This document shows, piece by piece, positions 1 to 64,000 of a DNA stretch of 64,000 bases. The stretch comes from Mesorhizobium sp. M3A.F.Ca.ET.080.04.2.1 (GTDB lineage Bacteria; Pseudomonadota; Alphaproteobacteria; Rhizobiales; Rhizobiaceae): the NCBI RefSeq assembly GCF_003952525.1, contig NZ_CP034451.1:2852001-2916000 (forward strand), written 5' to 3'. Both the position numbers and the translations under genes were made by a program. Position 1 is the stretch's first letter. Each line of letters opens with the position of its first letter. Below the pieces are notes generated by a model, which was not told the DNA's origin, did no database searches, and was given only the letters and a program-made list of their open reading frames with translations.

Positions 1-68
1 TCGGTGGGCCGCGGCTTTAAAAAAGAATGTTTACGCATGCAACAGTTCCTCTAGCGAGCGGCACGCGG

Positions 69-260
69 TCACTCACCTTGCGCGCGCCTGTGTTTGGCGA
101 TCTCAGCAACAGTGTTTTTGCTGATGTCGAGATCGCGAGCAATCCAACGGTAACTGCGGCCTTCGGCGATCACCCCCACGACCCTTGGCGCGAGCCGATC
201 TGACTTCGGTCGCTCTCCCATCTCACGGCCGAGTTTCTTGCTGCGTGCCTTGCTTTGGCA
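69..260 (-). pseudogene. Serine recombinase (resolvase) C-terminal fragment
   Basis: The reverse strand encodes a stretch resembling the C-terminal linker and helix-turn-helix of resolvase/invertase serine recombinases: KKLGREMGERPKSDR, then a helix-turn-helix with RSYRWIARDLDISKNTVAEI. The catalytic N-terminal domain (catalytic Ser, about 120 residues) is absent. Upstream the reading frame runs into unrelated LysE-like sequence in another frame. I read it as the remnant of a mobile-element recombinase. The identity rests on motif recognition only. Confidence 0.55.
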
Positions 261-276
261 AGCCTGGTCTAAATCT

Positions 277-390
277 GACGGTGGCGATGCCGATGCCGCA
301 GACGGCGGCAAGCCCGGCGCCGCGCGAGCGCGCCACGGCGATAGACGCCGTCATCAGGAAGTTCGGTCCGGGCGAAACAGCCGCGACCAA
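277..390 (-). pseudogene. LysE-family translocator N-terminal fragment
   Basis: Reverse-strand translation gives VAAVSPGPNFLMTASIAVAR followed by SRGAGLAAVCGIGIATV, the typical first cytoplasmic loop and second helix of LysE/RhtB amino-acid exporters (the SPGPN motif). An in-frame TGA lies just before it, the first transmembrane helix is missing, and similarity stops near position 277, where the recombinase remnant begins in a different frame. It is therefore a truncated, non-functional fragment. From about 400 to 604 I see nothing beyond the upstream region of trpS. Confidence 0.6.
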
Positions 391-604
391 TCAGAAAGAC
401 GCTAGGGCACAGCAATTCAATTCTGGCTGGCTAGAGCCAACCCAAGCCATGGATCGCGCCTCTTGATCCCGCATTCGCCTTCGTCCATAAGCGCGCCGTC
501 GCAAGACTTTCGCCGGGCGGTTTCCAGCCGCATGATTGGCTCCAAAAAGTCTGCAACTTTTTGGAATCATGCTTATACGGCCCTCCACAAGCCATGGGGA
601 AATC

Positions 605-1672
605 ATGTCCGCCTTCAAGCCACTCGTCTTTTCGGGGGTCCAGCCGACCGGCAACCTGCATCTCGGCAACTATCTCGGCGCCATCAAGAAATTCGTCGCC
701 CTCCAGGAACAGTCCGACTGCATCTACTGCGTCGTCGACCTGCATTCGCTGACGGCGCAGCTCGTCCATCAGGATCTGGGCGACCAGACGCGCTCGATCA
801 CCGCCGCATTCCTTGCCTCCGGCATCGACTCGAAGAAGCACATCGTTTTCAACCAGTCGCGGGTCATCCAGCACGCCGAGCTCGCCTGGATCTTCAATTG
901 CGTGGCGCGCATCGGCTGGATGTACCGCATGACGCAATTCAAGGACAAAGCCGGCAAGGATCGTGAGAACGCCTCGCTCGGCCTGCTCGCCTATCCGAGC
1001 CTGATGGCCGCCGACATCCTGCTCTACCGTGCCACGCATGTGCCGGTTGGCGAGGACCAGAAGCAGCATCTCGAGCTCACCCGCGACATCGCGCAGAAGT
1101 TCAACAACGATTTTTCCGAGCGCATCGCCGCTCTTGGCGTAGGCGTCGAGATGGAGGTCGGCGAAGAGACCGTGAACGGCTATTTCCCGATCACCGAACC
1201 GGTGATCGGCGGCCCCGCGGCGCGCATCATGAGCCTGCGCGACGGCTCCAAGAAGATGTCGAAGTCGGACCCTTCGGACCTTTCGCGCATCAACCTGACG
1301 GACGATGCCGACACCATCTCGAAGAAGATCCGCAAGGCCAAGACCGATCCCGCGGCGCTGCCGAGCGAGGTCGACGGGCTGGAGAGCCGGCCGGAAGCGG
1401 AGAACCTGGTCGGCATCTATGCGGGGCTCGCCGAAATCTCCAAGGCCGACGTGCTGAAGGAATATGGCGGCCAACAGTTCTCCGTGTTCAAGCCGGCGCT
1501 CGCCGACCTTGCCGTGGAAAAGCTCGCGCCGATCGCTTCCGAGATGCGCCGCATCGAGGGCGACCGCGCCTATGTCGACGCCGTGCTCAAGGACGGCGGC
1601 GATCGTGCCCGTGCGATCGCCGAGGGGACGATGAAGACGGTACGCGACATCATCGGCCTGCTGCAGGACTGA
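605..1672 (+). CDS. trpS: Tryptophanyl-tRNA synthetase
   Basis: Class I aminoacyl-tRNA synthetase that charges tRNA-Trp in the cytoplasm. The 355-residue length is normal for bacterial TrpRS. The HIGH-type ATP-binding signature appears as TGNLHLGNY at residues 15-23 and the KMSKS loop as [10 protein letters not shown] near residue 215. The start at ATG 605 (MSAFKPLVF) matches the family N-terminus; the longer open frame upstream has no family similarity. In Rhizobiales trpS commonly precedes a universal stress protein gene, as it does here. Confidence 0.97.
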
Positions 1673-1766
1673 TCGGTCCCGCCTTCCATCGCCCTGTCGG
1701 CCGGCGGCTTGCCGCCGGTTCGTGGCGGTGGCAGATTGCGCCGAGTCTCATACCGAGCAGACAGAC

Positions 1767-2258
1767 ATGGTTTCCAAACGCCTTAGCCGCGAAATCGGCC
1801 ATCGCCGCAAGTTCCTGGCGATCATCGACGACACGCCGGAATGCGAGCGCGCCGTCGCCTACGCCTCGACGCGGGCGCAAAGCACCAGCGGCGTGCTGGT
1901 GCTGCTCTATGTGATCGAGCCGGACGATTTCCAGCATTGGCTGGGCGTCGAGAAGATCATGCGCGAGGAGGCAAACGCGACCGCGCGCGCGGCGCTCGAC
2001 ACCTACGCCAACAAAGTACGCCAGAAGCTCGGCATCGAGCCCGAGCTGGTGGTGCGCGAGGGCAAGCCGACGGAAGAGATCCACAAGCTGATCGAGGAGG
2101 ACCAGGACATCGCCATCCTCGTGCTGGCGGCCGGCGCCGGCAAGGAAGGTCCCGGCCCGCTGGTGAGCGCCGTGGCCGGACGGGGGGCCGCGTTCCCGAT
2201 TCCGGTCACCGTGGTGCCGCAGAATTTGTCCGATGAGGAGATCGAGAGCCTGGCTTGA
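1767..2258 (+). CDS. Universal stress protein (UspA family)
   Basis: A 163-residue single-domain Usp protein. After a short N-terminal extension it has the Usp core beginning KFLAIIDDTPECERAV, an alpha/beta nucleotide-binding fold, and ends with the segment containing VSAVAGRGAAFPIPVTVVP. The usual GxxGxxxxxxxGS ATP-binding signature is degenerate, so ATP binding is uncertain. ATG 1767 is preferred over the upstream GTG because family similarity starts shortly after it. It lies 94 bp after trpS and was probably read with it. The specific stress role is unknown. Confidence 0.9.
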   Translation: MVSKRLSREIGHRRKFLAIIDDTPECERAVAYASTRAQSTSGVLVLLYVIEPDDFQHWLGVEKIMREEANATARAALDTYANKVRQKLGIEPELVVREGKPTEEIHKLIEEDQDIAILVLAAGAGKEGPGPLVSAVAGRGAAFPIPVTVVPQNLSDEEIESLA

Positions 2259-2310
2259 GATGTGCAGGTATTCCGGTGAGGCCGGCCTGACCCGAATACC
2301 AGTACATCTC
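2257..2310. repeat. 54-nt near-symmetrical hairpin overlapping the usp stop
   Basis: The arms pair as GAGATGT with ACATCTC, GGTATTC with GAATACC, GGT with ACC and GGCC with GGCC, separated by small symmetrical internal loops. The outer arm overlaps the stop codon of the universal stress protein gene. It has no T-tract, so it looks more like a palindromic intergenic element or an mRNA-stabilising fold than an intrinsic terminator. Confidence 0.6.
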
Positions 2311-2446
2311 AGCGTGAGTGCAAAGGGCCGAAAAAACATTCCGCCAGCCAGCCATTCGGGCGACGCGTTTCGCTTGAATGTCCAGCCGATAGAGCCTATT
2401 TAGAACTATTCCAAACTATCGGCCCGGCAAGGGCCTGGAGATATCC

Positions 2447-3016
2447 ATGTTCATCCAGACCGAATCGACGCCGAACCCGGCGACGCTCAAGTTCCTGCCC
2501 GGCAAGGAAGTGCTGCGCGACGGCACCGCCGATTTTCGCGACGCCGCCAGCGCCGGCGAAGCCTCGCCGCTGGCCGGTCGGCTGTTCGAGATCCCCGGCG
2601 TCACCGGCGTGTTCTTCGGCTATGATTTCATCACCGTCAGCAAGGACGGGCCCGACTGGCAGCATCTGAAGCCGGCCATCCTCGGCGCCATCATGGAGCA
2701 CTTCATGTCCGGCGCGCCGGTGATGGCGTCCGCGGCTCCGGCGAGCGACGCCGGCCAGACCGGCGAGTTCTACGACAAGGCTGACGAGGAGCTGGTTCTG
2801 ACCATCAAGGAACTGCTCGACACCCGCGTGCGCCCGGCGGTGGCGCAGGACGGCGGCGACATCACCTTCCGCGGCTTCGAGAACGGCACCGTGTTCCTGC
2901 ACATGAAGGGCGCCTGCGCCGGCTGCCCGTCGTCGACGGCGACGCTGAAGCACGGCATCCAGAACCTGCTTCGCCACTTCGTACCGGAGGTGCAGCAGGT
3001 CGAGCAGGTCGCCTGA
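2447..3016 (+). CDS. nfuA: NfuA-type iron-sulfur cluster scaffold/carrier
   Basis: A 189-residue protein with an N-terminal Nfu_N domain (FIQTESTPNPATLKFLPG at residues 2-19) and a C-terminal NifU-like domain containing the CxxC cluster-binding motif GACAGCPSS (C157, C160). It carries 4Fe-4S clusters to client apoproteins in the cytosol. Domain order and length match the alphaproteobacterial and mitochondrial NFU1 type. The ATG at 2447 begins directly with the conserved FIQTE segment. It stands alone, with the hairpin behind usp on one side and a terminator on the other. Confidence 0.95.
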   Translation: MFIQTESTPNPATLKFLPGKEVLRDGTADFRDAASAGEASPLAGRLFEIPGVTGVFFGYDFITVSKDGPDWQHLKPAILGAIMEHFMSGAPVMASAAPASDAGQTGEFYDKADEELVLTIKELLDTRVRPAVAQDGGDITFRGFENGTVFLHMKGACAGCPSSTATLKHGIQNLLRHFVPEVQQVEQVA

Positions 3017-3047
3017 CGCCCATTGATAGTTCTACCCTGCTGACCAT

Positions 3048-3120
3048 CTGGCTCGGTTTCCTGCGCTTCCGGTGCTCACGTACCAAAACGTACGCTCCGC
3101 TCCGGTTCTCGAAAACCAAA
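3048..3120. repeat. Imperfect palindromic intergenic element
   Basis: Between nfuA and its terminator lies a dyad centred on CGTACCAAAACGTACG, flanked by CCGGTGCTCA on the left and CTCCGCTCCGG on the right, so that CCGG...GTAC faces GTAC...CCGG. It looks like a short dispersed palindromic (REP-like) element. Only this copy is in the window, so membership of a repeat family is inferred. Confidence 0.4.
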
Positions 3121-3182
3121 CCATATGGATTCAGCAGGGCGAACTCTCAAAAGGGCGTCGATCCGCAACACGCCAAAAACAA

Positions 3183-3208
3183 AAAACCGGGCCGAATTGC
3201 CCGGTTTT
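3183..3208. terminator. Rho-independent terminator, probably bidirectional
   Basis: A perfect inverted repeat AAAACCGGGC / GCCCGGTTTT with a 6-nt loop (CGAATT), followed by CTGTTTTT and preceded by an A-run. It lies between the convergent nfuA and L,D-transpeptidase genes and can serve both strands. Confidence 0.9.
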
Positions 3209-3277
3209 CTGTTTTTGGACGTCTTGTTGTTGCCTAGACGGTCCGCCCACTAAAGCTTTTGGCCGCGGCCATCGCGA

Positions 3278-3895
3278 TCACATCACGATGACCTTGGCAC
3301 CGACCGAGGTCCGGTCGTAGAGGTCGATGATGTCCTGGTTCATCAGGCGGATGCAGCCCGAGGACATCGCCTTGCCGATCGAGAACCACTCCGGGCTGCC
3401 GTGCAGGCGGTAGCCCATGTCACCGCCCTTGTTGAACAGGTACATGGCGCGCGCGCCGAGCGGGTTCTTCAGGCCCGGCTCCATGCCGCCGGCGAATTTG
3501 GCGAGTTCCGGCTGGCGCCTGATCATCTGCGAGGGCGGCGTCCAGGTCGGCCATTCGCGCTTCAGCGCGATACGGGCGGTGCCGTGCCATTCGAAACCCT
3601 CGCGGCCGACACCGATGCCGTAGCGCATCGCCAGGCCGTCGCCCTCGACGAGATAGAGGAACTTGTTCTGGGTATCGACGATGATGGTGCCCGGCTTTTC
3701 CTTGGTGTCGTAGTCCACCTCCTGCCGGTGGAAGCGCGCCGGAACCTTCTCGATCGGGATGCGCGGCAGCTGATAGCCGGCATCGGTCATCGCGCCATAG
3801 TTGTTGGTGAACAATCGCGAGCCGATGGTGCTGCAGCCGCTGATCGCGGTCGACAACGCCAGAGCCGCGACGATTGCAAAAGACTTCAAGCGCAT
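3278..3895 (-). CDS. L,D-transpeptidase (YkuD) lipoprotein
   Basis: A 205-residue exported enzyme. The N-terminus MRLKSFAIVAALALSTAISGC is a lipoprotein signal with lipobox AISGC. The YkuD domain follows and carries the catalytic motif with His165 (RLHGSP) and Cys181 (SSGCIRL). YkuD enzymes form 3-3 cross-links in peptidoglycan or attach proteins to it in the periplasm. The start at 3895 is chosen because it opens the signal peptide; an in-frame extension adds 21 residues without a signal. The gene ends against the shared terminator. Confidence 0.93.
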   Translation of the reverse strand: MRLKSFAIVAALALSTAISGCSTIGSRLFTNNYGAMTDAGYQLPRIPIEKVPARFHRQEVDYDTKEKPGTIIVDTQNKFLYLVEGDGLAMRYGIGVGREGFEWHGTARIALKREWPTWTPPSQMIRRQPELAKFAGGMEPGLKNPLGARAMYLFNKGGDMGYRLHGSPEWFSIGKAMSSGCIRLMNQDIIDLYDRTSVGAKVIVM

Positions 3896-4122
3896 GAAGA
3901 TGTCCGACGCCCTGCATAATAGCGGCGGCACGAATTGGCCGCCTTTCTTAACCATCATTCATGCTGTCATTTCTTTTGCTTGCCAAGCTCGCGCTGCCTA
4001 TATGCATGGTCTTCCCTGACGGTATGCGCCGAACTGCGGCATTTCGGCAACATGGCTCTCGGGATTGTGAAGCAAAATCAATGAGGCTGTCCGACGGCTC
4101 GCCGTCAACAAGGAGAGAGCGC

Positions 4123-4536
4123 ATGAATGTCGGCGATGCGGCGGAGCGTTCCGGCCTGCCGGCCAAGACCATCCGCTACTATGAAGAGATCGGCCTGATC
4201 CGGCCGGCGCGGGCCGGCAACGGCTACCGCGACTACTCCGGCGACGACGTCCACAGGCTGGCCTTCCTGCGCCGCGCCCGCAACCTCGGTTTCTCAATCG
4301 ACGATTGCAGGCAGCTGATGGCGCTTTATCAGGACCGCGACCGCGCCAGCCATGACGTGCGCGAGATCGCAGCAGCCCATGTCCGGGCGATCGAGGAAAA
4401 AGTGCGCGAACTGCAGTCGATGCGCTCGACACTGCAGAAGCTGATCCACGCCTGCCACGGGGACGGCCGGCCGGACTGCCCGATCCTGGACGACATGGCG
4501 GGGACGGCGGAGGACGACAGGGTTGTAGGCGCTTAA
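4123..4536 (+). CDS. MerR-family copper-responsive regulator (CueR/HmrR type)
   Basis: A 137-residue MerR protein: N-terminal winged helix (MNVGDAAERSGLPAKTIRYY), a dimerisation coiled coil at residues 80-110, and a metal loop with C111 and C119 spaced C-x7-C (CHGDGRPDC), the arrangement of Cu(I)/Ag(I)/Au(I) sensors such as CueR and HmrR. ATG 4123 follows the Shine-Dalgarno AGGAGAGAG; the longer upstream frame has no family similarity. No copper exporter gene adjoins it, so its target lies elsewhere. Confidence 0.9.
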   Translation: MNVGDAAERSGLPAKTIRYYEEIGLIRPARAGNGYRDYSGDDVHRLAFLRRARNLGFSIDDCRQLMALYQDRDRASHDVREIAAAHVRAIEEKVRELQSMRSTLQKLIHACHGDGRPDCPILDDMAGTAEDDRVVGA

Positions 4537-4645
4537 GGACTGCCCGACAGGCCAGGTGCGCGTCATACGAAGGTGAAGCTGGACAGGCGCTCGATCCCGG
4601 TCTTAGCTCGCAACAACCACCACTCAGCGGCAGGAGCGCTTAACT

Positions 4646-4939
4646 GTGAAGGGATACTGGCTCATCATCGGCACCGAGATTTCCGATCAGGAAGCGCAGG
4701 CCGAGTATGGACGGCTGTGGAAACCCATCGGCGAGAAGTATCAGGCGCGCACCAACCCCTCGAAAACGCCGCCCTTGCTTAAAGAGGCGCGCGATGCCGG
4801 CCGGGTGCTCGTCGTCGAATTCCCGTCATTGGAGGCTGCCAAGGCCTGCTACGATGACCCGGCTTACGAGGAAGCGAAGCGGTTCGCGCTGCAGGCGTCG
4901 AGCCGCGTCTTGCTGATCTTCGAAGGGGACCTCGGGTAG
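4646..4939 (+). CDS. DUF1330 domain protein
   Basis: A 97-residue protein beginning at a GTG (MKGYWLIIGTEISDQEA). The ferredoxin-like alpha/beta fold of DUF1330 is recognisable from the opening YWL strand, the central RVLVVEFPSLEAAKACYDDP segment and EEAKRF, followed by a C-terminal strand (VLLIFEGDL). The family has no established reaction. It stands alone between the merR gene and the RiPP-precursor-like gene. Confidence 0.85.
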   Translation: MKGYWLIIGTEISDQEAQAEYGRLWKPIGEKYQARTNPSKTPPLLKEARDAGRVLVVEFPSLEAAKACYDDPAYEEAKRFALQASSRVLLIFEGDLG

Positions 4940-5070
4940 CTGGAGTGAAGGGCCCTGCAATCGACCGCATAACCGTTTGACAAAACCAGTTGGCACTCGG
5001 CCGGCGGGCATGGACACATTGCTTTAACCGCTGCTAATCAATGCTCCTCGCAAAAAGGGGGATTTGGCAG

Positions 5071-5196
5071 ATGAAGAAATATGAGAAGCCCACACTGGTC
5101 AAGGCGGCCCGCCTGCAAGCGCTGACGGCTCAACAAGTGAGCTCCCAGCCGCCAGTGGATGATAATAGCGATGGCTCCGGTACCGACGTTAACTAG
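5071..5196 (+). CDS. Orphan RiPP precursor-like peptide (lasso-type leader)
   Basis: A 41-codon gene with a good ribosome site (AGGGGG, 9 bases before the ATG). The peptide starts MKKYEKPTLVKAARLQALTA, matching the leader pattern Y-x-x-P-x-L...T-x of lasso-peptide precursors, where Tyr, Pro and Leu contact the PqqD-like B1 protein and Thr is the penultimate leader residue. The remaining 21 residues (QQVSSQPPVDDN, then SDGSGTDVN) are polar and acidic. Cleavage after TA would give a Gln first residue with the nearest Asp at position 10, which does not fit a standard 7-9-residue lasso ring. The product type is therefore open. No modification genes adjoin it; the nearest are at 17.3-20.2 kb. Confidence 0.6.
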   Translation: MKKYEKPTLVKAARLQALTAQQVSSQPPVDDNSDGSGTDVN

Positions 5197-5359
5197 GCCC
5201 CTGTCAAATTCGGATTTGTCAAAAATAAAGTCGCCTACTGATATCGCGCAATGAGACCACTATCGGTCAATGCAGGACTCGTACGGCGCCGTTGAAGTCC
5301 GTGCGGGAGATCACCGGGAGGGACGCCGCATTCATCCCCTGTTTTGGGGCTGGGTCGCG

Positions 5360-5656
5360 CTAGCGAATTTGCGTCGCCCACTCTCGAAACTTCTCAAGCA
5401 GGGAACGAAGCTGGAGCGGGCCGCCGGCGCCGTGAAACACGTTGCCCTCTGTCCAGCACGTCCACCAGTCGGTTTCATGCTCATAATTGTGCGAGACTGG
5501 ATCAAGGGTCCGTCCGTCGCAGTCTGTCCCGGCTAGGTCGATTTTTAATGACCAACCCGGGTTATCGATGGTGTTGATTGAAGGACCAGCCCCGTGTTCC
5601 CAATCCCCATCGCATTGGGCTTCGTACCAGTGTGCCAACCAATCCAGAACATCCAT
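5360..5656 (-). CDS. Immunity protein 53 family (Imm53)
   Basis: A 98-residue small acidic protein rich in Trp (MDVLDWLAHWYEAQCDGDWE, then NPGWSLKIDLAGT and DWWTCW, ending in EKFREWATQ). The LDWLxxWYxxQCxGDWEH opening, NPGWSxKIDLxGT core and GAGGPLxLxxLLxxFRxWA tail are the pattern I know for Imm53, a family of immunity proteins encoded beside polymorphic (contact-dependent or secreted) toxins. No toxin gene is seen nearby, so it appears to be an orphan immunity gene, perhaps protective against neighbours' toxins. Confidence 0.8.
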   Translation of the reverse strand: MDVLDWLAHWYEAQCDGDWEHGAGPSINTIDNPGWSLKIDLAGTDCDGRTLDPVSHNYEHETDWWTCWTEGNVFHGAGGPLQLRSLLEKFREWATQIR

Positions 5657-5825
5657 CAGACTAAGCTAGCGAACTGCCCCAGCATGGAAAGACGGCCTTC
5701 AACCAAGCCGGATTTGTCGAATATGACGCCCACAACTAGGATGATCCTATATTTGACAGGTCCGGATAACGGGCTGATGATTTCAGGTGCGGAGGGCGAT
5801 GGTTCTTGCAAGGGAGGGGAATACC

Positions 5826-6098
5826 ATGGTCCGCATTTTTGCACTATCAGTCGCTTTCGCCACGCTTGCTCTTCCGACCTTCGCCGAGGACACGGTCGAT
5901 ACTGCAAAAGTCACCTGCAAAGAGTACCTCGACAGCGATCACAATTTGATGGTGGCGATGGAGACGGCGTTTCACGAGGCAATGAAGAACGATCCTAAGC
6001 TCGGCTCGCTCAATCAAGCCGAATTATCCCTTGTGATGTGGGACAATTGCACCGGCAAGCCAGACACGAAGGTAATCGACGCCCTGCAGGCGCAGTGA
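5826..6098 (+). CDS. HdeA/HdeB-like periplasmic protein
   Basis: A 90-residue exported protein with signal peptide MVRIFALSVAFATLALPTFA and a mature part holding two cysteines (VTCKEYL and WDNCTG). These could form the single disulfide typical of HdeA-type acid-stress chaperones, small helical proteins that bind unfolded periplasmic proteins at low pH. ATG 5826 follows the strong Shine-Dalgarno GGGAGGGGA; the longer frame upstream lacks a signal. The acid-chaperone role is inferred from the fold pattern only. Confidence 0.7.
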   Translation: MVRIFALSVAFATLALPTFAEDTVDTAKVTCKEYLDSDHNLMVAMETAFHEAMKNDPKLGSLNQAELSLVMWDNCTGKPDTKVIDALQAQ

Positions 6099-6153
6099 TC
6101 GTTCCGGCGCAGCTTTGCAGAGCGTGGAAGGCTAGAAGGCCGTCGAGAGAGTT

Positions 6154-6161
6154 GGCGACTG
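6154..6161. repeat. Target-site duplication, left copy
   Basis: GGCGACTG directly precedes the left terminal inverted repeat. The identical 8 bp at 9796-9803 follow the right one. An 8-bp duplication is the length known for IS1595-family transposition. Confidence 0.95.
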
Positions 6162-6184
6162 GGCGATTATCTGGTTGACAAACC
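6162..6184 (+). repeat. Left terminal inverted repeat of the transposon
   Basis: This 23-bp end is an exact reverse complement of 9773-9795. The outermost bases GGCGATTATC abut the target duplication. Confidence 0.95.
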
Positions 6185-6308
6185 AAGGGTGCGATAGGAA
6201 TATAATCCAGACAGGCCGGCATTCATAAGGACTCGCGAAATTAAGCGTGTAGAGTTATAATCTGCCCGTTCGCGGGGAATGGTCTTCGCCCCCGCAAATG
6301 AGGGCAAC

Positions 6309-6608
6309 ATGGCGGATTCAGAATCCTTGTCGGCAATGGATGCCGAAACCCCAAGATCGGTCACAAACGAAACCCGGGACGACAAACTCCCCGAGAGCAA
6401 ATGGCGGGACTTCGCTGCGGCACTCGTCGAAGGCGAAGCAATAATCGCACGCCAGCGCGCTCTCATCGAAAAGCTCGCACAGGATGGGCATCCGACAGAG
6501 GAGGCCGAAAAATTCCTGCGCAAGTTCATGAAAACGCAAGCGGAGAACGTCGCCCGCTGGGAACTGATATCAGGTCAGGTTCAATCGAAAAGCCCCAGCG
6601 CTGACTAG
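6309..6608 (+). CDS. Transposon passenger: small helical protein of unknown function
   Basis: A 99-residue soluble protein. Residues 35-75 read EGEAIIARQRALIEKLAQDG, then HPTEEAEKFLRKF, a helical hairpin that recurs in the next gene (ERHIERQREIVADF, then EELLDLFEQMQ). The pair therefore look like divergent copies of one small family, of a kind common as hypothetical proteins in Rhizobiales. ATG 6309 is chosen because GAGGGCAAC precedes it; an ATG at 6279 would add ten residues. I do not recognise a function. Confidence 0.7.
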   Translation: MADSESLSAMDAETPRSVTNETRDDKLPESKWRDFAAALVEGEAIIARQRALIEKLAQDGHPTEEAEKFLRKFMKTQAENVARWELISGQVQSKSPSAD

Positions 6609-6667
6609 CCGGCATTCGACTTTCTACCGCCTAAAGGTGTACAGTCCCCTCTTGGGAAGAGATGGTT

Positions 6668-6874
6668 ATGCCCGAAACCACGACGCTTGAGATGCTAGAG
6701 CGCCACGTTCTCTTGGGAGAGCGCCACATAGAGCGCCAGCGAGAGATCGTTGCTGACTTCCGCCACAGGGGCTACCGGACTGACCTAGCCGAAGAGCTTT
6801 TGGACCTGTTCGAGCAGATGCAGATTTTGCACGTCGCTCACCGGGATCGGCTTTTGAATTCAACGCAAGGCTAG
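6668..6874 (+). CDS. Transposon passenger: small helical protein, relative of 6309
   Basis: A 68-residue protein (MPETTTLEMLERHVLLGERH onward) built from the GERHIxRQRxIVxxFxxxGYxT hairpin shared with the preceding gene, then an amphipathic helix LLDLFEQMQILHVAHRDRLL. The GGGAAGAG ribosome site sits 9-12 bases before ATG 6668 but almost touches ATG 6662, so 6668 is the likelier start. Function unknown. From 6875 to 7066 nothing is recognised. Confidence 0.65.
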   Translation: MPETTTLEMLERHVLLGERHIERQREIVADFRHRGYRTDLAEELLDLFEQMQILHVAHRDRLLNSTQG

Positions 6875-7066
6875 GGATCGGCGCCAGGGCTTAGGCAGGT
6901 ACGCTGTACATGCATGACCTAACGTTAGCTTGCGCTAATGTCGTGAACGAAGGGTGAATCGCGGCAACCTTCGGCCTGAGGACTCGTTAACCGATTCGAG
7001 TCAAGAGGCTGATATGGCTTTTCACGGCAAATCACTTTACTATCCAGTTCACTACTGGGGGACGCC

Positions 7067-7348
7067 ATGAGCCATATCGATCATTCGCAGTTGCAGCGAG
7101 TTTCGGTGATCTTCGAAAAGCGGCCCGATGGCGGGCTTCGAGTATCAAGCCCCGACGTGCCAGGTTTTAGACTGTCGCACAGTCGGGCAGACTTGGTTAC
7201 AGCCGATATAATTCCAGCGCTTGAAACGATAATCGGCGCAATGATTGGGAAGCCAGTTCGCGTAACAATGGCGGGCAAACGGCTCCCTCTCCCGTCGGAA
7301 GCTCTGCAACAGACAACCGCTGACTACGTGGCTAAGATAGCCGCCTGA
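7067..7348 (+). CDS. Transposon passenger: hypothetical, possibly HicB-like fold
   Basis: A 93-residue protein (MSHIDHSQLQRVSVIFEKRP, then DGGLRVSSPDVPGFRLSHSR). A beta-hairpin ending in SPDVPGF followed by a helix recalls HicB/DUF1902-type antitoxin folds, but the similarity is weak and no HicA partner is seen. The stop overlaps the start of the next gene (TGATG), so the two are translationally coupled and probably work together. Function unknown. Confidence 0.6.
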   Translation: MSHIDHSQLQRVSVIFEKRPDGGLRVSSPDVPGFRLSHSRADLVTADIIPALETIIGAMIGKPVRVTMAGKRLPLPSEALQQTTADYVAKIAA

Positions 7349-7614
7349 TGATCGCAGTTCGGCTGCTTCAGCGGCACGAATGGGAGAAGCGCCTTCGGTC
7401 CTACGGCTGCTATCCCATTGACGGTCTGACCGAGCTAAACACGTCTGAATGGTGGCGCTGGCCTTGGGGAGGCGCGCCCTTCACTGTTTCATCAGAGTTC
7501 GATGGGTCGATGGACGAATGGGCCTTTCAAGGCATCATGCGCGACATGGCCGAACTCGCGCCGCCCGATTGGGAATTCAGCGACCCATACAATGCGGGGA
7601 AACCGAAGGCCTAG
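7348..7614 (+). CDS. Transposon passenger: hypothetical, coupled to 7067
   Basis: An 88-residue Trp-rich protein (RHEWEKRLRSYGCYPIDG, then ELNTSEWWRWPWGGAPFTVS, ending in PPDWEFSDPYNAG). It has no signal or membrane segment. The ATG overlaps the TGA of the preceding gene by one base. If 7067 is an antitoxin-like protein this could be its partner, but it does not resemble the 60-residue HicA toxins. I do not recognise the family. Confidence 0.6.
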   Translation: MIAVRLLQRHEWEKRLRSYGCYPIDGLTELNTSEWWRWPWGGAPFTVSSEFDGSMDEWAFQGIMRDMAELAPPDWEFSDPYNAGKPKA

Positions 7615-7781
7615 TTCTTGGTGTCGTCACGCTTGCGCCGCGCGAGTTCCTTTATCTGCTCATTGGTGAGCTTGGGCGCGTTGGCGATCTTTTCAACCGC
7701 GGCCTCGAAGGCTTCGTCCGACTGATCGGTTCCAAGTTCGCGCGCTGCTTTGCGGAATTTTTCGATCTGGGATTCTTTCAT
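7611..7781 (-). CDS. Transposon passenger: small hypothetical protein
   Basis: A 56-residue charged helical protein (MKESQIEKFRKAARELGTDQ, then SDEAFEAAVEKIANAPKL). The same pattern is familiar from short hypothetical proteins of rhizobia. ATG 7781 is preferred to the 19-codon upstream extension because the pattern begins there, although the ribosome site is weak. It converges with the 7348 gene, the two overlapping by 4 bp. Function unknown. Confidence 0.55.
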   Translation of the reverse strand: MKESQIEKFRKAARELGTDQSDEAFEAAVEKIANAPKLTNEQIKELARRKRDDTKN

Positions 7782-7854
7782 CGCGACATCCGCTTGATTT
7801 GTGTGTGTGCAATCCACACAGGCACGCTTGAATGACATGCCGACTCATGCGATA

Positions 7855-7889
7855 AGGGCTGTGTGGAGTTCGTGGCTCCGCACAGCCCT
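7855..7889. repeat. 14-bp-stem hairpin inside the transposon
   Basis: AGGGCTGTGTGGAG pairs with CTCCGCACAGCCCT (one G-T pair) around a 7-nt loop. No T-tract follows on either strand. It lies in the otherwise gene-free stretch 7782-8070 and could be an RNA fold upstream of the 7611 gene. Confidence 0.55.
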
Positions 7890-8070
7890 GAAACCTCAAC
7901 CCAGCCCGGTAGGCCAAGAGACGAGGAGGTTGCGAAGAAGATGACGGTCAGAATAGCAGGAGGGGGTCCACGACCCCTGATGTCCCACTGAGAAGGCCGC
8001 CTGTCGGCTGCTTCGCAGTCAGTATCGACGGTCTCCCGTATAACACTGCTAAGCTCTGGGAGCAAGAAAA

Positions 8071-8691
8071 ATGTCAGTGGAATCAATGTCCACAGACCCG
8101 TACGATGTCGTGCTTAACGATCTGCGGGCCAAGAAGGCTCAAATAGAACAAGCCATTAGCGCCATCGAAGCAATCCGAGGCGGGATGCCTGCCGGCCCTT
8201 ATTCTGGCGCACCTTCTGCGGCGGCTACGGCACAAAATGGCGATATTGATTCGCCCGGTGCATTCCTTGGCATGTCCATCGTGGACGCGGCAAAGAAGTT
8301 GCTCGCAGCCAAGCGCCAACCGTTGCGAAATCCCGACATCGCGGCTGCATTCAAGCGTGGTGGGTTGGCTTTGAACTCGAAAGATGCCGTCAACACAATT
8401 GGCTCGGTGCTTACCCGCCGCTCCAACGAAGTTGGCGATCTGGTGAAGGTTGATCGCGGAACTTGGGGTCTCAAAGAATGGTATCCCAACAGGAGTTTCA
8501 AAAAGGGCGCTCCTGTCGAAAAGGGTGAGGCGGTTGCATCGCCGCTCCTGTCAGATGAGGAATTCCTCGGCGATACCCGCATGCTTTCTGTAGACCAACT
8601 TGCCAAGCTGAAGGCAGCTGGCATGACCGAGGAAGAACTTCGGGCAATGCCGAAAGCCGAAGCCGACCAATATTTGGACTTGCTCGCATAG
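8071..8691 (+). CDS. Transposon passenger: HARE-HTH domain protein
   Basis: A 206-residue protein with an N-terminal coiled-coil stretch (residues 8-35, LNDLRAKKAQIEQAISAIEA) and a central HARE-HTH domain (about residues 68-134: MSIVDAAKKLLAAKRQPLRN to RGTWGLKEWY), a winged-helix module found in restriction and chromatin-type DNA-binding proteins. The C-terminal part ends with MTEEELRAMPKAEADQYLDL. A role in binding or discriminating DNA, perhaps regulating the element or host genes, is inferred. A terminator follows directly. Confidence 0.75.
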   Translation: MSVESMSTDPYDVVLNDLRAKKAQIEQAISAIEAIRGGMPAGPYSGAPSAAATAQNGDIDSPGAFLGMSIVDAAKKLLAAKRQPLRNPDIAAAFKRGGLALNSKDAVNTIGSVLTRRSNEVGDLVKVDRGTWGLKEWYPNRSFKKGAPVEKGEAVASPLLSDEEFLGDTRMLSVDQLAKLKAAGMTEEELRAMPKAEADQYLDLLA

Positions 8692-8692
8692 C

Positions 8693-8721
8693 AAAGCCGG
8701 GGTTCATCGCCCCGGCTTTTT
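8693..8721 (+). terminator. Rho-independent terminator after the HARE-HTH gene
   Basis: AAAGCCGGGG pairs with CCCCGGCTTT across a 7-nt loop, followed by further T residues, two bases after the stop codon. Confidence 0.9.
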
Positions 8722-8791
8722 CCTGTGCCTCGCGTATCGCCAGAGCGGTAGCTCTAACTGCACCGGCTTGCGGTAGTGCCTTCGCTTATCG

Positions 8792-9733
8792 TCAAGCAGG
8801 TCTGCGATAGGTGAGGCGCTTTCCCTTGACGCCGTTCAACGCGATGGAAGCGCGGGTGCCGTCATCGACGCCAAGCGCAACGCGGTTCGAATAGCGGAAA
8901 TCAAATTCGGCAAGGTAGCGGTGCAGGTGGTGTTCGCTGCAATGCTGATAGACGCCCTTCATGCCACGCTTGAAGATCGAAAAGAAGCCTTCGACCGTAT
9001 TGGTGTGGACGTTGCCGCGAACATATTCGTCCTTGGAGTGCGTGACGAACTCATGCGAGGCGAAATCCTGGCCCGCGCGGCGATAGATGCCGCTCTCGTC
9101 GGTTATCAATGCGCTTTCCTTGGCGATGTTGGCGCGGACGATAGGCATGACGTTGCCCATGCGCGCCGTATCGACATGGAAGGAACGGGCACGGCCACCG
9201 CGCTCGACCAGCGTAACGACCGTGTTCTTGTGGGCGCTGCCGCCACGCTTGAGGGGCGAGCCTTGCAAACGACCGATATAGGTTTCGTCGGCTTCAACGG
9301 TGCTGCCATTGCCGCCCATCGGGGCAAGCGCGCCAGAAGCCATAGCAAGGCGAATGCGATGGCACAGGAACCAAGCGGCCTCATAGGTGCATTCGAGTAT
9401 GCGGTGCATCTGGTGGGCGCTGATACCCTTCTTAGAGGCGCACATAAGGTGGATGGCCTGTAGCCACTTGGTGAGCGGCAGATGGCTTTCCTCGAAGATC
9501 GTACCCATGCGGACGGTGAACTGTGAACGGCAGGCGCTGCACTTGTACAGGCCATGACGCTCGATGCCGTTCGGGTTCTTCTTCGAAGGCTTGGTGCGAA
9601 CGCCCTTCAATGCGTAGTGGCGATCAACGCTACCGCACTTCGGGCAAACAGGACCGTTCGGCCACAGTATGGATTCGACATGCTCGAAAGCCTTGGCTTC
9701 GTCATGGAATTCGGGGCGGGACAAAACGGACAT
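8792..9733 (-). CDS. IS1595-family (ISXO2-like) transposase
   Basis: A 313-residue intact transposase. An N-terminal zinc ribbon (CPKC at 30-33, CSAC at 65-68) is followed by an ISXO2-like DDE catalytic domain: D149 in VEADETY, D212 in ITDESGIY and N245/E248 in NTVEGFFSIFK. It catalyses cut-and-paste or related movement of the element using the terminal repeats at 6162 and 9795. ATG 9733 lies 40 bp inside the right repeat. No frameshift or stop interrupts it, so it should be active. Confidence 0.95.
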   Translation of the reverse strand: MSVLSRPEFHDEAKAFEHVESILWPNGPVCPKCGSVDRHYALKGVRTKPSKKNPNGIERHGLYKCSACRSQFTVRMGTIFEESHLPLTKWLQAIHLMCASKKGISAHQMHRILECTYEAAWFLCHRIRLAMASGALAPMGGNGSTVEADETYIGRLQGSPLKRGGSAHKNTVVTLVERGGRARSFHVDTARMGNVMPIVRANIAKESALITDESGIYRRAGQDFASHEFVTHSKDEYVRGNVHTNTVEGFFSIFKRGMKGVYQHCSEHHLHRYLAEFDFRYSNRVALGVDDGTRASIALNGVKGKRLTYRRPA

Positions 9734-9772
9734 AGCGATAACTCCTTGGAATCGTTATCGCAGTTCCCGTTG

Positions 9773-9795
9773 GGTTTGTCAACCAGATAATCGCC
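9773..9795 (-). repeat. Right terminal inverted repeat of the transposon
   Basis: An exact reverse complement of 6162-6184. The outer end abuts GGCGACTG. Confidence 0.95.
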
Positions 9796-9803
9796 GGCGA
9801 CTG
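9796..9803. repeat. Target-site duplication, right copy
   Basis: GGCGACTG is identical to 6154-6161. It lies 41 bp before the mmcB start, so the transposon separated mmcB from its native upstream region. Confidence 0.95.
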
Positions 9804-9844
9804 GAGGGTTCAAACCGTGAACAAAATCTGGCATGGTACCGGCC

Positions 9845-10345
9845 ATGCCGATCGTTTCCCCGATTCCCCTCAACCCTCTGATCGACGGTCGCCAGTCCGA
9901 GCGCGCCATGCTGGTGAGGCGCGGCGTGCAGCGGCTCTTGAGCCAGATGGGCGCGCATGTGCTGCCGGAGCTGTCCCTGGCCACCGGACGTCGCGCCGAT
10001 CTCGTGGCGCTGACGCGGCAGGGCGACATCTGGATCATCGAGATCAAATCGTCGATCGAGGATTTTCGGGTCGACCGCAAATGGCCGGATTATCGGCTCC
10101 ACTCCGACCGCTTCTTCTTTGCCACCCATCCCGGCGTGCCCGCGGAAATCTTTCCGGAGGAATGCGGCTTCATCCTCTCCGACGGCTACGGCGCCGAGAT
10201 CCTGCGCGATGCGCCGGAGCACCGCATGGCGGCGGCGACGCGCAAGGCGCTGATGCTGCGGATTGCTCGTGCGGGCGCCGCGCGGCTGCTGGCGGCGGAA
10301 CTCGCCGGTGTTTCGGTGCCGGTGCTGGACGGCGAGAGCGAGTAG
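9845..10345 (+). CDS. mmcB: MmcB family DNA repair protein
   Basis: A 166-residue protein of the MmcB family, named from a Caulobacter protein needed for mitomycin C resistance. The central ADLVALTRQGDIWIIEIKSS is a PD-(D/E)xK-type nuclease-fold signature (D...E-x-K), supporting a role on damaged DNA. ATG 9845 (MPIVSPIPLN) matches the family N-terminus; ATG 9833 would add four residues. The IS1595 transposon ends 49 bp upstream, so expression may depend on a promoter inside the element or in the short remaining leader. Confidence 0.85.
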   Translation: MPIVSPIPLNPLIDGRQSERAMLVRRGVQRLLSQMGAHVLPELSLATGRRADLVALTRQGDIWIIEIKSSIEDFRVDRKWPDYRLHSDRFFFATHPGVPAEIFPEECGFILSDGYGAEILRDAPEHRMAAATRKALMLRIARAGAARLLAAELAGVSVPVLDGESE

Positions 10346-10388
10346 CTGGCTGCTTGGGCTTGCAATAAATTTCCACCCGTCGGCGGCC

Positions 10389-11579
10389 CTATTCAATTTC
10401 CTCCTCGACCCCACCCGCCTCCGGCGCCAGCAGGAGCACCGCCGCGCCGGCAAGCGCGGCAATCAGCGAGCCGGCGAGGATGCCGACCTTGACCGCGTCC
10501 TGAAGGGCGGCGTCGTTGGCGAAGGCGAGCAGGCCGATGAACAGGCTCATGGTGAAGCCAATGCCGCACAGCAACGAAATGCCGATCATATGCAGCCAGC
10601 CGGCATTGGCCGGCAGGTCGGCGAGGCCGAGGCGGATGGCGAGCGCCGAGGAGCCGAACACGCCGATCAGCTTGCCGAGCACCAGGCCGGCGGCGACGCC
10701 CAAGGTCAGCGGCTCGACCAGAGCGGCGAGGCTCAGGCCGCCGAGCGAGACGCCGGCATTGGCGAAGCCGAAGACCGGGATGACGATGAAGGGCACCAGC
10801 CGGTGCAGGCCGTGCTCCAGCCGGTGCAGCGGCGAATGCTCGGCATCGTGGCCCGTGCCGGCGGAGCGTTCGAGCGGAATGGTGAGCGCCAGCGCCACCC
10901 CGGCCAGCGTGGCATGCACGCCCGATTTCAGCACCAGCACCCAAAGCAGCGCGCCGAGCACGAGATAAGGCATGAGGCTCATCACCCGGATGCGGTTGAG
11001 CACGACGAGCGCGGCGATGACCGCGAAGGAGGCGCCCAGATAGGCGAGCGACAGGCCGCCGGTGTAGAACAGCGCGATGATGATGACGGCGCCGAGATCG
11101 TCGATGATGGCCAAAGCGGTGAGGAACACCTTTAGCGAGGCCGGGACCCGGCTGCCGAGCAGCGACAGCACGCCGAGCGCGAAGGCGATGTCGGTGGCGG
11201 TCGGGATCGCCCAGCCGGACAGTGCTGCCTGGTTGCCGCGGTTGATGAGGACATAGACCAGCGCCGGAACCACCATACCGCCGGCGGCGGCGATGCCCGG
11301 CAGCATGCGGCGCGGCCAGGTGGAGAGCTGCCCGTCCAGCACCTCGCGCTTGATCTCCAGCCCGACCAGCAGGAAGAACACCGCCATCAGCCCGTCATTG
11401 ATCCAGTGCGAGACGCTGAGCGGCCCGAGATAGGCATGCAGGAGCGCGAAATAGGTTTCGGCGAGCGGCGAGTTGGCGACGATCAAGGCGAGCGCCGCAG
11501 CCGCCATCAGGACGATGCCGCCGGCCGCCTCGCCGTCAAGGAATTCGCGAAGCATCGATTTCGGCCGCTGGTCGCGCAT
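10389..11579 (-). CDS. nhaA: Na+/H+ antiporter NhaA
   Basis: A 396-residue inner-membrane protein exchanging protons for sodium in pH and salt homeostasis. The NhaA family is recognised from [20 protein letters not shown] near residues 70-90, the adjacent-aspartate ion site in [15 protein letters not shown] and many hydrophobic segments (11-12 expected). The N-terminus [20 protein letters not shown] is typical. Length is normal. It ends 43 bp from the convergent mmcB. The 178-bp gap to actR (11580-11757) holds nothing recognisable. Confidence 0.95.
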
Positions 11580-11757
11580 GTCCCCTCCCTACCCAACCTG
11601 TTGGCCGGATTCATTCATGATGATGGGCATGATGATGGGCAAGCCTTGTCGGCGACGCAAGTCGCCCAGGGCCTTGGAGAATGGCCGAGACGACCGTCGC
11701 TTCGTTGGGGAGGCCTTCGCCAACAGTGAGCTTGCGACGGCTCCCCAAACGACGCGC

Positions 11758-12321
11758 TCAGCGCGGCGCGCGTTTGGCCAGTATGCGCTGCAAGGTGCGG
11801 CGATGCATGTTGAGCCGGCGTGCGGTCTCGGAGACGTTGCGATCGCACATTTCGTAAACGCGCTGGATGTGTTCCCAGCGCACACGGTCGGCCGACATCG
11901 GATTTTCCGGCGGGGCCGCGCGCTCGCCTGAGGTGCGGGTGAGCGCCGCGAAGACGTCGTCGGCGTCCGCCGGCTTGGAGAGATAGTCGACGGCGCCGAG
12001 CTTCACGGCGGTGACCGCCGTGGCGATGTTGCCGTAGCCGGTCAAAATGATGGTGCGGGCATCGTCGCGCTTCTCGCGGATGGCGGCGACGACGTCGAGC
12101 CCGTTGCCGTCGCCCAGCCGCATGTCGACCACCGCATAGGCCGGCGGATTGGCGCGCGCCTTGGCCACCGCCTCCTGGACGCTCTCGGCGGTGTCGACGG
12201 TGAAGCCCCTGGTTTCCATGGCGCGGGCAAGCCGGGTCAAAAACGGCTTGTCGTCGTCGACGATCAGCAGCGAGGTGTCCTCGCCCTCTACCATTGCACC
12301 GGTGCTTTCGTCTGCGCTCAT
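11758..12321 (-). CDS. actR: Redox response regulator ActR/RegA
   Basis: A 187-residue response regulator: receiver domain with acidic pocket (VDDDKP) and phospho-acceptor D66 (VVDMRLGDG), a short Pro-containing linker, and a Fis-type helix-turn-helix (SETARRLNMHRRTLQRIL) of the ActR/PrrA/RegA class. With ActS it controls respiration, carbon and nitrogen metabolism and acid tolerance genes in response to redox state. ATG 12321 gives the usual N-terminus; an internal ATG at 12294 is possible. It lies downstream of actS on the same strand, 214 bp apart, with a repeat between. Confidence 0.95.
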   Translation of the reverse strand: MSADESTGAMVEGEDTSLLIVDDDKPFLTRLARAMETRGFTVDTAESVQEAVAKARANPPAYAVVDMRLGDGNGLDVVAAIREKRDDARTIILTGYGNIATAVTAVKLGAVDYLSKPADADDVFAALTRTSGERAAPPENPMSADRVRWEHIQRVYEMCDRNVSETARRLNMHRRTLQRILAKRAPR

Positions 12322-12334
12322 CGCTTTCAGAGTT

Positions 12335-12445
12335 CCTGCTGGCTTAAAGCGCGTCGCCCTACTCGCTGATCAAGCAATGCGCCTTAAAGTCCTTTTCCCC
12401 ACGCCTGCCTTCCCCAAAACCGCCGCACACTTTTAGAGCGACATG
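12335..12445. repeat. Diverged copy of a dispersed intergenic repeat
   Basis: The stretch between actS and actR (AAAGCGCGTCGCCCTACTCG, later CCGCCGCACACTTTTAGAGC, then GACATGCGTTAA) follows the same order of blocks as the repeats at 18366 and 53944: GCGTC, then AACCGC-GCACACT, then GACATGC. Identity is lower. Confidence 0.45.
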
Positions 12446-12535
12446 CGTTAATTTTACGCAGATACAATTCCGCAACAGCAATGTCCAATTTTTAGAGCCG
12501 GCAACAGAGCTGCCATGCGCAATGCGCATGGGTGC

Positions 12536-13861
12536 TCAGGCATTGTCGAACATGGAGGCGGAAGCCTGCTCGGAATTGAGGAAGGCGCCGCGCGGCCAGG
12601 CGATATGCACGATCGCGCCTTCGCCGAGACCGCTCGAATTGCGGAAATCGAGCGTCGCGCCCGACCGCTCCAGCAAGGTCTTGGCGATGAACAGCCCCAG
12701 CCCGAGGCCGCCGCCGGCCTCGGTGCCCTGGCGCGTCGACATGTAGGGCTCGCCGATGCGGTCGATGATCTCGGCCGGGAAGCCCCTGCCGTCGTCGATG
12801 ATCGAGAAGGTGACGGTGGTCTCGTTCCAGCTCCAGCTCACAGTGACGGATTCGCGGGCGAAGTCGACGGCGTTCTCGACCAGATTGCCAAGCCCGTAGA
12901 TGACGCCCGGATTGCGCTGCCCGACCGGTTCGGGACCGATGCGCTCCCCGGGCCGCAGGCGGATCGCGATGCCGAAATCGCGATGCGGCGCCGTCACCTC
13001 CTCGACCAGCGAGGTCAGCGGGAGGCGCGACAGATGCGCCTCGCCTTCCGAGGACAGGCTGGTCAGCCGCTTGAGAATCTCGCGGCAGCGCTCGCTCTGC
13101 GAGCGCAACAGCTTCACGTCGTCGGCAAATTTCGAATCCTTGCCGATCGCCTTTTCCATTTCCTTGGAGACGACGGTGATGGTGGCCAAAGGCGTGCCGA
13201 GCTCGTGCGCGGCGGCGGCGGCAAGCCCGTCGAGCGCCGACAGATGCTGCTCGCGCTGCAGCACCAGCTCGGTAGCGGAAAGCGCGTTGGCAAGCAGGCG
13301 AGCCTCCTCGGCGACGCGGAAGGCATAGATGGCAGTGAACGCGATGGAGGCGAACACCGCCATCCACATGCCCGCGACATAAATGAAAGGCATCTGCAGC
13401 GGCGAGCCCTCATACCAGGGCAGCGGCAGATGGAAGAACACCAGCAGGCTCGCCATCACCATGACGAGCGCCCCCAAGATTGCGGTAAGGCGCAGCGGCA
13501 GCGACGCGGCGGAGATGACGACCGGCACGGAGAGCAGCACCGAGAAGGGATTGGTGAGGCCGCCAGTCATGTAGAGCAGGCCGGCAAGCTGCAGGCTGTC
13601 GAAGGTCAGGATGGCAAAGGCCGAGAGCGGCGCCAGCCGGTGCGCCGCCGGATAGCGGAAGGTCAGCCACAGATTCATCCAGGCCGAGCAGGCGATCAGC
13701 GCAAAGCACATCGAGACCGGCAGCGGGAATTTCAGCCCATAGGCGACGACGAGAACCGCCAGGCTCTGACCGACTATGGCGAGCCAGCGCAAGCGGACCA
13801 GCGTGTTCAGCCGCAGACGCTGGCTCTGCTGGAAATCGGGCGTGCGCAGGATCTTGATCAT
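12536..13861 (-). CDS. actS: Redox sensor histidine kinase ActS/RegB
   Basis: A 441-residue membrane kinase partner of ActR. About six N-terminal membrane segments contain the RegB quinone-binding heptapeptide (GGLTNPF). The phospho-acceptor His is in AAAAHELGTPLATI, the redox-active Cys in SQSERCREILKRL, and the ATP-binding domain shows NLVENAVDFA and GRGFP/GLGLGLF boxes. The quinone motif and Cys support sensing of the respiratory redox state. ATG 13861 is chosen; a TTG two codons upstream is also open. Confidence 0.95.
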   Translation of the reverse strand: MIKILRTPDFQQSQRLRLNTLVRLRWLAIVGQSLAVLVVAYGLKFPLPVSMCFALIACSAWMNLWLTFRYPAAHRLAPLSAFAILTFDSLQLAGLLYMTGGLTNPFSVLLSVPVVISAASLPLRLTAILGALVMVMASLLVFFHLPLPWYEGSPLQMPFIYVAGMWMAVFASIAFTAIYAFRVAEEARLLANALSATELVLQREQHLSALDGLAAAAAHELGTPLATITVVSKEMEKAIGKDSKFADDVKLLRSQSERCREILKRLTSLSSEGEAHLSRLPLTSLVEEVTAPHRDFGIAIRLRPGERIGPEPVGQRNPGVIYGLGNLVENAVDFARESVTVSWSWNETTVTFSIIDDGRGFPAEIIDRIGEPYMSTRQGTEAGGGLGLGLFIAKTLLERSGATLDFRNSSGLGEGAIVHIAWPRGAFLNSEQASASMFDNA

Positions 13862-13909
13862 GGACAAGGATTACATCCGCTCGCGCGGAAGCGATAGAGC
13901 ATGACTCTC

Positions 13910-16411
13910 TCAGGTTCCGCGGGGCTTGGCGCGGGCGGTGGCGGCCGCCAGGAGCGGGTTTTCCGGCCAGACATGCTTGGGATAGCGGCCGCGCATGTCG
14001 GCGCGCACATCCGCCCAGGAGCCGCGCCAGAAGCCCGGCAGGTTCCGCGTCGTCTGGATCGGGCGATGCGCCGGCGACAGGAGCTCCAGCGTCAGCGGCA
14101 CCGTGCCGTCGGCGATCGCAGGATGGCGGTCGAGGCCGAACAGTTCCTGCACGCGGATCGCCAGCACCGGCCATTCGCCGTCATAGCGGATCGGCACATG
14201 GCTGCCCGACGGCGCATTGAAATGGGTCGGCGCCAGCGCGTCGACCTTGCGCTGCAGCTCGTGCGGGACCAGCGACATGAGGGCGGCTGTGAGCGTTGCC
14301 GGCCTGATCGCCGCAAAAGAGGCCTCGCCCTGCAGGAAGGGCAGCAGCCAGCCGTCAAGCCGGTCGAGCAGCGCCTGGTCCGAGACATCCGGCCAGGACA
14401 CGCCAAGGCCGCGATGGAGCCAGCCGAGCCGCTGGCGCAGCGCCTCGGCCTCCTTGCCCCAATCGAGCAGCGATAGGCCATGCTGGCGCAGGGCGTCCAG
14501 GATGGCGCGGTCGGCATCGGCGCCGGAGGGCGGCGGCAGCATGCGCTCGGATAGCGTGATGGCGCCAAGCCGCGCGGCCTCGCGCACGCGCACGGCGCGA
14601 CGCTCGCGGTCGAAGCTCGTGTCGCGCCGGGTCTCGATGCGGTCGGCAAGAGCCGCGCGGATGTCGGCTTCGTCGACTGGAGCCGCCGCGGTGATACGGG
14701 CGTTCTGCGCCTTGCCCTGCAGGTCGGCCACGACCAGCCAGGTCTCGTCTGCCAGCGGATCGGCGGCGTCGACCATCGCGCCCGAACCGTTGGCGAGCAC
14801 GAAGCGGCCGCGCTCGCCGCGCGCCCTGGCGACACGATCCGGCCAGGCGTGGATGAGGAGAGCGCCGGCGTTCTTACCCTCCCCCTTGAGGAGAAGGGTC
14901 GGTCCGGGCACGCGGCCGGCGACCCCGCCCCTTGAGGTGGCCTGCTTCGCAAGCCGCTCGGCCAGCTGCCGCGCGGCATTGGCGCGGGGCGATTTCTCGG
15001 CGCGAAAGCGTATCAGCCGGCGTTCGAGGTCGGCGCTGTCGCCGCCCAGGCCGCGCTCGGTGAGCAGCAGCGCGAGCGCTGCCGCTTCGAGCGCATGACC
15101 CGTGGTCGATGCTTCCGCCACCATGTGAGCGAGCCGCACCGGCAGCGCCAATCCGCGCATCGCGGCGCCCGCCTCCGTCAGCCGGCCGGTGTCGTCTATG
15201 GCGTGCAGTGCCTGGAGCAGCGTCCGCGCCTCGTTGAGCGCCGGTGTCGGCGGCGGATCGAGAAAGGCCAGGCTGGTCGGATCGGCGACGCCGAAGGCGG
15301 CGCAGTCGAGGAGCAGGCCCGACAGATCGGCCTCGAGGATTTCCGGCGGCGTGAAGGCGGGAAGCGCGGCCGTCTGCTCGGCCCGCCACAACCGGATGGC
15401 GACTCCTTCTTGAGTGCGCCCGGCGCGGCCGGCGCGCTGATCGGCCGAGGCCTTGCTCGCACGCACCGTTTCCAGCCGGGTCAGGCCGCTCGCCGGCTCG
15501 TAGTGCGGCAGCCGCGACAGGCCGGAATCGATGACAACCCGCACCCCGTCGATGGTGATCGAGGTCTCGGCAATCGAGGTCGCCAGCACCACTTTGCGGC
15601 GGCCGGGCGGAGCCGGCCTGATCGCCGCGTCCTGCATCCTGTTGTCGAGCTGGCCATAGAGCGGAACGATATCGGTGTCGGCAGCGGTGTTGCCCTGCAA
15701 CCGCTCGGCGGTGCGCTCGATCTCACGCTGTCCGGGCAGGAAGGCGAGCACGCTGCCTGGCTCGGTGGCCAAAGCCGAACGCACCGCCCTCGCCATGGCA
15801 TCCTCGATCGCCACACCCGCCGGCCGTTCGTCGTAACGGACCTCTACGGGGAAGGCGCGGCCCTCGCTTTCGATCACCGGAGCCCCGGACAGAAGTCTGG
15901 CGACGCGCGCACCATCGAGCGTCGCCGACATGACCAGCAGACGCAGGTCCGGCCGGAGCGCGCCCTGCACGTCGAGCGCCAGCGCGAGACCGAAATCGCC
16001 GTCGAGCGAGCGTTCATGGAATTCGTCGAAGATCACCGCCGACACGCCAGGCAGTTCCGGGTCGTCGAGGATCATGCGTGAGAGCACGCCTTCGGTGACG
16101 ACGAGGATCTTTGTCCGCGCCGAGATGCGGTTCTCCATGCGCATGGCATAGCCGACGGTGCCGCCGGGCTCTTCTCCGAGCAGCTCGGCCATGCGGCGCG
16201 CGGCGGCGCGGGCGGCCAGCCGGCGCGGCTCGAGCAGCACGATCCTGCCCTCGCCCAGCCAGGGCGCGTCGAGCAGCGCCAGCGGCACGAGCGTGGTCTT
16301 GCCGGCGCCGGGCGGCGCCACCAGCACGGCGCTATTGCGCGCGGCGAGTGCCTCAGCAAGTACCGGCAGCACGGCAGTTACCGGAAGCTCCGGCAAAGGT
16401 CTTGTCTTCAT
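13910..16411 (-). CDS. hrpB: ATP-dependent helicase HrpB (DEAH box)
   Basis: An 833-residue superfamily 2 helicase. The Walker A motif is PPGAGKTT near residue 35, the DEAH-type box appears as DEFHERS, and motif III as MSATLDG. RecA-like domain 2 carries the QRAGRAGR motif VI, followed by the HA2 and HrpB C-terminal regions. HrpB is a probable RNA helicase whose cellular role is poorly defined. Length matches the family. It stands alone, 48 bp from actS on the same strand. Confidence 0.95.
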   Translation of the reverse strand: MKTRPLPELPVTAVLPVLAEALAARNSAVLVAPPGAGKTTLVPLALLDAPWLGEGRIVLLEPRRLAARAAARRMAELLGEEPGGTVGYAMRMENRISARTKILVVTEGVLSRMILDDPELPGVSAVIFDEFHERSLDGDFGLALALDVQGALRPDLRLLVMSATLDGARVARLLSGAPVIESEGRAFPVEVRYDERPAGVAIEDAMARAVRSALATEPGSVLAFLPGQREIERTAERLQGNTAADTDIVPLYGQLDNRMQDAAIRPAPPGRRKVVLATSIAETSITIDGVRVVIDSGLSRLPHYEPASGLTRLETVRASKASADQRAGRAGRTQEGVAIRLWRAEQTAALPAFTPPEILEADLSGLLLDCAAFGVADPTSLAFLDPPPTPALNEARTLLQALHAIDDTGRLTEAGAAMRGLALPVRLAHMVAEASTTGHALEAAALALLLTERGLGGDSADLERRLIRFRAEKSPRANAARQLAERLAKQATSRGGVAGRVPGPTLLLKGEGKNAGALLIHAWPDRVARARGERGRFVLANGSGAMVDAADPLADETWLVVADLQGKAQNARITAAAPVDEADIRAALADRIETRRDTSFDRERRAVRVREAARLGAITLSERMLPPPSGADADRAILDALRQHGLSLLDWGKEAEALRQRLGWLHRGLGVSWPDVSDQALLDRLDGWLLPFLQGEASFAAIRPATLTAALMSLVPHELQRKVDALAPTHFNAPSGSHVPIRYDGEWPVLAIRVQELFGLDRHPAIADGTVPLTLELLSPAHRPIQTTRNLPGFWRGSWADVRADMRGRYPKHVWPENPLLAAATARAKPRGT

Positions 16412-16532
16412 TGCGCCCGCATATCAGCGGCCATGGCCGGGGCGCAATGACGGCGTCACTGCACGAATAGCTTGCACAGGCGGCCAGGCCGGGCAGAATC
16501 CCGTTCGGCACATTTCATTCCGGGAGAGGCAA

Positions 16533-17225
16533 GTGAAGATACTGGCGCTGGGCGCTCATCCGGACGACATCGAGATCTTCATGTTCGGCACGATGACCGC
16601 CTATGCCGCGCTGGGCGCCGAGCTGAGCTTTGCGATAGCCACGGATGGCGCCAGGGGCGGCACGGGCGGCGACCCAGCGGCGCTCGCCAAGGCGCGGCGC
16701 AGTGAGGCGGCCGCGGCGGCCGGGCTGCTTGGGGTCACGCCGCGCTTCATGGATTTTCCCGACGGGTCACTGGTCGCGGATGCCGCTCTCATTGCCGCGC
16801 TGAAGGCACTGATCGGCGAGATCGAGCCCGATCTCGCGATCACGCATGCGCCGAACGACTATCACGGCGACCACCGCGCGCTGTCGGACGGGATGCGCAT
16901 CGCCGCATCCTTCGCGGTACCGGTGCTGCATGCCGACACGCTCGGCGGCACGGGTTTCTCACCGACACACTATGTCGAGATTTCCCATCATTGGGACGTC
17001 AAGGCGAAAGCGATCCGGGCGCATAGATCGCAGGGTCCGGAGCACTATGTCGACAGGGCGCGGATACAGAATGAATTCCGTGCCGGCCAGTGCAACGGCG
17101 GGCCCGGCGCGCTGGCCGAGGCTTTCCGCTTCGAGCCTGTCTTTCCTTTCGCCGACATACGCGCATTGCTGCCGCCGGCGCCGCCGCTCCGGCCGGTGAT
17201 GGGAAGCACCAAACCGGTCGGCTAG
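16533..17225 (+). CDS. PIG-L family deacetylase
   Basis: A 230-residue zinc-dependent deacetylase of the GlcNAc-PI de-N-acetylase (LmbE-like) family. The AHPDDIE zinc motif lies at residues 8-14 (MKILALGAHPDD) and a second metal/catalytic region HAPNDYHGDHR near residue 110. Family members remove N-acetyl groups from sugar conjugates; the substrate cannot be told here. The start is GTG 16533, preceded by GGGAGAGG; the longer open frame is the antisense of hrpB. Confidence 0.9.
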   Translation: MKILALGAHPDDIEIFMFGTMTAYAALGAELSFAIATDGARGGTGGDPAALAKARRSEAAAAAGLLGVTPRFMDFPDGSLVADAALIAALKALIGEIEPDLAITHAPNDYHGDHRALSDGMRIAASFAVPVLHADTLGGTGFSPTHYVEISHHWDVKAKAIRAHRSQGPEHYVDRARIQNEFRAGQCNGGPGALAEAFRFEPVFPFADIRALLPPAPPLRPVMGSTKPVG

Positions 17226-17317
17226 TTCTCTGCCGCCGGCAGTTCGACATGCTCTCTCTGGCCTAGGCGCGGCTTTTCTGCGATATCCGGGCGGCCAATT
17301 CGCGACTTTACCAGCTG

Positions 17318-18352
17318 ATGCTGCCATCACTTTCGCCTGCCGAAGAGAAATTGCTGCTCGATTTCGCCGACCCCGAAGCGCCGGCCGGCGGGGGCCAGAC
17401 CGTTTCGGCGAGCCGTTGGATGGCCTTGCTAACAAATGCCGAGTTCCACGGCGTGCTGCCGATCATGCTGCGCAAGCTCGGCGAGCGCGGCGACGCCAAC
17501 CTGCCGGACGATGCCGCCTTGCGGCAGAAGTTGGTTGAATTGCGCGACCAGACCACACTGGCAACCGGCCAGTCCATGCTGCTGCAATATCATGGCGACC
17601 GCGTCATGAAGGCTCTGGCGGCAAGAGGCGTTCCGGCGCGGATCGTCAAGGGACCGGTCTTCGCGCGCAAGCTCTATCGCCATGCCGCCGACCGGCCGTT
17701 CACCGACATCGACATCCTGGTCGACCCGACCAGCATCGGCGAAGCCAACAGCGTGATCGCCGAATGCGGCTTCAAGCTTGCCAGCGGCGAGGCCAAGTCG
17801 CACGACCTGCAGGAATTCAAATGGCTGGAGAACGAGAATTCCAGCCTGCTGATCGAACTGCATGGCAATCTGGTCCATGATTCAGGCATGCGCCGACGCT
17901 TGTCGCTCGGCTTTCGCGAGCTGCGGATCATCGACGGCGACGAACCCGACAGCCCGGCTTCGCTGCTTACCATCGCCATCGTCCATGCCGCCGGGGGTCA
18001 CAAATTCCATCGGCTGCAGCTTTGCGTCGACGTGCTGCAGGGCGTGCGCGCGCTGCAATCGCCGGAAGCGGAAGCGCGCCTGCTGGAGGCGGCGTGGATG
18101 ACCGGCATCGAGCTCGAGTTGGCTACCGTGCTCAACGTGACCGGACATCTGTTCGACATGCCGCGGGCGATCGAGCTAGCCGGCCGCATCAAGCCGGATC
18201 TGGCGATACGTGTGGCCAAATGGCTGATCACGGGGAACATGCTGCTTCGCGTGAATTCGAAAGAGAAGATGCGCTCCCGTCTGAGCCGCGATGCGTTCCG
18301 CTGGGTGCAGAGGCTGGCCCGGCCAAGGCCCTATTTGGCCTCAGGCCGATAG
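17318..18352 (+). CDS. Nucleotidyltransferase-fold protein of a lasso-type gene set
   Basis: A 344-residue protein of the NTP_transf_5 type. The nucleotidyltransferase core is RIVKGPVFARKLYRHAADRP followed by FTDIDILVDP, whose D-x-D pair would bind metal. Such genes recur in lasso-peptide clusters with HPrK-like kinases (paeninodin, pseudomycoidin), where they are implicated in decorating the peptide. A second family member is at 42324. It converges with the kinase-protease-PqqD operon at 18462-20166, so it probably belongs to the same system. Confidence 0.75.
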   Translation: MLPSLSPAEEKLLLDFADPEAPAGGGQTVSASRWMALLTNAEFHGVLPIMLRKLGERGDANLPDDAALRQKLVELRDQTTLATGQSMLLQYHGDRVMKALAARGVPARIVKGPVFARKLYRHAADRPFTDIDILVDPTSIGEANSVIAECGFKLASGEAKSHDLQEFKWLENENSSLLIELHGNLVHDSGMRRRLSLGFRELRIIDGDEPDSPASLLTIAIVHAAGGHKFHRLQLCVDVLQGVRALQSPEAEARLLEAAWMTGIELELATVLNVTGHLFDMPRAIELAGRIKPDLAIRVAKWLITGNMLLRVNSKEKMRSRLSRDAFRWVQRLARPRPYLASGR

Positions 18353-18365
18353 AGTTCGCCGGAAA

Positions 18366-18466
18366 CGTCGCGCTGAAACGGCTTCAGCCGACGCGCTTTT
18401 CGGCTTTGTTTCTACGCATGTCGTCGCCCCAGAACCGCTACACACTCCTGGACGACATGCATTAAC
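18366..18466. repeat. Dispersed intergenic repeat, copy 1
   Basis: The sequence GTCGCGCTGAAACGGCTTCA, then GACGCGCTTTT, GCATGTCGTCGCC, AGAACCGCTACACACTCCTG and GACGACATGCATT parallels 53944-54045 block by block. It lies between two convergent genes. The outer GCATGTCGTC and GACGACATGC can pair. Confidence 0.8.
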
Positions 18467-19448
18467 GAGCCAGCGCAGCAAGGATCAGAGCCGCTGCGTC
18501 CGCCGGGCTTGCGCCCACTTCGAGTGTGAAGGTCGGCACGGCTTTGACAAGCGCGGCGATTGTCGCCATCCGCCGTTTCTGCATCGCCAGCAGGCCGGTC
18601 ATGCCGGTCCTGACATTGTCGGCGGCTAAAGCCACCATGGCGTCGGTCCTCGCCATGGGTATGAGCCTGGTCTGGCCGTCGGCGGCGCGGGCGAGATGAA
18701 GCAGTGCCGCGACCGGCCGGGCACCGGCATCCTCGATGCGGATAATTTCCTTCAGCCGCTCCAGTGACACGGCCTGCTCGCCGTTGCCGTCCCATTGGCC
18801 ACCGAGGCAGGGCAAGACGAAGGGCAGCATCGCGGCCGTGTTGCGGTGGATTTTTGCCGCGCGCGGCAGCCCCCAGGCCAAAGGCGCTGATGAGGCGGCG
18901 TCGACGATCATGGCATCGTCGGAGCAGAGGCCAAATCCTTGCGACGTCAGCGCCAGCGATGTCGTCGATTTGCCGGTTCCGCTCGGCGCATGGATCAGGA
19001 TCACGCCGTCGCGATCCGGCAGCGTCAGGCCGGCAGTGTGCAGCATATGCTGGCTACCGGCGTCGAGGGCGGCGTCGAGCGCCAGCATCCCCAACGTCCA
19101 GAGGACCCTCGCGCCTGCCAGAACCCGGATCTCGGCCTTGGCATCGGCGGCGTGAATCGCGGCGGCCTGCCGACCCGGGAAGATCAGATGGAGGGCCGAG
19201 CCGGCATCGATCATGCGGCAATGGCCGTCGAGCGGCACCTCGCCGTCGAAGGCGAGCGAACCTTCCGGCGCTTCGTCCAGGGATTGCGTCTCGCTGATGC
19301 TCAGCCTGAAGCCCGGCTTTGCCGGCGCCGCCAGCCGCAAGCTGCCAAGCATGGCCTCGAAATCCCGCCAGAGCTCGGGGCGCGGTGCATCGACGCCAAA
19401 GACGCGGCCATTGAGATCATAGCAGACGGAAGCGGCCGATGCGGTCAA
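18462..19448 (-). CDS. HPr kinase-like protein (RiPP tailoring kinase type)
   Basis: A 328-residue protein. The C-terminal two-thirds resembles HPr kinase/phosphorylase: Walker A in HAPSGTGKSTTSLAL and a metal/Walker B-like LCSDDAMIVD. The N-terminal domain is lineage-specific. Related proteins in lasso clusters phosphorylate the C-terminal Ser of the precursor (PadeK of the paeninodin cluster). The likely start is TTG 19448, which overlaps the TGA of the upstream B2 protease gene as TTGA and suggests translational coupling. The substrate here is unknown. Confidence 0.8.
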   Translation of the reverse strand: MTASAASVCYDLNGRVFGVDAPRPELWRDFEAMLGSLRLAAPAKPGFRLSISETQSLDEAPEGSLAFDGEVPLDGHCRMIDAGSALHLIFPGRQAAAIHAADAKAEIRVLAGARVLWTLGMLALDAALDAGSQHMLHTAGLTLPDRDGVILIHAPSGTGKSTTSLALTSQGFGLCSDDAMIVDAASSAPLAWGLPRAAKIHRNTAAMLPFVLPCLGGQWDGNGEQAVSLERLKEIIRIEDAGARPVAALLHLARAADGQTRLIPMARTDAMVALAADNVRTGMTGLLAMQKRRMATIAALVKAVPTFTLEVGASPADAAALILAALAR

Positions 19449-19879
19449 GCTGGCTTCGCCCTGGCAGTGCCGGCGTGGTGGCGGTAGATCTCCACCATGC
19501 CGGGCAGGCTGTCGCTGACCACCGGCTTATCGTCCAGACAGACCCAGCAATGCGCCGACAGGCGCGGTTCCTGCATCGACTTGGCATCGACACCGAAACG
19601 CAGGTCCGGATCAAAACCCGCCATGCGCAGGAAACGGAACCCGAGCAGCCCTTCGCGCAGACATCTGCGGTCGCGCATCAGCCAGGGGTGCCGGACCGTG
19701 CGGTTGACGCTGGCGACGATGTAGGCCGACGGCAGGCCACGATAGGGCGTCGGCGCCTGGAGCGGCGCCCATTTGAGCACCGTCTCGAAGTCACGCTGGC
19801 CAATCAGGACCGGCATCAGCCGCGCGCTCAGCCACAGATGAAGGCGAAACAGCGCGCGCAGGAACGGTCTGTCGGCCAT
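19445..19879 (-). CDS. Lasso-type leader peptidase B2 (transglutaminase-like)
   Basis: A 144-residue protein of the lasso-peptide B2 (transglutaminase-like cysteine protease) family. The catalytic Cys is C73 (DRRCLREGL) and the His is H110 (LSAHCWVCLDD), with the usual spacing. With a PqqD-like B1 protein it cleaves leader peptides after the penultimate Thr. Its ATG overlaps the TGA of the pqqD-like gene (ATGA). No cyclase is present in this set, so it may act on an unlinked precursor such as the one at 5071, or be a relic. Confidence 0.85.
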   Translation of the reverse strand: MADRPFLRALFRLHLWLSARLMPVLIGQRDFETVLKWAPLQAPTPYRGLPSAYIVASVNRTVRHPWLMRDRRCLREGLLGFRFLRMAGFDPDLRFGVDAKSMQEPRLSAHCWVCLDDKPVVSDSLPGMVEIYRHHAGTARAKPA

Positions 19880-20166
19880 CAGGCGCCCGGGTCGGCGAGG
19901 ATGCCTTCGGCCACCAGTTCGGCCGCCAGTTCGGCCATATCCTGGTCGAGCGTGTCCCTGGCGACTTCGAATTCATCCGACAGCAGGCCGACGATCTGGT
20001 CGAGGCTGCGTGCGCCGTCGACCTTGTCGAGAAAGGCCTCGGTGGTGCCGTTGCAAGTGTAGAGCTGGCCGCTGCGCGCCAAAAGCACGACCGCGCCGTC
20101 TCCGACATGCTGAACGGACGCGTCGTCCGCCAGGCGCAGCACCGTTTCAGAGGCGATTTCGACCAA
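19879..20166 (-). CDS. PqqD-like RiPP recognition protein (B1)
   Basis: A 95-residue PqqD-fold protein, the RiPP recognition element that binds the leader peptide and presents it to the B2 protease. Its pattern is VLRLADDASVQHVGDGAVVL, then SGQLYTCNGTTEAFLDKVDG and helices to the C-terminus. No ATG is available: the start is TTG 20166, supported by GGAG seven bases upstream and by a stop 13 codons before. It is first in a tightly overlapping operon (pqqD, B2, kinase). I searched 20167-20640 on the reverse strand for a leader motif and found none. Confidence 0.8.
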   Translation of the reverse strand: MVEIASETVLRLADDASVQHVGDGAVVLLARSGQLYTCNGTTEAFLDKVDGARSLDQIVGLLSDEFEVARDTLDQDMAELAAELVAEGILADPGA

Positions 20167-20644
20167 GGATGCGCTCCAGACCCAATTGCCGGAGAGGAAT
20201 TAGCGCGACGATGCGGCGCTGTCCATCGCCTGCATCAGGCCGTCAGGGCATCGGCCCGGCGACGGCCGGAACGACGGCTGGTTGCGGTGAGCGCAATGAT
20301 ACCGCCAGGGTTGCCATCCTTCCCCAAAGTAAGCTAAGAGTCCGCCGGGTTCCGCGGAGTGAGTTGTATGCGTTACAATTGGGATCGGGCTCCGACGACT
20401 TTCGAGCGCCATCGGAAAGCCTTGGCGGCTGCCATTTTGATCGCCGGCGGGGTCGGGCTGATGCTTGCGGCACTGCCTATCTAAAAGTAAGCGACTTTCG
20501 ACCCGGCTTGTGTAACGGCGCTCCGCCTGGAAGCGTCGCTCGGATCGGTTTGGCGGCGATGTCGGCCAAAATGCAGGAAGACTGGCCGGCAGAAGCGGCT
20601 TAGGCTATTCGCCATACGACGAAATATTCCGAGGAGGAAGGTCG
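20167..20644. other. Divergent intergenic region, cluster-1 operon and prpE
   Basis: This 478-bp stretch must hold the promoters of the pqqD operon (reverse) and prpE (forward). Apart from the 38-codon frame at 20368 I see no gene, no lasso leader motif in any frame and no clear promoter consensus. Confidence 0.5.
20368..20484 (+). CDS. Possible small single-span membrane protein
   Basis: A 38-codon frame (MRYNWDRAPTTFERHRKALA, then a hydrophobic stretch AAILIAGGVGLMLAALPI). A basic N-terminus followed by one 18-residue transmembrane segment is typical of small inner-membrane proteins. GGAGTGAG lies a few bases before the ATG. It is the only plausible gene between two divergent operons. Expression is unproven. 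Confidence 0.45.
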   Translation: MRYNWDRAPTTFERHRKALAAAILIAGGVGLMLAALPI

Positions 20645-22552
20645 ATGGCCTCACGCTACCATGAAGTCTATGAGGGCTGGAAACGCGACCCCGTAGGGTT
20701 CTGGGCCGAGGCCGCCAAGGCGATCGACTGGTATTCGCCCTACGACAAGGTCTTCGATGCCGAAGCCGGCGTTTATGGCCGCTGGTTCGCGGGCGCCAGT
20801 TGCAACACCTGCTTCAACGCCATCGACCGCCACGTCGCGGGCGGGCGCGCCGACCAGCTGGCGCTGATCCACGATAGTGCGATCACCGGCACTGTTCGCA
20901 AATTCACCTATGCCGAATTGAAACGCGAAGTGGTGGCGCTCGCATCCGTGCTCAAGAACCGGGGCGTCACCAAGGGCGACCGGGTGATCATCTACATGCC
21001 GATGGTGGCGGAAGCGGCCATTGCCATGCTCGCCACGGCGCGCATCGGCGCGATACATTCGGTGGTGTTCGGCGGCTTCGCCTCGCATGAGCTTGCCACC
21101 CGCATCGATGACGCCAAGCCGAAGCTGATCATCTCGGCATCCTGCGGCCTGGAGCCCGGCCGCGTGGTCGCCTACAAGCCGCTGCTCGACAAAGCAATCG
21201 AGATGTCAAGGCACAAGCCCGACGCCTGCCTCATCCTGCAGCGCGACCAGTTGCGCTGCGAGATGAAGGACCATTACGACATCGACTATGCCGACGCGGT
21301 CGCCCGCGAGCGGGCCGCCGGCGCCAATGTCGACTGCGTCCCGGTAATGGCCACCGATCCGCTCTACATCATCTACACGTCCGGCACGACCGGCCAGCCG
21401 AAGGGCATCGTGCGCGACAATGGCGGGCACATGGTGGCGCTGAAATGGACGATGGACAACGAGTTCGGCGTCAAGCCGGGCGAAGTGTTCTGGGCGGCTT
21501 CCGACGTCGGCTGGGTGGTCGGCCATTCCTACATCGTCTACGGCCCGCTGCTGCATGGCGCGACAAGCGTGCTCTTCGAAGGCAAGCCGATCGGCACGCC
21601 GGACGCCGGCACCTATTGGCGGGTGATCGCGGAGCACGGTGTGGTGGCGCTGTTCACCGCGCCGACGGCCTTCCGCGCCATCAAGGGGCAGGATCCCAAG
21701 GGCGAGTTCGTGCCGAAATACGACCTGTCGAAATTCCGCACGCTGTTCCTTGCCGGCGAGCGCGCCGACCCCGAAACCATCAAATGGGCGGAGCAGAAGC
21801 TGAACCGGCCGGTGATCGACCATTGGTGGCAGACCGAGACCGGCTCGCCGATGACGATCAACCCGGCGGGGCTCGGGCTGCTGCCGGTCAAATACGGCTC
21901 GCCCGGCGTGCCGATGCCCGGCTATGACATCCAAATTCTCGACGATGCCGGCCATGACGTGCCGCGCGGCACGCTGGGCAACGTCGTGGTCAAGCTGCCC
22001 CTGCCGGCAGGCTGCCTGCCGACGCTGTGGAATGCCGATGCCCGCTTCCGCCAGGCCTATCTGGAGGAGTTCCCGGGCTTCTACAAGACGGCCGACGCCG
22101 GCATGATGGATGAGGACGGCTACCTCTATGTCATGGCCCGTACCGACGACATCATCAATGTCGCCGGTCATCGGCTGTCGACGGGCGCCATGGAGGAGGT
22201 TCTGGCCGCGCACCCCGATGTCGCCGAATGCGCCGTCATCGGCATCGCCGATGCAATGAAGGGCCAGGTGCCGCTCGGCTTCGTGGTGCTCAACGCCGGC
22301 GTCTCGCGGGATGTCGCCGCCATCGAGAGCGAAGTGGTGGGGCTGGTGCGCGAACGCATCGGTCCGGTCGCCGCCTTCAGGACGGTGGTCACGATCAAGC
22401 GCCTGCCCAAGACGCGCTCCGGCAAGATCCTGCGCGGCACGATGCAGAAGATCGCCGACAAGGAAGAATGGTCGATGCCGGCGACCATCGACGATCCGGC
22501 AATTCTCGACGAGATCACGGCGGCGTTGAAGGGACGAGGCATCGGGCTCTAG
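20645..22552 (+). CDS. prpE: Propionyl-CoA synthetase / acetyl-CoA synthetase-like enzyme
   Basis: A 635-residue AMP-forming acyl-CoA synthetase. The opening SRYHEVYEGWKRDPVGFWAE fits PrpE. The adenylate-forming motif YIIYTSGTTGQPKGI is present, as are WWQTETGSP and the C-terminal catalytic lysine region RLPKTRSGKILRGTM. PrpE activates propionate (and less well acetate) with ATP and CoA. GAGGAAGG precedes the ATG. It is monocistronic as far as seen. Confidence 0.92.
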   Translation: MASRYHEVYEGWKRDPVGFWAEAAKAIDWYSPYDKVFDAEAGVYGRWFAGASCNTCFNAIDRHVAGGRADQLALIHDSAITGTVRKFTYAELKREVVALASVLKNRGVTKGDRVIIYMPMVAEAAIAMLATARIGAIHSVVFGGFASHELATRIDDAKPKLIISASCGLEPGRVVAYKPLLDKAIEMSRHKPDACLILQRDQLRCEMKDHYDIDYADAVARERAAGANVDCVPVMATDPLYIIYTSGTTGQPKGIVRDNGGHMVALKWTMDNEFGVKPGEVFWAASDVGWVVGHSYIVYGPLLHGATSVLFEGKPIGTPDAGTYWRVIAEHGVVALFTAPTAFRAIKGQDPKGEFVPKYDLSKFRTLFLAGERADPETIKWAEQKLNRPVIDHWWQTETGSPMTINPAGLGLLPVKYGSPGVPMPGYDIQILDDAGHDVPRGTLGNVVVKLPLPAGCLPTLWNADARFRQAYLEEFPGFYKTADAGMMDEDGYLYVMARTDDIINVAGHRLSTGAMEEVLAAHPDVAECAVIGIADAMKGQVPLGFVVLNAGVSRDVAAIESEVVGLVRERIGPVAAFRTVVTIKRLPKTRSGKILRGTMQKIADKEEWSMPATIDDPAILDEITAALKGRGIGL

Positions 22553-22682
22553 CACGATACCCGCCACCGTTCGGGATGTTGCGACGTGGCGATTTTTGTG
22601 ATTGCCGCAGCGCCCAATCTTTATTGTGCGACGCAGCAGGCCACCCTAGAGTTGCGGCGGGGGGCCATCCGGCGGCACGGCA

Positions 22683-23762
22683 TTGGCTCAGCAGAAAATA
22701 ACATTCGGCGGCGTGGACATATTGCGTTTCCTGGCGGCCGTCATGGTGATGTTCTATCACTACGGCTTCTGGGTATGGGCATTCCCCGACGGCGTCTCGG
22801 CTTGCGCAAGCGGCGGCGTCCCTGCCCATCCCGAGATGGCCTTTGTCGGCTCAGGCTGGGTCGGCGTGCAGGTGTTCTTCGTCATCAGCGGCTTCGTCAT
22901 CGCCTTCAGCGCCGAGAACTCGACGCCGCTCAAATTCTTCGAGGCGCGCGTCAGGCGACTGGCGCCGGCAGTGTGGATCTGCGCGCCGATCTCGGCGATC
23001 GTGCTGTTGCTGGCCGATCTTTCCTGGCCGACCGACGCCGTGGTGCGACTTGCCCGCACGGCGTTGTTCGTGCCGTTCGAGCCGTGGGTGGACAGCGTCT
23101 ACTGGACGCTCGGCATCGAGATTGCCTTCTACGCTATCGTTTGGGCAATGCTGCGCCTTGGCCGCTTCGACCTGATCGAGACGGTCGCGATTATCATCGG
23201 GCTCGCAAGCACGCTGTTCTGGTGCCTCTTTTTCGCCTTCGGCTGGACCGACCTTGCGGAGACGCGCTGGCTGCAGCTGACGCTGGTGCATCATGGCGCG
23301 TTCTTCGCGGTGGGCGTGCTGCTGTGGCTGATGCGGTTCAAAGGGTTGACCGCGGCGCGCCTGGGCTTCTGCGCGCTGTGCCTCGCCGGCGGCGTGCTGC
23401 AGATCGTGAGCTCGGTGGACGTCCATAGCCTCAAGGTTGGAGCCACGATGCCTTATGCGCCCCCGATCGTCATCTTCCTGGCGGCGGTGGCACTGATGGC
23501 CTGGTCGCTCAGGCTCGATCTTTCCTGGCGCGGCTGGCGCCGGCTGGGGCTGATGACCTATCCGCTCTATCTGATCCACGACGTCGTCGGCGCGGCGATG
23601 CTGGGCAGCCTGATGCGGACGGGCGTGCCATATCTCGTTTCGATTCCGATCGTCGGCGCAACCATGGTCGCGACAAGCTGGCTGGTGGCGAGCGAGGCCG
23701 AGCCGCGTATCCGGCTTCTGCTCGACCACACGCTTTTCCGCTACCGGCTGAAGCCCGCCTGA
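22683..23762 (+). CDS. Acyltransferase family 3 membrane protein
   Basis: A 359-residue multi-span protein of the acyltransferase-3 (OafA/ExoZ-like) family. The N-terminal signature VDILRFLAAVMVMFYHYGFW is followed by GVQVFFVISGFVIAF, then about eight further membrane segments. Such proteins O-acylate cell-surface sugars. The apparent start is TTG 22683, since no ATG lies before the conserved first helix. It lies 130 bp after prpE and upstream of a phosphatase. The substrate is unknown; it is near but outside the exo cluster. Confidence 0.8.
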   Translation: MAQQKITFGGVDILRFLAAVMVMFYHYGFWVWAFPDGVSACASGGVPAHPEMAFVGSGWVGVQVFFVISGFVIAFSAENSTPLKFFEARVRRLAPAVWICAPISAIVLLLADLSWPTDAVVRLARTALFVPFEPWVDSVYWTLGIEIAFYAIVWAMLRLGRFDLIETVAIIIGLASTLFWCLFFAFGWTDLAETRWLQLTLVHHGAFFAVGVLLWLMRFKGLTAARLGFCALCLAGGVLQIVSSVDVHSLKVGATMPYAPPIVIFLAAVALMAWSLRLDLSWRGWRRLGLMTYPLYLIHDVVGAAMLGSLMRTGVPYLVSIPIVGATMVATSWLVASEAEPRIRLLLDHTLFRYRLKPA

Positions 23763-23903
23763 GCGCGAACCTTGCCTGACACCAGGTCGGTTCCTGGCCG
23801 GGGCGAGCCTGCGCTGGTGTGGAATTGTTTGCATTCGGCATGATATCGAGGCTTGGTCTGCGCCGGTGTGGCGCAGCGCCTGTGCGAGCACCGAGCCAAT
23901 CCC

Positions 23904-24674
23904 GTGAGCCTGTTCCAGCGATCGAGACGACCCCGACCCTTACCGCGCGAACGCCTGATCCTGGATATGCGGGACACTGTGGTTTACGCGATCGGCGATG
24001 TGCATGGCTGCTATAACGAACTGCTCGCGCTGGAGCAGAAGATCCTGCTCGACGCGCTGCAGTTCCGCGGCCGCAAGATCATCATCATGCTCGGCGACTA
24101 TATCGATCGCGGGCCCGACTCGCGTCGCGTGATCGAGCATCTCATTGCACCGTCGCCAAAAGGTTTTCTGCGCGTCTGCCTGGCAGGGAACCACGAGGTG
24201 GCGATGCTCAACTATCTCGACGGACTTCTGTCACGCGAGCCCTGGCTGCGCGTCGGCGGACGCGAGACGCTGTTCTCCTATGGCATCGATCCGGACCGGC
24301 TGGCCGAACTCTATGGTTCGAGCGACGATGTCGACGCGCGCATCCGCGAGGTCATCCCGGCCAGCCATGTCGGCTTCATGCGCACGCTGCCGGTGATGGT
24401 CAGCTCGGAGAGATTCGTGTTCGTCCATGCCGGCATCAGGCCGGGAATCGCGCTCGAGACGCAGGACGAGGCCGACCTGCTCAATATCCGATCAGAGTTT
24501 CTCTCAGCCGCTAATCGCCTGGATCACTGGGTCGTGCATGGGCACACGATCGAAGACGCGCCGCACCCGGACGGGCGTCGACTCGGCATCGATACCGGTG
24601 CCTTCCGGACCGGCCGGCTGACCGCCGTCCGGATCATCGGCAAATACGGCCGGTTGCTGTCCTCGGGGGACTGA
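23904..24674 (+). CDS. Metallophosphoesterase (PPP-type serine/threonine phosphatase)
   Basis: A calcineurin-like phosphatase with the full metal-binding set: YAIGDVHGCYNEL, IMLGDYIDRGPDSRRV, CLAGNHEVAML and a late HGHTIED. The PPP-like order suggests a protein or small-molecule phosphatase of about 256 residues. The start is uncertain: GTG 23904 includes the family-typical RPLPRERLILDM lead-in, ATG 23967 would begin just before GDVHG, and an ATG at 23853 is also open. It sits beside the ExoP tyrosine autokinase gene, convergent with it; a link to dephosphorylation is speculation. Confidence 0.8.
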   Translation: MSLFQRSRRPRPLPRERLILDMRDTVVYAIGDVHGCYNELLALEQKILLDALQFRGRKIIIMLGDYIDRGPDSRRVIEHLIAPSPKGFLRVCLAGNHEVAMLNYLDGLLSREPWLRVGGRETLFSYGIDPDRLAELYGSSDDVDARIREVIPASHVGFMRTLPVMVSSERFVFVHAGIRPGIALETQDEADLLNIRSEFLSAANRLDHWVVHGHTIEDAPHPDGRRLGIDTGAFRTGRLTAVRIIGKYGRLLSSGD

Positions 24675-24748
24675 GCGCAGCCTTGGAGCGGTTCAGCTTT
24701 CACAGAAAACGCCAACCCACTCCGCCGCCGCAGTGTCCTGGAACGCAA

Positions 24749-27133
24749 TCAGGCGGCCTGCTTGGCGCGCGTCTCGGGCTTCTCCAGATAATAGCTCGAA
24801 TAGCGGTCGAAGAATTTTTCCGAGCCGCCGAAGGACCCATATTTCGCCAGCTTCTTCAGATCGACCTTGTTGAGCACCGCGCCGACGATCTTGTCGGCGA
24901 GGTAGGTTTCCGATTCCAGCATCGACCGGACCATGGCGCGCGGGGTGCGACCCCATTCGGCGACCAGGACGAAGCCGTCGACAAACGGCGCGAAGGCCTT
25001 GGCGTCGACCACCGGGCCGAGCGGCGGCAGGTCGACGACAATGTACTCGAATGTCTCCTTGGCATTGTCGAGGAAGCGCCGCATGCCGGCCGAGCTCAAA
25101 AGCTCGCTGGTGTGGGAGAACTGACCGCGCAGCACGGCCGGAATGATCGCCAGCTTGGTCTGGCGGTCGACCTTGCCGACGGACTGCCATGTCTGCCCGC
25201 TGACCACGGCTTCCATCAGGCCATGCTCGGCCTCCATGCCGAGGCTGCGGCTGAGGCCCGGATTGCGCAGGTCGCCATCGATCAGCAACGTCCTGGCGCC
25301 GTTGGCGGCCAGCAATCCGGCAAGGTTCGCCGCCACGGTCGACTTGCCTTCTCCGGGCAGCACCGAGATGACGCCGATGACCCGGCTGCCCTGGCCCTCC
25401 ATAACGACATCGAAGGCGATCTTGGCGTTACGCAGCGTCTCGGCGAACATCGAGGCCGGCGCGTCGATGCTGACTCGCATTCGCGCCCGTTTCTCCACGG
25501 CCGAAAGGCTGGCGACCTTGGCATCCGCCGGCGAGTCGTCCGACTTAGCGTCCTTGGGCTTGCCGCCGCCGATCATCGGCAGATAACCGAGGAACTTGAG
25601 GCCGACGCGGTCGCGAATGTCCTCGCCCGTCCGGAAGAAGCGCTCGTTGAACTCGTTGAGACCGCCGAAGCCCACTCCCAGCATCAGGCCTAGAACGAGC
25701 GACAGCGCCAGCACGCGCAGGGTGCGCGGGCTCGACGCGGCCAGCGGCATGTTCGCATCCGAGATGATGCGGACCTTGCCGACAGGGAAGGTCTGCTGCT
25801 GCGAAGCTTCCTGGTAGCGGCTGAGGAAGGTCTGGTAGAGGGTGGAGAGCGCCTGCGCCTGCTGGTCGAGTTCCCTCAGCCTCACCTGCGATTCATTGTC
25901 GATCGAGCTCCTGCCGGCAGCGGCCGCGATCTTTTGCTTGAGTTCGGTTTCGCGCGCCTGCGCCACCTGGAAGTCGTTGCGGTAGCTTTCGGTGATCTGC
26001 TTCAATTGACCGAAGATCTGCGCCGCCACATCGGCCTTTTCCTTGGCCAGCGCCACCGCCTGGGGATGATCCTTGCCGAAATTCGCCTCGACATCCTGCA
26101 GCCGCTTGGAAACGGCGAGATAGCGGGTCTTGAGCCCGATGATGACCGAGCTGCTCGGCTGATCGGCGGCGATCGCCGAATCGTTGAAGGCATTTTCGGA
26201 GCCGCTGTCGACGATCGCCTTGTATTGCTGGTAGCGGGCGCTGGCGCGCGCGGTGTCGGCCTGCGCTATGATGAGCTGGGCGTTGAGGTCGGACAGTTGC
26301 TTGCCGCTCATCAGCTGGCCGTCGCTGTTCGCTGACAGCCCATGCTCGGCCCTGAATTTCTCGACTTCCATCGCGGCCTGTTGCGAGCTCTGGCGGAGCT
26401 CGGTCAGCCTGCCCTGCAGCCAGACGGCCGCGCGCTCGGTGGCGTCGAAGCTGGCATTGAGCTGATCGGCGAGATAGGCCTCGGCATAGGCCTTGGTGAT
26501 CGACGTTGCGAGCGCCGGATTCGTCGACTGATAACCCAAGGTGATGACGTTGCTGCGGCCGACGCGATCAGCCATCAGCTCCGTCTGGAGCTTGAGCACC
26601 GCGTAGTCGTGACGCGCTGCGGTGATCATCGCCTCCCGCGTCGCTGCGTCGACATTCTGGATGCCGGGAATGTCATCCGTTCCGGAGCCGCCGCGAAAAT
26701 AGGCGACCACGCCGCGCAGAAAGCCGATGCCCTTGGCAAGGGCCGATTGCGGCGGGTTCATGAACTCGTCGTTCTGGTCGAGCTTCAGCTTGTCGACCAC
26801 CACCGACGCCAGCCGCGCCGACGACAGGATTTCGAGTTGGCTGAGGATAGTCGCGTCCGTCTGCACCGTGGCGCTGGCGGCCGAGATGTCGTCCACGACC
26901 TTGTTCAGGCCCTCGTCGATCAAAACGCTCGAAAGCGAGGTGAACTGCTTGGGCGTGGTCTGAAGATACACCACGCCCAGGAACAGGCCGATGACGGCGC
27001 AGACCGCCACCACCTTGACCTGCCGGGCCGCCATGCCAAGCAGGCGCTCGACGTCGATGAAGTCGTCGCCCTTTTCCGCTTCGGTATTGGGCAATGGCAT
27101 CCTCTTATCGAGAGGGAAGTTGGCATAGTTCAT
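24749..27133 (-). CDS. exoP: Exopolysaccharide chain-length regulator / tyrosine autokinase ExoP
   Basis: A 794-residue inner-membrane polysaccharide co-polymerase. The N-terminal Wzz domain begins after a membrane helix (VVAVCAVIGLFLGVVYL), the long periplasmic coiled coil spans about residues 190-460, and a second helix ends the Wzz part. A cytoplasmic BY-kinase domain follows with Walker A (LPGEGKSTVAANLAG), Walker A' (LLIDGDLRNPGLSRS) and Walker B (YIVVDLPPLG). A C-terminal tyrosine cluster (DRYSSYYLEK) is the autophosphorylation tail. It sets polymer length with ExoQ and ExoF. Last gene of the exoLAMONP run. Confidence 0.95.
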   Translation of the reverse strand: MNYANFPLDKRMPLPNTEAEKGDDFIDVERLLGMAARQVKVVAVCAVIGLFLGVVYLQTTPKQFTSLSSVLIDEGLNKVVDDISAASATVQTDATILSQLEILSSARLASVVVDKLKLDQNDEFMNPPQSALAKGIGFLRGVVAYFRGGSGTDDIPGIQNVDAATREAMITAARHDYAVLKLQTELMADRVGRSNVITLGYQSTNPALATSITKAYAEAYLADQLNASFDATERAAVWLQGRLTELRQSSQQAAMEVEKFRAEHGLSANSDGQLMSGKQLSDLNAQLIIAQADTARASARYQQYKAIVDSGSENAFNDSAIAADQPSSSVIIGLKTRYLAVSKRLQDVEANFGKDHPQAVALAKEKADVAAQIFGQLKQITESYRNDFQVAQARETELKQKIAAAAGRSSIDNESQVRLRELDQQAQALSTLYQTFLSRYQEASQQQTFPVGKVRIISDANMPLAASSPRTLRVLALSLVLGLMLGVGFGGLNEFNERFFRTGEDIRDRVGLKFLGYLPMIGGGKPKDAKSDDSPADAKVASLSAVEKRARMRVSIDAPASMFAETLRNAKIAFDVVMEGQGSRVIGVISVLPGEGKSTVAANLAGLLAANGARTLLIDGDLRNPGLSRSLGMEAEHGLMEAVVSGQTWQSVGKVDRQTKLAIIPAVLRGQFSHTSELLSSAGMRRFLDNAKETFEYIVVDLPPLGPVVDAKAFAPFVDGFVLVAEWGRTPRAMVRSMLESETYLADKIVGAVLNKVDLKKLAKYGSFGGSEKFFDRYSSYYLEKPETRAKQAA

Positions 27134-27221
27134 CGTCGGTCCAATTCCAGGTTGCAGGCTCTAGCGGCCTTCGAAAAGTGGCGTCGTCACCAGAAAAGAC
27201 CACGCAACATTCGTGCCATGG

Positions 27222-27248
27222 GGCACCCGGCCAGGAAGGCCGGGCGCC
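27222..27248. repeat. Strong hairpin between exoN and exoP
   Basis: GGCACCCGGCC pairs with GGCCGGGCGCC (one mismatch) around AGGAA. No T-run follows on the reverse strand, so it may stabilise or partly attenuate the message entering exoP rather than end it. Confidence 0.5.
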
Positions 27249-27300
27249 AGCGTCGATGTCGCGCCATCGCGATTTCGCATATGCACCCAAAATTTGGGCA

Positions 27301-28197
27301 TTATGCGGCTACTTCCCGGCGCTCATGCGACCGGACGAACTGCTGCAGCATCTCCATGACTGGCCCCTTCATGTCGTCGCGCGCGAGCGCAAAGGCGATC
27401 GTGGCCTCGATGAAGCCTTCCTTGGAGCCGCAATCGAACATGCGGCCGTTGAAAGGCTGGGCATGGAACGATTGGCTCTGTGCCAGGCGGACCATGGCGT
27501 CGGTGAGCTGGATTTCGTTGCCGGCGCCGCGCTGCTGGTTGCCGAGCAGCGCGAAGATCTCCGGCTGCAGGACGTAGCGGCCGTTGATGTAGAAATTCGA
27601 CGGCGCGTTGGCCGGTGCAGGCTTCTCGACCATGGCGGTGACCTCGAAGCCGGAGCCCACTTCCGCGCCGCGCCCGACAATGCCGTATTTGCTGGTTTCG
27701 GAGGGATCGCAGCGCTCGACGGCGATGACGTTGCCGCCCGTCCGCTCATAGAGATCGACGGTTTCGGCCAGGCATCCGCGCGCGCCGAACGACACCATGT
27801 CGGGAAGCAGCAGGGCGAAGGGTTCGTTGCCGATCACCTCGCGCGCGCACCACACGGCATGCCCGAGACCCTGGGGCGACTGCTGGCGGATGAAGCTGGT
27901 GGCGCCCGCTACCGGAAGCAGGCTTTCCAGCGACTGCAGCTGCGCCTTCTTGCCGGTCTGTTCGAGGGTTCCGACCAGTTCCGGATGGAGGTCGAAATAG
28001 TCCTCGATGACCGCCTTGTTGCGACCGGTGACGAAGACGATGTGCTCGATGCCGGCCTCGAAGGCTTCGTCCACCGCATATTGCACGACAGGCTTGTCGA
28101 CGACGGGCAGCATTTCCTTCGGCATCGACTTGGTCGCCGGCAGGAACCGTGTTCCGAGACCTGCCACCGGTATGACTGCCTTCCTGACTTTCTGCAT
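27301..28197 (-). CDS. exoN: UTP-glucose-1-phosphate uridylyltransferase (ExoN/GalU)
   Basis: A 298-residue enzyme making UDP-glucose from UTP and glucose-1-phosphate, the donor for the exopolysaccharide glucosyltransferases and the substrate of Ugd encoded at 38314. It has the GalU nucleotide-binding start [20 protein letters not shown] with [10 protein letters not shown], a GLGHAVWCA loop and VEKP. The position between exoO and exoP matches exoN in S. meliloti, which is why I use that symbol rather than galU. The gap to exoO is 74 bp. Confidence 0.93.
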
Positions 28198-28271
28198 CGC
28201 ATATTCCTTCTGCGGAGATCGATTTCATCTGTTGCTGGCTATGAAAAACACATTCCATCTGCCGGCATGCT

Positions 28272-29222
28272 TCACCTCCCCGCCCCCACGGCAAACTGTG
28301 CCGTAACCCTTCTCAGCCGTACCGCGATCGGCATGCTGAGATGCTTGATCGCGGCCGGATCGCGGAGCGCGGTGCGTATCGCCTTGAGCGGCGCGCGCGC
28401 CTTGATGTGCTGAACCAGCGACAGGAACGATGCCGCCTTGCGCAGGCTGCGGCTGCGCCTGGCAAACGCCGCCTGGGCCTCGCTGTCCATGGCATGGGAA
28501 GCGGCGAAAGCGGCGTCGGCGCACGCCATCGCCTCGACATGATGCAGTTCGAGCACGCGCGAGATCGAGCCGGTGCGGATGTGGTAGATATAGCCAGTGG
28601 TCGGCTCGACCACGCAGCGGCCACCTCTCGCCAGCGCGCTTGCCAAGAGGATGTAGTCTTCGCCGATGCGCAGTTGCTCGTCGTAGCGCAACCGATTCTC
28701 GTGGAGGAAACGGCGCTGGAAGATCGGCTTCAGATAGCCGAGGTTGAAACGGGACTCGAAGACGAGATTGCCGGCTATGTAATCCGCGAGCGATATCTCC
28801 CGCAGCCCTTCCAGATAGCCGGCAGGGAACATGGTGTCGTCAGGCGTGCCGTCCTCGCGCACCACCTGAACGTTGTCGACCGCGATCTCAGCGCCGGCGT
28901 GCTCTGCCCTTGCGATCATTGCCGCAATCCGGCCGGACAGGACGGCGTCGTCGGAATCCAGCACCGCCACCCAGCGGCCGCGCGCCACGTCGATGCCGGC
29001 ATTCCTGGCGCCGCCCGGGCCGCGATTGGCGGGAAGCGCGACCACTTTGACGATTTCCTCGGGATAGGCGCGCGCCACCTCCAGCGTGCGGTCGCGCGAC
29101 CGGTCGTCGACGACGATGACCTCGACGGAGACGCCGCGCTGCGCCATCGCGCTGGCGATCGCCCGATCGAGCGTGGCCTCAGCATTGTAGGCGGCGATAA
29201 CGAAGCTCACGTCAGGCTGCAC
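28272..29222 (-). CDS. exoO: Family 2 glycosyltransferase, ExoO-like
   Basis: A 316-residue GT-A glycosyltransferase. The N-terminal donor-binding start is SFVIAAYNAEATLDRAIASA, the VVDDRSRDRT segment follows, and the metal-binding D-x-D region is VAVLDSDDAVL. EDYILLASAL is the acceptor-side acidic motif. ExoO adds a glucose to the succinoglycan repeat in the cytoplasmic membrane. The start is GTG 29222, overlapping the exoM 3' end by 11 bp. Assignment rests on family and on the conserved exoL-A-M-O-N-P order. Confidence 0.85.
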   Translation of the reverse strand: MQPDVSFVIAAYNAEATLDRAIASAMAQRGVSVEVIVVDDRSRDRTLEVARAYPEEIVKVVALPANRGPGGARNAGIDVARGRWVAVLDSDDAVLSGRIAAMIARAEHAGAEIAVDNVQVVREDGTPDDTMFPAGYLEGLREISLADYIAGNLVFESRFNLGYLKPIFQRRFLHENRLRYDEQLRIGEDYILLASALARGGRCVVEPTTGYIYHIRTGSISRVLELHHVEAMACADAAFAASHAMDSEAQAAFARRSRSLRKAASFLSLVQHIKARAPLKAIRTALRDPAAIKHLSMPIAVRLRRVTAQFAVGAGR

Positions 29223-30147
29223 GCTTGTCCCCTTCCTGCGGGGTCATGCCGTATTGGCGGATTTCGCGGACGCCAGCCAAACCGCTGACGACACCAACGT
29301 GCATAATGCCGCGCAGCACGCTGCGGTTCCGGCGCACCGGGCTGACGGCGGTCAAAACGGCCATGCCGAAGCAATATGCGGCCTTGGCCGATGCGAGGCC
29401 GATCTGACCGACCCGGCGCAGACCGCTCGTGTTGCGCCCGATGAGGTGGCCATGCGTCTGGCCAAAGCGGAAACGACGGCGGCGCAGCCAGTCGAAGGCG
29501 GCCCTCGAGCGCGGCACCACCTCCTCGACCACGGCCTGCGGGGCAAAGGCGATGCGCCCGCCGGCTTTGACCATGTGATCGAAGAACTCGGTATCCTCGC
29601 CGCCGGTCTGGCCGCGTGCGAGGCTGAAGCGGCGGTTGCGCAGGCTTTCGTGGGTCGTTCTGAGCAGGACATTGCAGGTGTAGCCGGTGCGGATCTCGCC
29701 GCGCACCCAGACCGGAAAGGTCGAGTGGAAATCGCCGTTTCGCATCCAGTCGGGCGCGTCTGGGCGATAGCTGGCGCGAACCGGCCCAAGCACGGCCGCC
29801 GCGCCGGTCACCGCCGCGATTCGGGCGAGTTCTGCGAGCCAGCACGGCGACGCCGTCTCGTCGTCGTCAATGAAAGCAACGAAGTCCGCTACGCTGGCAT
29901 CGAGGCAGGCATTGCGCGCGACCGAGATGTTGCGCGCCGGCGCATGGCAATAGCGGATCGGCAGCTTCAACTCCTGCGCCAGCGCCTTGACCAGTGGCTG
30001 CGCCGTCGGCTGGTCGTCATTGTCGGCGACGACGACGCCGATCTCGAAGCCCGCGGGCTTCTCCAGCGCGGCGATGGAGCGCAGCGTGTCGGCCAGTTCG
30101 GGCCGGCGGAAGGTGCAGATGCAGATATCGATCGAGCGAGTCGCCAT
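29212..30147 (-). CDS. exoM: Family 2 glycosyltransferase, ExoM-like
   Basis: A 311-residue GT2 enzyme starting MATRSIDICICTFRRPELAD. The acidic donor site is VAFIDDDETAS and the catalytic-side motif GGEDTEFFDHMV. ExoM extends the succinoglycan repeat with glucose. ATG 30147 overlaps the exoA stop (ATGA); the longer open frame upstream lies in exoA. Its place between exoA and exoO is the S. meliloti order. Confidence 0.88.
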   Translation of the reverse strand: MATRSIDICICTFRRPELADTLRSIAALEKPAGFEIGVVVADNDDQPTAQPLVKALAQELKLPIRYCHAPARNISVARNACLDASVADFVAFIDDDETASPCWLAELARIAAVTGAAAVLGPVRASYRPDAPDWMRNGDFHSTFPVWVRGEIRTGYTCNVLLRTTHESLRNRRFSLARGQTGGEDTEFFDHMVKAGGRIAFAPQAVVEEVVPRSRAAFDWLRRRRFRFGQTHGHLIGRNTSGLRRVGQIGLASAKAAYCFGMAVLTAVSPVRRNRSVLRGIMHVGVVSGLAGVREIRQYGMTPQEGDKRAA

Positions 30148-31184
30148 CACGCCACCCCGCGCCGCGCTCGGGACCCGAGCAGTTGCTGCCAGAAGCCGAC
30201 CGACCAACCCAAATGCATGACCATTGCCGAAACACCGGCGAGCGCTATGCCCGGGTTGCGCTGGCGGACAGCCGTCAGCACGCCGTAGGCGAGGCATACG
30301 GCCGCCCAGATCACGAAAGGCACCACTGCGAGCCAATGCACCAAGGAGAAGAACGCCAATAGAACGACGGGAGCCACCAGCAGCGGAATCATCTGCCGCA
30401 CCTTCGGCACCATGCGGTGCTTCAGCACGTTCTTGGCGCGGCCACGGCCATAGCCGAGATACTGGAAGTAGAGGCCTTTCAGCGTCGCGCGCGGGTAGTA
30501 GATCATGTGCGTGCTGCCGCTCATCCAGATGCGGTGGCCCGCCTGGCGAAGGCGGTGGTCGAGTTCGGCGTCCTCGTTGTGGCTGAAGCTCTCGTCATAG
30601 CCGCCCACCGCCTGGAAGGCGGCGATGCGCATCAGCGCATGATGGCCGTGGTCGACCCATTCGCCGTCCGACATGTGACGATGCTTCGAACCGCCGGTGC
30701 CGAGCTTGGAGTTCTGCGCGGCAGCCACCGCCTTCTGCACCGCTCCGGTGCCGCTGGTCAGCATTGAGACGACAACCGAATCGGCACCCGTAGCGAGCGC
30801 CTCCTCGACCAGCCTGTCGCAGTAGTCGGCAGGATAGCCGCCATGCGCATCGATGCGGATGAGAAAATCCGCGCCCGCGCCGAATGTCGCCACGGCAAGG
30901 TTGATGGCCGCGCTCTGGATGCGCTTCGGATTGGGGAGCAGGACAACCCGCGCGTCCTCGGCCGCCACCTTCTCGACGATGCCCTGCGTGCCGTCGTTGC
31001 TGCCACCGTCGGCCACGACGATCCTGGCGCCCAGCCTAGCCGCAGACGGTTGCAGTTGCGCGAGCAGCGCACCGATATGGTCTGCCTCGTTGAGGCACGG
31101 AATGACGATCAGCGTCGATGCCGGCGTTGCCTTCTGCGTCATCGACTTCGTTCCATCTTCTGCACTCATGCGTTCTTTGGCCAT
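30147..31184 (-). CDS. exoA: Glucosyltransferase ExoA-like
   Basis: A 345-residue GT2 enzyme with a soluble catalytic half (TLIVIPCLNEADHIGALLAQ, VVADGGSNDGTQ, FLIRIDAHGGYPADYCDRLV, SHNEDAELDHRLRQAG) and a C-terminal part with membrane segments (LLVAPVVLLAFFSLVHWLAV and on). ExoA adds the first glucose to the galactose-lipid in S. meliloti. ATG 31184 follows the exoL stop by one base; ATGs at 31169 and 31142 are alternatives. Tight coupling to exoL and exoM marks one operon. Confidence 0.9.
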   Translation of the reverse strand: MAKERMSAEDGTKSMTQKATPASTLIVIPCLNEADHIGALLAQLQPSAARLGARIVVADGGSNDGTQGIVEKVAAEDARVVLLPNPKRIQSAAINLAVATFGAGADFLIRIDAHGGYPADYCDRLVEEALATGADSVVVSMLTSGTGAVQKAVAAAQNSKLGTGGSKHRHMSDGEWVDHGHHALMRIAAFQAVGGYDESFSHNEDAELDHRLRQAGHRIWMSGSTHMIYYPRATLKGLYFQYLGYGRGRAKNVLKHRMVPKVRQMIPLLVAPVVLLAFFSLVHWLAVVPFVIWAAVCLAYGVLTAVRQRNPGIALAGVSAMVMHLGWSVGFWQQLLGSRARRGVA

Positions 31185-31185
31185 G

Positions 31186-32358
31186 CTATGCCAGCGCCTC
31201 GCTCGGGAAGGCCGCGGAAACGGTGACCAGACGTCGCAACTTTTCGACGAAGGCCAGGCAATCGCTGCGGTCGTAGCTCCAGGTTCTGGGATTGCGGGCA
31301 AGAACGCGGGACCGCAGCCCGCCGAAGCGCTCCTGGTCCATCCCTCCCAGCGTGGCCTCGATGCCCCCCGGCGTTGCCTCGGACAGAAGCACTCCGATGT
31401 CCTGCCGCTTGAGGAAGCGACCGGTTTCGGTGGCAGCCATCGAGATGGGCACGGCGCCGAAACGGCAGCCCTCGTAGAGGCGGTTGGGAAGCAGCCATTC
31501 GGAATTCTGGCCCTGCTCGAAGAAATCGATCGCCCAGGAGAAATGCACCTCCCGGTAGATGGCCGCCATATCCTCAGGATTGCGGTAGGCGCCGCGAAAG
31601 GAAAGCCAGGGTTCGGCCTCGACGAAGCCGTGGAAATCCGGAAACTCCGACAGTGCCGGGCGTCCTCTCAGCACGACTTCGAAACGTCCGTTTTGACGGC
31701 GGGTGAACGCGGCCAGCAGCTCCAGCGAGCGCCGGCATCGCAGTGCGCCGAACCAGCCGATTCGCCATGGCGGCTCCATCGCGGCACCGGCCTGGGAGGG
31801 ATCGTGCGGTGGCGATGGCGTGACGTCGAAGTGTTTGTTCTCGATCAGTTCGACCGGTGCGGCGATTTGCCCGAACAGCTCGAAGTAATTGGCGATGAAG
31901 GCCGGGGAACTGGTCACCAGCAGCTTGACGTCGCGGGCGAGATGGCGTTCGGCGCCGCGCAGCAACTTGCCGACCAGATCGTTGCGCAGCACCAGCCGAT
32001 GGATGTCCAGGCATTCATAGACGGTCGGAATACTCGCGCCGAAAGCTCCGTTGGCGCGGCGAGCAAGCGCCAGCATCTCGAGGTTGCGCGCGATGATGAG
32101 ATCGGGCCGCGGCACGGCGGCAAGCTTGGCGCCGATCGACATCGCAGCCTTGGCCACCGCGCCGATGCGTTGCGCAAAGCGGGCGTCGCGCGTGGGACCG
32201 AGATCGATCGGCGCGGTCCCCTCGATGTCGGCGACCGGAGTGGTGGTGCGGCGGAAGCCCGCCAGGGTGATCCTGGCACCGCCTGCCTTGAGCATTTTGA
32301 CCCTGCGGCGCACTGCCGGGTCGGAGACGTCATGCACAAGGTACAAGACATGCAGCAT
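31186..32358 (-). CDS. exoL: Glucosyltransferase ExoL-like
   Basis: A 390-residue glycosyltransferase. MLHVLYLVHDVSDPAVRRRV with GGARITLAGFRR is the ExoL signature start. A GT-B-like C-terminal half contains RLYEGCRFGAVPISM. It acts early in building the repeat unit. ATG 32358 is chosen as the conserved start, with 47 spurious codons upstream. It is first in the reverse operon exoL-A-M-O-N-P. A 17-bp motif shared with other exo promoters lies 52 bp upstream. Confidence 0.88.
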   Translation of the reverse strand: MLHVLYLVHDVSDPAVRRRVKMLKAGGARITLAGFRRTTTPVADIEGTAPIDLGPTRDARFAQRIGAVAKAAMSIGAKLAAVPRPDLIIARNLEMLALARRANGAFGASIPTVYECLDIHRLVLRNDLVGKLLRGAERHLARDVKLLVTSSPAFIANYFELFGQIAAPVELIENKHFDVTPSPPHDPSQAGAAMEPPWRIGWFGALRCRRSLELLAAFTRRQNGRFEVVLRGRPALSEFPDFHGFVEAEPWLSFRGAYRNPEDMAAIYREVHFSWAIDFFEQGQNSEWLLPNRLYEGCRFGAVPISMAATETGRFLKRQDIGVLLSEATPGGIEATLGGMDQERFGGLRSRVLARNPRTWSYDRSDCLAFVEKLRRLVTVSAAFPSEALA

Positions 32359-32410
32359 ATAACTCGACCGCCGTTGGGCCCGCCACCCATTCGGGATGCT
32401 AGTACAGCTT

Positions 32411-32427
32411 TTGCTGCATCGCAACAT
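32411..32427 (-). promoter_or_regulatory. Shared exo/lasso motif upstream of exoL
   Basis: The reverse strand reads ATGTTGCGATGCAGCAA, 16 of 17 identical to the copy at 41121-41137. It ends 52 bp before the exoL ATG in the shared exoL/exoT divergent region. Proposed operator or promoter element. Confidence 0.6.
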
Positions 32428-32460
32428 TTTTGGTGCAGCGTAGCAAAGATCCAACGATTT

Positions 32461-32477
32461 TTGTTGCGCTGCAAAAA
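32461..32477 (+). promoter_or_regulatory. Shared exo/lasso motif upstream of exoT
   Basis: The forward strand reads TTGTTGCGCTGCAAAAA, ending 45 bp before the exoT ATG. It shares TGTTGCGCTGCAA with the exoY site. Confidence 0.55.
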
Positions 32478-32522
32478 CGACTTGCGGTAGTTTGCCCATG
32501 GCGGCGGGCGCCGGTCACGATC

Positions 32523-34052
32523 ATGTCGGACCGGCGCAAAACAGGGATCCTGAATTTGGAAACCAGTGCATTCGATCCGCCCGAGGGCTCATTGCGCAAA
32601 TCGGTCGGGCGCGGCGCCATCGTCACCGCGATGGCGCAAGGCGTGCGGGTGGCGACCCAGATCGTTTCTGTCATCGTGCTGTCGCGACTGCTGTCGCCGC
32701 AGGATTTCGGCGTCGTGGCGATGTGCGCTCCGGTGCTCGCCTTCATCGCGCTGTTCCAGGATTTCGGCCTGACCCAGGCGACGATCCAGAAGACGGGGAT
32801 CCGGCATGAGGAAGTCAACACGCTGTTCTGGATAAACACGGCGGTGAGCGCGGTGCTGGCCTGCGTGCTTGCCGGAGCCGCGCCACTGGTGGCCGGCTTC
32901 TATGGCGAGCCACGCGTGGCTGGGCTGGTCGCCGCCTTCGGCCTGCAGATCATGGCCTACGGCCTCGGCGCGCAGCATCTGGCGCTGCTGACGCGGCGCA
33001 TGGAATTCACGCGGCTCGCCGTCATCGATGTCGCCAGCGCCGTCTGCGGCCTCGCCGTCTCGATCGGCTGGACGTTCATCGATCGCTCCTACTGGGCGCT
33101 TTTCGCAGGCACGCTGACCGGCGCCGTGTTGCCAACGCTCTGCTATTGGGCGTTCTCACGCTGGCGCCCCGGCCTGCCGCGCAAGGTCGAAGGCATCGGC
33201 CAAATGATTCATTTCGGCGCCGGAATCACCGGGTTCAACTTCGCCAATTTCTTTGCCCGCAACCTCGACAATGTGCTGATCGGCAAATTCTGGGGCGAGG
33301 CGCAGCTCGGCCTCTACGACCGCGCCTACAAGCTGCTGCTGTTCCCCCTCAGCCAGATCACCAATCCGCTGTCGAAGGTCATGGTGCCGGCGCTTTCCCG
33401 GCTCAAGGACGAGCCCGACCGCTACCGCAGCGCCTATCTGCGGGTCATGCCGCTGATCCTCCTGGTGGCGCTGCCGGGTGTTGCCTTCGCAACCGCCATG
33501 TCGGACAGGCTCATTCCGTTCGTGCTCGGCGAACAGTGGCGGGCGAGCGCCGATATCTTCGTGGCGCTGGGCTTCGCGGGCCTGCTGCAGCCGCTCAACA
33601 ATCCGGCGGGATGGCTGTTCGTCAGCCAGGGCCGCTCGGGCGACTTCATGCGCTGGGGCATCGTGACGGCGGTGACCTCGGTGCTGGCCTTCGCCATCGG
33701 CCTGCCCTACGGCGCGCTCGGGGTGGCGATCGTCTATGCCATCAGCGAATATCTGAGGACCCCTTTCCTGTGGCTCTATGTCGGCAGGACCGGGCCGCTG
33801 CGCGCCAGCCATGTGCTGCATGCGGCGACGCCGTTCGTGCTCGGCGCGCATCTGGCCCTGGCTCTGGTCTGGCTGGCCAAGCCGATGCTGCCGCCGCAGC
33901 CCATCGTCGCGCTCGCCGGTGGCGCGGTGCTTTCCTACGCCATCACCATCGTTGTCGCGTCGGCCTTCGGCGCCGGCCGCGAGGCACTTCGCGAGGCCGT
34001 GAAGCTGATCCCGGCGCGCGGCTTTTCCGCGGCACCCAGCGGGGCGAAATGA
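32523..34052 (+). CDS. exoT: Exopolysaccharide flippase (Wzx/ExoT-like)
   Basis: A 509-residue polytopic membrane protein of the polysaccharide flippase (MATE/MVF) superfamily with about 12-14 hydrophobic segments. Recognisable parts are SRLLSPQDFGVVAMCAPVLA, FNFANFFARNLDNVLIGKFW, GLYDRAYKLLLFPLSQITNP and the C-terminal LPYGALGVAIVYAISEYLRT. It moves lipid-linked repeat units to the periplasmic face for ExoQ. ATG 32523 is preferred over a 31-codon upstream extension. It is divergent from exoL and 72 bp before the PRTase gene, probably one transcript. Confidence 0.85.
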   Translation: MSDRRKTGILNLETSAFDPPEGSLRKSVGRGAIVTAMAQGVRVATQIVSVIVLSRLLSPQDFGVVAMCAPVLAFIALFQDFGLTQATIQKTGIRHEEVNTLFWINTAVSAVLACVLAGAAPLVAGFYGEPRVAGLVAAFGLQIMAYGLGAQHLALLTRRMEFTRLAVIDVASAVCGLAVSIGWTFIDRSYWALFAGTLTGAVLPTLCYWAFSRWRPGLPRKVEGIGQMIHFGAGITGFNFANFFARNLDNVLIGKFWGEAQLGLYDRAYKLLLFPLSQITNPLSKVMVPALSRLKDEPDRYRSAYLRVMPLILLVALPGVAFATAMSDRLIPFVLGEQWRASADIFVALGFAGLLQPLNNPAGWLFVSQGRSGDFMRWGIVTAVTSVLAFAIGLPYGALGVAIVYAISEYLRTPFLWLYVGRTGPLRASHVLHAATPFVLGAHLALALVWLAKPMLPPQPIVALAGGAVLSYAITIVVASAFGAGREALREAVKLIPARGFSAAPSGAK

Positions 34053-34124
34053 CCTAGTGCGGCCAATTGCAACCGCATCTCGGCCGCCGGCGCAACCACT
34101 GACTTTTGAGGGTAAGGCAACGCC

Positions 34125-35147
34125 ATGAACTACCGATCGATCTCAGACATGAACGACGCGATCATGCGCAACCTGCACCGGCTGCCGCGCGATATCGACC
34201 TGGTGGTCGGCGTGCCGCGAAGCGGCGTCCTCGCCGCCACGCTGGTCAGCCTGACGGCGAACATTCCGATGACCGACCTCGACAGCTTCCTCGCCGGCAG
34301 GATCTACACGTCGGGAATCACCAAGCGGCGCGCTGCGCTCGACCGGCAGGCCGCGGAGATGCGCAGGATCCTGGTGATCGACGACAGTGTCAGCGGCGGC
34401 AACGCCATGCGCGACGCGCGCGACAAGATCGAAGCCGCCGGCATCAAGGGCAATTTCGTCTTCGCCGCGGTGTTCGGGCTGCTGCCGCAGCACGAGGAGA
34501 CCGACATCGTCTTCGAGGTCGTGCCGCATCCCAGGATGTTCCAATGGAATTTCATGCATCACATCTTCCTCGAGCAGTGCTGCGTGGACATCGACGGCGT
34601 GCTTTGCCTCGATCCGACCGAGGAAGAGAATGACGATGGCCCGGCTTACGAGAAATTCCTCGGCGAGGCGCGGCCGCTGCTCGGCCCGACCCGCAAGATC
34701 GGCTGGCTGGTGACGAGCCGGCTGGAGAAATACCGCAAATTGACCGAAGCCTGGCTCGCCAGGCACGAGATCAAATATGATCAACTCATCATGCTCGATT
34801 TGCCGAGCAAGGCCGAACGGCAGCGGCTGGGCGCCCATGGCAGCTTCAAGGCCGAGTTCTACCGCAAGTCGAATGCCATTCTGTTCATCGAGAGCGAGCA
34901 CCAACAGGCGCTCAAGATCGCCAAGCTGTCGGGCAAGCCGGTGCTGTGCGTCGAAACCAACATCGTGAGCTTTCCCGACGCGCTGTCACTGCCTGCCCTG
35001 GAGCAGAGGGCGCGTAACCTGCCTGCACGACTCAGGGAGACCAATTCGCCAGAGGGACGCAAGAAGGTCGCCAAGGCAGCAGCGCGCGCCCTGCTCGGCG
35101 AACGCGGCTACGAGATGCTGAAAAGCCGCGTCAAACGCACCGCGTAA
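34125..35147 (+). CDS. Phosphoribosyltransferase-HAD fusion protein
   Basis: A 340-residue two-domain protein. Residues 1-130 are a type I phosphoribosyltransferase-like domain with LVVGVPRSGVLAATLVS and the PRPP loop RILVIDDSVSGGNAM. From about residue 150 a HAD-like domain starts with CVDIDGVLCLDP (DxDGxL motif I). It could make or break a phosphoribosyl or nucleotide intermediate used in glycan decoration, but no substrate is evident. Linkage to exoT suggests a role in polysaccharide modification. Not in the S. meliloti exo cluster as I know it. Confidence 0.75.
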   Translation: MNYRSISDMNDAIMRNLHRLPRDIDLVVGVPRSGVLAATLVSLTANIPMTDLDSFLAGRIYTSGITKRRAALDRQAAEMRRILVIDDSVSGGNAMRDARDKIEAAGIKGNFVFAAVFGLLPQHEETDIVFEVVPHPRMFQWNFMHHIFLEQCCVDIDGVLCLDPTEEENDDGPAYEKFLGEARPLLGPTRKIGWLVTSRLEKYRKLTEAWLARHEIKYDQLIMLDLPSKAERQRLGAHGSFKAEFYRKSNAILFIESEHQQALKIAKLSGKPVLCVETNIVSFPDALSLPALEQRARNLPARLRETNSPEGRKKVAKAAARALLGERGYEMLKSRVKRTA

Positions 35148-35167
35148 GCATAAGCTTACGGACCGGG

Positions 35168-36247
35168 TTAGGCGGCGCGACGGGCGCGCTGCCTGGCGGC
35201 GCTGTCGAGCAGGGTGAAGAAAGTGGCGAACTGACGCTCGGGATCGAGTTCCGGGCGCTGCGAGAAGGCGTGCGCCGCTTCCGAGACCCGTTCATATTGC
35301 TCGCGATCGTTCCACAGCCGCTTGATCGCCGCGACCCAATCGTTGAGCGGCGCGTCATAGTCCAGAACCACGCCACCGGAGCCGATCGCCTCCGGCAGGC
35401 CGCCCCGGCGCGAGCCGACGACGGGAATGCCGCTGCAATGAGCCTCCGAGGCGACGCGGCCCCACGCCTCTTCCCACTTGCTCGGCGCAAGCAGGATCTT
35501 GGTGCGGCCGTAGAGGGTCTTCATGTCGTCGGTGCGATTTTCCAGCTTGATGTTGGAGAAGGGCGCGATCGTCCGTCCGATGCTGGCGCGATGATCGTCC
35601 TCGAGCTTCCAGCTCTCGACGAAGAGGAAGGGTATTTCCGGGCATGCCGCGGCGATGCGCACGGCAAGCTCGAAGCCTTTTTCCTCATACGGGTTGATGA
35701 ACGTGATGTACTCGCCAGTCGTCGGCGTGCTGTAGGCGGCGGGATTGATGGTCGGCGGGATGACCGTCGATTCGATGCCGAACTCGCGCTTGTAGGTTCG
35801 TGCGGTGAATTCGGAATTGGCGATGTAGAACGCCGAGTTCAGCTCGCGCAGGTCGCCGCCCAGTTCGTGGAACTCCACGTTTCTCAGATAGACGACCAGC
35901 GGCACGCCTTCGGCCTGCAGCGCCTTGCCCATCGGGACCGACTTGTGACACTGCACCACGGCGACGTCCGGCTGCAGCTTCTTGACGGCGAACGCCGCCG
36001 CTTCCCAGGGAAACCAGGCCCGCACCACCGGGTAGCCGGGGAAATTGTCGATGACGGCGCGCTGGCCGAGCAGCTTCATCTTGGCGCGCGCCTTATAGCC
36101 GAACATGCCCTGGCCGAACAAAGCGGCGAGCACCGATGCCTCATGGCCGTGCTCGATCAGTTGCTCGGCAAGATGATGGGTGCTGGACTGAACGCCGCCG
36201 CTGAACTGGGGGGCATAACCGCTACCGCCTGCGAAGAGAACTTTCAT
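35168..36247 (-). CDS. Family 4 glycosyltransferase
   Basis: A 359-residue GT-B retaining glycosyltransferase. The N-terminal acceptor domain starts MKVLFAGGSGYAPQFSGGVQ, and the C-terminal donor domain has APSKWEEAWGRVASEAHCSG and SRRGGLPEAIGSGG, the E-x7-E type motif of GT4. It ends a reverse run ugd - GMC - small subunit - GT4. With ugd in the same run, a glucuronate or modified-sugar transfer is possible, but the donor is unknown. Confidence 0.88.
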   Translation of the reverse strand: MKVLFAGGSGYAPQFSGGVQSSTHHLAEQLIEHGHEASVLAALFGQGMFGYKARAKMKLLGQRAVIDNFPGYPVVRAWFPWEAAAFAVKKLQPDVAVVQCHKSVPMGKALQAEGVPLVVYLRNVEFHELGGDLRELNSAFYIANSEFTARTYKREFGIESTVIPPTINPAAYSTPTTGEYITFINPYEEKGFELAVRIAAACPEIPFLFVESWKLEDDHRASIGRTIAPFSNIKLENRTDDMKTLYGRTKILLAPSKWEEAWGRVASEAHCSGIPVVGSRRGGLPEAIGSGGVVLDYDAPLNDWVAAIKRLWNDREQYERVSEAAHAFSQRPELDPERQFATFFTLLDSAARQRARRAA

Positions 36248-36319
36248 GAGCTCGGCTCCTTGTCACATTCTTCTTGGCCATTTTCCTTGGCTTGCGGGTG
36301 AGCATGTCCGCCGGCGGTT

Positions 36320-36763
36320 TCAGGCATTCTGCTGCTCGAGATTGGCGAAGGGGTTGGTGCATGGATGCCAGCCGGTGAAGCGGATCGGGTCGCCCGGCGA
36401 GCCGCGCCAGGCATAGTCGGTCAGCATGTGGAACTCGGCGATCACCCAGCGCTCGAAATTCCCGACATCCTGCTGCTTGCGGCTGGGCAGGAATTCGCGC
36501 GCCTTGTCGAGCCTGACGGTCTCCAGAAGCGTCATCGCGTCCGCCAGCTTGGCGCTGGGAAAGACCCAGGGATTGCGGTTGCGGAATTCCAGCACGAACT
36601 GCTGCAGATGCTCGATGCGCATGTTGAGCGGCCCGAAGTATTTCTCGAGCGTGACGCGGACCAGGTCCTCGTCCGAAAAGGAAGAAACCGCAGCGGCCGC
36701 GATGCCGGTCGAGGCAACCCCGCCGGCAACGATGGCCAGTGCCGTGCGTCGCGTTATCTTCAT
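36320..36763 (-). CDS. Tat-exported small subunit paired with the GMC oxidoreductase
   Basis: A 147-residue protein with a twin-arginine signal (MKITRRTALAIVAGGVASTG). The mature part (FSDEDLVRVTLEKYFGPLNM onward, ending SPGDPIRFTGWHPCTNPF) resembles small subunits that accompany membrane-associated GMC-type dehydrogenases and may escort the flavoprotein through the Tat system. A clear ribosome site (GAAGGAGGG) precedes the ATG; it follows the GMC gene by 11 bp. The longer open frame upstream is not used. Family name uncertain. Confidence 0.7.
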   Translation of the reverse strand: MKITRRTALAIVAGGVASTGIAAAAVSSFSDEDLVRVTLEKYFGPLNMRIEHLQQFVLEFRNRNPWVFPSAKLADAMTLLETVRLDKAREFLPSRKQQDVGNFERWVIAEFHMLTDYAWRGSPGDPIRFTGWHPCTNPFANLEQQNA

Positions 36764-36774
36764 CGATCCCTCCT

Positions 36775-38220
36775 TCACGCCAGCCGGCTCGCCGCGCGCA
36801 GGGACAGTGCCGCGGCGGTCAGGCTGGGATTGGCGCAGGAACAACTCGGATAGGTGCTGGTGCCGACAACGACGAGGTTCCTCAGCTGGTGATGGATCAT
36901 GTCGCGATCGACCACGGAATCGGCCGGGCCGGTGCCCATGCGCAACGTGCCCTGCACATGCGATTCGGTCGGCCGGATGCCGCGATCGAAGATCTTTTCC
37001 ACCGGCAGCGGCGCGAGCAGCGCCGGCAATCTTTCGAGCGCCTTGGCCATGCCGTTGACGGCGTAATCGGACGCGCCTTTGAAGCTGACGAAGGCGTTCT
37101 CGTCCTTGTCGAGGATCACGCGGTTTTCCGGATCGAGCAGGTTTTCGGTGACGATGACCAGCGGCAGCACCTGCCGCAGCCGTTCCTTCTCGGCGCGCAT
37201 GCCATGCTGCCACCGGTTTTCGAAATAGACCAGCGCCGCCGCGTGCTCGGCGCGATGCGGACCGTCATAGAGGCCGAAATTCAGGCCGGTGGTGATGGTG
37301 CTGCCGTCGAAATTGTCGACGCCGTCGAGATAGACCTCATAGTTCCAGCCGTAGGATTCATGCAGGCCGAGGCCGACGAACTCGCCGCCGAGCCCGGAGC
37401 GCAGCATGATCGCCGGGCTCTGGATGGCGTTCGCGCCGAGGATGAACAGGTCGGCGCTGACAGAATATTCCTTGCCGTCGCGCATGAAGGCGACCGATCG
37501 CACTGAGCCGCCCGAATAATCGAGCCGGCGTACTTCGGCGCCGAGGCAGACCGACACGTCGGGATGCTCGAAGACATGCATGAGGCCGTTGTTGACGGTG
37601 AACTTGGCATCGACCGGGCACAGCCAGCATCTCAAATTGGCGCAGCATGAGGTGCGCTGCGCCGTCGCCACGCGAGCGCGGGCGGTCGGCATGACGAAGT
37701 GTTGACCGGGCTGAGCCGCCTTCATCATCCGGTCTGGCGTCGACATGCGGTGCGGCGGCTGCGGGAAAGGCCGCGAGCGCGGCAGCATGCGGGCCATGTC
37801 GGGATCGCCGGAGATCGACATGACCTCCTCGGCGTCGCAGTAGTACGGTTCCAGCTCGTCATACGAGATCGGCCAGTCGTTGCCGACCCCATAGGTGCTC
37901 TTCAGCTTGAAGTCGTTGGGGTGGAAGCGCGGTGTCTGCGCGAACCAGCAGTTGGTGCCGCCGCCAAGGCCGATCGTATAGTTCCAGGGCTTGTCGGCAT
38001 TGTCGGTCTTATAGGTGCTCTCGTCGTCAATGTCGGTGTTGGCGTTCTGGTCGAGCTGCCATTCATGCGTGTTGTGGCGGCCCCATTCCAGCACCAGCAC
38101 GCGGGCTTTGCGCCGCTTGCCGAACTCATGCAGGAAGAAGGCCGAGCCGAAACCGGAGCCGACAACGACGAGATCGAAATGTTCATTGGCGATTTGTTCG
38201 GGCCGAACGTCCAGCACCAT
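36775..38220 (-). CDS. GMC family FAD-dependent oxidoreductase
   Basis: A 481-residue flavoprotein. It has an N-terminal FAD dinucleotide fold (DLVVVGSGFGSAFFLHEFG), a GMC-like substrate-domain stretch (LGGGTNCWFAQTPRF), and a C-terminal signature ESHVQGTLRMGTGPADSVVD then NLVVVGTSTYPSCSCANPSL with the catalytic Asn. It oxidises an alcohol or sugar hydroxyl. It has no signal of its own, so export with the following Tat subunit is plausible. A cluster of cysteines (CCANLRCWLCPVD) might bind metal. Substrate unknown; no cytochrome partner seen. Confidence 0.8.
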   Translation of the reverse strand: MVLDVRPEQIANEHFDLVVVGSGFGSAFFLHEFGKRRKARVLVLEWGRHNTHEWQLDQNANTDIDDESTYKTDNADKPWNYTIGLGGGTNCWFAQTPRFHPNDFKLKSTYGVGNDWPISYDELEPYYCDAEEVMSISGDPDMARMLPRSRPFPQPPHRMSTPDRMMKAAQPGQHFVMPTARARVATAQRTSCCANLRCWLCPVDAKFTVNNGLMHVFEHPDVSVCLGAEVRRLDYSGGSVRSVAFMRDGKEYSVSADLFILGANAIQSPAIMLRSGLGGEFVGLGLHESYGWNYEVYLDGVDNFDGSTITTGLNFGLYDGPHRAEHAAALVYFENRWQHGMRAEKERLRQVLPLVIVTENLLDPENRVILDKDENAFVSFKGASDYAVNGMAKALERLPALLAPLPVEKIFDRGIRPTESHVQGTLRMGTGPADSVVDRDMIHHQLRNLVVVGTSTYPSCSCANPSLTAAALSLRAASRLA

Positions 38221-38313
38221 CAGATCGAGCCCTTTTCAAAAACGCGCACGGTCACGGTCGGCCCCGTCGTCGTTCCGCGGAGCCGCCCGGCGGGCAGGTA
38301 GCCGTGGACGCCG

Positions 38314-39645
38314 TCATGCCGCTATCCTGCCGATCGAGTGATATTCGATGCCGTAGCGCGCGATCACCTTCGGGTCGTAGAGATTGCGGCCGTCGAAGAT
38401 GACCGGCGTCGTCAGCGCATTCTTGAGCGCGTCGAAGGACGGCGCCCGGAAGCTCTTCCACTCGGTGCAGATCAGCAGCGCGTCGGCGCCGCGCAGAGCC
38501 GCCTCCTTGGTGCCGCATAATAGGAGATCGTCGCGCAGGCCATAGAGGGCCTGGCATTCCTGCATCGCCTCCGGATCATAGGCCTGAACCTTGGCCCCGG
38601 CGTTCCACAGCGCTTCCATCAAGGTGCGCGACGGCGCCTCGCGCATGTCGTCGGTGTTCGGCTTGAAGGCGAGGCCCCAGACGGCAAAGGTCTTGCCCTT
38701 CAGGCTGCCCTGGAAGTAGCGGTCGACCTTGTCGAACAGCACCGACTTCTGAGCATTGTTGCGATCCTCGACGGCGCGCAGCAGCTTGGCGTCGAATTTG
38801 ACGCTTTCGGCGGTCTTGATCAGCGCGCGCACGTCCTTGGGAAAGCAGGAGCCGCCATAGCCGAGGCCCGGATAGATGAAATGGTAGCCGATGCGCGGGT
38901 CGCTGCCGATGCCCTTGCGCACCTCCTCGATGTCGGCACCGAGCTGCTCGGCGAGATTGGCCATCTCGTTCATGAAGCTGATCTTGGTCGCCAGCATGCA
39001 GTTGGCCGCGTATTTGGTGAACTCGGCGCTGCGCACATCCATCACGATCATCTTCTCGTGGTTGCGGTTGAACGGCGCGTAGAGCTCGCGCATCACCGCC
39101 TCGGTGTCCTCGCTCGACGTGCCGACGATGATGCGGTCCGGCTTCATGCAGTCGGCGACCGCCGACCCTTCCTTAAGGAATTCCGGGTTCGAGGCGACGT
39201 CGAAGGTCAGGTCCTCGCGCCCGCGCGCCTTCAGCGTTTCGGCGATCCTGGCCTTGATCTTCTCGCAGGTGCCGACCGGCACGGTCGATTTGCCGACAAT
39301 GATCTTGGGCGCCTCCATCGCCTTGCCGATGGCCTCGGCCACCGCGAGCACATATTTCAGGTCGGCCGAGCCATCCTCGCCGGGCGGCGTGCCGACCGCG
39401 ATCATCTGGATCTGGCCGTGCTTGACCGCGGCGGCGGCGTCGGTGGTGAAACGGATGCGGCCGGCGGCGTGGTTCTCCTTGACAAGGCTTTCGAGGCCGG
39501 GCTCGAAAATCGGGATGAGGCCCTGGTTGAGCCGTTCCACCTTCGCCTCGTCGATGTCGACGCAGACCACTTCGTGCCCGACCTCAGCGAGCACCGCGGC
39601 CTGGACGAGACCGACATAGCCAATTCCAAACACCGTCAAGTTCAT
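38314..39645 (-). CDS. ugd: UDP-glucose 6-dehydrogenase
   Basis: A 443-residue NAD-dependent enzyme that oxidises UDP-glucose twice to UDP-glucuronate. The Rossmann start is [20 protein letters not shown]. The catalytic Cys is in [13 protein letters not shown], and [11 protein letters not shown] and the [16 protein letters not shown] boxes are present. Its presence in the exo locus implies that the polymer, or another glycan made here, contains glucuronate or a derivative, unlike plain succinoglycan. It lies 93 bp upstream of the GMC gene on the same strand. Confidence 0.95.
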
Positions 39646-39722
39646 TCGGTTCTGTTCCTGTTGATGGCCGGGCCGCCTGCGGCCCGGACCGGGTTCGGGT
39701 GTCCCCCAGGGCCGTCGCGGAC

Positions 39723-40595
39723 CTAGTTGCTGTTAGTTATGGTGCATGCCAGCGATTCCGGGAACTGGCATGGCTGGCCCAGCGCCGTGAAAGCCACACG
39801 CTTAACCTGCATGGTCAGCTTGCGGCCCGGATCCGCGAAGGGTCCCATCCAGTTGGCCAGCTTGTCGCTGCCCCAGAGGCTGAAGAAGATTTTCTGCGGA
39901 TGGGTCGGCAGTTCATCCGGATTGGTCACCTCATGGACGAGCTTGCCATTGACGTACCAGCGCAGCCGATCCTTCTCCCAGATGAAGGCATAATCGTTGA
40001 AGCCCTTGTCGGCGCCGCCTTCGACGTCCACGAGCTTGCCGTTCTTCGGCTTGCCCTGGATGTAGCTGTTCACCTGGACCTTGGAGGGATCCTTGGTGAG
40101 AACCTCGAAGTCGATCTCGTCCCACGGCTGTTTGTCCTGCGGGCCGATATAGGTGAAGAAGGCTGCGTTGAGGCCCGAACCGATGTCGGTCTTCATGCGC
40201 GCCTCATAGACGCCATAGCCGTAGCGCTGCTTGGTCTGAATCTCGGCGCAGGCAAACTCGCGGTCCTTCAGCTTGCGCTTCTCGAATCCGAGCGACAGCG
40301 CGCCGTCGGAAAGCTGAACCAGGTCCTTGGACCAGATGCAGTTCTGGTGAGCGCCATTCGACCAGCCGTCGGACACATACCAGCGCGAGCGGTCAAGATT
40401 GGTGAAATTGTCGACGAAGGATGGCGCGCTCGTCATGTCCTGGGCACGCGCCGGATGCAGGAATGCGGCAAAAGTGGCCGCCACGGCGAAGAGCGCGCTG
40501 AAGAGCCCGCGCCGCAGGTTGCTCGGCCCATTCGATCGGGCGCGCGCCATATCGGAAACCACCGCAGTGGAGGTGTTGTTCGGATCTGCGTTCAT
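39723..40595 (-). CDS. exoK: Family 16 endo-beta-glycanase (ExoK-like)
   Basis: A 290-residue exported glycoside hydrolase. A long N-region with signal segment [21 protein letters not shown] is followed by a GH16 jelly roll with the catalytic E-I-D-x-E motif (WDEIDFEVL) near residue 145. ExoK enzymes cut nascent succinoglycan to give low-molecular-weight polymer. ATG 40595 is used; a TTG two codons upstream is also open. It lies 77 bp before ugd on the same strand. The mature C-terminus has two Cys that could pair. Confidence 0.9.
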
Positions 40596-40724
40596 AACCA
40601 ACTAACCTTTGTGCTGTCCGCCCCAACCCAAAGACGTCCGTGGCTCGCGTCGAGCGAGCCGCTTTTGATCCTCCGCCCTATGATCTCCTTTTGCCTCGCA
40701 CCGATCACGGCGCCTGCTGCACAG

Positions 40725-41102
40725 TCAACCTCTTCCCGCCGTCCTTGCCGAACCGGCCGGCGAACTCTCATCCACAATCGCGTCCAGCGAATGGCGCAGC
40801 TCCTTCATCAGGCCGTTCTGGCGCGCCAGTTCGGCTATGCGCCGCTCATAATTCAGGATCGTGTCCGTCATCGTGTTGACATCCGAGGACTTGCTTGACG
40901 AGGCCGAACCGTTTTCCATTGCTTCCATCAGGAAGGCGGCGTTGGTCGCCGTCGACCGATAACGATTCTCCAGTCCAGTCTTCTCCGCCTCGATCTCAGC
41001 ACTGATTTGGTCGAACATCTTCGCCAGACGGTCGAAACGCTGCAGATCAGTCTGCCGGTCGCGCCCCGGGTTCCTGGTTCTGAAGCCAAAAATCGAAGCC
41101 AT
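40725..41102 (-). CDS. Hypothetical coiled-coil protein of the exo cluster
   Basis: A 125-residue soluble protein (MASIFGFRTRNPGRDRQTDL). Residues 20-55 and 85-115 are strongly helical and heptad-like (FDRLAKMFDQISAEIEAEKT; NYERRIAELARQNGLMKELR). It has no signal, membrane span or known motif. It lies between exoU and exoK on their strand, and the shared exo motif sits 18 bp before its ATG, so it is probably co-regulated with polysaccharide genes. I do not recognise the family. Confidence 0.65.
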   Translation of the reverse strand: MASIFGFRTRNPGRDRQTDLQRFDRLAKMFDQISAEIEAEKTGLENRYRSTATNAAFLMEAMENGSASSSKSSDVNTMTDTILNYERRIAELARQNGLMKELRHSLDAIVDESSPAGSARTAGRG

Positions 41103-41120
41103 CCGATCGGCCCTTCGCAA

Positions 41121-41137
41121 TTGCTGCACCGCAACAT
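41121..41137 (-). promoter_or_regulatory. Shared exo/lasso motif upstream of the 40725 gene
   Basis: The reverse strand reads ATGTTGCGGTGCAGCAA, 18 bp before the ATG. It is the closest match to the consensus, preceded by GTCT so that TATGTT could double as a -10 box. Confidence 0.6.
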
Positions 41138-41221
41138 AGACTGCCATCCTCGGGGCGAGTAGGCAACCTTGTAGTTTCGAAACGCGGCTTTTTTTGCGAT
41201 GGCACGGTCGCGGCGGTGTGG

Positions 41222-42253
41222 TTATTCCCTTGCCGCGGCGGCCGTTGCGGCGCCGGTCGCCGCCAGCAGGAAACGCATCGCCGGCACGGGCTGGCTGCGA
41301 ACGATGCCGGCCTTGCGGAACAGCGCATCGAGCTTGTCGGCGGCGACCCCGCGAACGATCGGAACCAAATTCGATTGGCTTGCGAAAGCGTAGGCGGCAG
41401 CCGACGCCAGTCCGCGCTCGGCCTTCACGTCGAGGAAATTGCGCAGCCGATATTTGTCGCGCACATGGCGTTCGTGCCGCCGCAGCGCGGCCTTCGAGGC
41501 TTCCGGCAGGTCGCGGATCGCAAGCAGCGCCAGGTCTGCATCCGCGAGGCGCTGCAGATCCTGCGTCCTGTGGCGGCCGCTCAGCGAATCGGCGCGGACG
41601 ATCGCGCCGTAGCCGCAGGACTTGATGACCTTGAAGCGCGCGCCGCAGGCGACAGCGCGAGCATAGAGCTCGTAGTCCTCGCCGAGCCGCAGGTTCTCGT
41701 CGTAGCTCAGCCCATGGCGGTCGAGAAAGGCCCGACTGATCACCGGCTTGAGGAAGCCCAGTTCGCCGCGCAGGACCCGGCGCCGCGAGATGTTGCCGTC
41801 AACGAACCGCTCGAAGTCGAGAAATTCCGGATCAGCCGCAAAGGGCGGCGCGGCAAGCCCGGCAACGTCGGTCGCGGCGTCGTCCCTGATCAGCATGATG
41901 TTGTCGGCCGCAAAATCCCAGTCGGCAGCGGCGAACAGCCGGCGAAAGCGTCCCTCGAGAAAGAAGTCGTCGGCATCGAGGATGCTGATGTAGGGCGATC
42001 GGGAAGCCTTGATCGCAGCGTTGCGGGCAAAGGAAGGCCCTCGGTTGACGTCGAGACGGATGACCGAGAGCCGACCGCTGCCATCGTCGGCGGCGCTCGC
42101 CGCAGCTTGCGTATCGTCGGTGGACGCATCGTCCACCACCACGACCTCCGCCACTTCCGCTTCGCGCAGCGCCGAAGCGATGGCGACCGGTATGGTCCGC
42201 GCCGCGTTGCGGGCAGCGATGATGACGCAGACCCTGGGGGTCGTCACAGGCAT
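41222..42253 (-). CDS. exoU: Family 2 glycosyltransferase, ExoU-like
   Basis: A 343-residue GT2 enzyme: MPVTTPRVCVIIAARNAART, VVVDDASTDDTQAAASAADD, RLDVNRGPSFARNAAI, the D-x-D region SILDADDFFLEGRFRRLFAA, and GEDYELYARAV. This closely follows the ExoU pattern, the glucosyltransferase adding a late glucose of the succinoglycan side chain. ATG 42253 starts the conserved region. In S. meliloti exoU neighbours exoX; here the lasso cluster lies between them. Confidence 0.85.
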   Translation of the reverse strand: MPVTTPRVCVIIAARNAARTIPVAIASALREAEVAEVVVVDDASTDDTQAAASAADDGSGRLSVIRLDVNRGPSFARNAAIKASRSPYISILDADDFFLEGRFRRLFAAADWDFAADNIMLIRDDAATDVAGLAAPPFAADPEFLDFERFVDGNISRRRVLRGELGFLKPVISRAFLDRHGLSYDENLRLGEDYELYARAVACGARFKVIKSCGYGAIVRADSLSGRHRTQDLQRLADADLALLAIRDLPEASKAALRRHERHVRDKYRLRNFLDVKAERGLASAAAYAFASQSNLVPIVRGVAADKLDALFRKAGIVRSQPVPAMRFLLAATGAATAAAARE

Positions 42254-42323
42254 GAATTCACCTTTCAATCTGCATGTGTGACTGCCAATCCCGCCCGGGA
42301 ACAATGCAAGAGATCAATAGCCA

Positions 42324-43475
42324 TCAGCGGCCTCGCGTCGGTTCGGCGGCGGGCCGCTCAAAAATGCGGCGGCTGAGGTCGGCAGAGGCGGCCCAGCCTG
42401 CCTCGGCCAGGTAGCGGACCGGCTCGCGGCCGCAGAGCTCCCACAGCATCGTTCGCCGCTGCGGCCAGCGCAGCGATGCCAGCCAAGGCGCGATCACCAT
42501 GTGGAAGAGGTCGGCATTGTCGATGCGCGCCAGTATTCGCTTAGCGCGGTCCGAGAGCAGCGTGTCGGCGGCGCCGAGCAGCACATCGGCTGCGCGCAGG
42601 CCCAGCAACAACGTGTCGGTCAGACCCTGCGCGGCCGCATGGTCGAGCACTTCCTGTTGTTCAGCCTCGCTCAGTCGGCTGGCGCTGGCGCGGACATCGC
42701 AGACATAGCCCGCGCAGGGCTCGCGATTGAAGAACGCCTTGGCGACGCTGATGCAGGACAACAGCAAGGTGTCGCAGGCCGAGATGACCGGCATGGAGGC
42801 GCCTGCGACCTCCACCTGGCGCCTGCGGCGCAGGAAGCCGTCGGTGTCGCGCGGGCTCGGCGAGCCCGGCTGCTGCAGCCGATGGTGAAGGTCCACCGTC
42901 GACGGCCGCGCCCCATCATGGCGCACCATGTGCTGCTCGCCAAGGAAACGCACCCACCAGATCGAGCGCGACTTGCCCGCGATTTCATAGCCCGCCGATC
43001 GAAGCGCTTGCCGGGCTGCGATAAAGCCGGCCGGCGGCACCAATATGTCGACATCGCCTGACGGTTTCATGAAATGATCGCCATAGAGCAACTGCTGCTG
43101 AAACGGACCTTTGAGGAAGACAAAGTCGACCTGCCGTTCGCGCAGCACCTGGTGGATGGCTATCGAATCGCCGATGCATGCCGCGTTCATCGAAACGGTG
43201 CGCCGGCGATAGCGATCGAGCCAGGCAGGGAGCTCCGGCGGCGTCGCGGCAGCCGGAGCGCGCGCGAGCGCCTTGAGCACGAACACAGCCACCTTGTTGA
43301 GCCTGGCGACGTCGGCGACGCGCGTCGCCGAAATGGCCGGAGCCGGCATTTCGGCACTGCCTGCGGGGCCGGCCCCAGGCGTGAAGAACAGCCTCAGGCA
43401 GGCCTGCACAAAAGCGACTTCGTCGGCGCAGCCGGCGACGCGGAGCCTTTCATACGATTCATCCTGGACGGCCAT
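42324..43475 (-). CDS. Nucleotidyltransferase-fold tailoring protein of the lasso cluster
   Basis: A 383-residue protein of the same NTP_transf_5 type as 17318: FVFLKGPFQQQLLYGDHFMK followed by PSGDVDILVPP, with the D-x-D metal pair. Such genes travel with HPrK-like kinases in paeninodin/pseudomycoidin-type lasso clusters and are implicated in adding groups to the phosphorylated C-terminus. It is divergent from the precursor gene across a 471-bp shared region and 70 bp upstream of exoU on the reverse strand. ATG 43475 is preferred over an upstream extension. Confidence 0.78.
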   Translation of the reverse strand: MAVQDESYERLRVAGCADEVAFVQACLRLFFTPGAGPAGSAEMPAPAISATRVADVARLNKVAVFVLKALARAPAAATPPELPAWLDRYRRRTVSMNAACIGDSIAIHQVLRERQVDFVFLKGPFQQQLLYGDHFMKPSGDVDILVPPAGFIAARQALRSAGYEIAGKSRSIWWVRFLGEQHMVRHDGARPSTVDLHHRLQQPGSPSPRDTDGFLRRRRQVEVAGASMPVISACDTLLLSCISVAKAFFNREPCAGYVCDVRASASRLSEAEQQEVLDHAAAQGLTDTLLLGLRAADVLLGAADTLLSDRAKRILARIDNADLFHMVIAPWLASLRWPQRRTMLWELCGREPVRYLAEAGWAASADLSRRIFERPAAEPTRGR

Positions 43476-43946
43476 GCCTGTCCTAGTCTCCGCAACAAAA
43501 ATGCAATATCGCAACTGCGAAGAAGCATCGTAAAAAACGGCCCGGCCGTCCAGTCATTCCGTCGCCACACCCGTCTTTTGCAACCGCCGCGTTCAAAATT
43601 ACCCGTAGCGCGATCACATTTGAAAACAGGCCGGCGGGCTGACCCGGCTCAGCAGCAATTCTTCTCGCGCATGTAATCAAGCCAGGCCGCTCAAAAGGAT
43701 TACATTAGTTAAATCAGCTAATTGGCCCCACTGCCAATGCGGGGCCCTGAACTGCCGACTGGCGCAGGCCTGGGATAAGAATATGAACGGATCGGTCGCC
43801 GTCCCAGAGCGAATGCAATCGATAGTTGACGGATAAATGATCAATCAGACTTGACTCATAAATGCTGCCGTGCAGCAATCGCGCTGCAGCATAGCGATGT
43901 GCTGGCGACAGTCAAAACCCGCTTCCAGTCGGAGTTGGAGACTAAA
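43476..43946. other. Divergent regulatory region of the lasso cluster
   Basis: A 471-bp gene-free region, more AT-rich than its surroundings, separating the nucleotidyltransferase gene (reverse) from the precursor gene (forward). It contains the exo-type motif at 43862-43878. On the reverse strand near 43485-43515 is a diverged relative (GTTGCGATATTGCAT) with a longer spacer. No other open frame is convincing. Confidence 0.6.
43862..43878 (+). promoter_or_regulatory. Shared exo/lasso motif upstream of the lasso precursor
   Basis: The forward strand reads ATGCTGCCGTGCAGCAA, differing from the exo copy ATGTTGCGGTGCAGCAA at two of 17 positions. It ends 68 bp before the precursor ATG. An inverted partial copy (GCGCTGCAGCAT) follows at 43881-43892. 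Confidence 0.55.
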
Positions 43947-44099
43947 ATGGAACAGAATGTGGAGAAGCAGGAGTACGAGACTCCCAGCCTGACGGTTCAT
44001 GGTTCGATCGAAACCATCACCCAGGGCGGCGCTGGCACGACGGCGCTCGACGCGGCATTTCCCGCGCACACGCCGTTCGACCAGCTCACGTTCTCCTGA
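43947..44099 (+). CDS. Lasso peptide precursor (A gene)
   Basis: A 50-residue precursor. The leader MEQNVEKQEYETPSLTVHGS then IETITQ has the lasso pattern Y-x-x-P-x-L-x(3)-G...T-x: Tyr10, Pro13, Leu15 and Gly19 contact B1, and Thr25 is the penultimate leader residue. Cleavage after Gln26 gives a 24-residue core starting GGAGTTALD, so Gly1 and Asp9 would close a nine-residue macrolactam. The tail is AAFPAHTPFDQLTFS, with Phe and His available as plugs and a C-terminal Ser. GGAG lies 8 bases before the ATG. An upstream in-frame extension is not used. Confidence 0.9.
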   Translation: MEQNVEKQEYETPSLTVHGSIETITQGGAGTTALDAAFPAHTPFDQLTFS

Positions 44100-44105
44100 G
44101 CTGCT

Positions 44106-44140
44106 TGCGCCCGGGGTGCGACGTTGGGGCTCCGGGCGCA
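44106..44140 (+). terminator. Attenuator hairpin after the precursor gene
   Basis: TGCGCCCGG pairs perfectly with CCGGGCGCA, followed by GTTTTCT, seven bases after the precursor stop and 114 bp before pqqD. It would partly end transcription so that precursor message exceeds enzyme message, a common layout in lasso clusters. Confidence 0.7.
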
Positions 44141-44253
44141 GTTTTCTGGAACTCCGGGGAGTCCCCGGTTTTCTGCCCCGGCTCCTCGACGGCAACCGAT
44201 GGTCGCGGTTTCGGTCTGACGACATAACAGCGTTCAACGAGCGAGGTTTTAGG

Positions 44254-44553
44254 ATGCACTGGAACCCATCGGACCATGATCTCGTGAGCGCGACCGGGGA
44301 TGCGGTGGCCTGCGAGTTCGGCAACGGGCTGGCGCTGCTCAACCTGAAATCCAACATCTACTACAGCCTGAACAGCGTTGGAGCCTACATCTGGGAATTG
44401 ATCCAGGAGCCGCGCTCCATCCTGGATATCCGCAATGCGGTGCTGACGCGCTATGACGTCGACGTCGAACGCTGCCGGGCGGATGTCGAGGGCCTGCTGA
44501 AGGGACTGACCGAAGCAGGGCTTGCGAGGCTCCATCATGAGGAACTGGTCTAG
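44254..44553 (+). CDS. Lasso peptide B1: PqqD-like leader-binding protein
   Basis: A 99-residue PqqD-fold RiPP recognition element. After MHWNPSDHDLVSATGDAVAC it has the beta segment LALLNLKSNIYYSLNSVGAY followed by helices IWELIQEPRSILDIRNAVL and a C-terminal helix VEGLLKGLTEAGLARL. It binds the Tyr-Pro-Leu leader motif and delivers the precursor to B2. ATG 44254 is chosen; the open frame extends upstream through the attenuator without meaning. Its end overlaps the B2 start by 17 bp. Confidence 0.88.
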   Translation: MHWNPSDHDLVSATGDAVACEFGNGLALLNLKSNIYYSLNSVGAYIWELIQEPRSILDIRNAVLTRYDVDVERCRADVEGLLKGLTEAGLARLHHEELV

Positions 44554-44953
44554 GCTCCGCACGCTGAGCCGGCCCGAAATGCTGTTCCTGGCGCACTGCC
44601 TTGCCGTGGTCGCGGCGGTGCGGATCGGCTTGACGGTGTCTTCCTACAACCGCATCCGCGATCTGGTGATCCGGCTGGACGCGCGGGGGGCGGCCAGCGT
44701 CGCCGACCTAAGGCGCGTCGCCTGGGGCGTCGTCGCCGCCGCACGGATCGTGCCCGGCGCCAGCTGCCTCACCCAGGCCCTGGCCGGACAATACCTGCTG
44801 GCCCGCCAGGGCAGCGCCTCTAATATCCGCATCGGTATCGAGCGCGATACGGGCGCCGAGTTCAGGGCGCATGCGTGGCTGATCAGCAGCAACCAGATCG
44901 TGCTTGGCGGCTCGATCGCCGGGTTTGCGCATCTCGCCGACCACGGGCAATAA
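44537..44953 (+). CDS. Lasso peptide B2: leader peptidase
   Basis: A 138-residue transglutaminase-like cysteine protease with catalytic Cys77 (PGASCLTQALA) and His112 (FRAHAWLISSN), spaced as in McjB C-terminal/B2 proteins. It removes the leader to free the core N-terminus for cyclisation. ATG 44537 lies inside the end of the B1 gene, with GAGG upstream; a TTG at 44522 is an alternative. The cyclase gene starts two bases after its stop. Confidence 0.9.
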   Translation: MRNWSRLRTLSRPEMLFLAHCLAVVAAVRIGLTVSSYNRIRDLVIRLDARGAASVADLRRVAWGVVAAARIVPGASCLTQALAGQYLLARQGSASNIRIGIERDTGAEFRAHAWLISSNQIVLGGSIAGFAHLADHGQ

Positions 44954-44955
44954 CG

Positions 44956-46860
44956 ATGAGCGGGCTGGCCGGAATTCTGCTGAGGCGGGACGACAGGTCG
45001 GCGGTGGCGGCCGATATCCAGCGGATGCTGGCCCGCCTGCACCATCGCGCGCGGGACGGCAGCTCATGGTGGACCGATGCAGGCGTGGCGCTTGGCAACG
45101 CCTGGTTCAACACGACGGACGAGCCAGGTCCCGGCCCGCTGACGATGGCCGCGGGCAAGCTCGCCGTCACCGCCGATTGCCGGCTGGACAACAGGGACGA
45201 GCTGGCGGCGCGGCTCGGCCTTGGCGATGGCTCGACCGGTGACACCATGCTGGTGATGCAGGCCTATTTGCGCTGGGGCGAGGATTGCCCCAGCCATCTG
45301 CAGGGCGATTTCGCCTTCGCCATCTGGGACGGCGAGCGCCGGGCGTTGTTTTGCGCGCGTGATCATTTCGGCGTCAAACCGTTCTACTACCATTCAAGCG
45401 GCGAGCGCTTCGCGTTTGCCTCCGAAATCGGCCCCATCCTTGCCCTGGAGGGTGTCGGGACAGGTCTCAGCGAGCATCAGATTTCCGGCTTCCTGGCCGG
45501 TCTGCCCGATGACCCGCAATCGACGCATTATGCCGACATCTTCCGCCTGCCGGCGCGCCACAGCCTCACGGCGATGGAGGGCCGACTGACGCTGCGCTGC
45601 TACTGGCAGCTCCAAGCCTCGCCAAGGCCGCCCCGCGCGGATGCGGCGGAAGAGTTCGCGCATCTTTTCTCGCGGTCGGTGCAGAACCGAATGCGGGGCA
45701 CGCCGGCCGTCGGCGCGATGCTGAGCGGCGGCCTCGATTCGTCCTCGATCGCCTGCGTCGCGGCGGAACGCAAGCCAGGGCTCCGGACCTTCTCGCTGGT
45801 CTTCGAAAAGGGCTCGCCGATGGACGAGAAGCCGTTCATCGACGCCGTGCTGGACCAGCGCCCGGTCGACGGCACGCTGATTGGCGTTGGCGACTATGCG
45901 CCCTTCGCCGAATTCGAACGTATCCTGGAAGAGCAGGAGGGAACGTTTTTGGCGCCCGGCCTGTCCTTGACCCGCAGCATTTATCGCACCGCCGGCTCCA
46001 AGGGCGTCAAGGTGCTTCTCGACGGCCATGGCGGCGACGAGGTCGTTTCGCAGGGCCATGGCCTGCTGCACGAACTCGCCGATGCCGGCAGATGGACGGA
46101 GCTGTGGCGGGAACTGCGTGGCGCCTCCGCCACCTATGGCGAGGGCATGCTCGCCATGTACTGCAAATTCCTGGCCAGATACGGCCCGGCGCGGCGGATT
46201 GCGAAGCTGAAAGGCCGATCGAACAGAGCGCTGGCGAGGCTGCTGGGGAGGCCGCCGCAGCCGCGCGAGCCGGCGTGGGGCAGACTGGTCAATCCGGACC
46301 TTGCCCGGCGCACCGATCTTGCCGACCGTTTCCACCGCGCCGGCGCCATGCCCGCCGGCGTCAGCGCCAACGAGGCGCTCACGCATCGCTGGATCCTGTC
46401 CAGCGGCCTGGTGCCGCACGCTTTCGAGGTGCTCGACAAGGCGGCGGCCAATTTCGGCGTCGAACCGCGCTACCCGTTCTGGGACAAGCCGCTGGTCGAG
46501 TTCTGCCTCGCGCTGCCCGGCGAGGAAAAACTGCGCAACGGCTTCGGCCGCTACGTGCTGCGCCGGGCCATGGAGGGCGTGCTGCCGCCGGTGGTGCAAT
46601 GGCGGCGCGACAAGATCGACTTCACCGCCAATCTGGTGAACGGCATGCTCGGGAACCATCGTGAGCTTCTCGACAAGGTGCTGGTGTGCGACGGCGGCCG
46701 CATCGCACCCTACGTCAATCTGCCTGAGGTCACCGCGGCCTATGCGCGCCTGCTGCGGCAGCCCGAGCGGGCCTCGCCGCGCGACGTGCAATATGTCTGG
46801 CGCTCGACCTCGCTGTCGCTCTGGCTGCGCCAAATCCAAAACAGCGGAAACGTTGCATGA
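44956..46860 (+). CDS. Lasso peptide cyclase C (asparagine synthetase-like)
   Basis: A 634-residue asparagine-synthetase homologue. The N-terminal glutaminase-like domain starts MSGLAGILLRRDD, with Ser where the glutaminase Cys2 should be, so ammonia release is not expected, as in lasso cyclases. The synthetase domain has the pyrophosphate motif SGGLDSSSIA near residue 258 and GHGGDEVVS. It adenylates the Asp9 side chain and drives attack by the Gly1 amine while the tail is threaded. ATG 44956 is two bases after B2; the stop overlaps the kinase gene start (ATGA). Confidence 0.92.
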   Translation: MSGLAGILLRRDDRSAVAADIQRMLARLHHRARDGSSWWTDAGVALGNAWFNTTDEPGPGPLTMAAGKLAVTADCRLDNRDELAARLGLGDGSTGDTMLVMQAYLRWGEDCPSHLQGDFAFAIWDGERRALFCARDHFGVKPFYYHSSGERFAFASEIGPILALEGVGTGLSEHQISGFLAGLPDDPQSTHYADIFRLPARHSLTAMEGRLTLRCYWQLQASPRPPRADAAEEFAHLFSRSVQNRMRGTPAVGAMLSGGLDSSSIACVAAERKPGLRTFSLVFEKGSPMDEKPFIDAVLDQRPVDGTLIGVGDYAPFAEFERILEEQEGTFLAPGLSLTRSIYRTAGSKGVKVLLDGHGGDEVVSQGHGLLHELADAGRWTELWRELRGASATYGEGMLAMYCKFLARYGPARRIAKLKGRSNRALARLLGRPPQPREPAWGRLVNPDLARRTDLADRFHRAGAMPAGVSANEALTHRWILSSGLVPHAFEVLDKAAANFGVEPRYPFWDKPLVEFCLALPGEEKLRNGFGRYVLRRAMEGVLPPVVQWRRDKIDFTANLVNGMLGNHRELLDKVLVCDGGRIAPYVNLPEVTAAYARLLRQPERASPRDVQYVWRSTSLSLWLRQIQNSGNVA

Positions 46861-47849
46861 CCGCCTCGACCGCTGCTCTCACCGCCACGACCGCGCAGGA
46901 TGCCGCGCGCGGCAGCGGGCAGCGCGCGCGAGTCCGCCGCTTCTACAAGGCCTATGGGCTGACGATCGGTTCGGAGATGGCGCTGCCGGAGCTCGAACCG
47001 ACGCCGCCGGCGGCGCCCGATATCGTGATTGCGGTCGGCCCGGTCGACGTTGCCAGGCCTGACGCAGAAGGTGGGTTCGCTTTCCGATTCGGGCCGACGC
47101 GCCAGTATCTCTCGTGGCCGGCCGTCGGCAGCTTCATGATTACCGATGCCGCCAGGATCGACGTCGACCCTGCGCCAGGCATTGATGATCCGCTGCTTGC
47201 CTTTCCGCTGCTCGGGCCCGTGCTGGCGCTGCTGCTGCACCAGCGCGGCCTGCTCATCCTGCACGCCAGCGCTATCGCCGTCGGCGACGGCGGCGTGATC
47301 TTCATGGGCGACAAGGGCGCCGGCAAGTCGACCACGGCAGGCGCGATGATCCGCACCGGCCACCGGCTGCTGAGCGACGATGTGGTGGCGCTGGATCTGT
47401 CCAGCCCGGGACGGCCGATGATCCTGCCGGGCTTTCCGCAACTGAAGCTCGCCGCAGAGGCTGCCGACGCTATCCGGATCGGCCAGGCAGAGGTGCGGCC
47501 GCCGGTGCATCCGCAGATCGAAAAGACACAGCATCGCTTGCGCGAAGGATTTTCGTCAGCCCCGGTTCCGGCGGCCCGGATCTATATCCTGCAGCGGGGT
47601 GAAAGGGCGGAGATCTCGCAGCTGCCGAGCGCCGGCGCGCTGCCGGCGGTGATCAAATTCTCCTATGTGACGCGGTTCGGCCGGCTGGCGCTGGGCGGCG
47701 ATCTTGCGTCCACTCATCTGCACCACTGCGCCCAGCTCGCCGGCACCATCGGGATCCGTCGTCTCGGAGTGCCGACCGGCCTCGAGCGACTCGAAGAGGC
47801 CGTCGCTCTGATCGAAAGCGATGTGGCGGCCGGCGCGAGGAAGGGGTGA
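46857..47849 (+). CDS. HPr kinase-like tailoring kinase of the lasso cluster
   Basis: A 330-residue protein. The N-terminal 100 residues are specific; the rest is an HPrK/P-like kinase with Walker A in FMGDKGAGKSTTAGAM and LLSDDVVALDL. Homologues in paeninodin-type clusters phosphorylate the C-terminal Ser hydroxyl of the precursor before cyclisation. Here the precursor ends in Ser, which fits. It is not the housekeeping HPr kinase, which lacks this N-domain and lies with PTS genes. Overlaps with cyclase (ATGA) and exporter (GTGA) mark tight coupling. Confidence 0.85.
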   Translation: MTASTAALTATTAQDAARGSGQRARVRRFYKAYGLTIGSEMALPELEPTPPAAPDIVIAVGPVDVARPDAEGGFAFRFGPTRQYLSWPAVGSFMITDAARIDVDPAPGIDDPLLAFPLLGPVLALLLHQRGLLILHASAIAVGDGGVIFMGDKGAGKSTTAGAMIRTGHRLLSDDVVALDLSSPGRPMILPGFPQLKLAAEAADAIRIGQAEVRPPVHPQIEKTQHRLREGFSSAPVPAARIYILQRGERAEISQLPSAGALPAVIKFSYVTRFGRLALGGDLASTHLHHCAQLAGTIGIRRLGVPTGLERLEEAVALIESDVAAGARKG

Positions 47850-49753
47850 GCAAGGGCATGGCCTGGCCTCCGAAGCTGCGCCTGTCGGTTTTTCGGGATG
47901 TCGCCGGTCTCGGCGCCGTCGTGGCTGAGATCGGCGGCCGGCGCACCGCAACGGCTCTGATCTTCCTGATCCTCGGCAGCCTGACCGAAGGCATCTCGAT
48001 CCTGCTGCTCATTCCGCTGCTGCATCTGATCGGCAATGCGGACCGGGACTTCGCAGTGCGAATGCCCGACATTCCCGTCTTGCGATGGCTGACGCCGGAG
48101 GGAACGCTCTCGCTCGCGACGGTGCTGTGTCTGCTGGTCGGACTTGTCGCGCTGCAGGCGATGTTCAACCGCTACAAGTCGCTCTACATGGCGCGGCTGC
48201 TCTACGACTTCGTCAATCGTGTGCGGTTGAACCTGTTCGAAAGTATCGGCAGGGCACGCTGGGGCGTCTTCATCCGCATGCGGAGCTCCGATCTCGATCA
48301 CGCGCTCACCGGAGACATCGACCGCGTGCAGGCGGCGGCCTTCTCCCTGCTGATGCTGGCGCAGACCGCACTGCTGCTTAGCGGCTATCTCCTGGTGTCG
48401 CTGTTCATCTCGCGGGTGATGACCTGCTTCGCCATTCTCATCGGTATCCTGCTGTTCATCGCGCTGCAGCCATTTCGCGCGCGCGCCAGCGCTTACGGAC
48501 GGATGCTGACCAGCCGCCGGCAGGATCAGTACCGCACGGTCTCCGAGTTCCTGGGGGGCATCAAGGTGGCGAAGAGCCTGAACGTCGAGGCCAGTTATTT
48601 CGCCGAGCTGCGCGCAACTCTGGACCGGATGAAGACCGACAACATCGCCTATGCCCGCAACAGCACCGTTGCCACCGCCTTGTTCCAGGTGACATGCGTG
48701 ATCGGCCTCAGCCTGTTCATCTACGTCGCGCTTGTCCGCGTCCGCCTGTCGCTGGCCGACATCGTCGTGCTGCTTCTGGTGTTCATGCGGATAGCGCCGC
48801 GCTTCATGGACATCCAGACGCAGGCGCAGCAGTTGCTGATCAACCTGCCGGCCTACGCATCCATGCAAAGCCTGCAGGCACATTTCGATGCCGAGCGCGA
48901 GCCGCAGGATGGCGGAGCCGCACCAGGCGCAGGGCTGTCGCTCGACAGCGGCCTCGAGCTGCGCGGCGTTTCGTTCGCCTACGGCGACAGCAAACCGGTG
49001 GTGAAGGGCATTAGCTTCAGCCTCCCGGCCGGTAAGGTGACGGCGCTGATCGGCCCGTCCGGATCTGGCAAGAGCACAATCGCCGACATGCTGCTCGGCC
49101 TGCTCGAGCCGACGGAGGGAATGATCCTGGCCGACGGCACCGAGATTACGACGGAGAACCGCAGAGCCTGGCGCGAACAGGTCGCCTACGTGCCGCAGGA
49201 TGTCTTCCTGCTGCATGACACGATCGCTGCCAATCTTCGGCTGGCGTCGGCGCGTGCCAGCGACGACGAACTCTGGGCGGCATTGCGCAGGGCGCATGCG
49301 GCGGACTTCATCGGGCGGCTCGAACGCGGGCTGGAGACGGTGGTGGGCGATCGCGGCGTCAGGCTCTCCGGCGGCGAACGCCAGCGGATAGCGCTGGCGC
49401 GGGCGCTGCTGCGCAAGCCGTCGCTGCTCATCCTCGACGAGGCGACGAGCGCGCTCGACTGGCAGAATCAGTCGCTGATCGCCGAATCGATCGACGGGCT
49501 GCGCGGCCAGATGACAATCCTGACCATCGCCCACCGGCCGTCGATGATTGCCTTCGCCGACTGGGTCGTGGCGATCGACAACGGCAGCGTCGTCGAAGTC
49601 GGTCAGTATCGGCAGCTGAAAGCCGAATCCGACAGCCGGCTGGCCAGGATGCTTTGGGGCGAGCGGACCGACCGCCAAGCCGCCACCGGCGCCGAGAGCG
49701 GGCCGGCACCGAAACCTACCAGGCCATCAGTGGAGGCTGCGCCTGGCGCCTAG
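47846..49753 (+). CDS. ABC exporter D of the lasso cluster
   Basis: A 635-residue half-transporter: an ABC transmembrane domain of about six spans (residues 30-320) and a nucleotide-binding domain with Walker A IGPSGSGKSTIADML, signature LSGGERQRIALARALL and Walker B LLILDEATSALDW. It exports the mature lasso peptide and gives self-immunity, working as a homodimer. It begins at GTG 47846 within the kinase stop. The TAG stop coincides with the outer end of a palindromic repeat. Confidence 0.92.
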   Translation: MSKGMAWPPKLRLSVFRDVAGLGAVVAEIGGRRTATALIFLILGSLTEGISILLLIPLLHLIGNADRDFAVRMPDIPVLRWLTPEGTLSLATVLCLLVGLVALQAMFNRYKSLYMARLLYDFVNRVRLNLFESIGRARWGVFIRMRSSDLDHALTGDIDRVQAAAFSLLMLAQTALLLSGYLLVSLFISRVMTCFAILIGILLFIALQPFRARASAYGRMLTSRRQDQYRTVSEFLGGIKVAKSLNVEASYFAELRATLDRMKTDNIAYARNSTVATALFQVTCVIGLSLFIYVALVRVRLSLADIVVLLLVFMRIAPRFMDIQTQAQQLLINLPAYASMQSLQAHFDAEREPQDGGAAPGAGLSLDSGLELRGVSFAYGDSKPVVKGISFSLPAGKVTALIGPSGSGKSTIADMLLGLLEPTEGMILADGTEITTENRRAWREQVAYVPQDVFLLHDTIAANLRLASARASDDELWAALRRAHAADFIGRLERGLETVVGDRGVRLSGGERQRIALARALLRKPSLLILDEATSALDWQNQSLIAESIDGLRGQMTILTIAHRPSMIAFADWVVAIDNGSVVEVGQYRQLKAESDSRLARMLWGERTDRQAATGAESGPAPKPTRPSVEAAPGA

Positions 49754-49855
49754 AGCATCTCACCGTTTCAGGGAAACGGTGAATGCCCTATCTCCTTATG
49801 TTTTAACGCAATTTCGGGCGGAAAACCGATTCACACTTTTCCTGAAATTGCTCTA
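49751..49855. repeat. Palindromic intergenic repeat supplying both stop codons
   Basis: The outer arms TAGAGCA and TGCTCTA enclose a perfect inner hairpin TCACCGTTTC-AGG-GAAACGGTGA (49760-49782) and a second fold GCAATTTC...GAAATTGC. The left arm contains the stop of the ABC exporter and the right arm the reverse-strand stop of exoX. A 24-nt run starting AACGCAATTTCGGGCGGAAA (49805-49828) recurs exactly at 57463-57486. Confidence 0.85.
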
Positions 49856-50104
49856 GGGCTTCTCGGCTTTGGCCGGTTCGTCCAGGACGAGCCTCCGTTC
49901 GGCGCCGCGCACCTTGTCGGCGGGCGTCGGCGTGCTCCTGGCGATCATGGCATAGACCAGCAGGATATAGCCTGCCTGAATGACAAGGCCACCGATGATG
50001 GTCCTCACCACGATAGTACCGGCCGACGCACCGCCCACGTACGACCAGCCGATGACGATCGCCAGAGCGAACGTCATTCCGATCATGAATTTCGGCAGAG
50101 ACAT
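49853..50104 (-). CDS. exoX: Exopolysaccharide production repressor ExoX-like small membrane protein
   Basis: An 83-residue inner-membrane protein with two hydrophobic helices: MSLPKFMIGMTFALAIVIGW, then TIIGGLVIQAGYILLVYAMI, and a charged C-terminal tail. The pattern fits ExoX/SyrA-type small proteins, which lower succinoglycan production after transcription, probably through ExoY. Its position beside exoY, divergently transcribed, is the S. meliloti arrangement. The start is ATG 50104; the stop lies in the palindromic repeat. Confidence 0.75.
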   Translation of the reverse strand: MSLPKFMIGMTFALAIVIGWSYVGGASAGTIVVRTIIGGLVIQAGYILLVYAMIARSTPTPADKVRGAERRLVLDEPAKAEKP

Positions 50105-50714
50105 GGCGTCGGTCCGTCACCCGAACCGAATATGCAAAAGCTGCGACTTACCCAACCCGCGTAACTCCCCGTTTCGCCAAAGAGATGCTCTTCCGGCTGC
50201 CCAATTCGGCCGGTTGCTTACGGCCTTGCTGTCCCACGCAAACTATGACGGAAACCATTTGCGACTCTATTAAGGCGACAGGTCGGCAGCAATGCCGATT
50301 GCAGGAGATTTCCAATGATTTCGCGCGATCGACTCCGCCATGCTGCGACGCACACTCCTGTGCTGCCGCGTATTCAGGATAGCCAAATCCATGATAGTAA
50401 AACTTACAACGTTAACCAGTATTTTACCGGAAAAACTTACCTGCGCGAGTGATTCTCAGGCTATGCAACCGCGAATCGTCTGCAGCGAAGAATGCACTGT
50501 CCAAAAATCGCCCAAAATCGGCACTTCATTTTCCTGATTTTCTCAGACCTTGTCATAAACGTGCCACAAAGGCCAAAATATGGGCAAGGCAGGTTTATTA
50601 TTTAGTCAATTCATGACGTGAACATTTCATCCGGATGGGAAATTGTGTGTTGCGCTGCAACATTTTTTTGATATCGTGCGGTAAACCATCCGTTCAACGT
50701 ATGGAGCTTTTTGC
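50105..50714. other. exoX-exoY divergent intergenic region
   Basis: This 610-bp gene-free and comparatively AT-rich region carries the promoters of exoX (reverse) and exoY (forward). The shared exo motif lies at 50647-50663. No credible open frame is present. A long regulatory region here is usual because ExoY is the committed step of the pathway. Confidence 0.65.
50647..50663 (+). promoter_or_regulatory. Shared exo/lasso motif upstream of exoY
   Basis: The forward strand reads GTGTTGCGCTGCAACAT, a near-perfect dyad, followed by a T-run. It ends 51 bp before the exoY ATG. Confidence 0.6.
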
Positions 50715-51392
50715 ATGAGGGACGTCGCCAAGTCGGCCAATGCGGGCTTTTCGCATGCCGGCATTGATTTTCCACCCCCTATCGGCGGCCTGCTCAAACG
50801 CAGTTTCGATATCGTCGGTTCTCTGGCCGGCCTGGTCCTGCTCAGCCCGCTGTTCCTGATGGTCGCCCTGCTGGTCAAGCTTTCCGACCGGGGCCCGATC
50901 TTTTATGGCCATAAGCGAATCGGCCGCGGCGGAAGGATTTTCGCCTGCCTGAAATTCCGCACCATGGTGCAGGATGGCGAGCGGGTGCTGGCCGCGCATC
51001 TGGCCGCCAACCCGGATGCCAAAGCGGAATGGCTCGCGACGCGCAAGCTGAAGAACGATCCGCGCGTGACGCGTGTCGGCCAGGTGCTGCGCAAGCTCAG
51101 CCTCGATGAACTGCCGCAGATCATCAACATCCTGCAGGGCGACATGAGCCTGGTCGGACCGCGCCCTGTCGTGCGCGACGAGCTGGAGATCTACGGCAGC
51201 GCCGCGGTCTATTACCTGAAGTCCCGGCCGGGCCTGACCGGCCTTTGGCAGGTGAGCGGCCGCAACGACGTGTCCTATGACAGCCGCGTCGCGTTCGATC
51301 GCCACTATGTCGAGAACTGGTCGATGGTCGAGGACATTCGCATCATCGTAAAGACCGTGCCTGCCGTGTGGATGTCGCGCGGCAGCTATTGA
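50715..51392 (+). CDS. exoY: Undecaprenyl-phosphate galactose phosphotransferase ExoY
   Basis: A 225-residue bacterial sugar transferase that starts the repeat unit by placing a sugar-1-phosphate (galactose in S. meliloti) on undecaprenyl phosphate. It has one N-terminal membrane helix (SFDIVGSLAGLVLLSPLFLM), then the cytoplasmic catalytic part with KFRTM, the KLSLDELPQ segment and GDMSLVGPRPV, ending KTVPAVW. The short single-helix form is the ExoY type rather than WbaP. A GGAG lies upstream. exoF follows 58 bp later. Confidence 0.94.
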   Translation: MRDVAKSANAGFSHAGIDFPPPIGGLLKRSFDIVGSLAGLVLLSPLFLMVALLVKLSDRGPIFYGHKRIGRGGRIFACLKFRTMVQDGERVLAAHLAANPDAKAEWLATRKLKNDPRVTRVGQVLRKLSLDELPQIINILQGDMSLVGPRPVVRDELEIYGSAAVYYLKSRPGLTGLWQVSGRNDVSYDSRVAFDRHYVENWSMVEDIRIIVKTVPAVWMSRGSY

Positions 51393-51450
51393 CCGACGGG
51401 CCTGCTCCGCTGCTTCGGGGCAGGCATCCGGCATTGATCTCATCGGGCGG

Positions 51451-52737
51451 ATGGGGCCAACACGGATCGGAAGCGTTCATTTGAAAAACCATCCCTTCGG
51501 AATTCTTTCCAAGGCGCCCAGCCGATTCGCGGCTGCGGCGCTTGCGATGTCTCTGCTGACGCCGCAGATGGCGGCGGCCGGGGAATATCGCCTCGGGCCG
51601 CAAGACAAGCTCAACATCCGCGTCGCCGAGTGGCAGACGGTCGACGGCACGTTCCGCGACTGGTCGGCGATCAACGGCGACTACTCCGTCGGCCCGGGCG
51701 GAACGCTGTCAGTGCCGTTCGTCGGCGACATACAGGCGGCCGGCAAGACGACGTCGGAAATCGCGGCGGCGATCGGCCTGTCGCTGCAGCGCAAGCTGGC
51801 GCTGTCCGACAAGCCGGAAGCCTCGGTCGAAATGGCGCAGTTCAGGCCGTTCTACATCTCGGGGGAAGTGCAGAACCCCGGCCAGTTCCCCTATGTGCCG
51901 GACCTGACGGTGCTGAAGGCGCTCAGCATCGCCGGCGGGATCCGACGCAATGTCGACTTTGGTCCGCAGGTCGCCAAGGACCTGGTCACCGCCAAGGGCA
52001 GTTTCGATATCTATGACGACCAGCGGCTGCGGCTGCTCATCAAGCGCGCCCGCATCGATGCGGACCTCGCCGGCAAGGCGAGCTTCGACGTGCCGAAGGA
52101 GGTCGAGGGCGATCCGAGAGTGCCGGCGATCGTCGCCGACGAAATGCAGATCCTGACGGCTGACCAGAAGGCGCTGAAGCTGAAGCTGGACGCGCTCGAC
52201 GACCTGAAAGCGGTTCTGCAAGGCGAAGTCGAATCGCTGCAGAAGAAGATCGTCAACCAGCAGCAGCAGGTGGATCTCGCGCAGCAGCAGCTCACCAGCA
52301 TCGGGCCGCTGGCGCAGAAGGGCTTGGTCGCCAATGCGCGGCTGCTCGATTCGAAACAGTCGGTGGCCGACCTGCAGGGCAAGATCCTGGACTATGAGAC
52401 GGCTGTCCTGACCGCCAAGCAGTCGATCAGCAAGGCCGAGCAGGACGCGATCGATGCCCGCAACACGCTTAACTCCAACCTGGCCGCCAGCCGGCAGCAG
52501 GCCGAAGCCGACCTGAACGAAGCGACGCTGAGGGCAAGCATGCAGAAGGGCCTGATCGCCCAGGCATCGGACCCCGCCACCACGGCCGCCATCACCGGCA
52601 GCGAAGAACCGGCCCTGCTTTACTCGTTGGTGCGGGTTGCCGACGGCAAGACCAGCGAAATAGACGCCAAGGAAGACACGCCGGTGCTGCCGGGCGACGT
52701 GATCAAGGTGAAGCTGGCGCCGACGGCCAGCCAGTAG
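51451..52737 (+). CDS. exoF: Exopolysaccharide export protein ExoF
   Basis: A 428-residue periplasmic/outer-membrane-associated export protein. The signal peptide ends in LLTPQMAAAG. A polysaccharide-export (Poly_export/SLBB) part follows: YRLGPQDKLNIRVAEWQTVD, then VPFVGDIQAAGKTTSEI and YISGEVQNPGQFPYVPDLTV. A long coiled coil covers about residues 230-370 (LKLKLDALDDLKAVLQGEVE). It forms the exit route with ExoP and ExoQ. ATG 51451 is chosen; an in-frame TTG at 51481 is possible. Confidence 0.9.
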   Translation: MGPTRIGSVHLKNHPFGILSKAPSRFAAAALAMSLLTPQMAAAGEYRLGPQDKLNIRVAEWQTVDGTFRDWSAINGDYSVGPGGTLSVPFVGDIQAAGKTTSEIAAAIGLSLQRKLALSDKPEASVEMAQFRPFYISGEVQNPGQFPYVPDLTVLKALSIAGGIRRNVDFGPQVAKDLVTAKGSFDIYDDQRLRLLIKRARIDADLAGKASFDVPKEVEGDPRVPAIVADEMQILTADQKALKLKLDALDDLKAVLQGEVESLQKKIVNQQQQVDLAQQQLTSIGPLAQKGLVANARLLDSKQSVADLQGKILDYETAVLTAKQSISKAEQDAIDARNTLNSNLAASRQQAEADLNEATLRASMQKGLIAQASDPATTAAITGSEEPALLYSLVRVADGKTSEIDAKEDTPVLPGDVIKVKLAPTASQ

Positions 52738-52850
52738 CCAGGTTGCCGTCGCCCTGCGCAGGAGGGCGGGCGAAGGAGGGGAGGACGAAGGAGAAGGTCG
52801 CTTGCGCGAGGAGCGCGGGCGACGATTTGTTAGAGCGCCAAAGGCCTGGA

Positions 52851-53942
52851 ATGCAGCCCGCCGCCCCGCGTCACGTCTATCTCAATCTCGATGCCATCCG
52901 CGGCGTGGCGGCGATCAGCGTGATGCTCTATCATTTCTCGCCGTTCCTTGCGGACGGCAAGGTGCTGCCGTCGAGCTATCTGGCGGTCGACCTGTTCTTC
53001 CTGCTCAGCGGCTTCGTCATTGCGCATGCCTATGACCGCAAGATCGAGAACGGCATGGGCTTCGGCGCCTTCGTTGCCATACGCCTGATCCGCCTCTACC
53101 CGCTCTACCTCGCCGGCACGCTGCTCGGCTTCTTCTATCTGATGGTGAAGAACCGGCTGATGCCGGGCGAGTATGTGCCGATGTCAGAGATCGGCTTGCA
53201 ACTGACGACCGGAATGTTCTTCATCCCGCTGGTCGGCGAGGCCTATCACACGATCTTCCCGCTCAATCCTGCTTCGTGGTCGCTGTTCTTCGAGCTGATC
53301 GTCAACATCGCCTATGTCGCAATCTTCTTCCTGCTGTCGAAACGTGTCCTGACGGCATTGATCGCCGTCAGCCTGGTGCTGCTGATCGTCGCCTCTGTAG
53401 TGGCCGGCACGCTCGACTTCGGCATGACCGGCAAGACCATCATCAGCGGGCTGCCGCGCGTGACGTTCTCGTTCTTCCTGAGCGTGCTTCTGTGCCGGTC
53501 GATGGGGCGCTTCCAGGGCAGTCTCGGCTTCCTGAGGCGCGGCTTCTGGGTCGAGGCCGCTATCCTGCTCACGCTGGCGGTCTTTGCCATCGCACCAGCT
53601 GGCGGCACGCGCGTCGCCTACGACCTCGCCTGCATCGTGCTGGTGTTCCCGGTGATGGTCGTCACTGGCGCCCTGGGGCCTACCGCTTCGCTGCTGTCTG
53701 GCTTCTATGGCTGGCTGGGACGGATTTCCTACCCGATCTACATCATCCACACGCCAATGCTGATGATCATCGCCGGAGCCGGCAAGGCGGTGGCGGTCGA
53801 CCCGTTCGCGCACCATCCCTGGTTCGGCATCGTCATGGCCGGTGCGGTCATCGTCATCGCCGACATCGCCACACGTCTCTATGACGAGCCGGTGCGGCGC
53901 TTCCTGCAGCGGCAGATGCAGCGCTCGCGAGCGGTGGCCTAA
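52851..53942 (+). CDS. Acyltransferase family 3 protein, ExoZ-like
   Basis: A 363-residue multi-span acyltransferase. It has the N-terminal signature VYLNLDAIRGVAAISVMLYH then AVDLFFLLSGFVIAHAY, a RLIRLYPLYLAG segment and about ten membrane helices. ExoZ-type enzymes acetylate succinoglycan sugars, and the location beside exoF and exoQ fits that role. Because several acyltransferase-3 enzymes look alike, I leave the symbol empty. ATG 52851 is preferred; the extra 36 codons upstream are not conserved-looking. Confidence 0.8.
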   Translation: MQPAAPRHVYLNLDAIRGVAAISVMLYHFSPFLADGKVLPSSYLAVDLFFLLSGFVIAHAYDRKIENGMGFGAFVAIRLIRLYPLYLAGTLLGFFYLMVKNRLMPGEYVPMSEIGLQLTTGMFFIPLVGEAYHTIFPLNPASWSLFFELIVNIAYVAIFFLLSKRVLTALIAVSLVLLIVASVVAGTLDFGMTGKTIISGLPRVTFSFFLSVLLCRSMGRFQGSLGFLRRGFWVEAAILLTLAVFAIAPAGGTRVAYDLACIVLVFPVMVVTGALGPTASLLSGFYGWLGRISYPIYIIHTPMLMIIAGAGKAVAVDPFAHHPWFGIVMAGAVIVIADIATRLYDEPVRRFLQRQMQRSRAVA

Positions 53943-53943
53943 A

Positions 53944-54045
53944 GTGCGTCACGCTGAAACGGATCCAGGCGACGCGCTTTAAGCATTTGTTTGATGCATG
54001 TCGTTGTCTCCGAACCGCTGCACACTTGTGACCGACATGCATCAG
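53944..54045. repeat. Dispersed intergenic repeat, copy 2
   Basis: GTCACGCTGAAACGGATCCA, GACGCGCTTTAAG, GCATGTCGTTG, CCGAACCGCTGCACACTTG and GACATGCATC parallel copy 1 at 18366. Like copy 1 it separates convergent genes. Confidence 0.8.
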
Positions 54046-54060
54046 AACGAAAGCCGCTGC

Positions 54061-55344
54061 TCAGACAGCCGCAGGCATGCGGCCGTTGGCGGCCTTTTCC
54101 TCCTGCACAGGAACATGCATCCGCCGGCGCCGGATGACCGGCATCGGCGCAAGCTTGAACAGGCCGTAATAGACAATGAAGGAGGCCGTGAAATAGGGGC
54201 CGAGGAGTTCGACCTCGAAGAAGGAGCGGATCAGCATCAGCCCGATCGCGCCGGCAAGCACCACCGAATCGGCATTCCAGTCACCGAACACCACCTTCGA
54301 CACATGACCATAGAAGGCGCGCAGGATGACAAATGCCAGCATGGTGACGCCGATGAAGCCAAGCTCGACCAGGGTTTCAATATAGGTGTTGTGGAAATGG
54401 AAGCCGGTGCGGGTCGTGATGTAGAACTCAGCCCACAACCGTTCCGGATCGGCGAAACCCTGGACCCAGTAGGCGGCATAGCCATAGCCGAGCAGCGGGC
54501 GTTGCTGCGCCGCCTGCCAGCCCTGCTCCCAAAGATAGGTGCGGCCGGTGAGCGTCGAATCCTTGCCGAACAGGCCGAGCACGAAATCCAGCAGGCCAAG
54601 GTTCAAGGCAGCCGTAATGCCGGCGACCAGCGCGCCGGCGCCGACCACGAACAAGACGCGGCGGTAGCGGCGCGAGAGGACCTTGCTCATGGCTAGCAAT
54701 GCGACGATGCCGATCACCGCCGGCAACGACGCGACGGAGGTCGCCGAGTGGGCGATCGCAAGCATATAGACCGACAGGAGAATGAGCGGAGCGGTCCAGA
54801 AGAAGCTCATCCAGTTGCGCCGGTAGAAGGCAAGGAAAACGAGGCTGAAAAAAATGCCGAGCGAAGAGAAGAAGCCTACCTGGTTCTTGGATCCGAAGGC
54901 GCCGACAAAATTGAAGGTGCCGTCCATGATGTCGAGCGCGTAAGCGCCGACTTTCAGTGAGTAGAGCAGCACGAAGAAAATTCCGATCAGCGAACCGAGC
55001 ACAAGCGTACGGACGCTGATGGTGCGAGCGGCGACGAAGGCGCAGAGAATGTGGGAGGAATACTGCACCGCCGCCCGCGCGCTGGTGCCGGCCGCCTGCG
55101 ACCAGAAGACCGACATGCAGACATAGACCGCGAAAAGGATCGGCAGCCAGGCGCTCGACAGATTCCAGGTAAAGCGCCGGTAGTCGACGAAGAGGAGCGG
55201 CAGCCAGACCGCATAATAGGCCAGGATGAGGATCTGGCCGAAATTGCTCGAATAGGCGAAGGCGAAGACAGAAACCGCAACGGCGAATGCCGCGTAGGCC
55301 TTGTTTGCGTCCGGGTCGATCAGAATGGATTTCGGAATTTTCAT
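54061..55344 (-). CDS. exoQ: Exopolysaccharide polymerase ExoQ (Wzy-like)
   Basis: A 427-residue polytopic membrane protein with about 11 hydrophobic segments and the O-antigen ligase/Wzy-type periplasmic loop (GRTYLWEQGWQAAQQRPLLG, then FHFHNTYIETLVELGFIGV). It joins flipped repeat units into polymer. ATG 55344 (MKIPKSILIDPD) is chosen; the 23-codon extension looks unreal. It is transcribed toward the exoZ-like gene. The shared exo motif lies 60 bp upstream. Confidence 0.9.
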   Translation of the reverse strand: MKIPKSILIDPDANKAYAAFAVAVSVFAFAYSSNFGQILILAYYAVWLPLLFVDYRRFTWNLSSAWLPILFAVYVCMSVFWSQAAGTSARAAVQYSSHILCAFVAARTISVRTLVLGSLIGIFFVLLYSLKVGAYALDIMDGTFNFVGAFGSKNQVGFFSSLGIFFSLVFLAFYRRNWMSFFWTAPLILLSVYMLAIAHSATSVASLPAVIGIVALLAMSKVLSRRYRRVLFVVGAGALVAGITAALNLGLLDFVLGLFGKDSTLTGRTYLWEQGWQAAQQRPLLGYGYAAYWVQGFADPERLWAEFYITTRTGFHFHNTYIETLVELGFIGVTMLAFVILRAFYGHVSKVVFGDWNADSVVLAGAIGLMLIRSFFEVELLGPYFTASFIVYYGLFKLAPMPVIRRRRMHVPVQEEKAANGRMPAAV

Positions 55345-55655
55345 GCCGGATCTTTGTCCGTTGGGCCTCGAACGAGGGCGCAAGCTGGCGGTTGCCCCCC
55401 ATTCATTGTGCACTGCAACATAACCTATCGCGCTATCGCCGGCGGCTCAACCGGGAAATGTGCTCGTGGCAAAAGGAACGCCGAGATGCTGTGTTGCACA
55501 ACGAAACGGCCGGAATGGGGCAGGAGCGTTGCAATGGCCCCGGAGTGCGGCGAACTCTATTGCATTGCTTGATGCTGCTGGTGGGATCAAGAATACAGTG
55601 GTGAAGGATCGGCGGCGCAGGCTTCGCGCTCCGGTTTGCGATTGGAGGGAAACAA
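55345..55655. other. Divergent region between exoQ and the TIR gene
   Basis: This 311-bp gene-free region holds the exoQ motif at 55405-55421. Near 55490 is TGTTGCACAACG, which shares half of that motif. A weak ribosome site (GGAGGG) precedes the TIR-gene ATG. No other feature is recognised. Confidence 0.5.
55405..55421 (-). promoter_or_regulatory. Shared exo/lasso motif upstream of exoQ
   Basis: The reverse strand reads ATGTTGCAGTGCACAAT, 60 bp before the exoQ ATG and preceded by GGTT. Confidence 0.55.
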
Positions 55656-56585
55656 ATGGCCAAGCCGCGAATCTTCTTGGGCTCTTCGGGGAAGCAGAAA
55701 AAGCTGCTGCAAGCGCTGGAACGAGGGCTTGGGGACATCGCCGATGTCGAACCCTGGACGACCTCCTTCAATCCCGGGACGACCACGCTGGAACGGCTGA
55801 TCGAGCTTACTCGCGAGGTAGACTTCGCCGCGTTTGTGTTTGCCCAAGACGACTGGACAAGCGCAAGCCTGCCGGCATCGCCTGCCGCGGTACCCGCCCA
55901 AGCTTCTCCGCGAGACAATGTGGTGTTCGAAGCCGGACTGTTCGGTGGCGTGCTGGGAATGCGCCGTACCTTTATCCTGCATGCCAATGGCGCCAAGCTG
56001 CCCACCGACCTCCTCGGCCTGACGTCGGTGCGTTACGGCGAAGCAATGACCGCCGCGGAGATGAGAGCGATCAACCAGAAACTGCGGAACGCCATCGAGG
56101 CCGAGGGCCGCCTTGCCGGCATACAAGGCTTCTGGTGGCAATTTTCGCTGTCGGAGCGGACCACAAAGGAACCTTCCGCCGTAAGCCTTCTGCGGGTCTC
56201 GCGAGACCGCTCCGGCTCGCTGGAGCTGGCCGGTCGTTCGTGGCAGGAGAACGGCGCTCTGTCGGCCAGGTACTGGAGCGAAGCGTCGAAGGAGAGAAAG
56301 GACCCTTCCGGCATCTTCTACTATTGGAACGGGGAACGTCCGATGGACGTGAACGCAACCCAATTGTACGGAACAGGCGAGATAAAACTGGAGTCTGTCG
56401 ATCGCGCGTCCGGCTACTTCACGACGCGTTCGGGTAAAGACCCGAAGATGGACGCGCGAACCTCCGGTACCTACCTGCGCGCCGATCCGGAAGATCTGAC
56501 CATCCTGGACGGACCGGACAACCAGCGGCGCGTGGACCTGATCGCGGAGCGGCTCAGCCACTGGAAGTCAATCAAGAACGTCTGA
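55656..56585 (+). CDS. TIR-like (CAP12/Pycsar-type) effector with unknown C-terminal domain
   Basis: A 309-residue protein. Residues 1-135 match the TIR-like domain of CAP12/Pycsar effectors: PRIFLGSSGKQKKLLQALER, FAAFVFAQDDW, then RDNVVFEAGLFGGVLGMRRT with E92 as the expected NAD-cleaving glutamate, and PTDLLGLTSVRY. Residues 150-309 (GFWWQFSLSER onward, with YYWNGE and ASGYFTTRSGK) look beta-rich and are not recognised; they may sense a phage or nucleotide signal. No cyclase or STING gene adjoins it. A stand-alone abortive-infection effector is the best guess. Confidence 0.7.
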   Translation: MAKPRIFLGSSGKQKKLLQALERGLGDIADVEPWTTSFNPGTTTLERLIELTREVDFAAFVFAQDDWTSASLPASPAAVPAQASPRDNVVFEAGLFGGVLGMRRTFILHANGAKLPTDLLGLTSVRYGEAMTAAEMRAINQKLRNAIEAEGRLAGIQGFWWQFSLSERTTKEPSAVSLLRVSRDRSGSLELAGRSWQENGALSARYWSEASKERKDPSGIFYYWNGERPMDVNATQLYGTGEIKLESVDRASGYFTTRSGKDPKMDARTSGTYLRADPEDLTILDGPDNQRRVDLIAERLSHWKSIKNV

Positions 56586-56684
56586 AACCTCCAGGTTCAT
56601 CAATATCCCATTCGATGGTCAGATGCGGCCTTGAACTCGTCCGCCGTTGACTCCACAGTCGCCGCCCATCAGGGAGGAATAGCC

Positions 56685-57428
56685 ATGCCGGGTTTCGCGG
56701 GACGCTTTGCCGGACGGAGGGCGATCATCACAGGCGGTGCCTCGGGCATCGGCTTGGCGGTGGCGCAACGGATCGTCGAGGAAGGCGGCCGCGTCTCGGT
56801 GTGGGATCGCGATCCGGCCCTTGTCGAAGAGGCAAGAGCAGGCGGGCTGGAGGCCGCCGTCGTCGACGTCGCCGATGCAGCCGCGGTCGACGGCGCGGCA
56901 CGGGAGACGATCGCGCGCCTCGGAGCCGTCGACATCCTCGTCACCAGCGCGGCGATCACCGGGCCGAATCTGACCGCATGGGACTATCCGCTGGAGGACT
57001 GGCGCCGGGTCATCGACATCAATCTCAACGGCGTCTTCCACTGCAACAAGGCCCTCGTTCCGCACATGATCGAGCGCAACTATGGCAGGATCGTCAACAT
57101 CGCCTCGATCGCCGGCAAGGAAGGAAACCCCAACGCTTCGGCCTACAGCACGTCCAAAGCGGCGGTGATCGGGTTTACGAAATCGCTGGGCAAAGAACTG
57201 GCCAAGACCAATGTAACGGTGAACTGCGTGACGCCGGCGGCGGTGCGAACCGCGATCTTCCAGCAGATGACGCAGCAGCACATCGACTTCATGCTGTCCA
57301 AGATACCTATGGCACGGTTCGGCGAAGTCGCCGAAGTCGCGGCGCTGATCACGTGGATCGCGTCGGAGGAATGTTCCTTCACGACTGGCGCGGTCTTCGA
57401 CATCTCGGGCGGTCGTGCAACGTATTGA
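56685..57428 (+). CDS. Short-chain dehydrogenase/reductase
   Basis: A 247-residue classical SDR. It has the NAD(P)-binding motif TGGASGIGLA, the helix-alpha4 motif (N)VFHCN region, the catalytic Ser in IVNIASIAGKEG, and Y-x-x-x-K in AYSTSKAAV. Acidic residues after strand 2 (VSVWDRD) favour NAD. With the neighbouring aldehyde dehydrogenase, epimerase and sugar transporter, oxidation of a sugar or sugar acid is likely. ATG 56685 follows AGGGAGGA. Confidence 0.88.
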   Translation: MPGFAGRFAGRRAIITGGASGIGLAVAQRIVEEGGRVSVWDRDPALVEEARAGGLEAAVVDVADAAAVDGAARETIARLGAVDILVTSAAITGPNLTAWDYPLEDWRRVIDINLNGVFHCNKALVPHMIERNYGRIVNIASIAGKEGNPNASAYSTSKAAVIGFTKSLGKELAKTNVTVNCVTPAAVRTAIFQQMTQQHIDFMLSKIPMARFGEVAEVAALITWIASEECSFTTGAVFDISGGRATY

Positions 57429-57432
57429 AGTT

Positions 57433-57512
57433 CCAGGAAACCGCTGCGCAATTTTCCTGGATAACGCAATTTCGGGCGGAAAACCGCTTCACGTTTTTCC
57501 TGAAATTTCCTA
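57433..57512. repeat. Palindromic intergenic repeat, second copy
   Basis: CCAGGAAA at the left and TTTCCTAG at the right enclose the 24-nt run shared with 49805-49828 and the following TTTTCCTGAAATT. The right end again supplies the reverse-strand stop codon, here of the DUF1349 gene. Confidence 0.8.
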
Positions 57513-58091
57513 GCCGTGCAGGTTCTTGGAGATCGGTGGACCGACCGAAAACTCGGAGAACGTGACTTCGAACCCTTCGCGCTGCGGCGAGCAGCACATC
57601 ACGCCGACATCGATGGTCCTCGAGGGTGGAAAATAGGCAAGCCGCACCGGCTTCCAGTGGGCGTCCGCCGCATCGAGGTACTGAACCCGCACCGCCTCCG
57701 CGTGGCGGGTCAGGCGGATGCGGACGCCGTCGGGACCGCCGGGAATGCTGACCAGCGACCAGTCGGAATTGTCGTTGGTGACCACGACGGAGACATAGGC
57801 CAGGCCGTCCGAGTATTCGATGCCGGCCTTGATCCAGTGCGTTTCGCTCAGGCGGACCATGAGGCCGGCCTGATCGTAAAGGACCCTGTACTCGCCTTTC
57901 ACCGTGAGCTCGGCGCTGAAATCGCCTTCGGCCGGCCGGCAGAGAAAGTGGCCGCTGTCGCGGCGGAAACCATAGAAGGTTTCGCGCCAGAAATCGGTTT
58001 CCTTGCCGGTGCGGACATGGAGCGTCCCGTCGCCGAACACGTGGTGCGGCGGCGGGTTGAGCCATGTCATGCCGCCAAAGCCCGACAGCAT
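57510..58091 (-). CDS. DUF1349 (concanavalin-like) protein
   Basis: A 193-residue protein with the DUF1349 pattern: TWLNPPPHHVFGDGTLHVRT, then GETFYG-like ETFYGFRRDSGHFL, a central VLYDQAGLMVRLSETHWIKA with GIEYSDGLAYVSVVVTN, and a C-terminal VGVMCCSPQREGFEVTFSEF. The fold is a beta-sandwich related to carbohydrate-binding lectin/glucanase domains; no reaction is established. It lies 12 bp after the aldehyde dehydrogenase gene and forms an operon with it. Confidence 0.85.
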   Translation of the reverse strand: MLSGFGGMTWLNPPPHHVFGDGTLHVRTGKETDFWRETFYGFRRDSGHFLCRPAEGDFSAELTVKGEYRVLYDQAGLMVRLSETHWIKAGIEYSDGLAYVSVVVTNDNSDWSLVSIPGGPDGVRIRLTRHAEAVRVQYLDAADAHWKPVRLAYFPPSRTIDVGVMCCSPQREGFEVTFSEFSVGPPISKNLHG

Positions 58092-58103
58092 TACGCTGAT
58101 CCG

Positions 58104-59543
58104 TTAGCCGGCGAAGGTGTAGGCCGTCTTCACCGTGGTGTAGAACTCCATGGCGTAACGGCCCTGCTCGCGCGGGCCGTAGCTGGAGCCCTTGCGGCCG
58201 CCGAACGGCACGTGGAAGTCGACGCCGGCCGTCGGCAGGTTGACCATCACCATGCCGGCCTCCGAATTGCGCTTGAAGTGGGTCGCGTGCTTCAGGCTGG
58301 TCGTGCAGATTCCGGAGGTCAGGCCGAAAGGCGTGTCGTTGGCCACAGTCAGCGCCTCGTCGTAGTCCTTGACGCGAATGACGTTGGCGACCGGGCCGAA
58401 GATCTCCTCGCGCGAGATGCGCATGGCATTGGTGGCGCCGAGGAAGAGCGCCGGCCTGAGATAGAAGCCGGGCGTCTCGCGTTCCAGCCGCTCGCCGCCG
58501 AAGGCGAGTTCGGCGCCTTCCTGGCGGCCGATGGCGATATAATCCTCGTCCTGCTTGAGCTGGCTCTGGTCGACGACGGGACCGATCTGGGTCTTGGCGT
58601 CCAGCGCGTCGCCAATGACCAGCTTGTCCATACGCTCCTTGAGCGCGTCGACGAAACGGTCGTGAATGCCCTCGGTGACGACAAGGCGCGAGGATGCCGT
58701 GCAGCGCTGGCCGGTCGAGAAATAGGCGCCGTTGATTGCGCAGTCGACGGCGACCGCGAGGTCGGCGTCGTCGAGCACGACGAGCGGGTTCTTGCCGCCC
58801 ATTTCGAGCTGGAACTTGCGCATGTGCTCGACGCTGGCGGCCGCCACCCGCTTGCCGGTGCCGACCGAGCCGGTGAAGCTGATAGCGTTGACATCCGGGC
58901 TGTCGAGCATGGCCTGGCCGACCACCGAGCCCTTGCCCATGACGAGGTTGAGCACGCCCTTGGGCAAGCCGGCCCGATGCAGGATATCGACGATCGTCCA
59001 GGCGCTCTCGGGAACCAGGTCGGCCGGCTTGAACACGATGGTGTTGCCGTAGGCGAGCGCCGGCGCGATCTTCCAGGCGGGGATGGCGATCGGGAAGTTC
59101 CACGGCGTGATGATGCCGACGACGCCGACGCCTTCGCGGGTCATCTCGACGCCGACGCCCGGCCTGACGCTCGGCACGAGCTCACCCGACAGGCGCAGCG
59201 TCTCGCCGGCGAAGAAGTCGAATATCTGGGCAGCGCGGATGGTCTCGCCGACGCCTTCGGCCAGCGTCTTGCCTTCCTCGCGCGCCAGCGACCGGCCGAT
59301 CTCATCCTTGCGCGCCAGGATTTCATCGGAGGCTTTCTTCAGCACGGCGTGGCGGGCCAGCGGGCCGGAGCGCGACCATGCCGGGAACGCGGCCTTGGCA
59401 GCTGCGATGGCCTGCTTCGCCTCCTCCGGTCCGGCCGAGGCGTACTCGCCGACCACATCGTCGGTGTTCGACGGGTTGATGTTGCGCGAGCCGGCTTCGC
59501 CCAGCCACTCGCCGTCGATAAGGTTCTTGCGGAGCACGGTCAT
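58104..59543 (-). CDS. Aldehyde dehydrogenase (semialdehyde dehydrogenase type)
   Basis: A 479-residue NAD(P)-dependent aldehyde dehydrogenase. The catalytic Cys is in STGQRCTASSR, the Glu in LEMGGKNPLVV, and the cofactor motif is SFTGSVGTGKRV. The sequence style (VGIITPWNFPIAIPAWKIAP; TFAG end) resembles alpha-ketoglutarate semialdehyde dehydrogenases of pentose and hexaric acid breakdown. With the linked SDR, DUF1349 protein and sugar transporter, sugar-acid catabolism is likely. The precise substrate is inferred. Confidence 0.9.
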   Translation of the reverse strand: MTVLRKNLIDGEWLGEAGSRNINPSNTDDVVGEYASAGPEEAKQAIAAAKAAFPAWSRSGPLARHAVLKKASDEILARKDEIGRSLAREEGKTLAEGVGETIRAAQIFDFFAGETLRLSGELVPSVRPGVGVEMTREGVGVVGIITPWNFPIAIPAWKIAPALAYGNTIVFKPADLVPESAWTIVDILHRAGLPKGVLNLVMGKGSVVGQAMLDSPDVNAISFTGSVGTGKRVAAASVEHMRKFQLEMGGKNPLVVLDDADLAVAVDCAINGAYFSTGQRCTASSRLVVTEGIHDRFVDALKERMDKLVIGDALDAKTQIGPVVDQSQLKQDEDYIAIGRQEGAELAFGGERLERETPGFYLRPALFLGATNAMRISREEIFGPVANVIRVKDYDEALTVANDTPFGLTSGICTTSLKHATHFKRNSEAGMVMVNLPTAGVDFHVPFGGRKGSSYGPREQGRYAMEFYTTVKTAYTFAG

Positions 59544-59772
59544 GTTGATTCCTTCGAGACTGGCTGGACGGCGACGCGACCGTCATTTGTCAGACAATTG
59601 ATATAGCACTGCCTGCGAAAAGGTCTACCCGAGACCTTCGATAAACGTAGGCGCGAAGCGGTGGAAGTCCATCAAGCGCGACCGCGACGACCTGTCACGA
59701 CCAAGGCGCGTCCCGCTGAATGCATGCCGTTGCCGAAAACCGCCGCGCAGGCCTTGGGCAACACGCGGCGCC

Positions 59773-60258
59773 TCAGATGGAAAAGGACCAGAACAGGCAG
59801 GCCAGCGTGGCCGCGGCGAAGATGACGAAGAACAGGCTTCTGAGCAGGATGTTGCGGCGAAGCTCATTCATGGTGAGATGCGCACCTGCGATCGCCGCGA
59901 CGAACAGGAAGCGCCAGTTGACCAGCGTCCAGACCGCGTCGTGCTGGCCGAATGCCCAGCGGGCGAGAAGCGAGCCGACGATGGTCGAAAACAGCACGAT
60001 CGTCGCCCAGAAGATCGCGTCGGCGGCATGAGTGAGCACAATGCCGGCGGCGCGGATAGGCAGGATCATCATCAGCAGCGCGCTGAAGAAATAAATCGCC
60101 GCGATCGCCAGGAAGGATCCCGCCTCGGCGATGCCGTCGAGGCGTTTCATGCCGAAGGCGCCGTATGGATAACCATGGCGGGCGACCGCCAGCGAAAGCG
60201 CCATCAGCAAGGCGCTCAGAACCGTAACCAATGCGAATGTGCCGAGAGCCTTGCTCAT
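59773..60258 (-). CDS. Hypothetical membrane protein
   Basis: A 161-residue protein with four to five hydrophobic helices (TFALVTVLSALLMALSLAVA; IAAIYFFSALLMMIL; AIFWATIVLFSTIVGSLLA; SLFFVIFAAATLACLFW). No motif is recognised. It lies between the aldehyde dehydrogenase and epimerase genes on the same strand but with gaps of over 80 bp on both sides. The stretch 59544-59772 contains a partial dispersed repeat (GCGCGTCCCGCTGAATGCAT) and nothing else. Confidence 0.65.
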   Translation of the reverse strand: MSKALGTFALVTVLSALLMALSLAVARHGYPYGAFGMKRLDGIAEAGSFLAIAAIYFFSALLMMILPIRAAGIVLTHAADAIFWATIVLFSTIVGSLLARWAFGQHDAVWTLVNWRFLFVAAIAGAHLTMNELRRNILLRSLFFVIFAAATLACLFWSFSI

Positions 60259-60345
60259 GCCGTTCCCTGTCGAGACGAATCAACGGGAGTCTAGCAGAGC
60301 GCGGCTGCCGAACACCGCAATTCACCTCTCGGCAGCATCGAAGCG

Positions 60346-61239
60346 TCAGGGCTTTTGCGATGCCCGGACGAGTTCGGCCTTGTGCCGGGCGGTCTCCATG
60401 CCGACGTCGATGAACCGGCGCGCATGGCGGGCTAGCTCCATGTTGTCGGTCCACAGATTGCGCCAGATCGCCGTCTTCCTCGACAGGTTCTCGTCGACGA
60501 TCTCGGAAGAGAAGGATTCGAAGCTGAGGTCGTCCCTATAGCCGATCGCCGTCAGCGCATCGAAGATCGCGGCGAAATCGATGCTGCCGGTGCCGAGGAA
60601 ACCGCGATGGCTCTCGCCGATATGGACATAGCCGATCTTCTTCGCGGCATGACGGATGGCCAGCCCGGCATCTGCCTCCTCAATGTTCATGTGGAATGTA
60701 TCGAGATGCAGGAAGATGTTGTCGGAGCCGGTGTCCTCGATGAAGGCAAGCCCCTGCGCGGCGGTGTTGAGCAGGTTGCTCTCGAAGCGGTTGACAATTT
60801 CGAGGTTGAGCGTGACGCCGGCTGTCTTGGCGGTCTCCGCGACCTCGGCGAGGGTCGCAGCGCTGCGGTTCCACTGCTCGCGCGTGGGCGGCTCTGTCTG
60901 CAAACCGTGGCTGGCCGAAAGAATGCCGCCGACCTTGCGGCCGCCGAGATCGCGCGTGAGCGCGATGGTGCGGTTCAGGATTTCGACGCCGCGCGCGGCG
61001 ACCGTCTTGTCGGGGCTTGAAATGTCGCCATCTGCGGGCAGGCCGATGCTGATCGCAACTCCCAGACGATGATCGGCGATGCTTTTGGCCAGCTTGGCGA
61101 TATCGACGTCGGCCGGGTCGAGATAGGAGAACTCGATCAGGTCGAAGCCGGCTTCCTTTGTGTTGGCCAGCGTGCGCTCGAGGTCTTTCTGCGCCGAGCT
61201 CGCCGACCAGACGAAAGAATGGATACCAATGCGCGACAT
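60346..61239 (-). CDS. Sugar isomerase/epimerase (ketose 3-epimerase-like)
   Basis: A 297-residue TIM-barrel protein of the xylose-isomerase-like AP-endonuclease-2 superfamily. Metal ligands are visible as Glu in TLNLEIVNRFESN, Asp/His in LHLDTFHMNIEE, His in YVHIGESHRGFLG and Glu in LSFESFSSEI. LNTAAQGLAFIE and GESHRG match D-tagatose/D-psicose 3-epimerases. It is the last gene after the sugar ABC transporter, so it probably acts on the imported sugar. The exact sugar is unknown. Confidence 0.85.
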   Translation of the reverse strand: MSRIGIHSFVWSASSAQKDLERTLANTKEAGFDLIEFSYLDPADVDIAKLAKSIADHRLGVAISIGLPADGDISSPDKTVAARGVEILNRTIALTRDLGGRKVGGILSASHGLQTEPPTREQWNRSAATLAEVAETAKTAGVTLNLEIVNRFESNLLNTAAQGLAFIEDTGSDNIFLHLDTFHMNIEEADAGLAIRHAAKKIGYVHIGESHRGFLGTGSIDFAAIFDALTAIGYRDDLSFESFSSEIVDENLSRKTAIWRNLWTDNMELARHARRFIDVGMETARHKAELVRASQKP

Positions 61240-61263
61240 GTTCGTCTCCGTCTGCGGGGATGA

Positions 61264-61291
61264 GGCGCGGCCGGGTCGACCCGGCCGCGCC
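61264..61291. terminator. Perfect 12-bp stem-loop between binding protein and epimerase genes
   Basis: GGCGCGGCCGGG pairs with CCCGGCCGCGCC around TCGA. No T-run follows. Placed just after the binding-protein gene, it probably protects that part of the mRNA or partly stops transcription, so that binding protein exceeds epimerase. Confidence 0.6.
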
Positions 61292-61305
61292 AGCCTTTGG
61301 CAGCG

Positions 61306-62244
61306 CTAGCGGGCCGCGGTCCAGCCCTTGTAGTCCTTAAGGTTCTCGGCGGTGATCAGCTTCGGGTCGAGCAGGACCACGGGCTCGGCCGGCTTCTTGC
61401 CGGCAAGCACGTCTGCCGCCATCTGCAGCGACTGACCGGCCATCACATAGGGATCCTGCGAGGCGGACGCCTTGATCATCGAGGTGCCGGAGGCGAACTC
61501 CTTCTCGATGTCGGGAGCGCCGTCGACCGCGGTGAAGATGAATTCCGAGCGGTTGAGCTGCTTGGCCGCGAGCTGAGCGCCGATGGCCGTCGGATCGTTG
61601 ATGGCGAACACCGCGTCGATCTTGTCGAAGCGGGTGAGCAGCGACTGGAACACCTTCAGGCCGCCGTCGCGGGAGCCTTCGGCGTTCTGGTCGTCGGACA
61701 GGATCTTGATGTCCGGATGCTGCGAGAGAACATCCTTGCAGCCCTTGACGCGCTCCAGGATCGAGGACGATGCCGGGCCGTTGAGGATGACGTAGTCGCC
61801 CTTGCCGCCGGTGTGGTCGACCAGATACTGGCAAGCTTCCTCGCCCGCCTTGACGTTGTTGGTCATCACGGTGACGTCGGCGCCCGGTGCCGAAACGTCA
61901 AAGGCAGCGACCACGATGCCGGCCGCCTGCGCCTTCTTGACGGCAGGCGCGATCGCCTTGGCGTCGACCGCGTTGAGCATGATCACGTCGACGCCGGCGG
62001 CGATGAAGGAATCGATCTGCGAGACCTGCTTGTTGAGATCGTAGTCCGCCGATACCGACGTCACCTCGACCTTGGGATTGATCTTCTTGGCCGCGTCCTC
62101 GATGCCCTTGATGGTGGCGACGAAGAAGGGATTGCCGAGCAGGCCGACCGAGATGCCGACCTTGTTGAGGTCCTTGGCCGATGCCGGCGCGACGGCGAGC
62201 GCCGCGATGGCTGCGCCGCAGAGCAGTTTGGCGATGGTCTTCAT
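61306..62244 (-). CDS. Sugar ABC transporter periplasmic binding protein (RbsB type)
   Basis: A 312-residue type I periplasmic binding protein. The signal peptide MKTIAKLLCGAAIAALAVAP ends SAKD. The mature domain starts VGISVGLLGNPFFVATIKGI, with SQIDSFIAAGVDVIMLNAVD, FAINDPTAIGAQLAAKQL and SQDPYVMAGQSLQMAADVLA, matching ribose/allose-type receptors. It hands a monosaccharide to the permease encoded upstream. The ligand cannot be told; the neighbouring epimerase hints at a ketose or rare sugar. Confidence 0.92.
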   Translation of the reverse strand: MKTIAKLLCGAAIAALAVAPASAKDLNKVGISVGLLGNPFFVATIKGIEDAAKKINPKVEVTSVSADYDLNKQVSQIDSFIAAGVDVIMLNAVDAKAIAPAVKKAQAAGIVVAAFDVSAPGADVTVMTNNVKAGEEACQYLVDHTGGKGDYVILNGPASSSILERVKGCKDVLSQHPDIKILSDDQNAEGSRDGGLKVFQSLLTRFDKIDAVFAINDPTAIGAQLAAKQLNRSEFIFTAVDGAPDIEKEFASGTSMIKASASQDPYVMAGQSLQMAADVLAGKKPAEPVVLLDPKLITAENLKDYKGWTAAR

Positions 62245-62327
62245 TTACTTGCTTCCTCCGATTGCGCCGCGCCTCTCACGGTGCGTTACAAACAATCCGG
62301 CTCGTCCGAGCCGGCGACCAAGGTCAA

Positions 62328-63326
62328 TCACGTTCTTGCGCCGGCCTGGAGCCGGTAACGGTCGAGGGCGACCGCCACGATGATGACCAATCCCTTGATG
62401 ATGTACTGCCAGATGTCGGAGACACCGGCCAAAATGAGTCCGTTGGAGAGCACCGCGATGATCAGGCCGCCGATCAGCGTGCCCCAGATCGAGCCGACGC
62501 CGCCGACGAAGCTGGTGCCGCCGAGGATTACGGCAGCGATGGCATCGAGCTCGTAGGATTGGCCGAGCTGCAGACCGTTGGCGGCATAAAGTCGGGCCGC
62601 CGACATCACGCCGCCGAGGCCGGCAAGCAGGCCGGAGACCCCATAGACGAAGAGCAGCACGAGCGGCACCTTGATGCCGGTGAGGCGCGCCGCCTCGGCA
62701 TTGCCACCCACGGCATAGATCCAGGTGCCGAGCACCGTGCGCTTGAGCACCATCCAGGACAGCACCACCACCGTCAGCGCGATGATGACCAGCCACGGAA
62801 TGCCGAGCAGCGAGCCATTGCCGATGAAGTCGAACGGCAGGTCGGAATTGAACACGGTGGTGTCCTCGCCGAGCAACCGGGCGAGGCCGCGCACCGCGGT
62901 GAGCGAGCCCAGCGTGACGATGAAGGGCGGCAGCCTGACATAGGCGACGAGCAGCCCATTGATGACGCCGAAGCCGAGGCCGACCAGGATGGCGGCGGGA
63001 ATGCCGAGCATGCCCCAATCCGGCACCAGCGACACCAGCACTGCCACCATCGCCGACGCGGCCAGGACGGAGCCGACGGAGAGGTCGATGCCGCCGGTGA
63101 GAATAACGAAGGTCATGCCGGCGGCGAGCACGATGTTGATCGACGATTGCTGGCTAACGATCAGCAGGTTGGTGCCGGTGAGGAAACGCGGGTTGATCAG
63201 CTGGAAGGCGGCCGCAAGCAGCACCAGCACGGGCAGCATGCCGAGCGCGGCGAAGGCCGTGCGCAACCGCCGACTCCTGAGCGCCGCCTGGTCCGCTGTC
63301 GTCGCTGCCGATGTGCTGTCGGTCAT
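62328..63326 (-). CDS. Sugar ABC transporter permease (RbsC type)
   Basis: A 332-residue inner-membrane permease of the BPD_transp_2 family with about ten helices. Characteristic stretches are [55 protein letters not shown] and [20 protein letters not shown]. Its ATG overlaps the TGA of the ATPase gene (ATGA). The binding-protein gene follows 83 bp later. Confidence 0.93.
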
Positions 63327-64000
63327 CGCTTCGGTCCTTCCTGGGCCGCTCCCGTCGCAAGTTCCATGATCGCTTCCTGACGAAGTGGCTCGCCGGCCGA
63401 CGCCGTCACCTCGCCGACGATGGCGCCGTCGCGCATCACCAGCACGCGGTCGGCGACGCCGATCACTTCCGGCAATTCGCTGGAGATCATCAGGATGGCG
63501 ATGCCCCTGCTGGCGAGATTGTCGATCAGCCGGTAGATCTCCGACTTGGCGCCGACATCGACGCCGCGCGTCGGCTCGTCGAGAATGACGACCTTCGGCT
63601 CGGTTTCCAGCAGGCGGGCGAGCAGCACCTTTTGCTGGTTGCCGCCCGACAGCGAGCCGGCATTGGCCTGCGCCGACCTCGTGCGGATCGACAGGTCGGC
63701 GACCGCCTTGGCGGCGCGCCGGTCGGCGGCGGCGAAATCGCGGAAGCCGCCGGCGCGCGCATCCCTGGGGAGCACGCCCATGTTGATGTTGTCGGAAATC
63801 GACATGTCGAGGAACAGGCCGAGCTCCTTGCGGTCCTCAGTGAGATAGGCGATGCCGGCCTCGAGCGCCTCGCGCGGCGAGGCGATGGCGAGCGGCTTGC
63901 AGTCGAGCTTCAGCTCGCCCGCGCTGCGCCGGTCGGCGCCGAAAATCAGTCTGGCGAGCTCGGTGCGGCCGGAGCCGACCAGCCCGGCAAGCGCCAGCAC
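63323..64000 (-). CDS. Sugar ABC transporter ATPase (RbsA type), partial at window edge
   Basis: The 225 visible residues are the second ABC cassette of a duplicated sugar ATPase. They open at [20 protein letters not shown] (the degenerate Walker A of cassette 2), then [11 protein letters not shown], the signature [16 protein letters not shown], Walker [16 protein letters not shown] and [18 protein letters not shown]. The first cassette and the true start lie beyond position 64000. It powers the adjoining permease. Confidence 0.93.

Follow-up and report, generated by a model that had tools for sequence, protein, structure and literature searches.

A kinase-bearing lasso peptide gene cluster and a second, cyclase-free gene set in a Mesorhizobium polysaccharide locus

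In lasso clusters of the paeninodin and pseudomycoidin type and in the SyanA/SyanK system, B1, B2 and C proteins occur together with an HprK-like kinase, an exporter and a core that ends in Ser, and the pseudomycoidin cluster also holds a nucleotidyltransferase, according to the available excerpts of PMC9266682 and PMC8498205. The same excerpts report that PadeK, ThcoK and the proteobacterial SyanK place phosphate on the C-terminal Ser, and that PsmN puts a hexose on the phosphoserine. The Bradymonas Bsf lasso cluster, as excerpted from PMC10368454, has the same seven gene types as the cluster described here; its kinase, BsfK, modifies core Ser3, with phosphorylation aided by B1. The linear polyphosphorylated peptide (LPP) systems of Bacillota, described in 2026, have no cyclase and combine a discrete RRE, an HprK-like kinase and an NTP transferase with an SpI-like (archaeal-type) signal peptidase, an MsbA-like transporter and one to three precursors of 35–200 aa per cluster, and have as neighbour a lasso cluster with a kinase, set among polysaccharide genes (PMC13381572). 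According to that study, neither paeninodin-type lasso peptides nor LPPs have a known role; it finds both often in capsule loci and notes that their patchy spread obscures their history.

The window, by which we mean the whole 64,000-nucleotide stretch of Mesorhizobium DNA analysed here, holds a lasso cluster of this already known kind and a second, cyclase-free gene set. The lasso cluster consists of the following features.

42324..43475, minus strand: N, divergent NTP_transf_5 nucleotidyltransferase (PF14907, 128.9 bits, cut-off 31.2)
43947..44099, plus strand: A, 50-aa lasso precursor with leader 1-26 and predicted core 27-50, GGAGTTALDAAFPAHTPFDQLTFS (NF033528 and NF033521 above cut-off; 117 homologues; dN/dS)
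44105..44168, plus strand: GC-rich hairpins in the A-B1 spacer, perhaps a partial terminator or mRNA stabiliser
44254..44553, plus strand: B1, predicted PqqD/RRE leader-binding protein (PF05402, 68 bits, cut-off 23.4)
44537..44953, plus strand: B2, transglutaminase-like leader peptidase with Cys77 and His112 (NF033537, lasso_biosyn_B2, 66 bits, cut-off 33)
44956..46860, plus strand: C, asparagine-synthetase-like lasso cyclase without Cys2 (NF033535, lass_lactam_cya, 734.6 bits, cut-off 525)
46857..47849, plus strand: K, HPr-kinase-like precursor kinase with His136, Lys157, Asp174 and Asp175 (PF07475, Hpr_kinase_C, 35.5 bits, cut-off 33.3)
47846..49753, plus strand: D, ABC exporter (PF00005 and PF00664)

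The initial annotation had read 42324-49753 as a complete lasso gene cluster, and the family models for precursor, peptidase and cyclase confirmed this, while the scores above bear out the PqqD-like, HPrK-like, exporter and divergent nucleotidyltransferase assignments. B1 also matches lasso PqqD models, below their cut-offs. Both proposed catalytic residues of B2 are present in 85/85 aligned B2 proteins, and the cyclase begins Met-Ser-Gly, with an invariant SGGLDSS loop, in 9/9. All reading frames are open, and the order N-A-B1-B2-C-K-D is kept in seven of eight relatives fetched; in the eighth (L008) the contig is 4.5 kb long, covers A to K and stops short of N and D. Start/stop overlaps had been described from B1 through to the exporter; they hold at three of the four junctions, the exception being B2/C, since B2 stops at 44953 and C starts at 44956. 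The description of the cluster as apparently undescribed holds as regards experiments only: orthologues are already auto-named 'lasso peptide' by NCBI, and kinase-bearing lasso clusters have been published. In the spacer, the hairpin at 44154-44168 has a T-rich tail, and the kilobase contains two such sites against 1.1 expected by shuffling; among the 20 spacers listed and folded, out of 46, the hairpins differ in sequence.

The precursor matches NCBIfam lasso_cyano (33.8 bits, cut-off 33) and lasso_leader_L3 (23.5 bits, cut-off 19), in both cases through the leader only, in agreement with the lasso leader pattern proposed for this 50-residue peptide. We compared 117 homologous precursors, 108 of them with 24-residue cores, from a search that required shared five-residue words and is thus biased to query-like sequences. 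The proposed leader/core boundary was upheld by a penultimate leader Thr(-2) in 117/117, ring closure at Asp9 by that residue in 107/108 of the 24-residue cores, and the predicted core as a whole by Asp9 and by Thr22-Phe23-Ser24, the latter in 108/108. Gly1 is kept in 97/108, ring residues 2-8 are variable, and the tail contains the near-fixed blocks F12-P13, T16-P17 and L21-T22-F23-S24. Phe or His had been suggested as plugs; Phe12 (106/108) and Phe23 (108/108) fit better, whereas His15 is a poor candidate because position 15 is Gly in 73/108 and His in 23/108. Across 44 distinct nucleotide sequences the precursor has a dN/dS of 0.093, with 0.008 for leader residues 10-26, 0.464 for ring residues 2-8, 0.137 for tail residues 10-24 and 0.010 for residues 21-24. 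A chance or decayed ORF is ruled out by this purifying selection and by the family-model matches. An RRE-binding-type leader with Thr(-2), an Asp within core positions 7-9 and matches of B1, B2 and C to their models support the prediction of a lasso core with a Gly1-Asp9 ring and a 15-residue tail.

The cluster differs in several respects from its described counterparts. The RREs of paeninodin clusters are described as preferring Trp and as restricted to Bacillota (PMC13381572); here the first residue of the leader motif is Tyr, in the window's own precursor and in 116/117 homologues, and the named relatives of the cluster are Mesorhizobium, which places it outside a strict paeninodin clade defined by Trp in WxxP and Bacillota origin. 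The Bsf leader has Ile at -2 and its phosphate on Ser3 (PMC10368454, excerpts), against Thr and the conserved candidate Ser24 here. The core end GDLTFS, common in the present family, was not found in the searched literature naming lasso peptides, nor did the bibliographic entries of the literature searched reveal such a lasso cluster in Mesorhizobium.

Genes for polysaccharide synthesis and export flank the lasso cluster on both sides.

41222..42304, minus strand: glycosyltransferase family 2 gene (PF00535), in the flanks of 45/45 loci fetched
50715..51392, plus strand: bacterial sugar transferase (PF02397, 217 bits), at 45/45 loci and at two loci of other genera (L038, L039)
51451..52737, plus strand: polysaccharide export protein (PF02563), at 45/45 loci and at L038 and L039

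Polysaccharide genes thus flank all 45 related loci and these two loci of other genera. In a draw of 61 genomes from the genus, which overlaps with the named loci (G155:C67 and L042, for example, have contigs of equal length), the lasso kinase K is present in 46, and a strong precursor match likewise in 46, a count that excludes weak matches in G406 (E 2.5e-4) and G410 (E 1.6e-5), both of which lack lasso K. Members of this lasso family are few outside the genus. A class-wide draw gave the lasso precursor in 1/385 genomes, namely the window's own, and a family draw gave a cyclase above cut-off in 9/394, six of the nine in the genus. At E <= 0.001 the cyclase had matches in 249/394 genomes and 9/14 controls, but we counted only the nine above cut-off because the larger number reflects asparagine-synthetase kin. 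A plasmid search returned three records, each below 60% identity. The polysaccharide association seen in Bacillota thereby extends to a second phylum. Mesorhizobium carries the lasso cluster widely and at a constant position, and its laboratory strains can be cultured, which opens the role of the cluster to genetic testing.

By analogy with homologous systems, the YxxPxL leader would be bound by B1 and removed by B2, with the cut directly behind Thr(-2)-Gln(-1). C would activate Asp9 and join it to Gly1, giving a 9-residue ring and a 15-residue threaded tail. K most likely acts on the still uncleaved precursor, phosphorylating its C-terminal Ser24 at the hydroxyl; N, acting after K, would probably put a sugar (or nucleotide-linked) group on the Ser24 phosphate, and D would export the finished product. 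In N, Asp154 and Asp156 (numbered from TTG 43514) are present in 77/77 aligned proteins, and ATG 43475 is the more likely start, since Met14 in the TTG numbering is kept in 68/77. A structure model of N has a mean pLDDT of 83. The fold search with N gave nothing at E <= 0.001; nucleotidyltransferase folds were matched weakly, with a best E of 1.8e-3 and TM-scores, scaled to query length, of 0.22-0.35 in the top 20. A PDB sequence search gave no match.

Phosphorylation of the lasso peptide at tail Ser24 is likely because K keeps the active-site residues reported for lasso-precursor kinases, with His136 and Lys157 in 87/87 aligned kinases and Asp174 and Asp175 each in 86/87; an HprK-like kinase with these His/Lys/Asp/Asp residues and a core ending in Ser are also the marks of the paeninodin type. 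Kinase type does not by itself fix the phosphosite, however, since at kinase-bearing cyanobacterial loci the best precursor candidate often lacks a terminal Ser, and BsfK targets Ser3. Following that precedent (PMC10368454, excerpts), K might act on another residue, such as Thr22 or a ring Ser/Thr, with the TFS end kept for export or target binding. Thr16 (107/108) and Thr22 (108/108) are about as conserved as Ser24, and the TFS motif is followed by one to three extra residues in 6/117 homologues, so it is not kept merely for a C-terminal Ser. We nevertheless think a different target unlikely: BsfA ends in Asp but 108/117 of the present precursors end in Ser, the 108 24-residue cores share no conserved Ser or Thr within the ring, and PadeK, ThcoK and SyanK, the last of them proteobacterial, all modify the C-terminal Ser in the excerpted accounts (PMC9266682, PMC8498205).

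As an explanation of the whole cluster, the sequences strongly favour a lasso peptide that would be made by the usual route, phosphorylated at Ser24, exported and kept for a lasting role linked to polysaccharide. From its near-fixed tail, freer ring, wide spread in the genus and constant location among polysaccharide genes we infer a housekeeping or surface function connected with exopolysaccharide, as opposed to a fast-changing, strain-specific bacteriocin. Antibacterial activity is common among lasso peptides, and an ordinary narrow-spectrum antibacterial peptide, with its position in the polysaccharide locus a long-kept accident of gene order, is a possible if doubtful alternative: a variable ring (dN/dS 0.464 at residues 2-8) is expected if the target changes, and linkage within the genus is largely one single inheritance. 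Set against it are a tail almost invariant across genera, the wide occurrence of the cluster in the genus, the sugar transferase and export genes that also flank the two other-genus loci, and the related Bacillota clusters that likewise sit in capsule loci (PMC13381572). A silent or decayed cluster that yields no product seems very improbable, since the frames are all open, the active-site residues are kept and selection is purifying, although the bsf cluster is silent in laboratory culture (PMC10368454, excerpts) and the native pba and lpp clusters are transcribed, yet no product was detected.

The second gene set occupies 17318-20166 of the window.

17318..18352, plus strand: N2, NTP_transf_5 protein (PF14907, 91.8 bits; D-x-D in 10/10)
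18462..19448, minus strand: K2, HprK-like kinase of a separate clade (His, GK(S/T) and DD in 11/11; tree 100/100)
19445..19879, minus strand: B2_2, predicted leader peptidase (NF033537, 72.6 bits, cut-off 33; Cys and His in 11/11)
19879..20166, minus strand: B1_2, PqqD/RRE protein (PF05402, 42.6 bits)

Against Pfam, K2 had no match at E 1e-4, and its matches to HprK_rel and hpr-ser fall far under cut-off. For nine second-set carriers outside the genus, neighbourhoods of 18 kb contained no match to C at E 1e-3. A recent copying of the lasso set is ruled out: in a tree of 33 rows (a 30-residue fragment, L074, was dropped) the kinases form two clades at 100/100, and the two B2 proteins share 27% identity over 62 residues.

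Elsewhere in the window we found a candidate substrate for the second set.

5071..5196, plus strand: micro-ORF of 41 aa with a lasso-like leader, probable second-set substrate (lasso_leader_L3, 18.8 bits, just below the cut-off of 19; A3 family)

Micro-ORFs with the leader motif YxKPxLxKRGKLxAxTA occur, among the matches listed, in 44/44 genus genomes that have the second set and in 0/17 without it; across the wider family, where the scan scored the best 20 or fewer candidates per genome, the counts are 24/24 with and 1/370 without. These counts are circular for the five genomes that seeded the A3 profile (G000, G264, G235, G177 and G038) because all five carry the second set, but not for the other carriers or any non-carrier; the Fisher values ignore kinship among genomes. 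Carriers have 4-13 matches each in the genus draw, among matches listed, and 1-15 in the other family-draw carriers. The lasso cluster alone can be rejected as the machinery for the micro-ORFs: in three genomes (G423, G434 and G445) lasso K occurs without K2 and without any micro-ORF match, and another (G428) has K2 and six micro-ORF matches without lasso K. The micro-ORFs are also unlikely to be lasso peptides themselves, given that Asp/Glu stands at core position 7-9 in 4/120 listed of 475 homologues, whose cores have 8-17 residues; the core of the window's own micro-ORF has 21.

We consider it probable that B1_2-B2_2-K2-N2 is a cyclase-free RiPP machine acting in trans on dispersed micro-precursors, whose leader would be cut and whose linear core would be phosphorylated and perhaps glycosylated. 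It would then stand as a proteobacterial counterpart of the LPP systems, with a B2-type peptidase and many substrates, and would share a single polysaccharide locus with a phosphorylated lasso peptide. If true, this reading could account for some of the isolated 'lasso' RREs, which RRE-Finder classed as potential false positives. Together with its matching micro-ORFs, the second set offers a predicted pairing of enzymes and substrates that is testable in principle.

Like the Bacillota LPP systems, the second set pairs a discrete RRE with an HprK-like kinase and an NTP transferase, has no cyclase and is found near a lasso cluster with a kinase, among polysaccharide genes. It differs in its B2 cysteine peptidase, where LPP sets have the archaeal-type signal peptidase; the model for that enzyme (TIGR02228) had 0 matches in the window's own genome and matches in 8/14 control genomes. 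Its 20 seed precursors are 29-41 aa long and for the most part scattered, with several in a genome, in contrast to the LPP precursors described above. No relative of exporter D adjoins the second set in the window; relatives of D do occur elsewhere in the neighbourhoods of five of the nine second-set carriers outside the genus.

The initial annotation had proposed a complete lasso-peptide gene cluster, and this cluster is present, with its gene types confirmed by NCBIfam and Pfam models; the surrounding genome is a single contig of 6.17 Mb, and its named relatives belong to Mesorhizobium.

42324-43475, minus strand: N, putative nucleotidyltransferase
43947-49753, plus strand: A (precursor), B1 (PqqD/RRE), B2 (leader peptidase), C (cyclase), K (HPr-kinase-like kinase) and D (ABC exporter), in this order

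B1 clearly matched PF05402, and the lasso PqqD models matched it below their cut-offs. The start/stop overlaps described from B1 to the exporter were found at three of the four junctions (B1/B2, C/K and K/D), but B2 and C are separated by a two-base gap. The lasso cluster is real and was predicted well by the initial annotation; it is a further case of the known kinase-bearing lasso clusters, and we found no characterisation of it in the literature searched. Between A and B1 (44105-44168) lie GC-rich hairpins that differ in sequence among relatives; they could set the precursor-to-enzyme ratio.

Precursor A has 50 residues, with the leader MEQNVEKQEYETPSLTVHGSIETITQ and the core GGAGTTALDAAFPAHTPFDQLTFS (numbered Gly1 to Ser24, with negative leader positions counted back from the core). 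A profile built from nine precursors found 117 homologues, in a search that requires shared five-residue words and is thus biased toward query-like sequences. Thr(-2), Pro(-14) and Gly(-8) were present in 117/117, and the core was 24 residues long in 108. Across these 108 cores, Gly1 was retained in 97, Asp9 in 107, Phe12 in 106, Pro13 in 103, Thr16 in 107, Pro17 in 101 and Leu21 in 102, while Thr22, Phe23 and Ser24 were each found in all 108. The remaining nine homologues comprised six with 1-3 residues beyond TFS, two cut or altered records (P0029 and P0095) and one unlike the family (P0117). None of the 104 distinct 24-residue cores among the homologues was identical to that of the window. 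Estimated from 46 coding sequences (the window and 45 loci; 44 distinct), dN/dS was 0.008 for leader positions 10-26, 0.464 for ring positions 2-8, 0.137 for the tail and 0.010 for the last four residues; the precursor design is therefore a fixed leader, a variable ring and a near-fixed tail. The tail motif is not confined to Alphaproteobacteria: precursor candidates at five cyanobacterial/acidobacterial loci (L087, L088, L089, L092 and L093) had cores with FP..TP..D followed by VTFS, LTFS or VTLS (VTLS in L092).

Active-site residues were conserved across the enzymes. Cys77 and His112 of B2 were present in 85/85 aligned proteins, and Asp154 and Asp156 of N (numbered from the TTG start) in 77/77. 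The position 12 residues after His112 was Gly in 85/85 B2 proteins; Asp is known there from other lasso peptidases, and the third catalytic residue of these B2 proteins may be a different one. K retained His136 and Lys157 in 87/87 and both Asp residues in 86/87, in agreement with the active site published for lasso-precursor kinases (PMC10368454). By sequence, the nearest solved structures were HPr kinases for K and asparagine-synthetase-type amidotransferases for C, and no solved structure was matched for N. The structure of N was also modelled from 22 sequences (mean pLDDT 83), and a fold search with this model produced no hit at E <= 0.001; below that threshold nucleotidyltransferases ranked highest, with the CDP-ribitol-binding protein FKRP among the next, so the model lends weak fold-level support to N as a nucleotidyltransferase.

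By analogy with known systems, B1/B2 would take off the leader, C would close the Gly1-Asp9 ring and D would export the product. PadeK, ThcoK and SyanK are described as phosphorylating the C-terminal Ser of the precursor, some of them several times, and PsmN as adding one or two hexoses onto phosphoserine (PMC9266682, PMC8498205); K likely phosphorylates Ser24 in the same way, and N probably decorates its phosphate. The site can vary, since BsfK places its phosphate on Ser3 (PMC10368454). Many cyanobacterial loci with a kinase had precursor candidates without a terminal Ser.

Two features would surprise a specialist: the fixed polysaccharide setting of the lasso cluster, and a partner set that lacks a cyclase and has tiny precursors to match. 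The cluster lies in a polysaccharide locus encoding a Wzz/kinase-type protein, glycosyltransferases, a polysaccharide synthesis protein (which we take to be flippase-type), a UDP-sugar dehydrogenase and a GH16 enzyme. Among 45 named loci with fetched flanks (44 titled Mesorhizobium and one 'Bacterium M00.F'), relatives of the window's glycosyltransferase, sugar transferase and export gene were found in 45/45 and the GH16 gene in 44. Two loci from other genera, L038 and L039, had sugar transferase and export genes in the flank, with a glycosyltransferase in L039. The cyclase exceeded the family cut-off in 9/394 family genomes (own included; six in the genus). Within the genus draw (n=61), K was found in 46 genomes, and the precursor profile matched strongly in 46, leaving out two further weak matches. 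A precursor match occurred in 0/384 other genomes of a class-wide draw, so the wide spread is confined to this genus. The two weak matches to the precursor profile came from genus genomes without lasso K (G406:C1:4814286-4814363, E 2.5e-4; G410:C63:204767-204865, E 1.6e-5).

The partner set, at 17318-20166, consists of B1_2-B2_2-K2 and a divergent N2, with no cyclase. K2 was present in 24/394 family genomes (E <= 1e-10). Neighbourhoods of nine carriers from other genera were compared: K2 was adjoined by B1_2 and B2_2 in 9/9, N2 was present in 8/9, and no match to C was obtained in any of the nine. The active sites were intact: Cys and His of B2_2 in 11/11, His, GK(S/T) and DD of K2 in 11/11, and DxD of N2 in 10/10. 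Linear polyphosphorylated peptide (LPP) clusters of Bacillota are described as cyclase-free, combining an RRE, an HprK-like kinase and an NTP transferase with an SpI-like peptidase and an MsbA-like exporter; they frequently sit in capsule loci next to lasso clusters that resemble the paeninodin one, and their role is given as unknown (PMC13381572). Judged by sequence, the second set would on paper work like an LPP system, with one defining feature missing: it has a B2 peptidase where LPPs have the SpI-like one. Because the archaeal-type signal peptidase model had no match in the own genome and B2 takes its place, we do not class the set as LPP. RRE-Finder reported about half of almost 8,000 discrete lasso RRE model hits without peptidase and cyclase, terming them possible false positives (PMC7470986); sets like this one may be a source of part of these lone RREs.

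Small ORFs such as MKKTYEKPLLSKRGKLGAITAQSVTMIWVPSSD, the probable substrates, lay beside four of the second sets. The A3 profile, built on 20 such ORFs of which the own genome supplied seven, had matches in 25/394 family genomes, comprising 24/24 with K2 and 1/370 without. The latter, G045, had one weak match (G045:C21:19611-19688, E 2.3e-4). In the genus, A3 matched 44/61 genomes, exactly the 44 with K2, and 0/17 non-carriers. Lasso K and K2 occurred together in 43 of these 61, lasso K only in three, K2 only in one and neither in 14; by the four mismatch genomes, the tiny ORFs track K2, although the lasso cluster and K2 co-occur. Outside the genus, at least one tiny ORF lay <10 kb from K2 in 10/18 carriers and elsewhere in the other eight, among the matches listed; in the genus, one lay <1 kb from K2 in at least two genomes (G314 and G394). 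The own genome had seven A3 matches, one of them in the window (5071-5196). Among the 120 of 475 protein homologues listed, 119 had Thr(-2), 120 had Ala(-1), 119 had Ser/Thr at core positions 1-6 and four had an acidic residue at 7-9. Many of those listed are named 'putative RiPP precursor' or 'lasso RiPP family leader peptide-containing protein' by NCBI.
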